Below, piece after piece: positions 1 through 20,432 of a stretch of DNA of 20,432 bases (position 1 is the stretch's first letter; the number at the start of each line of letters is the position of its first letter). Location of the stretch: positions 1 through 20,432 of the IMG/VR virus record IMGVR_UViG_3300021197_000937. The stretch is one strand, 5' to 3'. The notes under the pieces were generated by a model. The model searched no databases and had not been told where the DNA came from. It saw only the letters and a list, made by a program, of their open reading frames with translations. The position numbers and the translations under genes are program-made. The stretch comes from a virus.

Positions 1-429
1 CGTGCAATTAACACTGCAAAGTTTATTGACTGGGTAATTAAAAGCAATAAGAAACTGGACTATTGGTGCAAGGATGCAGTGTATCAGGAATATTTAATGG
101 AACACTTGCGCAAAGAAGCAACACAGGATGCACTAGAGCGTAGCATAAAGACCATGGAAACATGGGCAGAAGAAAAAGATAGCGTGTTCAACCATTACTT
201 TAACTATGTAAATGGCAACGTACTAGTGCATGATATAACCACAGGACGTATCAGTGCATGGATTGTGTTTAACTGTAACAGTGGACAAGCGGCACTGGAC
301 AAACTAAGCACAGAACAAATAGAAATGATCTTCCCATATATTGATCCAGACTATTGGAAGCGCAAGTTTGTAGACTACTTTGCAGACACAGAATGGGTAA
401 AACATATACTTAAAGAGGCAGGACTATGA
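1..429 (+). CDS. Conserved phage protein of unknown function (5' partial)
   Basis: The frame is open to the left edge, so the N-terminus lies outside the window. About 142 residues are visible, ending in TEWVKHILKEAGL. The visible part is soluble, rich in charged and aromatic residues and probably helical, with no signal peptide or membrane segment. Notable stretches are KLDYWCKDAVYQEYL, DITTGRISAWIVFNC and YIDPDYWKRKF. A GTG at 79 could serve as a start, but the reading frame upstream (AINTAKFIDWVIKSNKKLDYW) is equally protein-like, so I treat the gene as continuing leftwards. The stop overlaps the next start by 4 bp (ATGA), which suggests translational coupling. The style recalls conserved proteins of T4-like marine phages. 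I cannot assign a function; a replication-related role is only suggested by the neighbouring DnaE-like gene. Confidence 0.75.
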   Translation, partial: RAINTAKFIDWVIKSNKKLDYWCKDAVYQEYLMEHLRKEATQDALERSIKTMETWAEEKDSVFNHYFNYVNGNVLVHDITTGRISAWIVFNCNSGQAALDKLSTEQIEMIFPYIDPDYWKRKFVDYFADTEWVKHILKEAGL

Positions 430-1259
430 CAATACCAGCAATTGATTACCCCCCTGGAGCACATGGCAATTTTTTAATAAAATGTTTGAATGTTGCTAGT
501 GGATTGGTCGAAGATCAAGAATTTTATGGTAAAGACAGAGTTGGTGCGCATGCTACAGATTTTCCAGAAATAATTGTTCAAAACGCCAGTAAGGTAACAG
601 ATCAAATACACAAAGAGAAACGTTCTTGGCTTTTTATAACTCTAGATCAGGAAGACTTATACAAATTTCAGTGGCACTATCTCTATGCGAGTAACGATTT
701 TGGATTTAATGTTTTAAAGTATTTGCCTGATCAAGCTCATAAATTTTACTCAAACGATCTTTTAGTAGCAGAAAGTGTACGGGAACAATTTAAACATTTT
801 GACATACATAATATAGACAGTTGCAGAGAAATGTATAAACTAAGTTTTGGACAACATAGCGGTCATCTTACAACAATGAACCATGTATTGCAAGAATACA
901 GTCATGATTTTAGGCTACCATTCAAAACATTTTATAACAAAAAAGATTTTTTAAATTGTATACCAAAACTGTTGAACCATTTAGGATACACACAAAAACA
1001 AGATATTGAGCATCAATTTGATAACTTTATAAAAAAGAAGCAAAGTATTATTGATAGTGAACAACGAGTACTCCGAGCATTTGCTTGTTATAAAGATAAA
1101 ACGCCAATGGACATCAGCGATTTTGTACTATATGAACAGGCATATTTAGATTACTTAATTGAAAAATATCTATGCAATACTAGACTAATAGTATATAATA
1201 GCGGATATCCAAAAAACACAATAGATATAGAACACAGGTTAGAGGCAGAATATGTTTGA
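426..1259 (+). CDS. Hypothetical protein with a P-loop-like N-terminus (possible sulfotransferase-like)
   Basis: 277 aa. The N-terminus DYPPGAHGNFLIKCL (residues 7-21) has the look of a phosphate-binding loop at the end of a first beta strand, as in sulfotransferase-like or kinase folds. It is not a canonical Walker A, because the GKS/T is missing. The segment FKTFYNKKDFLNCIPKLLNHLGY resembles the late helical region of phage sulfotransferase-like proteins. There is no membrane segment. The gene is visibly more AT-rich than its neighbours and uses TCN serine codons more often, which suggests an acquired cargo gene. It sits between the partial gene and the mini-DnaE gene with overlaps of 4 and 8 bp. 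The sulfotransferase assignment is a weak inference; only the ORF itself is well supported. Confidence 0.7.
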   Translation: MTIPAIDYPPGAHGNFLIKCLNVASGLVEDQEFYGKDRVGAHATDFPEIIVQNASKVTDQIHKEKRSWLFITLDQEDLYKFQWHYLYASNDFGFNVLKYLPDQAHKFYSNDLLVAESVREQFKHFDIHNIDSCREMYKLSFGQHSGHLTTMNHVLQEYSHDFRLPFKTFYNKKDFLNCIPKLLNHLGYTQKQDIEHQFDNFIKKKQSIIDSEQRVLRAFACYKDKTPMDISDFVLYEQAYLDYLIEKYLCNTRLIVYNSGYPKNTIDIEHRLEAEYV

Positions 1260-1818
1260 TATGCCAGATGTAGACATCGACTTTGGTGATCGCACACAGT
1301 TGTTAAAACATGTGCCTAGTGTAGGTGCAAGACTTGAAAACGGAAACAAACACAACACTGGTGTTTACTTTAACAGTATTCCACAAGCGCATGATGGACT
1401 AGCAACACTGGATCATAAACGTGCAGAGGAACTGGGTTACTTTAAATTGGACTTGTTGAACGTTGGCGTTTACACAAATGTAAGAGATGAACTACACTTG
1501 GTAGAACTTATGCGTGAGCCTAACTGGAGTAAACTACATAACAGAGATTTCTTTGAGCAACTAATACATGTAGGTAAACACTTTGAAACAATGGCAAAAA
1601 TGCCTGAGGACATTACAAGCATCCCTCGTATGGCAATGTTTCTTGCAGTCATACGCCCTGCTAAACGTCATCTCATAGGGCAAACATGGGCAGAGGTAGC
1701 AAACACAGTATGGGACAAAGCAGGACTGGATAGTTATAGTTTCAAGAAAAGTCACAGTGTAGCCTATGCGCAACTAGTAGCAGTACATATGAATATATTA
1801 GAGGAAGCAAATGAGTAA
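1252..1818 (+). CDS. Miniature DnaE-like (DNA polymerase III alpha palm) protein
   Basis: 188 aa, against more than 1,000 aa for cellular DnaE. Landmarks of the family C polymerase palm appear in the right order. PDVDIDF (residues 5-11) matches the PDFDVDF motif of E. coli DnaE, with two catalytic Asp. NKHNTGVYF (32-40) resembles GKHAGGVVI. YFKLDLLN (63-70) resembles KFDFLGL, with the third catalytic Asp. LAVIRPAKR (131-139) resembles the ALFRPGPL segment, and FKKSHSVAYA (164-173) resembles FNKSHSAAYA. The PHP domain, the GRGS motif, most of the thumb, the clamp-binding region and the OB-fold are absent. All three metal-binding Asp appear kept. I recall similar short DnaE-like proteins in T4-like cyanophages (unverified). 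Whether it polymerises DNA or is a structural relic with another role is unknown. It overlaps the upstream and downstream genes by 8 bp each. Confidence 0.8.
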   Translation: MFDMPDVDIDFGDRTQLLKHVPSVGARLENGNKHNTGVYFNSIPQAHDGLATLDHKRAEELGYFKLDLLNVGVYTNVRDELHLVELMREPNWSKLHNRDFFEQLIHVGKHFETMAKMPEDITSIPRMAMFLAVIRPAKRHLIGQTWAEVANTVWDKAGLDSYSFKKSHSVAYAQLVAVHMNILEEANE

Positions 1819-2068
1819 CGATACAAAACGCATGGAAGAAATACAAAATCAATTAGTAGCACACATTCAAACACAGTTAACCACAGACGAGGACTTTATG
1901 TATGTGGCTACTATGTTACTAAAGCACAGTATGGTATTATACAAAACATTTTTGGATGATGAACAAATACAGAAAATGCTTGCGCATGTAGCAGAAACTA
2001 TATCTGATGATTTAGATATTAAAGATTATACTATGTCAAACAATAGTGGCGGCACTACACGCCACTAG
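1811..2068 (+). CDS. Small helical protein of unknown function
   Basis: 85 aa, acidic and predicted mostly alpha-helical, with no recognisable domain. The ATG is preceded by a good ribosome binding site (AGAGGAAG, about 1800-1807) lying inside the end of the mini-DnaE gene, which it overlaps by 8 bp, so the two are probably co-translated. Its last codons form one arm of a stem-loop and overlap the end of the convergent minus-strand gene by 14 bp. The C-terminal tail (MSNNSGGTTRH) looks unstructured. I do not recognise the family. Its position suggests a partner of the mini-DnaE protein, but nothing in the sequence proves this. Confidence 0.7.
   Translation: MSNDTKRMEEIQNQLVAHIQTQLTTDEDFMYVATMLLKHSMVLYKTFLDDEQIQKMLAHVAETISDDLDIKDYTMSNNSGGTTRH
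2044..2067. terminator. Stem-loop over the stop codons of two convergent genes
   Basis: TAGTGGCG (2044-2051) and CGCCACTA (2060-2067) form a perfect 8-bp stem with an 8-nt loop. It covers the stop codon of the plus-strand gene (2066-2068) and, in the loop, the stop of the minus-strand gene (2055-2057). A second small inverted repeat, TAGCA-attac-TGCTA (2066-2080), follows directly. No U-run follows on either strand, so it is not a classical intrinsic terminator. A bidirectional terminator or an mRNA 3'-end stabiliser is an inference from position. Confidence 0.45.
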
Positions 2069-2408
2069 CAATTACTGCTAGGAAATAGTAAGTTAGCACA
2101 TGCAGGCATTGGTCTAGTACATTAGTCCACCACCATGTAGTACTTCTAGCCTCACATTTAAGGTATCTATTTAAATGATGCTTGGCCCAGTCGATGTGCC
2201 AGTGTATGACATAGTCAAGCAAGCCTATTACTACTGCAATCTCAGGTGCAAACCATAGTGCGATAAACATTGTTGCAATCCCATGATGCAGATAATGTGT
2301 ATGTCCGTCACCAATCCACTCATGCTTTGCTCTAGGTCCTAGGTACTGTTGTATACCTAGATCAACAATGAAATGTTTGAGCATTAGCACTGTAAAGAAT
2401 TCAATCAT
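2055..2408 (-). CDS. DUF3307-like integral membrane protein
   Basis: 117 aa with several hydrophobic segments (about residues 3-21, 38-64 and 98-115). The pattern resembles the DUF3307 family: an N-terminal KHFIVDLGIQQYLG, a His-rich THYLHHGIATMFIAL, then DYVIHWHIDWAKHH and a C-terminal NVLDQCLHVLTYY. Conserved His and Asp in the membrane segments are typical of that family, whose function is unknown. The start overlaps the stop of the upstream minus-strand gene by 4 bp, so the two form an operon. It converges with and overlaps the plus-strand gene ending at 2068. Phage members might act at the inner membrane, but no role can be given. The family match is from pattern memory. Confidence 0.72.
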   Translation of the reverse strand: MIEFFTVLMLKHFIVDLGIQQYLGPRAKHEWIGDGHTHYLHHGIATMFIALWFAPEIAVVIGLLDYVIHWHIDWAKHHLNRYLKCEARSTTWWWTNVLDQCLHVLTYYFLAVIASGV

Positions 2409-2776
2409 TTTACTTTCTTTACCAATTGAATATTGCGTCTCTTACTGCGTTTTTTTGCTAGATCAGCAATGCTTACACTAGGACCTCGAACAACCTCTGT
2501 GTCACGAATATTAAAAGTAATTAATATGCTGGCAAACTGTGCAAAGTCTTTTTTAAGAAACAAATTAATGGGAATCATTCTATTTGATTCCCACCACCAT
2601 ACGTCTCCTAGTTCTAAAAATATTGTTTTTAGTTCATCAGGGATCTTGCTATAGTCATACATGCTTAACACAGTATCATCTTGATTCTGTACTATTCCTA
2701 CATATTCTGCGCCACCATAAGTTACTAGACTCAAAAACGGATATTTTTCAAATATTTCTTCTGCTAGTGGAGGCAT
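2405..2776 (-). CDS. Conserved hypothetical phage protein
   Basis: 123 aa. The segment YGGAEYVGIVQNQDDTVLSM, then YDYSKIPDELK, followed by GDVWWWESNRMIPINLFLKKD, has the style of a small conserved protein of T4-like marine phages. The tail is very basic (LAKKRSKRRNIQLVKKVK) and could bind nucleic acid. There is no membrane segment. It is the first gene of a two-gene minus-strand operon, diverging from the virion-like gene at 2800 with only 23 bp between start codons. A weak ribosome binding site (GAAAGAG) precedes the ATG. I see no clear promoter for it in the short divergent gap. Function unknown. Confidence 0.72.
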   Translation of the reverse strand: MPPLAEEIFEKYPFLSLVTYGGAEYVGIVQNQDDTVLSMYDYSKIPDELKTIFLELGDVWWWESNRMIPINLFLKKDFAQFASILITFNIRDTEVVRGPSVSIADLAKKRSKRRNIQLVKKVK

Positions 2777-2787
2777 TCAACTCTTTC

Positions 2788-2796
2788 GATAAATAC
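2788..2796 (+). promoter_or_regulatory. T4-type late promoter motif (GATAAATAC)
   Basis: GATAAATAC matches the T4 late core TATAAATA in 7 of 8 positions and is identical in core to the motifs at 9887 and 19808. It ends only 3 nt before the ATG at 2800, leaving no room for a normal leader or ribosome binding site (see findings). Confidence 0.65.
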
Positions 2797-2799
2797 AGT

Positions 2800-3555
2800 A
2801 TGACTGTTACTACTGGATATTTATATGCACAAAAACACACCGCAGTTATTACTGATACAGGAGTAAGCAACCTAATGAGTATGTTTTATACACCAAATGT
2901 AAAAGTATATAGAGGTATTGACAACTATATACGAATTGAATTTAAAAACCGTGATCAAAAGCGAGTAAACATGGCAGGCAAGACTGCAAATATTGTTGTG
3001 TTAGACAAAGAAAATAATGTTGCTTACTTGGAACGTGCGCTAACAGTGGTCAACGAACAAAAAGGCATCATGGAAGCAAGCATCACACAAGGTGACTTGC
3101 TAAACCTAGATAGCAAGTTTTACAATTATGCACTTAAAGTAACAGACGGCGAAGATCGTACTGCACCAGCATATGCAGACGACAATTATGGTGCAAACGG
3201 TGTCCTAGAAGTAGCAGATGGTGTTTATCCTACATTCATAGCAAGCACAACAGAAGCATTTGCCAGCGGCGACACGGGCAGCACTATCAGTATTAAACCA
3301 TATATAAATCGCAACACAGCACAACACACTGCACAAGTTTATTTTAGCAGTGCGTTCACAGGCACCCTGGAGATACAGGGCTCAATTAATCCAAGTAATA
3401 GTATTCAAAATGCTGATTTTACAACAATAGCAACAGAAACATATACTGCACAGAGTGATAACGCTTATGTCAACTTTACAGGAGTATACAGTGCAGTGCG
3501 TTTTAAGCGTACAACTACTAGTGGAACATTGAGTCAAGTATTATATAGACCTTGA
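2800..3555 (+). CDS. Putative virion protein, baseplate-upper-protein-like
   Basis: 251 aa counted from the ATG at 2800. The frame is open further upstream, but that part is antisense to the minus-strand gene and not protein-like. The N-terminal half (IRIEFKNRDQKRVNMAGKTA and later IVVLDKENNVAYLERAL) resembles the immunoglobulin-like N-terminal domain of phage baseplate upper proteins. A glycine/tyrosine-rich linker (YADDNYGANGVLEV) and a Ser/Thr-rich beta-type C-terminal half follow, as expected for a virion surface protein. A late-promoter motif lies immediately upstream, which fits a structural gene. It is an isolated late-type gene among replication genes. Its stop overlaps the TTG start of the next gene by 4 bp. 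The exact virion position is not known; the BppU-like reading is an inference. Confidence 0.65.
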   Translation: MTVTTGYLYAQKHTAVITDTGVSNLMSMFYTPNVKVYRGIDNYIRIEFKNRDQKRVNMAGKTANIVVLDKENNVAYLERALTVVNEQKGIMEASITQGDLLNLDSKFYNYALKVTDGEDRTAPAYADDNYGANGVLEVADGVYPTFIASTTEAFASGDTGSTISIKPYINRNTAQHTAQVYFSSAFTGTLEIQGSINPSNSIQNADFTTIATETYTAQSDNAYVNFTGVYSAVRFKRTTTSGTLSQVLYRP

Positions 3556-4202
3556 AGTTAGTCGGATTTGGCTGTAGTTTTACTTACGGCAGTGAACTAT
3601 TCGATCCTGAGATAGCTAGGGGCTTTCATAAAGCAAATACTCGTTATAGACAACGTCACTGTTGGTTGGGATGTCTTGCAAATAAACTAGGTGCAACGTT
3701 TGACAATCGTTCAGAGCCTGCTAACAGCAATTATGCTATACAGTATCAGTTTGCTGACTGGTTTAATAACAATAGGAATCCTAGTGAGCGTGTAGCAGTG
3801 TGTGTTGCTTGGACTGCTTTGCCGAGATTTAGTTGGTTAGATGATACATGGACGCATAATGGCACAGTTCGAAATGATCAAAAGTTTCTACACAGTCGCA
3901 AGGATTGGATTACTAGTGATGTTGATCATAACTATTGGACTGATGCTGCAAAACTATTTGTAAACAGTGTATGCAAATTGCACAACATACCTATACTTCA
4001 ATTTAATGCAATAGGACAACATAAGTCTATCAAGTATGATAATTATTTTTTGAATGGAATGACAATGGAAACCGTGTTAAAATCTGCGCAAGCTAGTGAT
4101 AGTCGATTGGATTTGTTTGCAAGTGGAGGACATCCAAACGAAGCAGGGCATGAATATTTCACAATTAGGTTGCATGATTTTGCTAAAGAACGTATAATAT
4201 AA
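3552..4202 (+). CDS. SGNH/GDSL-like hydrolase
   Basis: 216 aa. Block I is GFGCSFTYG (residues 5-13) with Ser9 as likely nucleophile, following the first strand at the very N-terminus. An Asn-containing segment EPANSNYAI (55-63) fits block III. DLFASGGHPNEAGHEYF (187-203) fits block V with catalytic Asp and His194. Family members hydrolyse esters or remove acetyl groups from carbohydrates; the substrate here is unknown. The start is TTG at 3552, overlapping the previous stop (TTGA). No later start would keep block I, so it is well supported. The gene is more AT-rich than its flanks and lies between a virion-like gene and the primase, which suggests acquired cargo. There is no signal peptide, so it likely acts in the cytoplasm or as a virion component. 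Confidence 0.75.
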   Translation: MKLVGFGCSFTYGSELFDPEIARGFHKANTRYRQRHCWLGCLANKLGATFDNRSEPANSNYAIQYQFADWFNNNRNPSERVAVCVAWTALPRFSWLDDTWTHNGTVRNDQKFLHSRKDWITSDVDHNYWTDAAKLFVNSVCKLHNIPILQFNAIGQHKSIKYDNYFLNGMTMETVLKSAQASDSRLDLFASGGHPNEAGHEYFTIRLHDFAKERII

Positions 4203-4207
4203 CTGTT

Positions 4208-5173
4208 ATGAATAGTATCCAACAAGCAGTAATAGATAGTTTGCCCGGCAAGCAAAAGCGTACTACTAACGGCTGGATTTCGTTCAATGCTGTATGCTGT
4301 CATCACAATGGCGAAAGCATGGACAAGCGTAGTAGAGGCGGAGTTATTGCAAACGGCGAAGCAATAAGTTATCACTGTTTTAACTGCAACTTTAAAACAG
4401 GATGGCAACCAGGTAGACATATTAGTTTTAAAATGCGTAAACTACTAACGTGGTTAAACGTAGATGAAAACACAAGACAGATGCTTAATATCGAAGCACT
4501 GCGTATTAAAGACACAGTAGTAGTTGAAAATGTTGAAGAAGAAAAGTTTGAAATAAAATTTAAACCTAGACCTTTGCCTGATAACACAGTAACATTAGCA
4601 GATGCTCCGCAACACATACAGGACTATGTTGCACAACGTGGACTAGACAGCACACGTTTACTATATAGTGATACTAAGCCTGCAGGTATGTGGAAGCGTT
4701 TTATTATCCCTTGTACATATAAAAACAAATTAATTGGTTACACCGCAAGAACAACAGATGAAAACAGCAAGCCAAAGTATCACAACAGTTACGACACAGG
4801 CTATGTATATGGCATGGACGATCAATTACCCAATGCAAAGTTTGTTGTTGTGACAGAAGGTATACTAGATGCCATGTGTATTGGTGGTGTAGGCATACTT
4901 AGCAACAATGCTAGTGAAACACAAGCAGAGATTATTGACACACTTGCTCGTGAGGTTATACTAGTACCAGACAGAGACAGTGCAGGGCAACGTCTAATCG
5001 ACGATGCACTGGAGTATGGATGGAGTGTAAGTTTCCCTGAATGGGAGTCGGATGTAAAAGACATCAATGACGCAGTTGTGCGTTATGGTAAACTGTTTAC
5101 ACTTAAAAGTATTGTGGATGCAAAGCAAACAATGAGTTTAAAAATTAATCTTAGGCGTAAAAAATATGTATAG
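4208..5173 (+). CDS. DNA primase (T4 gp61-like, TOPRIM)
   Basis: 321 aa. An N-terminal zinc-binding region has CCHH (30-33) and CFNC (57-60). A TOPRIM catalytic core follows: VVVTEGILDAM (213-223) supplies the metal-binding Glu217, VPDRDSAG (253-260) the DxD motif, and SDVKDINDAV (281-290) the third acidic segment. This architecture is that of phage and bacterial DnaG-type primases and matches T4 gp61, which makes RNA primers with the gp41 helicase. The gp41-like helicase is encoded 0.9 kb downstream. The ATG lies 5 bp after the SGNH stop and has no clear ribosome binding site. Its 3' end overlaps the radical SAM start by 8 bp. The basic tail (LKINLRRKKYV) may be for DNA contact. Confidence 0.88.
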   Translation: MNSIQQAVIDSLPGKQKRTTNGWISFNAVCCHHNGESMDKRSRGGVIANGEAISYHCFNCNFKTGWQPGRHISFKMRKLLTWLNVDENTRQMLNIEALRIKDTVVVENVEEEKFEIKFKPRPLPDNTVTLADAPQHIQDYVAQRGLDSTRLLYSDTKPAGMWKRFIIPCTYKNKLIGYTARTTDENSKPKYHNSYDTGYVYGMDDQLPNAKFVVVTEGILDAMCIGGVGILSNNASETQAEIIDTLAREVILVPDRDSAGQRLIDDALEYGWSVSFPEWESDVKDINDAVVRYGKLFTLKSIVDAKQTMSLKINLRRKKYV

Positions 5174-6038
5174 CATTACGCTTGAGCCTACTACTAGATG
5201 CACACTTGCTTGTCCGCGGTGTGCAAGAACAACCTTGCTTGATAAATTTGGAACACAAGGATTAACTATTGCAGACTTAAATCCAGCCAGTGTTAAAAAC
5301 TTCTTTGATTTGCCCGTAGAATATTTTTATTTAGGCGGAACATACGGAGATCCAATTTTACATCCTAAACTAGATCAATTGGTTGCAAGTTGTAAAACAC
5401 ATGCTCCGAGAGTAGTTATAAACACTAGCGGAAGCGGCAGGAATAAAGCATGGTGGGAACAGTTTTTAGACTGTCTTGGACCTGATGATACAGTTGAGTT
5501 TGCAGTTGATGGATTGCCTGAAAACTTTACACAATATCGAATTAATGCAAAGTGGGATCAAATTGAAACTGCTATAAAATTGTGTGCAGGGCGTGTAAAA
5601 ACAATATGGAAATACATTCCATTTAGTTTTAACGAGCATGATGTTGCTAGTGCAAAACAACTTAGCCAAGACTTGGGTATAGATCAATTCAATATTGAAC
5701 CAAGTGATAGATGGTTAGATAACGATTGGTTAAAACCAAAACAATTTACAGGACCAAAAGAAATTACAAAAGAAAATTATAAACAAGTAAAAACTATTTC
5801 ACCAAAGTGTTCCAATTATAGAAATCAATACATCAGCGCACAAGGGCATTTTTTACCGTGTTGCTTTGTGCATGATTATAGATTTTATTACAAGTCAGAT
5901 TGGTGGAAGGATAGAGACAAGTACGATATAAGTAAAACTACTTTTTCAGAATGTATTAGACATTTTGACAAGTTCTATAGTACAATAAAACAAGTTAAAC
6001 CAGATTACTGTGTTTACAACTGTGGAAAATGTGAATGA
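5166..6038 (+). CDS. Radical SAM protein with SPASM-like C-terminal cysteines
   Basis: 290 aa. TTRCTLACPRCAR (9-21) holds the CxxxCxxC motif (Cys12, Cys16, Cys19) that binds the 4Fe-4S cluster of radical SAM enzymes. It is followed by LGGTYGDPILHP (56-67), the usual SAM-contact strand. The C-terminal part carries Cys215, the pair Cys232-Cys233, Cys263, and Cys282, Cys286 and Cys289, consistent with an auxiliary-cluster SPASM-like domain as in peptide- or carbohydrate-modifying members. The substrate is unknown and no precursor peptide is obvious nearby. The gene overlaps primase by 8 bp and helicase by 4 bp (ATGA), so it sits inside the primosome operon, yet it is more AT-rich than both. It is probably an acquired auxiliary gene. 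Confidence 0.85.
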   Translation: MYSITLEPTTRCTLACPRCARTTLLDKFGTQGLTIADLNPASVKNFFDLPVEYFYLGGTYGDPILHPKLDQLVASCKTHAPRVVINTSGSGRNKAWWEQFLDCLGPDDTVEFAVDGLPENFTQYRINAKWDQIETAIKLCAGRVKTIWKYIPFSFNEHDVASAKQLSQDLGIDQFNIEPSDRWLDNDWLKPKQFTGPKEITKENYKQVKTISPKCSNYRNQYISAQGHFLPCCFVHDYRFYYKSDWWKDRDKYDISKTTFSECIRHFDKFYSTIKQVKPDYCVYNCGKCE

Positions 6039-7435
6039 CAAAAGATTATACAGCAGACTTACAAAAACTATTTTTAGAGATGATGTTGCATGATGCACAG
6101 AACTTTGTGCGTGTGCAAAACATCTACAACGTGGATAACTTTGATCGTAGTTTGTATGATACTGCAGTGTTTGTAAAAGAACACAGTGACGAACATGGTG
6201 CATTGCCTACTGCACAACAAGTACAAGCAGTAACAGGTGTTGAATTAAAACCTGTGCCGGATATTAACGAAAGCCATAACGACTGGTTCCTTGTAGAGTT
6301 TGAAGGATTCACCAAGCGACAGGAACTAGAACGTGCTATTCTCAAGAGTGCAGACCTGCTTGAGAAAGGCGAATACGAACCAGTTGAAAAGATCATTAAA
6401 GATGCTGTACAAATTAGTTTAACAAAAGACATGGGTACAGATTACTTTGAAGATCCTAGAGCAAGACTTTTAGCTCTTAAAGACAATAACGGACAGATTA
6501 GCACAGGCTGGCCCGCTATGGATCGTAAACTGTTTGGTGGTATGAACAAGGGAGAACTTAATATTTTTGCAGGTGGATCAGGATCAGGCAAGAGTTTGTT
6601 CATGCAGAACCTAGCAGTTAACTGGGTAACACAAGGACTAAATGGTGTGTATTTGACACTGGAACTTAGCGAAGGTCTTAGTGCTATGCGTATTGATAGC
6701 ATGCTTACAAATGTAAGCACCAAAGAGGTATTCAAAGACTTGGATACTGTTGAGATGAAAGTTAAGATGACAGGCAAGAAAGCAGGTAACTTGCAAATCA
6801 AATACATGCCTGCCCAGAGTAACGTTAATGATATTCGCGCATACTTGAAAGAACTACAGATCAAGAACAACTGGCAAGTAGACTTCTTGCTGATTGATTA
6901 CTTGGATTTGCTTATGCCAGTAAGTGCTAAAGTAAGCCCAAGTGACTTGTTTGTTAAGGACAAGTACGTTAGTGAGGAACTACGCAACTTGGCTAAGGAA
7001 CTAGACTGTGTGTTTGTAACAGCCTCGCAGTTAAACAGAGGTGCAGTTGATGAAATAGAGTTTGATCATTCGCACATTAGTGGTGGACTTAGTAAGATCA
7101 ACACAGCAGATAACGTGTTTGGTATCTTTACAAGTCGTGCAATGCGCGAGCGTGGACGCTATCAGATACAGTTAATGAAAACTAGAAGTAGTAGTGGCGT
7201 TGGTCAAAAGATTGACCTGGAGTTTGATATTGAAAGTCTGCGTATCCGAGACTTGGGTGAGGATGAAGAATATCAACAGTTTAAGAAACAGAGTAGTAGT
7301 ATCTATGATCAACTTAAAAACAAAGACAGTGGTGGTGTAGTTGATGCAGGTGATGAGCCTTCAGGTAAGATCACTGCAAGTGTACAAAGCAGCAAACTAA
7401 AAAACATGCTTGCTGGACTTAAAACTAGTGACTAA
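6035..7435 (+). CDS. Replicative DNA helicase (T4 gp41/DnaB-like)
   Basis: 466 aa, close to the length of T4 gp41 (about 475). A helical N-terminal domain (about 1-130) is followed by a RecA-like motor. Walker A is GGSGSGKS (180-187), preceded by GMNKGELNIFAG. LTLELSE (207-213) fits motif H1a with its catalytic Glu. Walker B is FLLIDYLDLL (284-293). A motif H3-type segment VTASQLNR (328-335) has the conserved Gln, and MKTRSSSGVG (381-390) is a likely arginine-finger/H4 region. It would form a hexamer unwinding DNA 5' to 3' and recruit the primase at 4208. The start ATG overlaps the radical SAM stop by 4 bp. Its 3' end overlaps the convergent DnaE-like gene by 11 bp. Confidence 0.92.
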   Translation: MTKDYTADLQKLFLEMMLHDAQNFVRVQNIYNVDNFDRSLYDTAVFVKEHSDEHGALPTAQQVQAVTGVELKPVPDINESHNDWFLVEFEGFTKRQELERAILKSADLLEKGEYEPVEKIIKDAVQISLTKDMGTDYFEDPRARLLALKDNNGQISTGWPAMDRKLFGGMNKGELNIFAGGSGSGKSLFMQNLAVNWVTQGLNGVYLTLELSEGLSAMRIDSMLTNVSTKEVFKDLDTVEMKVKMTGKKAGNLQIKYMPAQSNVNDIRAYLKELQIKNNWQVDFLLIDYLDLLMPVSAKVSPSDLFVKDKYVSEELRNLAKELDCVFVTASQLNRGAVDEIEFDHSHISGGLSKINTADNVFGIFTSRAMRERGRYQIQLMKTRSSSGVGQKIDLEFDIESLRIRDLGEDEEYQQFKKQSSSIYDQLKNKDSGGVVDAGDEPSGKITASVQSSKLKNMLAGLKTSD

Positions 7436-9125
7436 GGTACTGATCTAGTCTGTGCCCTTTTGCATCCCAGCAATCAATATAACGACTGCCATTACTCATG
7501 CGTACCTTGCCGCTGCCTGCAACTACATCTGTGTCTTTGTATCCAAAAGGCTTTTTAATAGTAACATCTACATACTCGCCATTGTTAACACCAAGTGTTA
7601 CAAACGTAACATAACGTCCACCTTCGCCTCTGAACACACGCCCATTAGCAACCAGTCCTGCAAAGTTTACTCTGTCACCCCAAGTCTCTTGTACAAACAT
7701 ATTAGGCATAAACTCTGGTTGTGTCCAATATCCATGACGTTTGTACTGTTGCTGTGGACTTTCTGTAATGCCGTTTGGGTATCCTAGTTCACGCAGATCC
7801 CAGCCAGCGTTCTTTGCTTCTGTTTTGTGTACCCAGCGTTTGTAACTGCCTTGGCAGTGTTTAAGTGCTGCCCGCCAAAACTCCTTAGGGTTGTGTGCTT
7901 TTTGATATGCAAGTGCCCATATAAGTCTGCCCAAGTTTACAGCGTGTGCTCTACACAATCCAAAACTGCCTAGCCCATATAGTTCTTGTATGATCTGTTC
8001 TTTGTTTTCACTCTCGCCCATGCGTTCCATGAACTGCATAACTTTTTGTTCGTCACGTTTTGCAAACGCACGACGATACATGTCTGCTTCATACATGTCG
8101 CAGTCGATAAGTTTTGCTATTTTACGAATAGCATCATCTTCATATACAATAGTATCTTCTAAACGTTGTTCAGTCCAGTCTTGAAAGAACGCTGCTTTTT
8201 GTCTGCCTGTAGTAGCAACAGGTCTAATAAGTGCAGTAGCAAATACACAGTCTGATTTGCTTTGTGGTTGTATCGCTTGGAACAGTCTGCGCATTGCTGG
8301 CGACTCTGCTTGTGTTACTCCAATAACTTCTCCTCTGCAAAGCATTTGACTTGTTTCAAAGTCCTGTTCAGGATATGCTTCCAGTGGTGTTTCGCTATCT
8401 ATCTCTAACAGTTGGCTAAGTCCTCTGTTAGCAAGTATGTCTATTTTTAAATGTTCTAGGTCTTCTACTTCACGTTTGTCTAGTAGTATTTGATTGTCTG
8501 CGTTGATTAAACTTTTCGGTATCTTGTGATTGAATACAAGTATGCCTCCGCAGTGTTTCGATATTGCTTTCTTTTTGCCTATTAGTTTTCGTTCGATTCT
8601 CATTGCTTCTTCCTTGTCTATGTCTAAATCTTCGTACTTAAAATTGCGAGGAAGTTTACCAGATGCGCCAAGACGTCGTGCTGCTTCTCTGCGAGCACCG
8701 CGCTCCTTATAGGTAACATAGTTGCTGATCCTGGCACTTTTGCCGGGCCATTTATCAAATATCCGTTGCATTACAGCGTTCTGTTGCCAATGTGGAAAGT
8801 CTATATCCACATCTGGTAAATCATCTCTCAAAGGATTTAGGAAACGTGCAACCGGTATCTGCCATCTTATGGGATCCACGTCTGTAATACCCAGTAGGTA
8901 ACAGACGAGACTAGACCCTGCTGAACCACGAGTCATATGAGTAATGTCACGGGTTAGCGTCAGTACATCGCAAATTGTGAGGAAGTAATCGACGAAACGA
9001 AGTTTGAGAATAATCTCTAGTTCTTCGATAAGCCTGTTATGATATTCAGCATTGTTCGGAATATGCCTTATGAATCTGCCTAGTAATCGTTCTAATTGAG
9101 CCGTTGCGTCCTTAGGTAACTTCAT
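7425..9125 (-). CDS. DnaE-type (family C) DNA polymerase core lacking a PHP domain
   Basis: 566 aa. It begins almost directly at the palm. TRGSAGSSLVCYLLGITDVDP (65-85) equals the GRGS region. FLNPLRDDLPDVDIDF (95-110) carries catalytic Asp107 and Asp109, and LKIDIL (226-231) the third Asp229. SKHCGGILVF (189-198) equals GKHAGGVVI. VGVTQAESPAMRRLF (268-282), then TALIRPVATTGR (297-308), EADMYRRAFAKRDE (346-359) and YGLGSFGLCRAHAVNLG (383-399) follow as in the fingers. The C-terminus (about 486-550, VNFAGLVANGRVFRGEGGRYVTF) fits the DnaE OB-fold. The N-terminal PHP domain is absent and I see no clamp-binding QxxxLF-type peptide. A ribosome binding site (AGAGG) precedes the ATG. Transcription opposes the helicase. 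Related to DnaE and DnaE2/ImuC; which one is closer I cannot tell. Confidence 0.9.
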   Translation of the reverse strand: MKLPKDATAQLERLLGRFIRHIPNNAEYHNRLIEELEIILKLRFVDYFLTICDVLTLTRDITHMTRGSAGSSLVCYLLGITDVDPIRWQIPVARFLNPLRDDLPDVDIDFPHWQQNAVMQRIFDKWPGKSARISNYVTYKERGARREAARRLGASGKLPRNFKYEDLDIDKEEAMRIERKLIGKKKAISKHCGGILVFNHKIPKSLINADNQILLDKREVEDLEHLKIDILANRGLSQLLEIDSETPLEAYPEQDFETSQMLCRGEVIGVTQAESPAMRRLFQAIQPQSKSDCVFATALIRPVATTGRQKAAFFQDWTEQRLEDTIVYEDDAIRKIAKLIDCDMYEADMYRRAFAKRDEQKVMQFMERMGESENKEQIIQELYGLGSFGLCRAHAVNLGRLIWALAYQKAHNPKEFWRAALKHCQGSYKRWVHKTEAKNAGWDLRELGYPNGITESPQQQYKRHGYWTQPEFMPNMFVQETWGDRVNFAGLVANGRVFRGEGGRYVTFVTLGVNNGEYVDVTIKKPFGYKDTDVVAGSGKVRMSNGSRYIDCWDAKGHRLDQYLSH

Positions 9126-9164
9126 TGTGTGCCTCTTTTTTGCCTAAATTCTTTTGTTTGTGCC

Positions 9165-9188
9165 AAGTGTGACATTTCTGTCACACTT
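9165..9188. repeat. Perfect inverted repeat upstream of the DnaE-like gene
   Basis: AAGTGTGACA (9165-9174) and TGTCACACTT (9179-9188) form a perfect 10-bp stem with a TTTC loop. It lies in the 103-bp gap between two minus-strand genes, 40 nt upstream of the DnaE start. On the minus strand it is followed by GGCACAAAC rather than a U-run, so it is a poor terminator in the direction of those genes. On the plus strand TTTATTTAG follows. It could be an operator, an RNA stabiliser or a leader structure of the polymerase mRNA. Confidence 0.6.
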
Positions 9189-9228
9189 TATTTAGTAAGA
9201 GACTTTACCTAATTATAATTTTTTTGGT

Positions 9229-9714
9229 TTATATATTGTTTTCGTTTGGCTTTATACTACCGTTACCAAATAAGTCTACTGCTTTCCAAGACAAGTAAAT
9301 CTTGTATCCAGGAACCTTTGGATCAGCATCTCGCATTCCTTCTAAGAAAACTTTGTCTGACGCAATTTTTGCAGTCTTTACTAGATCGCTATCCTGGGCA
9401 TCGCCTTTATTCCAACGATACTGCCTTATAGTTTTATATAGTAGGTCGTGTATAATGGCTGCTCTGGCAACGTCAAATGGTGCAATTAACCACCACATCA
9501 TCCTAGGCACACTTGCTAGGTCTGTAACAAACCCTGATGGCACTGTAATAGTTTCAGTTTTGTTGTTTTCTCTTTTGACTTTGACACCTACACCCTTTAG
9601 TGCGTCAATTTCATCTACTGTGAGTTCTGATGTAGTATATGATAAATCTCTACCTAGTGTCCATTTACGAGGCGGATTAAACTCAGCCATAATTTTATTA
9701 TTGAATTGTCCCAT
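9229..9714 (-). CDS. DUF1353-like phage protein
   Basis: 161 aa. The core PSGFVTDLASVPRMMW (59-74) followed by ARAAIIHDLLY (83-93) is the signature of the DUF1353 family: conserved FxTDxASVPR, then Ala-rich helix and His-Asp. These are small phage proteins of unknown function, often near virion or lysis genes. The ATG at 9714 is supported by a strong ribosome binding site, GGAGAG. A later Met9 is possible but has no such site. There is no signal peptide or membrane segment. It is the first gene of the second minus-strand pair, 103 bp before the DnaE-like gene. The His-Asp pair could suggest hydrolase activity, but this is speculation. Confidence 0.8.
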   Translation of the reverse strand: MGQFNNKIMAEFNPPRKWTLGRDLSYTTSELTVDEIDALKGVGVKVKRENNKTETITVPSGFVTDLASVPRMMWWLIAPFDVARAAIIHDLLYKTIRQYRWNKGDAQDSDLVKTAKIASDKVFLEGMRDADPKVPGYKIYLSWKAVDLFGNGSIKPNENNI

Positions 9715-9748
9715 GCATTCTCTCCTCGATGTGCAATAATGTAACGTT

Positions 9749-9757
9749 GTATTTAAC
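9749..9757 (-). promoter_or_regulatory. Possible minus-strand late promoter (GTTAAATAC)
   Basis: The minus strand reads GTTAAATAC, the same variant as at 13338 on the plus strand, 35 nt upstream of the DUF1353-like start. This is a plausible distance for a T4-type late promoter with a short leader. One mismatch in the ATAAATA core makes it less certain. Confidence 0.35.
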
Positions 9758-9837
9758 TGAAATAAACTAGTTTTTTGGTTTCATTTAAAACAAAATCTTT
9801 ATGTTTCTCACTGCCCCATGGGGAAACTCTACACTAA

Positions 9838-9866
9838 TTGACATTTATGTGTTGTTCCTGTACAAT
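9838..9866 (+). promoter_or_regulatory. Strong host-type (sigma70-like) promoter
   Basis: TTGACA (9838-9843), a 17-bp spacer and TACAAT (9861-9866) give a perfect -35, an ideal spacing and a 5/6 match at -10. It reads right into the gene at 9917, with an expected start near 9873. It sits in the only sizeable divergent region of the window (9715-9916), next to the 10-bp palindrome CCCCATGGGG (9814-9823). By analogy with T4 it would act early with the unmodified host polymerase. Confidence 0.7.
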
Positions 9867-9886
9867 GTAATTCTATTTAGTTAACC

Positions 9887-9895
9887 GATAAATAC
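9887..9895 (+). promoter_or_regulatory. T4-type late promoter motif (GATAAATAC)
   Basis: GATAAATAC lies 21 nt before the ATG at 9917, leaving room for a leader with the ribosome binding site AGGAT. It is just downstream of the sigma70-like promoter, so the right-hand block may be transcribed both early and late. Confidence 0.7.
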
Positions 9896-9916
9896 ATAAA
9901 ATAGATAGGATATAAA

Positions 9917-10180
9917 ATGCGTAAACAGACCCGTAGTATACTACACGAACTAAACAGCATGATTGTTGAAAAAGACAGACAGCATGTATTGGAAAGTCGA
10001 GCAACTAACGTGATAGAGAGCGCAATCAATCTTATTAATGAAATGCACAAGCATTATGATGACGATACTGCAGGCGACTTAGAGCGCCGACTATTAAACA
10101 GTATTAAACATCAGGATAGCAAACGTTTTGTGCGAGGTATTCGGAAAGTTAACGAAAGCAAATGCGCTTCAGAGAAATAG
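9917..10180 (+). CDS. Small helical phage protein of unknown function
   Basis: 87 aa, mostly predicted alpha-helix, strongly charged, with no membrane segment. The N-terminus MRKQTRSILHELNSM resembles a basic amphipathic helix with LHE, which could fit a gp21-type L/I-x-E cleavage site, though less well than the following genes. The C-terminal part (KRFVRGIRKVNESK) is basic. It has a good ribosome binding site (AGGAT, spacing about 8) and is the first gene after the paired early and late promoters. It overlaps the next gene by 19 bp. I do not recognise the family. Confidence 0.75.
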   Translation: MRKQTRSILHELNSMIVEKDRQHVLESRATNVIESAINLINEMHKHYDDDTAGDLERRLLNSIKHQDSKRFVRGIRKVNESKCASEK

Positions 10181-11385
10181 TAGCCGAGGCTGCTGAAGGC
10201 AAAAATTTACACTTAGAACACATTGAGGATCTAGTATTTCTTCAAGGTACTAGTGGTGCCAACAGTGCGCTACAGTATATTAACAGTGTGCGTGATATGC
10301 TAGAAGAAGGCGGCACAGTAAACAGTAGTGTAACTGTAAAGTGGGATGGTGCACCTGCTATCTTTGTAGGCACAGATCCAGCAGACGGCAAGTTTTTTGT
10401 TGGCACTAAAGGCGTGTTTAGTAAAACAGGCAAACTTGTTAAAAGCACTGCAGACCTTGACAAGTATGGGTACAGCGGCGGCTTGCGTGACAAATTAACA
10501 CTTGCACTAAAACTACTTCCAAGTTTAGGTATAAAAGGTGTGCTACAAGGCGACATGATGTATACCAAAAGTGATTTAGAAACTGCTGATATTGACGGCG
10601 AGTCGAGTTGGATATTCCAGCCTAACACGATTGCGTATGCTGTTCCTAAAAACAGTGAATTAGGCAAGCGTATTGCATCAAGTCAAATGGGTATTATATT
10701 CCACACAACCTACACAGGCGACAGCATGGAAAACATGCAAGCAAGTTTTGGCGCCAATGTAAATGAACTAAACAAGACCAGTGCAGTGTGGTTTGATGAT
10801 GCGACTTATAAAGATTTGAGTGGGCAAGCAAGTCTCACACAACAAGAAAACAAACAAATACTACAAGGACTAAATGCTGCAGCAGGCGCACTTAAAACTG
10901 CAGACTTTACAGCAGTTAGTGGTGACTACAAAGAACTTATGATGCAGTATGTTAATGCAAGAATACGCAGAGGCGATACACAAATAGATGATGCGCAGAG
11001 TTTTGCCACAGACTTTACACAGTGGTACAATGATTACATACAAAAAGAAATTGCAAAACTAAAGAATCAAGACCCTGAGAGTCCTGCAGTTAAGAAGCGC
11101 ACGGATAAAATTGAAGCACAGAATAAGTTTGTCGGTGATAATATGACAGGCATTGCAAGCGCACTAGCAGTGTACAAAGACATTATTGCATTGAAAAATA
11201 TGCTTATAAATAAATTAAATAAAGTAGACAGTGTTAAGTCACTGTTGCGTACAGATACAGGTTATGAAGTAACAAACCCAGAAGGCTTTGTTGCTATTGG
11301 CAGTGATAGCGGTGCAGTGAAACTAGTTGACCGCATGGAGTTTAGTAAAAACAACTTCAATGCTGTTAAGAATTGGAGCAAGTAA
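10162..11385 (+). CDS. DUF6267-like protein with nucleotidyltransferase/ligase motifs
   Basis: 407 aa. I recall close relatives in T4-like cyanophages under the DUF6267 name. The order of motifs matches the covalent nucleotidyltransferase (RNA/DNA ligase, capping) superfamily. KWDGAPAIF (60-68) equals motif I KxDG with Lys60 as the candidate AMP acceptor. GVLQGDMMY (126-134) equals motif III. EGFVAI (374-379) equals motif IV. VKLVDRMEF (386-394) equals motif V. A helical, Lys-rich insertion of about 200 residues separates III from IV, and no C-terminal OB-fold follows. The N-terminus MRFREIVAEA closely resembles the T4 internal-protein capsid-targeting peptide MKTYQEFIAEA, cleaved after Glu by gp21. 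So it may be packaged in the head. Enzyme activity is an inference. Confidence 0.8.
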   Translation: MRFREIVAEAAEGKNLHLEHIEDLVFLQGTSGANSALQYINSVRDMLEEGGTVNSSVTVKWDGAPAIFVGTDPADGKFFVGTKGVFSKTGKLVKSTADLDKYGYSGGLRDKLTLALKLLPSLGIKGVLQGDMMYTKSDLETADIDGESSWIFQPNTIAYAVPKNSELGKRIASSQMGIIFHTTYTGDSMENMQASFGANVNELNKTSAVWFDDATYKDLSGQASLTQQENKQILQGLNAAAGALKTADFTAVSGDYKELMMQYVNARIRRGDTQIDDAQSFATDFTQWYNDYIQKEIAKLKNQDPESPAVKKRTDKIEAQNKFVGDNMTGIASALAVYKDIIALKNMLINKLNKVDSVKSLLRTDTGYEVTNPEGFVAIGSDSGAVKLVDRMEFSKNNFNAVKNWSK

Positions 11386-12215
11386 TGAGAGCAAAAGAAT
11401 TTATCAGTGAAGATAAGCAGAAGTTAGATGAAATTGCGCCACTTGCTGTTGCCGGTTGGGCTCTTACTGCTGGTACTGCAGCCTGGCAAGCATACGACAC
11501 TTACAATGATATTCAAACATATAATAAAAGTGGAAAAACTGAAGCAGACTTGGATAAACTAAAAGCAGCAATTGGCATGGATACTCTTGCACTAGTTGCA
11601 GGCGGCGCGGCTGGCAAACTAGTTGGCAAAACTATTAGTCTAGGCGCAACACCATTTCAGGCTGTAAAAAAAATATACGATGCGAAAAAGCAAGCAGCCG
11701 CAGCTAAACAGGCTGCTGAAAAAAGTGCAAAGGCTGCTGAAAAGGTTGCTAAAAAAACTGCACCAATGAAAAGCGTAAAAACTCCAGGCGCAAGCACCAG
11801 TATTGGAAGTACAGCTACAAAAGCAACACAACCTAAGACAGCAACACAAAAAATTAAAGATTTTGTTAAAGGACCTGGCGATGAAGCAGCAGGCGCTGCA
11901 GCAGCAAAACTTGCTAAAAAGAAAACATCAAAAGGTGATGTTAGTAAATCTGCAGGTGCAACAGCCGGCAAAACAACAAGCAAATTGAAACCTCCTTTAA
12001 AGGCTACAACTGCTGCCGGCGCACTAGCAGGAAAAGCAGCCATTGATGCATTTGATAAATTAAACAAAGGATTTGATGACTGGGAAAAGAATCGCAATGC
12101 TGCCAATACAGCAGGTGCTAACAGTTATGTGTACACAGGTGATAAAAAAAATCCGCCTAAGAGTGACTTTGTTGCAAAGAATCTAGACCTAGAACGATTA
12201 AAGGCAAAAAAATAA
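11385..12215 (+). CDS. Lys/Ala-rich basic protein with capsid-targeting-like N-terminus
   Basis: 276 aa from the ATG at 11385, which overlaps the previous stop (TAATG). A TTG 12 bp upstream is open but unlikely. The N-terminus MRAKEFISED fits the T4 internal-protein targeting signal, with cleavage expected after ISE. A hydrophobic segment (about 18-37) and a glycine-rich one (about 67-85) come next. They are followed by a long low-complexity region (about 97-215) of Lys, Ala, Thr and Ser with AAAKQAAEKSAKAAEK-type repeats, like the histone H1 tail. This fits a DNA-condensing internal head protein or one ejected with the DNA, possibly with membrane activity. It is conserved in style only; I do not know a named family. 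Long antisense ORFs here are shadows of the Ala-rich composition. Confidence 0.75.
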   Translation: MRAKEFISEDKQKLDEIAPLAVAGWALTAGTAAWQAYDTYNDIQTYNKSGKTEADLDKLKAAIGMDTLALVAGGAAGKLVGKTISLGATPFQAVKKIYDAKKQAAAAKQAAEKSAKAAEKVAKKTAPMKSVKTPGASTSIGSTATKATQPKTATQKIKDFVKGPGDEAAGAAAAKLAKKKTSKGDVSKSAGATAGKTTSKLKPPLKATTAAGALAGKAAIDAFDKLNKGFDDWEKNRNAANTAGANSYVYTGDKKNPPKSDFVAKNLDLERLKAKK

Positions 12216-12874
12216 TGGCGTTTGAATTTATCAGAGAAGAAATTACAGAAGCACGTTATATCCGCAGTGCAGCAGATACAATTGGTAGAGACATGACTGA
12301 CATTGGTGAAAGTTTCTTTGAGCAACTATTAATGCTACAGCAAATGCGTTTTGAGAATCCAAAATTTGCAGCCAAGTATGCCAAAGACACACTAAAGTTT
12401 ATGAATTTTAGTAGCGTAAAGCCTGGTGCAACTGATTTGCACAACCTTGCAAGTATTATTGCTAATCCAAGCAAGTATAAAGGCGTAACCAGCGGCGGCG
12501 CAGTTGGATTTGATGAACTAGGATTTAAACGTTACTTGCGTGACATTGCAGCAGGCAGAAGTAACACTGCAATGGATAGAACATTCCTAATGAAGCAGCA
12601 ACGTAATTTGAGTATTAAGAACACTTTTCTTAAACAAGCAAGACGTGCAAGTGCAGATTATGGACGCACAAGTGCAGGCGAGCGCACTGGACTTAGTGCA
12701 AGAATGGTAAACAGTCAACGTCAAGATGGCAAGTTTCGCAGTGATATTAGCAAGCAGTATATGGGCACTGTAGCAAATAAAAAACTTGTTCCCAAAGATG
12801 CAGGCTTGCCACTATGGGCTAAAGCTGCAGGCGGATTTGCAGCCGGTGTTCTTCTTAGTAAAGCAATAGACTAA
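12215..12874 (+). CDS. Putative capsid-internal or virion protein
   Basis: 219 aa. The N-terminus MAFEFIREEITEARYIR fits the capsid-targeting pattern, with a possible gp21 cleavage after ITE and Ala next. The middle is helical with basic residues (RFLM-type QQRNLSIKNTFLKQARRAS). The C-terminus ends in a hydrophobic glycine/alanine helix (about 200-214, LWAKAAGGFAAGVLL), which could enter a membrane on ejection. The start shares one base with the previous stop, so coupling with the Lys/Ala-rich gene is tight and the two probably work together. There is no known domain. It is the last gene before a late-promoter motif at 12892. Confidence 0.7.
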   Translation: MAFEFIREEITEARYIRSAADTIGRDMTDIGESFFEQLLMLQQMRFENPKFAAKYAKDTLKFMNFSSVKPGATDLHNLASIIANPSKYKGVTSGGAVGFDELGFKRYLRDIAAGRSNTAMDRTFLMKQQRNLSIKNTFLKQARRASADYGRTSAGERTGLSARMVNSQRQDGKFRSDISKQYMGTVANKKLVPKDAGLPLWAKAAGGFAAGVLLSKAID

Positions 12875-12891
12875 TAAAAAATCACAAATTG

Positions 12892-12900
12892 CATAAATAA
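12892..12900 (+). promoter_or_regulatory. T4-type late promoter motif (CATAAATAA)
   Basis: CATAAATA matches the T4 late core in 7 of 8 positions and sits 44 nt upstream of the ATG at 12945, giving a leader of about 40 nt with a GGAG ribosome binding site. Confidence 0.65.
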
Positions 12901-12944
12901 TTACAATAGAGATGTAGAGATACATCCATAATGGAGATAAGAAA

Positions 12945-13283
12945 ATGGCAGATCTAACCAACAACGCAGTAGGTAAAGCAGGTAACGGACTAGGTCCACG
13001 TACCCGTATTATCAACCTTGCAAAAACAAACATCACACAAGCAGAACTAGACGCAGCTCTACTTTATCTTGCAGCAGGCGATGTTGCAGGTACAAACGAT
13101 GCACACGGTATTGCAGGTGTAAGTGTACTTACAGAATCAGGCGTGTTTACAGGTGGAACAACTGACAACGTGCAAATTGCAATCCAGGGATCAGGTGCAT
13201 TTACAGCAGCATCAAACTTTGGTACAGGTTCAACAGGTGTCACAAGTTCACTACTAGCAGACTTTGATCAGCAGCCACTCTAA
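12945..13283 (+). CDS. Small, probably abundant virion protein (own promoter and terminator)
   Basis: 112 aa. It is Gly/Ala/Thr-rich, without Cys, and with beta-type stretches (GVFTGGTTDNVQIAIQGSGAF). There is no membrane segment or signal peptide. It stands alone between a late promoter (12892) and a strong terminator (13304-13333), with a clean ribosome binding site (GGAG, spacing 9). Its codons (AAC, ACC, GAC, CGT) look chosen for high expression more than those of neighbouring genes. Together this suggests an abundant structural protein such as a capsid decoration or tail component. I do not recognise the family, so the role rests on context and composition only. Confidence 0.72.
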   Translation: MADLTNNAVGKAGNGLGPRTRIINLAKTNITQAELDAALLYLAAGDVAGTNDAHGIAGVSVLTESGVFTGGTTDNVQIAIQGSGAFTAASNFGTGSTGVTSSLLADFDQQPL

Positions 13284-13303
13284 GCGGCTAACATAAACTA
13301 AAG

Positions 13304-13333
13304 AAAGGCTCAGTTTTTTCTGGGTCTTTTTTT
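13304..13333 (+). terminator. Rho-independent terminator
   Basis: GGCTCAG (13307-13313), a T6 loop and CTGGGTC (13320-13326) form a 7-bp stem with two G-U pairs, followed by seven T (13327-13333). An A-rich stretch precedes it. It ends the single-gene unit at 12945 and is the clearest intrinsic terminator in the window. Confidence 0.88.
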
Positions 13334-13337
13334 ATGA

Positions 13338-13346
13338 GTTAAATAC
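13338..13346 (+). promoter_or_regulatory. Variant late promoter motif (GTTAAATAC)
   Basis: GTTAAATAC directly follows the terminator and lies 7 nt before the ATG at 13354. It has one mismatch to ATAAATA. A promoter is expected here because of the terminator just upstream. The short distance again leaves little or no leader. Confidence 0.5.
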
Positions 13347-13353
13347 TACTATA

Positions 13354-13833
13354 ATGAATCAGAGTGTAATATTTAACATGCCCAGTGCAGTATGGGGTAT
13401 TAGTCTAGTGGATATAACTGAGACTAATGTTACTCGTGGTAACTCAAAGCAACGCAATCAGCAGCGTAACTGGGAGACAGTTATACAAACTGCAGGATTA
13501 CTTACACAAGCAGTTGTGCTGCAGGAACCTGAATTATACAAATATGATAACAGTGATAAGTTTATAAACAGTGAGTTATATAAAACAATTGGCAACAGGC
13601 ACAAGTTTCAATTGCAAATGTTTGACGCTAATATAAATGTATGGATTTTTGCATTAGGTGCAGAACAAGCAGATGTCTTTGGTAAAAATGCACAACAACT
13701 ACACACAGTATTTGATCTAGTCCCTGTACACAGAGACTTGGATGAATCTATACAATTGACTCCTAGCGTGTTCCACACTTCAGATAGTGAATTAATTAAC
13801 ATACAGTTTTTCCCTGCACCCACAAGTTTATAA
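13354..13833 (+). CDS. Hypothetical virion-type protein
   Basis: 159 aa, soluble, with mixed alpha/beta composition and no signal peptide or membrane segment. Distinct stretches are MPSAVWGISLVDITETN near the start, a QRNQQRNWETVIQTAG helix, then FQLQMFDANINVWIFALG and HTVFDLVPVHRDLDES. No domain is recognised. It begins a new transcription unit after the terminator, with the variant late motif GTTAAATAC just upstream and no clear ribosome binding site, so it may be leaderless or nearly so. Its stop overlaps a perfect TATAAATA motif for the next unit. The late position suggests a virion or assembly role; nothing more specific can be said. Confidence 0.7.
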   Translation: MNQSVIFNMPSAVWGISLVDITETNVTRGNSKQRNQQRNWETVIQTAGLLTQAVVLQEPELYKYDNSDKFINSELYKTIGNRHKFQLQMFDANINVWIFALGAEQADVFGKNAQQLHTVFDLVPVHRDLDESIQLTPSVFHTSDSELINIQFFPAPTSL

Positions 13834-13836
13834 ATA
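13829..13836 (+). promoter_or_regulatory. Perfect T4 late promoter core (TATAAATA)
   Basis: TATAAATA is an exact match to the T4 late consensus and overlaps the stop codon of the gene ending at 13833. The next ATG is 97 nt away at 13933, giving an unusually long leader (about 90 nt) that ends in a small stem-loop (13908-13927). Confidence 0.7.
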
Positions 13837-13907
13837 AAATGATGCTAGAAATACAGGCACATTTAATATAAAATTAGGCACATACTAAACACATAGATAA
13901 TCTAGAC

Positions 13908-13927
13908 ATCACCCCAAGGTAGGTGAT
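13908..13927 (+). promoter_or_regulatory. Stem-loop over the ribosome binding site of the XhlA-like gene
   Basis: ATCACC (13908-13913) pairs with GGTGAT (13922-13927) around an 8-nt loop (ccaaggta). The AGGTAGGTGA ribosome binding region of the ATG at 13933 is thus partly in the loop and partly in the stem. Translation control is possible; the stem is only 6 bp. Confidence 0.35.
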
Positions 13928-13932
13928 TAGTT

Positions 13933-14187
13933 ATGTCGGAATTAGAAAAAGAGTCTTTGGAAGCACATGTAGACTTGTGCTCTGAGAGGTATACTGGTTT
14001 GCATAGAGAGTTAAAAAACTTGGGTAACCGCATGGATAAATTTGAAAAAACTCTGTCTGAACTTAAAGATATGATGATTTCAATGAAAGCAGACAGAAAC
14101 AAACAACTAATTAACTGGGGTGTGGGCATCATCGGCGTCCTTGTAAGTGCGGTTGGCGCACTGCTTTTTGTTTTACTAACAAGATAA
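13933..14187 (+). CDS. XhlA-like coiled-coil protein with C-terminal membrane anchor
   Basis: 84 aa. Residues 1-55 form a charged helix with heptad character (ERYTGLHRELKNLGNRMD, then KFEKTLSELKDM). A single hydrophobic segment (about 60-82, INWGVGIIGVLVSAVGALLFVLL) follows and ends LTR. This layout is that of the XhlA-type phage proteins linked to lysis or membrane association, and of small single-span holin-like proteins. No endolysin is visible next to it, so a lysis role is uncertain. It has its own late promoter and a ribosome binding site within a small stem-loop. The next gene begins 18 bp after the stop. Confidence 0.68.
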   Translation: MSELEKESLEAHVDLCSERYTGLHRELKNLGNRMDKFEKTLSELKDMMISMKADRNKQLINWGVGIIGVLVSAVGALLFVLLTR

Positions 14188-14193
14188 CACAAG

Positions 14194-14202
14194 CATAAAT
14201 AC
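14194..14202 (+). promoter_or_regulatory. T4-type late promoter motif (CATAAATAC)
   Basis: CATAAATAC ends 3 nt before the ATG at 14206. The 14-nt string ATAAATACAGTATG is identical, including spacing, to that at 2789-2802. Confidence 0.65.
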
Positions 14203-14205
14203 AGT

Positions 14206-14475
14206 ATGATTTTAAGTGAACTTACTGAAGGTATGACATGGGCAAAGCGCGGCAACAAAGTTGTTCGCAAGTTTCGCTGTGTCAGCGGCAGACGCAAAAG
14301 CCGCGTAGTTAGTTCGCCAGCACAATGCTTTGCAGCACCAGATCTTAAGAAGCGTATTAAAATGAAAATGACTCGTGCAAGACTTGGAGCAAGAATGGCT
14401 CGCAAAGCAAAGAAAACAAAAAGAGTTAATCCAGCAAGTAAACGTGTAGCAGCACTAAACAAGGCAAGCAGATGA
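14206..14475 (+). CDS. Small, highly basic phage protein
   Basis: 89 aa, very rich in Lys and Arg. After MILSELTEGM the chain reads TWAKRGNKVVRKFRCVSGRR, then KSRVVSSPAQCF and LKKRIKMKMTRARLGARMARKAKKTKR. I recall near relatives in T4-like marine phages, without a known function. Two Cys are separated by 21 residues. The composition suggests DNA or RNA binding, for example inside the head. The first residues (MILSELTEG) fit a gp21-type site L-T-E before Gly, so the first ten residues may be removed; Met10 is an alternative start. It has a late promoter motif directly at the ATG. Its stop overlaps the next start by 4 bp (ATGA). Confidence 0.75.
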   Translation: MILSELTEGMTWAKRGNKVVRKFRCVSGRRKSRVVSSPAQCFAAPDLKKRIKMKMTRARLGARMARKAKKTKRVNPASKRVAALNKASR

Positions 14476-14753
14476 AAATATTAGAAGCACAGCATGGCGT
14501 ATTAACAGGCAAAACTGTAACTATAAATGAAGCACAGTATGTGCTTCAAAACATACAGGGCTTTACTGCTACACTAAGTGATCCCAATGATCCACGCATA
14601 ACTTTCAAACTTAATCTTGCAAACAAGAAGATTGATATGTCCGGCGCTGGCGGTATTGAAATTACAGACGAACTTACACCTGCAGAACGTGCAAATCTTA
14701 TTCGCGGCGCAAAAGGTGCAATGGTCAATGTAAACGTAAGCAGTATTAGATAA
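14472..14753 (+). CDS. Hypothetical protein, small beta-rich
   Basis: 93 aa. Predicted strands dominate (GKTVTINEAQYVLQNIQGF, FKLNLANKKIDM), followed by an acidic helix (DELTPAERANLIRGAKGAM). The N-terminus MKILEAQHG contains I-L-E before Ala, compatible with a gp21-type cleavage site. There is no membrane segment or known domain. It overlaps the preceding basic gene by 4 bp, and its stop shares a base with the next start (TAATG), so it is part of a tightly coupled run of small genes. It is likely to be virion-associated by context only. Confidence 0.65.
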   Translation: MKILEAQHGVLTGKTVTINEAQYVLQNIQGFTATLSDPNDPRITFKLNLANKKIDMSGAGGIEITDELTPAERANLIRGAKGAMVNVNVSSIR

Positions 14754-14980
14754 TGCGTTTTGTAGAATTTACAAGTGGTCTTCAGACTTTTGTAACCAAG
14801 GAGGAGCAGGAGCTCATTGAAACAATGAGTAAAGGTCCTGTGAAAAAAAGAGATTTAAATGAGAGAGAACAACAAGTGGCACGCCGCTTAACTGAAAAAT
14901 CTATCCTAACAAGGCAAAAGCAAGATGACAGCATCTATTATAAACTTTCCAAGGCAGCAAACTCTACATCAACGTATTGA
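14753..14980 (+). CDS. Small protein with winged-helix-like pattern
   Basis: 75 aa. The pattern EEQELIETMSKGPVKKRDLN, then EREQQVARRLTEKSILTRQK and DSIYYKLS, resembles a small winged helix: a helix, a turn, a recognition-type helix, then a beta hairpin. This is a fold guess. The start ATG overlaps the previous stop. The last 56 bp are shared, in another frame, with the next gene, an unusually long overlap for this genome, so the tail (KAANSTSTY) may be poorly constrained. The N-terminus MRFVEFTSG has the general look of the targeting peptides but no L/I-x-E. Function unknown. Confidence 0.6.
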   Translation: MRFVEFTSGLQTFVTKEEQELIETMSKGPVKKRDLNEREQQVARRLTEKSILTRQKQDDSIYYKLSKAANSTSTY

Positions 14981-15353
14981 TCGCTTACTTGATTTCACTC
15001 CTGAAATAAAAATCTGCAAACTTGAACACGGTGCAGTAAAAGTCAATGACATTATTATTGAAAACCATTATGGTGCATGGACATGCAAAAGTGAAAATTT
15101 TTATAGACGTAAAAGTGCTGTTGGATATGCACTGTGCTTGCTACACAACGACTTAATTAAAGCCAAAGCAATTAAAGAACTAGATCGTAAACTACAAAAA
15201 GTAAAAACAGATATAGACTTTTACCACTATCATTTGCGTGGCACTAATCAAGTACGCAAAAACATTATGAGTCATCGAATTAGTGCTGACATGCCCATGC
15301 TGCATGAAGTGGATTATGCACTCACACAACTCCTCAAAACCATTTCAGTTTAA
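14925..15353 (+). CDS. Conserved hypothetical protein
   Basis: 142 aa. It starts MTASIINFPRQQTLHQRIDR, a phage-like N-terminus, followed by a beta region (KICKLEHGAVKVNDIIIENH) and an aromatic loop (YGAWTCKSENFYRRKSAVGYA). The second half is helical (HNDLIKAKAIKELDRKLQKVK onward). There is no membrane segment. No later in-frame Met exists before residue 115, so the ATG at 14925 with its 56-bp overlap is the only reasonable start. Its stop codon lies in the late-promoter motif of the next unit. No family is recognised. Confidence 0.68.
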   Translation: MTASIINFPRQQTLHQRIDRLLDFTPEIKICKLEHGAVKVNDIIIENHYGAWTCKSENFYRRKSAVGYALCLLHNDLIKAKAIKELDRKLQKVKTDIDFYHYHLRGTNQVRKNIMSHRISADMPMLHEVDYALTQLLKTISV

Positions 15354-15360
15354 TAAATAC
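15352..15360 (+). promoter_or_regulatory. T4-type late promoter motif (AATAAATAC)
   Basis: AATAAATAC overlaps the preceding stop and lies 25 nt before the ATG at 15386, with the ribosome binding site GGGAAG between. This is the normal spacing seen in this genome for a leadered late transcript. Confidence 0.65.
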
Positions 15361-15385
15361 ACTATATAATTTAAAGGGAAGAACC

Positions 15386-16171
15386 ATGAACCTTAACGAA
15401 CTAGTACCTGCACCAAGTGCAGAAAAAGTAAACCAATTAGCAAAACGTGTATTTGGATATGCACTGGACTTGGATAACCTAAGTGAAGCAAAAGCACAAA
15501 GACTCCACAAGAATCTAAGTAGTCAAATGAACATTTATGAAAGTAAAATTGGCAGTGCAAGTCAAACTCGTACAAAGTATTACGAGATGAAAATTGCACT
15601 TGAGGCACTTAGTAAGCACATTGCTGAAAAGAAAGCAAAGCCAGACTATATTGACATTGACGGTGACGGCGATAAAGAAGAGTCAATGAAAAAGGCTGCT
15701 AAAGATAAAAAAGCAAAAGCAGACGAAGGCTACTACGGCAAAAAGAAAAAGAAGATGAACGAAGGTGCTATCGAAGGCAGTGAACTAATTATGGCTGCTA
15801 AAAGCATGGTTGACAAGTACGATGCAATGATCCAAGATGTTGGTGAAATGCTTAATGAACAACTTACTCCACTAGTAGATAAAATTCGCGACGAAATGGG
15901 TTCTGACGTTGCTGAACAATATCTAGCAACAATGACAGATGCACTTAATGCTACAATGGCAGGTATGAAACAAGACCGTATGGTTGCAGACGATGCTAGT
16001 AGAATACTAACAGGTGAGGCACCAGCAGCACCAATGGGTGAGCCTATGCCAGCAGAAGGTGATATTGCACCTGATGAAATGGCTATGGAGCCAATTGAAG
16101 ATGAGTTTGCAACAGCAGACGCAGCACAGGGCGGCGAAGAGTCACCAGTAGGTAGAGAAAAGAGAGCATAA
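15386..16171 (+). CDS. Acidic virion/prohead-core-like protein with a calcium-binding-type loop
   Basis: 261 aa. The N-terminal helical region (1-85) is followed by YIDIDGDGDKEESMKKA (88-104), a DxDxDG(D) loop like that of EF-hand or dockerin calcium sites, and then a Lys-rich linker (105-125). A central helical region with AAKSMVDKYDAMIQDVGEML (137-156) precedes an acidic, Pro/Ala/Met-rich tail (about 208-261). The overall charge pattern resembles phage prohead-core or scaffold proteins. MNLNELVPA gives L-N-E near the start, a weak gp21-like site. It has its own late promoter and a strong ribosome binding site and heads a run of coupled genes to 18075. Role inferred from composition and context. 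Confidence 0.72.
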   Translation: MNLNELVPAPSAEKVNQLAKRVFGYALDLDNLSEAKAQRLHKNLSSQMNIYESKIGSASQTRTKYYEMKIALEALSKHIAEKKAKPDYIDIDGDGDKEESMKKAAKDKKAKADEGYYGKKKKKMNEGAIEGSELIMAAKSMVDKYDAMIQDVGEMLNEQLTPLVDKIRDEMGSDVAEQYLATMTDALNATMAGMKQDRMVADDASRILTGEAPAAPMGEPMPAEGDIAPDEMAMEPIEDEFATADAAQGGEESPVGREKRA

Positions 16172-16377
16172 TGTTTACAACAGTTGATATGAGAAAATTA
16201 CAGGATCGTTTGAATGCAATGACTGAAGTTGCAGAAGAAGCAGCACCGGTACAAGAACAGCCAGAAGAAGCACCACAAGTTGAAGAAGCACCAATTGAAA
16301 ATAGTAACGGTGATGCAGAACTAGCAGAACTTAAAGACATGCTAGGTCGCAGTGGCGTAATGGGGTTTACACAGTAA
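16171..16377 (+). CDS. Small acidic protein with ELAELKDMLG motif
   Basis: 68 aa, mostly Glu/Ala/Pro with a disordered centre (EEAAPVQEQPEEAPQVEEAP). The C-terminal helix is AELAELKDMLGRSG. A very similar helix (EQELADLKQALGKFK) ends the next gene product, so the two may bind the same partner. The start shares one base with the previous stop and the stop shares one base with the next start, indicating tight coupling. It is probably a scaffold or assembly accessory protein; no family assignment. Confidence 0.65.
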   Translation: MFTTVDMRKLQDRLNAMTEVAEEAAPVQEQPEEAPQVEEAPIENSNGDAELAELKDMLGRSGVMGFTQ

Positions 16378-16658
16378 TGGAAAAGATTGACGAAGCAACA
16401 CAACTAGACGGAATTTTTAGTGTAGAACATCAAGGAGCTCTACTGTCGCTTACAATTGAGATCCGTAAATTTTTTGATACTATAGACAAAAAACTTGATC
16501 TTCCAGGTGATCTACAACTTAGTCTTATGAATCAAGTAGGTGATATGCAGGATAATGTCGGTCAATATATTGATAAAAAACGAAAAGAAATGAGCCAAGA
16601 GTCTATAGGTGAGCAAGAACTTGCAGACCTTAAACAAGCACTAGGAAAGTTCAAGTGA
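16377..16658 (+). CDS. Small helical protein with ELADLKQALG motif
   Basis: 93 aa, predicted helical throughout (LSLTIEIRKFFDTIDKKLDL, then LMNQVGDMQDNVGQYIDKKRK) and ending in EQELADLKQALGKFK, which matches the C-terminal helix of the preceding protein. There is no membrane segment. The ATG shares a base with the previous stop, and the stop overlaps the GTG start of the next gene (GTGA). The shared helix suggests a common docking motif within an assembly complex. Function unknown. Confidence 0.65.
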   Translation: MEKIDEATQLDGIFSVEHQGALLSLTIEIRKFFDTIDKKLDLPGDLQLSLMNQVGDMQDNVGQYIDKKRKEMSQESIGEQELADLKQALGKFK

Positions 16659-17716
16659 GATTTTACGAAGTAGATAGTAGTATTGATGCTATAATGAGTG
16701 CAGCTATGGTTGCACAAACCCGTGCTAGTAATACTGGCAAACAGGGTAAACTAAGCATGAACGGCTTTCTACAAATGCTTGCTAACGCAGGTATTATGAT
16801 GGATTATGACGGATTTAAAACAGTTTTCGACACTAATCCTCAACTAAAGAATGTTATTGCACAGTTCAACAAAGACGAGATTACATTTGTTGGCAACAGT
16901 GATGACGAAGGCGCAGGATATGAGGAGCCGCAAGGCGACATGCCAGATGATGAGCGTGTAGCAAAAATGGCAAAAAGAGCAACTAAGATGAGAACTGAAG
17001 AATTTGTTGAGGATTACGAAGTACTTCCAAAGATGGATAGAGACAAGTATCAAGAGCGTGATGGACTAGAAGGTCCTATAATGACACGTTCAGGTAAAGT
17101 TGTTTACTATGATAATAAAGAAGGCAAATACTATGACCCAGATACAGACATGTATTTGTCCTACGATGATTATAAAATGTTGGATAAAAAAGCAAATGAA
17201 GCAGAACTTCCGCCACACCTAAGTAAAATGTTTGGCAAAGACGGCAGTCAAGTTGAAACACGAACAGATGTTATGAAACAGATGCGCGACATTGTAGACA
17301 AAAAGAGTGCAATGGAAGTTACGTTTGGTGATGGTAAGCAAATGGTTGACATGTATACAGCAAGTGTACTTGTACAAGTCTACGACAAAGTAAATGATAA
17401 AAACAAAGAAGCAATTGTACAACGTGTAGGTACAATTGAAAAGTTTATGAAACTTATGCCTAAATTGTTTAACATGATTAGCGAAGGTGATAGCCCACAT
17501 CCGAAAGGCAGTAAAAAGTACAAAGCACACATGGCTGCAAAGCATGCAAACATGAGTGAAGGCAAAAGCATGGAAGATAAGATTGCTGCTGACATTGAAG
17601 CAGGCATGAGTACTGATGCAATTATTGGCAAGTATGCTAACAAGCGTACTACAAACACAGATGAGATTCGTAAGATCATACAACGTATTAAGTTTAAAAA
17701 CTTTAGGAACAAATAA
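16655..17716 (+). CDS. Hypothetical virion-associated protein
   Basis: 353 aa, starting with GTG in a 4-bp overlap (GTGA). The N-terminus MRFYEVDSS resembles the MR-F-x-E opening of its neighbours. A central Tyr/Asp-rich segment (150-173: VYYDNKEGKYYDPDTDMYLS, then YDDY) and a basic motif GDSPHPKGSKKYKAHMAAKH (278-297) stand out. The latter is a motif I associate with marine T4-like phage proteins. A C-terminal helical domain (about 305-345, IAADIEAGMSTDAIIGKY) looks like a small DNA-binding helical bundle. There is no membrane segment. The acidic stretch DDEGAGYEEPQGDMPDDE (83-100) is probably disordered. Role not known; the context suggests assembly or internal virion function. Confidence 0.7.
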   Translation: MRFYEVDSSIDAIMSAAMVAQTRASNTGKQGKLSMNGFLQMLANAGIMMDYDGFKTVFDTNPQLKNVIAQFNKDEITFVGNSDDEGAGYEEPQGDMPDDERVAKMAKRATKMRTEEFVEDYEVLPKMDRDKYQERDGLEGPIMTRSGKVVYYDNKEGKYYDPDTDMYLSYDDYKMLDKKANEAELPPHLSKMFGKDGSQVETRTDVMKQMRDIVDKKSAMEVTFGDGKQMVDMYTASVLVQVYDKVNDKNKEAIVQRVGTIEKFMKLMPKLFNMISEGDSPHPKGSKKYKAHMAAKHANMSEGKSMEDKIAADIEAGMSTDAIIGKYANKRTTNTDEIRKIIQRIKFKNFRNK

Positions 17717-18075
17717 TGGCATACTTCCCTACAGGCGCACAGGCTCGTGAAAGAGCGCAAAACAACAACGTATTAGCACAGCAAATCAGTATCATGGAAA
17801 TTGCTGTATTAGACGCTATTGCAACCAGTGCGTTTGCAGCAACCATTAGCAACACTTCAACTGTTACTATACAGGGCACTACTATTACAGGTAGCCCAAT
17901 GACAGACAATGACACAGACGGTCTTAACTATTACAAAGCATATCAAGGCACAATTACTGATGCTGTTAAAACAGAACAGATGAATGAAGTAATTGCACAT
18001 TTCGAGAACAAGGGTTATACCATAGCTCGCAAGAGCAGTTCAGGAACATATTTCTACTGGTATATTACCTGGTAA
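17716..18075 (+). CDS. Small virion-type protein
   Basis: 119 aa. The N-terminus MAYFPTGAQARERAQNNNVL, followed by a helix (IMEIAVLDAIATSAFA) and a beta region (TSTVTIQGTTITG), has the look of small T4-like marine phage structural proteins. The C-terminus (KGYTIARKSSSGTYFYWYITW) is aromatic beta. The second half (DTDGLNYYKAYQGTITDAVK) may form a small globular domain with it. The start shares a base with the previous stop. The next gene begins 8 bp after its stop, the ribosome binding site AAGG overlapping its end. Function unknown. Confidence 0.7.
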   Translation: MAYFPTGAQARERAQNNNVLAQQISIMEIAVLDAIATSAFAATISNTSTVTIQGTTITGSPMTDNDTDGLNYYKAYQGTITDAVKTEQMNEVIAHFENKGYTIARKSSSGTYFYWYITW

Positions 18076-18083
18076 GGTAAACA

Positions 18084-19124
18084 ATGCACACTAGCGAATT
18101 TAATCGCAGAATGAAGTTCGCATTTATGAATGACGATCCATTTGGTGTACTAAGTGCTATCTATAACAATGAATTGCCTCATCCTTATTTTGATCCTAAA
18201 CTTATAGGTTTTAGTAAGTTAAGAGATTTCAATCACAATACATGGCTTTCTAGAGAACAAAGCAATAGGATAATTGTATTTGAAGATTTAGAATATATTA
18301 TACCTGGTGAAAAATTTAACTGGGATGCAGTAGGCGATCCTCCCTGTACTGAACAAGACAAATTAATTACAAGCAGTATCACAGTCAATGATCATCTTTG
18401 GCCATGTGAATATGCATTTAGTAGTTGGCATCTTGTACAAACACATATGCAAAACGCTGAAACTTTTGTTGAACAACCAGATACAAGACCTTATTTTGCA
18501 GACATACTGTTAGGAAATCTCAAAACACAACGCAAACAATTCTATAATCTGTTACAAGAAAACAATCAGTTAGAAAACAATCTAGTAAATGCATTCGGGG
18601 TATATAAAACTCCTTTTTTAGATCAAGGCATAGGAGAAATAGATTTGTTTTTCAATAATCTTGATACTAGCGGTGACTACGCAAATACTACCAAGCATTT
18701 TAAAGGTAACTTTGCAAGTCAGTATATAAGCAAACACGTTCAACAAGCAAGTTGGATAAGTGTAGTAGCAGAAACATTAGACGATAATAGAATATTTTTT
18801 CCTACCGAAAAAACAGGCAAAGCACTAATGAGCGGTAAACCTTTTATTGTACTGAGCAGTAAACACTTCCTTAAAAATTTAAGAAGTATAGGATTCAAAA
18901 CTTTTCATCCAATAATAGATGAAAGTTACGATTTAATTGACAGTGTAGAATCGCGCACAAGAGCGGCATATTCCAGTTTTATAGAATTGCAAAAACAAGA
19001 TCCCATTATAGTAAGAAAAAAATTAAAAGATGTCTTAGAACACAATGAACAGTGCATGCGAGACAAATCATTTCTAACACAGAGAGCAAGAAACTTATTG
19101 CAAAATCTGCAAACTAGTGTATAA
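18084..19124 (+). CDS. Glycosyltransferase-like hypothetical protein
   Basis: 346 aa. The segment WISVVAETLDDNRIFFPTEK (224-243), then TGKALMSGKPFIVLSSKHFL (244-263) and KNLRSIGFKTF (264-274), resembles the donor-binding region of fucosyltransferase-like (GT10) and related phage glycosyltransferase-like proteins: E-T-x(5-8)-F-x-TEK-x-x-K-x-L-x-x-GKPFIV. The N-terminal 220 residues are unrelated to anything I know. There is no signal peptide. The gene is visibly AT-rich, uses TTT, AGA and TCN codons more than its neighbours, and lies between virion-type and nuclease genes, so it looks acquired. A carbohydrate-modifying role, on host surface or phage DNA, is a guess from the motif. Confidence 0.65.
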   Translation: MHTSEFNRRMKFAFMNDDPFGVLSAIYNNELPHPYFDPKLIGFSKLRDFNHNTWLSREQSNRIIVFEDLEYIIPGEKFNWDAVGDPPCTEQDKLITSSITVNDHLWPCEYAFSSWHLVQTHMQNAETFVEQPDTRPYFADILLGNLKTQRKQFYNLLQENNQLENNLVNAFGVYKTPFLDQGIGEIDLFFNNLDTSGDYANTTKHFKGNFASQYISKHVQQASWISVVAETLDDNRIFFPTEKTGKALMSGKPFIVLSSKHFLKNLRSIGFKTFHPIIDESYDLIDSVESRTRAAYSSFIELQKQDPIIVRKKLKDVLEHNEQCMRDKSFLTQRARNLLQNLQTSV

Positions 19125-19131
19125 TAATACT

Positions 19132-19812
19132 ATGTTAGTAGAGCGATACAATTATGCTCCGATCAATAGAAAAACTATTGACGGAAAGAGGCACTATGCT
19201 ACTCCGGATGGAGGTGCTGTGCCTAGTGTTACAACAATACTGGACAAGACCAAAGGCGAGGAAAAGCGAAAAGCATTAGCAAACTGGAAGAAACGTGTAG
19301 GTGAAGCCAAAGCACAACAGATTGTTACTGAAGCAGCAGGCAGAGGCACTAGACTACACAAGTGGCTTGAAGATTATGTAATCACCGGTGATATAGGCGA
19401 GCCTGGCAGTAATCCATACAGCCAACAAAGTCATAAGATGGCAAATATTATACTCGAGCATGGACTAAAAAATGCAAACGAGTATTGGGGTACAGAAGTG
19501 CCACTTTACTACAGCGGACTTTACGCAGGTACTACAGACTTAGTTGGTGTACACGATGGTGCTCCTGCAATCATGGACTTTAAACAAACCAATAAACCAA
19601 AGAAAACTGAATGGGTAGAGGATTACTTCCTACAACTTTGTGCCTATGCACATGCACACAATAACATGTTTGAAACTACTATCAACAAAGGTGTAATACT
19701 TATGTGCAGTAAAGACTACCAGTATCAAGAATGGATACTAGAAGGAGCTGCATTTGACCACTACAGCAATATTTGGTTTGATAGAGTAGCACAGTACTAC
19801 GGGCAAGGATAA
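19132..19812 (+). CDS. PD-(D/E)XK exonuclease (MGME1/RecB-like)
   Basis: 226 aa from the ATG at 19132. A GTG at 19117 would add five residues and overlap the previous gene, and neither start has a clear ribosome binding site. The motifs of the RecB-type nuclease fold are in order: PSVTTIL (31-37); GRGTRLHKWLE (70-80) with the helix His; WGTEVPL (119-125) with an acidic residue; YAGTTDLVG (131-139) with catalytic Asp136; IMDFKQTNK (147-155) with the D-x-K pair Asp149/Lys151; and FLQLCAYA (166-173) with the conserved Gln. This matches the MGME1-like exonucleases found in some T4-like phages. It would degrade DNA ends, in replication, recombination or host DNA breakdown. It is placed next to a tail-fibre gene, apart from the replication genes. 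Confidence 0.82.
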   Translation: MLVERYNYAPINRKTIDGKRHYATPDGGAVPSVTTILDKTKGEEKRKALANWKKRVGEAKAQQIVTEAAGRGTRLHKWLEDYVITGDIGEPGSNPYSQQSHKMANIILEHGLKNANEYWGTEVPLYYSGLYAGTTDLVGVHDGAPAIMDFKQTNKPKKTEWVEDYFLQLCAYAHAHNNMFETTINKGVILMCSKDYQYQEWILEGAAFDHYSNIWFDRVAQYYGQG

Positions 19813-19816
19813 ATAC
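19808..19816 (+). promoter_or_regulatory. T4-type late promoter motif (GATAAATAC)
   Basis: GATAAATAC overlaps the nuclease stop and lies 27 nt before the ATG at 19844, with a TAGGAG ribosome binding site between. Good late-promoter geometry for the tail-fibre gene. Confidence 0.7.
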
Positions 19817-19843
19817 TACATTATATTGTAGGAGTATACTAAC

Positions 19844-20432
19844 ATGGCGATTGTGCAAATCTCAAGAATTCAACATCGTAGAGGCGTTGCTGATAACTTA
19901 CCACAACTAGCAGTAGGCGAACTTGGTCTTGCAGTGGATACACGCAGAATTTACATTGGTAACGGTGGTACAGATGCTCCAAAGATTGAGAACATTGAAC
20001 TACTAACAGCAAGCAGCGATTTGCTTGATAGCGCAGACACCTACACATATAAAGGCGCAGCCGCAGGATATAATGCTACAACAGGTGTAAGTGCAGCAAG
20101 TCCAGTTACACGCACTATGCAACAAAAGTATGATGATCATGCAAGTGTCAAAGACTTTGGTGCTAAAGGTGATGGTACTACAGATGACACAGCCGCTATA
20201 AACCGTGCGCTATTTCAATTGTTCAGTCGTGCAACAAACACTGAAGTCCGTAGAGCATTGTTTTTTCCTGCAGGCACATACATTGTAACTGATGTAATTA
20301 AAATTCCTGCATTTGCTAAACTAGTTGGTGATGGGCATAACAGTAGTATTATAAAAGGTACAAATGCAGCAAGAGATGCAGTTGCAATGACCAGTGATAG
20401 TATACAGCAAATTGACGGCAGCGTAGGATCAG
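19844..20432 (+). CDS. Tail fibre/spike protein with pectate-lyase-type beta-helix (3' partial)
   Basis: The frame runs from ATG 19844 to the right edge (about 196 residues seen). The N-terminus ISRIQHRRGVADNLPQLAVG, continuing ELGLAVDTRRIYIGNG, is the short repeat domain found at the start of many phage tail fibres and tropism determinants. After a linker, VKDFGAKGDGTTDDTAAIN (about 105-123) is the signature of the pectate-lyase-3/beta-helix superfamily used by tail spikes. FFPAGTYIV and KLVGDGHNSSIIKG follow as the first rungs. Such proteins bind or cut host surface polysaccharide and set host range. It has its own late promoter (19808) and a good ribosome binding site. The catalytic region and C-terminus are beyond the window. 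Confidence 0.85.
   Translation, partial: MAIVQISRIQHRRGVADNLPQLAVGELGLAVDTRRIYIGNGGTDAPKIENIELLTASSDLLDSADTYTYKGAAAGYNATTGVSAASPVTRTMQQKYDDHASVKDFGAKGDGTTDDTAAINRALFQLFSRATNTEVRRALFFPAGTYIVTDVIKIPAFAKLVGDGHNSSIIKGTNAARDAVAMTSDSIQQIDGSVGS

What the first reader, a model, noticed from the sequence alone, without database searches (positions are those of the whole stretch)
10162..11385. Ligase/nucleotidyltransferase-like enzyme with a T4-type capsid-targeting N-terminus
The DUF6267-like protein shows motifs I (KWDG), III (GVLQGDMMY), IV (EGFVAI) and V (VKLVDRMEF) of the covalent nucleotidyltransferase superfamily in the right order, with no OB-fold and a large helical insertion. The first ten residues MRFREIVAEA nearly copy the T4 internal-protein signal MKTYQEFIAEA. 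Together this predicts an enzyme packaged in the head and ejected with the DNA, perhaps to seal ends, counter host RNA or tRNA cutting, or transfer AMP.
Basis: partly seen in the sequence, partly recalled or inferred. Interest (0 to 1): 0.75.

Follow-up and report, generated by a model that had tools for sequence, protein, structure and literature searches.

The report
Head-packaged ligase-like phage enzyme (DUF6267)
A widespread marine-phage protein of unknown function looks like a distant cousin of the enzymes that join RNA and DNA ends, and in this phage it carries a tag like the one phage T4 uses to load proteins into its head, so it may be injected into the host with the DNA.

Summary
The ORF at 10162-11385 is DUF6267 (PF19782, E 2e-105), a family of unknown function found in over 460 phage records. 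Across 60 diverse homologues only 19 positions are invariant, including K60, D62, G63, K83, D131, E374 and K387: motifs I, Ia, III, IV and V of covalent nucleotidyltransferases. K60, K83 and K387 are the only invariant lysines of 35. A confident AlphaFold model of a short homologue (pTM 0.85) retrieves mainly DNA ligases, RNA ligases and capping enzymes from the PDB (42 of the top 50), though none reaches E < 0.001. There is no OB-fold; residues 227-355 are a helical insertion.

The leader is also real. Of 54 non-redundant leader-bearing homologues, 28 match a strict T4 internal-protein pattern (background 0.17%), and 51 carry [LIVF]xE. Leaderless homologues instead sit beside a cytidyltransferase gene that usually has the tag itself; such tagged enzymes were found in S-SZBM1 and S-CREM2 virions, while the leaderless DUF6267 proteins were not listed.

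Packaging of this protein is inferred: no tagged DUF6267 has been tested, and no T4-type prohead protease was found in its nearest long relative. Most likely an injected AMP-transferring, RNA-ligase-like enzyme; substrate unknown. New variant of a known kind.

The parts
10162..11385 (+). DUF6267 protein (P0001, 407 aa), predicted divergent covalent nucleotidyltransferase
   Evidence: PF19782 E 2.4e-105, phrog_455 E 5.8e-104; invariant motif residues; models and Foldseek
10162..10188 (+). Residues 1-9 MRFREIVAE, T4-like capsid-targeting leader; predicted cut after Glu9
   Evidence: Pattern enrichment and [LIVF]xE in 51 of 54 leaders; T4 IPI/II/III and gp24 leaders; near-identical leader MRFRQFIIEA on S-SZBM1 gp140, which is a virion protein
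10339..10350 (+). Motif I, KWDG (K60, D62, G63), predicted covalent lysine
   Evidence: K60, D62, G63 invariant in 60 of 60
10393..10419 (+). Motif Ia, FFVGTKGVF (K83)
   Evidence: K83 and F86 invariant in 60 of 60
10537..10563 (+). Motif III, GVLQGDMMY (Q129, D131)
   Evidence: Q129, D131 invariant in 60 of 60; in a beta strand of the model
10690..10713 (+). Motif IIIa-like, GIIFHTTY (H181, T182, Y184)
   Evidence: H181, T182, Y184 invariant
10840..11226 (+). Helical insertion between IIIa and IV (residues 227-355)
   Evidence: All-helical in the model; much shorter in syn9-type homologues
11281..11298 (+). Motif IV, EGFVAI (E374, G375, V377)
   Evidence: Invariant; aligns with T4 Rnl1 motif IV, rank 1 of 49 profiles
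11317..11343 (+). Motif V, VKLVDRMEF (K387); E374-K387 spacing is 13
   Evidence: K387 invariant; in T4 Rnl1 E227 to K240 is also 13
9917..10180 (+). Upstream 87-aa virion structural protein, overlaps the start of the DUF6267 gene
   Evidence: phrog_11854 head and packaging, E 1.3e-16
11385..12215 (+). Downstream Ala/Lys-rich protein starting MRAKEFISED, also leader-like; start codon overlaps the DUF6267 stop (TAATG)
   Evidence: Sequence; resemblance by eye, it fails the strict pattern
12215..12874 (+). Protein starting MAFEFIREEITEA, leader-like
   Evidence: Matches the broad leader pattern only

Best explanation
DUF6267 is a divergent, OB-less member of the covalent nucleotidyltransferase fold that takes AMP onto Lys60 (inferred from motifs and fold; about 0.88). 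In the window's lineage it is carried into the prohead by its leader MRFREIVAE|A, trimmed after Glu9 and ejected with the DNA (inferred; about 0.75). In the cell it most likely passes AMP to RNA 5' ends and seals them, as T4 Rnl1 does, undoing host RNA or tRNA cutting before phage genes are expressed (about 0.4; substrate inferred only). In related phages it appears to work with a HIGH-type cytidyltransferase/NMNAT-like enzyme, its adjacent or fused partner.
For: Invariant K60, D62, G63, K83, D131, E374, K387 in 60 homologues, with K60, K83 and K387 the only three invariant lysines of 35. Short-homologue model with pTM 0.85; 42 of the top 50 PDB neighbours are DNA/RNA ligases, LigA or capping enzymes from several independent families, 37 by their own description and five inferred from the entry. 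RNA ligases lead the weak non-family hits among viral models. PF09511 (T4 Rnl1) rings in 2 of 60 members, best E 0.017; the motif IV-V part ranks T4 Rnl1 first of 49 profiles in register. Leader pattern in 28 of 54 against 0.17% background; [LIVF]xE in 51 of 54 against a shuffle mean of 21. Tagged cytidyltransferases S-SZBM1 gp140 and S-CREM2 gp154 are virion proteins (PMC9146016; PMC10665884; N-termini). Four tagged relatives have gp21 and gp23 genes. Fusion in S-PM2; phrog_455 spans both domains. Kinase neighbours related to zeta toxin/polynucleotide kinase in 15 loci.
Against: No fold or profile match is significant on its own (best PDB E 0.069; no sequence relative in the PDB). The motif I-III half does not stand out against Rnl1 in HHalign (rank 32 of 49). 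The Foldseek hits share one fold and are not independent. No leader-bearing DUF6267 has been seen in a virion. No gp21/gp23 in the nearest long relatives. Leaderless members show the enzyme need not be packaged. Nothing here identifies the substrate. The family sits among DNA replication genes in cyanophages.
Confidence: 0.62

Rival explanations
1. It is an intracellular polynucleotide ligase that stands in for the missing DNA ligase of these phages and acts in replication; the leader in some lineages is secondary.
For: Eight complete phage genomes carrying DUF6267 show no DNA ligase, LigA, Rnl1 or Rnl2. In cyanophages the gene lies between the gp41 helicase and gp61 primase genes. Leaderless members are common and two were not listed in virion proteomes.
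Against: No OB-fold or DNA-binding domain, which ATP-dependent DNA ligases need (established knowledge). XaC1 and contig G009 carry classical ligases as well as DUF6267. The leader in the other branch is maintained across many lineages. Phages can use the host ligase.
Confidence: 0.2
2. It is part of NAD+/AMP chemistry: it takes AMP from NAD+ or ATP and transfers it to a protein or small molecule, while the neighbouring NMNAT-like enzyme regenerates NAD+.
For: Adjacent to a HIGH-type nucleotidyltransferase in 24 of 28 leaderless non-redundant loci, fused to it in S-PM2; virion papers call these partners NMNAT-like (PMC9602691, PMC10665884). A conserved N-terminal H-x-x-H-x-E-D precedes motif I.
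Against: No such partner lies near the gene in the window. NMNAT activity of the partner is itself untested. Fold neighbours are polynucleotide ligases and capping enzymes, where AMP or GMP goes to nucleic acid ends.
Confidence: 0.18
3. The leader resemblance is just a short amphipathic helix and the protein is not packaged.
For: Short motif; no direct proteomics of a tagged member; no gp21 or gp23 found in the nearest long relatives.
Against: About 300-fold enrichment over internal Met positions, nearly fixed [LIVF]xE at the domain border, variable spacer as in T4 IPI, tagged cytidyltransferases found in virions, and virion-protein neighbours in the window.
Confidence: 0.15
4. It is a catalytically dead head or scaffold protein that kept a nucleotidyltransferase fold.
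For: Clustered with virion proteins in the window.
Against: Every motif residue needed for adenylylation is invariant, which is not expected of a dead enzyme.
Confidence: 0.06

Closest known systems
T4 RNA ligase 1 (Rnl1, gp63; PF09511)
   Same: KxDG motif I, lysine in motif Ia, EG[YF]VA motif IV, 13-residue spacing from the motif IV Glu to the motif V Lys, no OB-fold
   Different: Sequence similarity only marginal (E 0.017 in 2 of 60 members); motif III acid is Asp; a long helical insertion lies between IIIa and IV instead of a C-terminal helical domain; it is tagged for the head
T4 internal proteins IPI/IPII/IPIII and Alt (capsid-targeted, injected)
   Same: N-terminal leader of the same pattern with a predicted [LIVF]xE cut site; IPI also has a spacer before its site
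   Different: The cargo is a predicted nucleotidyltransferase; the leader is absent in many members; packaging not shown
Virion-associated cytidyltransferase/NMNAT-like proteins of cyanophages (S-SZBM1 gp140, S-CREM2 gp154)
   Same: Leader of the same type (MRFRQFIIEA, MKNFSSFLTEA); gene neighbour or fusion partner of DUF6267 in other phages
   Different: Different enzyme fold family (HIGH superfamily); these have been detected in virions
DUF6267 (PF19782) / phrog_455
   Same: Full-length match
   Different: Listed as function unknown; phrog_455 also covers a fused cytidyltransferase region

Membership tests
DUF6267 (PF19782) | Match over the curated cut-off along the whole profile | tested here: met
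   353 bits against a 27-bit cut-off, profile 1-376 of 376
Covalent nucleotidyltransferase superfamily | Motifs I (KxDG), III, IV and V in order with conserved catalytic residues | tested here: met
   K60, D62, G63, D131, E374, G375, K387 invariant in 60 homologues
Covalent nucleotidyltransferase superfamily | Fold of the catalytic core | tested here: inconclusive
   Homologue model retrieves mostly ligases and capping enzymes, 42 of the top 50, but best E 0.069 and TM-scores low
Covalent nucleotidyltransferase superfamily | Lysyl-AMP or lysyl-GMP intermediate | not testable with these tools
   Needs an auto-adenylylation assay
T4 RNA ligase 1 family (PF09511) | Profile match over the family's cut-off | tested here: not met
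   P0001 has no match; best member E 0.017
ATP-dependent DNA ligase / capping enzyme | C-terminal OB-fold domain | tested here: not met
   Protein ends 20 residues after motif V with a single helix
T4-type capsid-targeted proteins | N-terminal leader with [LI]xE cut site | tested here: met
   VAE|A here (V rather than L/I); pattern enriched across the family
T4-type capsid-targeted proteins | T4-type prohead protease (S77) in the same phage | tested here: inconclusive
   Present in four more distant tagged relatives; not found in the 131 and 145 kb nearest relatives
T4-type capsid-targeted proteins | Trimmed protein present in virions | not testable with these tools
   Needs virion proteomics; published data read here cover leaderless members only

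The most novel reading that the evidence does not exclude
Marine T4-like and related phages inject a ready-made repair kit: a head-packaged ligase-like nucleotidyltransferase (DUF6267), a tagged HIGH-type nucleotidyltransferase, and in some phages a polynucleotide-kinase-like enzyme, acting in the first minutes on host or phage RNA. The tag sits on DUF6267 itself or on its adjacent partner, depending on lineage.
Probability: 0.3. Interest if true: 0.85.

Novelty: new variant of a known kind. Interest (0 to 1): 0.64.

Why it matters
It would give a biochemical function to a protein family found in over 460 sequenced phages, mostly of the ocean's dominant cyanobacteria, and would add a ligase-type enzyme to the few known enzymes packaged in phage heads and injected. 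It also suggests why cytidyltransferases keep turning up in cyanophage virion proteomes: they carry a T4-like capsid tag. Both claims can be tested directly with simple assays.

Tried and rejected
Sequence and profile searches of the PDB gave only coiled-coil artefacts from the helical insertion. Foldseek with the full-length window model gave no usable PDB match, probably because of that insertion; a shorter homologue was modelled instead. HHalign of the whole or the N-terminal half against T4 Rnl1, Rnl2 and DNA ligase did not beat 46 unrelated control families; only the motif IV-V part did. No relative in plasmids and no near DNA relative in phage records. No anti-phage defence family match for P0001. 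No paper in the library mentions DUF6267. Filing it as a DNA ligase was rejected for lack of an OB-fold; filing it as Rnl1 was rejected because the family cut-off is not met. PA5oct was considered for virion proteomics but not pursued.

Full report
What is there. The ORF at 10162-11385 (+) encodes 407 residues. It is a full-length DUF6267 protein (PF19782, E 2.4e-105; phrog_455), a family with no assigned function and no mention in the paper library. tblastn finds relatives in 408 phage records with P0001 and 466 with a more central member, mostly cyanophages, plus pelagiphage HTVC008M, Methylophilales, Stenotrophomonas, Vibrio and Xanthomonas phages, and none in plasmids. The window is itself a 20.4 kb virus record. 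The gene is flanked by virion-type proteins: phrog_11854 upstream, and further downstream phrog_16215 and phrog_14154, all 'virion structural protein'.

Enzyme motifs. In an alignment of 60 diverse homologues (27-74% identical to P0001) only 19 positions are invariant: H20 K60 D62 G63 G70 K83 F86 Q129 D131 Y159 H181 T182 Y184 E374 G375 V377 K387 F394 N398. Of 35 lysines in P0001 only K60, K83 and K387 are invariant; the only invariant acidic residues are D62, D131 and E374. This is the residue set of motifs I, Ia, III, IV and V of covalent nucleotidyltransferases (established knowledge of ligases and capping enzymes). The distance from the motif IV Glu to the motif V Lys is 13 residues both here and in T4 Rnl1 (E227, K240).

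Fold. The model of P0001 from 34 sequences is moderate (pLDDT 78, pTM 0.67). It shows beta strands at every motif, a helical block at 227-355, and a single helix after motif V, so no OB domain. That model found no usable PDB relative; among viral models it found its own family, then weak RNA ligases at ranks 17 and 21. A short syn9-type homologue was therefore modelled from 64 sequences (pLDDT 88, pTM 0.85). Of its top 50 PDB neighbours 42 are covalent nucleotidyltransferases: DNA ligases I, III and IV, archaeal ligases, LigA, T4 Rnl2, trypanosome RNA editing ligase, Naegleria RNA ligase and mRNA capping enzymes (37 by their own description, five inferred from the entry). No hit passes E < 0.001 (best 0.069) and TM-scores are low, so this is strong as a pattern and weak per hit; the hits share one fold and are not independent. 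Sequence evidence points the same way but is marginal: PF09511 (T4 Rnl1) matches 2 of 60 members, best E 0.017; by HHalign the motif IV-V segment ranks T4 Rnl1 first of 49 profiles in the right register, while the N-terminal half does not stand out.

Leader. T4 IPII and IPIII begin MKTYQEFIAEA, and IPI begins MKTFKEF...TITEA. The T4 capsid-targeting sequence is known to be the one conserved part of these injected proteins, and it has been used to encapsidate foreign proteins (PMC3012670). Among 54 non-redundant DUF6267 homologues with a leader, 28 match a strict IPII/III-like pattern, against 24 of 14304 internal Met positions in other ORFs; 51 of 54 contain [LIVF]xE, against 21 expected from shuffled leaders (maximum 33 in 2000 shuffles). 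Spacer length varies, as in IPI. The pattern was chosen after seeing the T4 and family sequences, and the homologues are related, so the numbers are indicative. The window's own leader, MRFREIVAEA, is almost the same as that of S-SZBM1 cytidyltransferase gp140, MRFRQFIIEA, which was detected in S-SZBM1 virions (PMC9146016).

Two arrangements. A second branch of the family has no leader (MAKNTHLEHLED). There a cytidyltransferase gene lies directly downstream in 24 of 28 non-redundant loci, against 6 of 49 in the leader branch (Fisher p 1.4e-10, ignoring shared ancestry), and 20 of those 24 carry the leader themselves (examples). In S-PM2 the two are one 591-aa protein, which has no leader, so the tag is not universal; phrog_455 covers both domains. 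Published virion proteomes fit: S-SZBM1 and S-CREM2 list the tagged cytidyltransferase, and neither lists its leaderless DUF6267 in the table passages read (gp141 and gp87). S-SM1 virions also contain a putative cytidylyltransferase (PMC3037559). Absence from a proteome is weak evidence. The authors of the S-CREM2 and S-SCSM1 studies caution that such proteins may be carry-over.

T4 likeness of this lineage. Four more distant relatives with leaders (contigs G002, G008, G009, G010) carry T4-type prohead protease and gp23. The nearest long relative, G001 (75% identical, 131 kb), has a contractile-tail sheath, tail tube and large terminase but no gp21 or gp23 match; head genes were not found and it looks incomplete. 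G004 (145 kb) also lacks both. G001's DUF6267 begins MRLREFKNRKQINEIAP and has a longer N-terminal extension.

What it most likely does. Shown: family, invariant motifs, no OB-fold, leader pattern. Inferred: Lys60-AMP, packaging, trimming after Glu9, ejection, RNA end sealing. RNA sealing is preferred to DNA sealing because the OB-fold is missing, as in Rnl1, and because some loci also encode a zeta-toxin/polynucleotide-kinase-like enzyme (15 loci). The main rival is a replicative ligase: eight complete phages with DUF6267 have no recognised ligase of four families and the cyanophage gene sits among replication genes. An NAD+/AMP role with the NMNAT-like partner is also open. Phage RNA repair by Rnl1/Rnl2 after tRNA cutting is well known (PMC7824862), as is head packaging of ADP-ribosyltransferases (PMC9503650); the passages read do not describe this family.

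Noticed in passing
L258:1400-2521, L217, L121, L195, L223, L245 (gene directly upstream of DUF6267): Several unrelated protein families upstream of DUF6267 share a D...(I/V)S(L/H/A)K pattern like PD-(D/E)XK nucleases; one matches a type II restriction enzyme model (E 2.3e-11). The pattern is read by eye for the others.
   Followed up: partly
window 1252-1818 (+) and 7425-9125 (-): Two separate DNA polymerase III alpha-like pieces on opposite strands (phrog_11778 and phrog_405), suggesting a split polymerase.
   Followed up: no
L118:7975-10533, L224:5051-7192, L111:7585-11013, L107:6901-9705: Long ORFs that match the P-loop kinase query and start with a HIGH-type nucleotidyltransferase-like sequence (read by eye), near DUF6267.
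   Followed up: no
window 5166-6038 (+): Radical SAM-like protein (phrog_21308) between primase and helicase genes.
   Followed up: no
L180:7703-10168 (S-CRM01 kinase): The S-CRM01 kinase gene encodes MISFDQFLSEKK, a leader-like start; kinases were reported in S-CRM01 virions (cited in PMC10665884).
   Followed up: no
window 14472-14980 and 16655-17716: Further virion-cluster proteins begin MKILEAQ, MRFVEFT, MRFYEVD, similar in style to the leader but without a clear xE cut site.
   Followed up: no
window 19117-19812 (+): PD-(D/E)XK exonuclease (phrog_298, E 5e-54).
   Followed up: no
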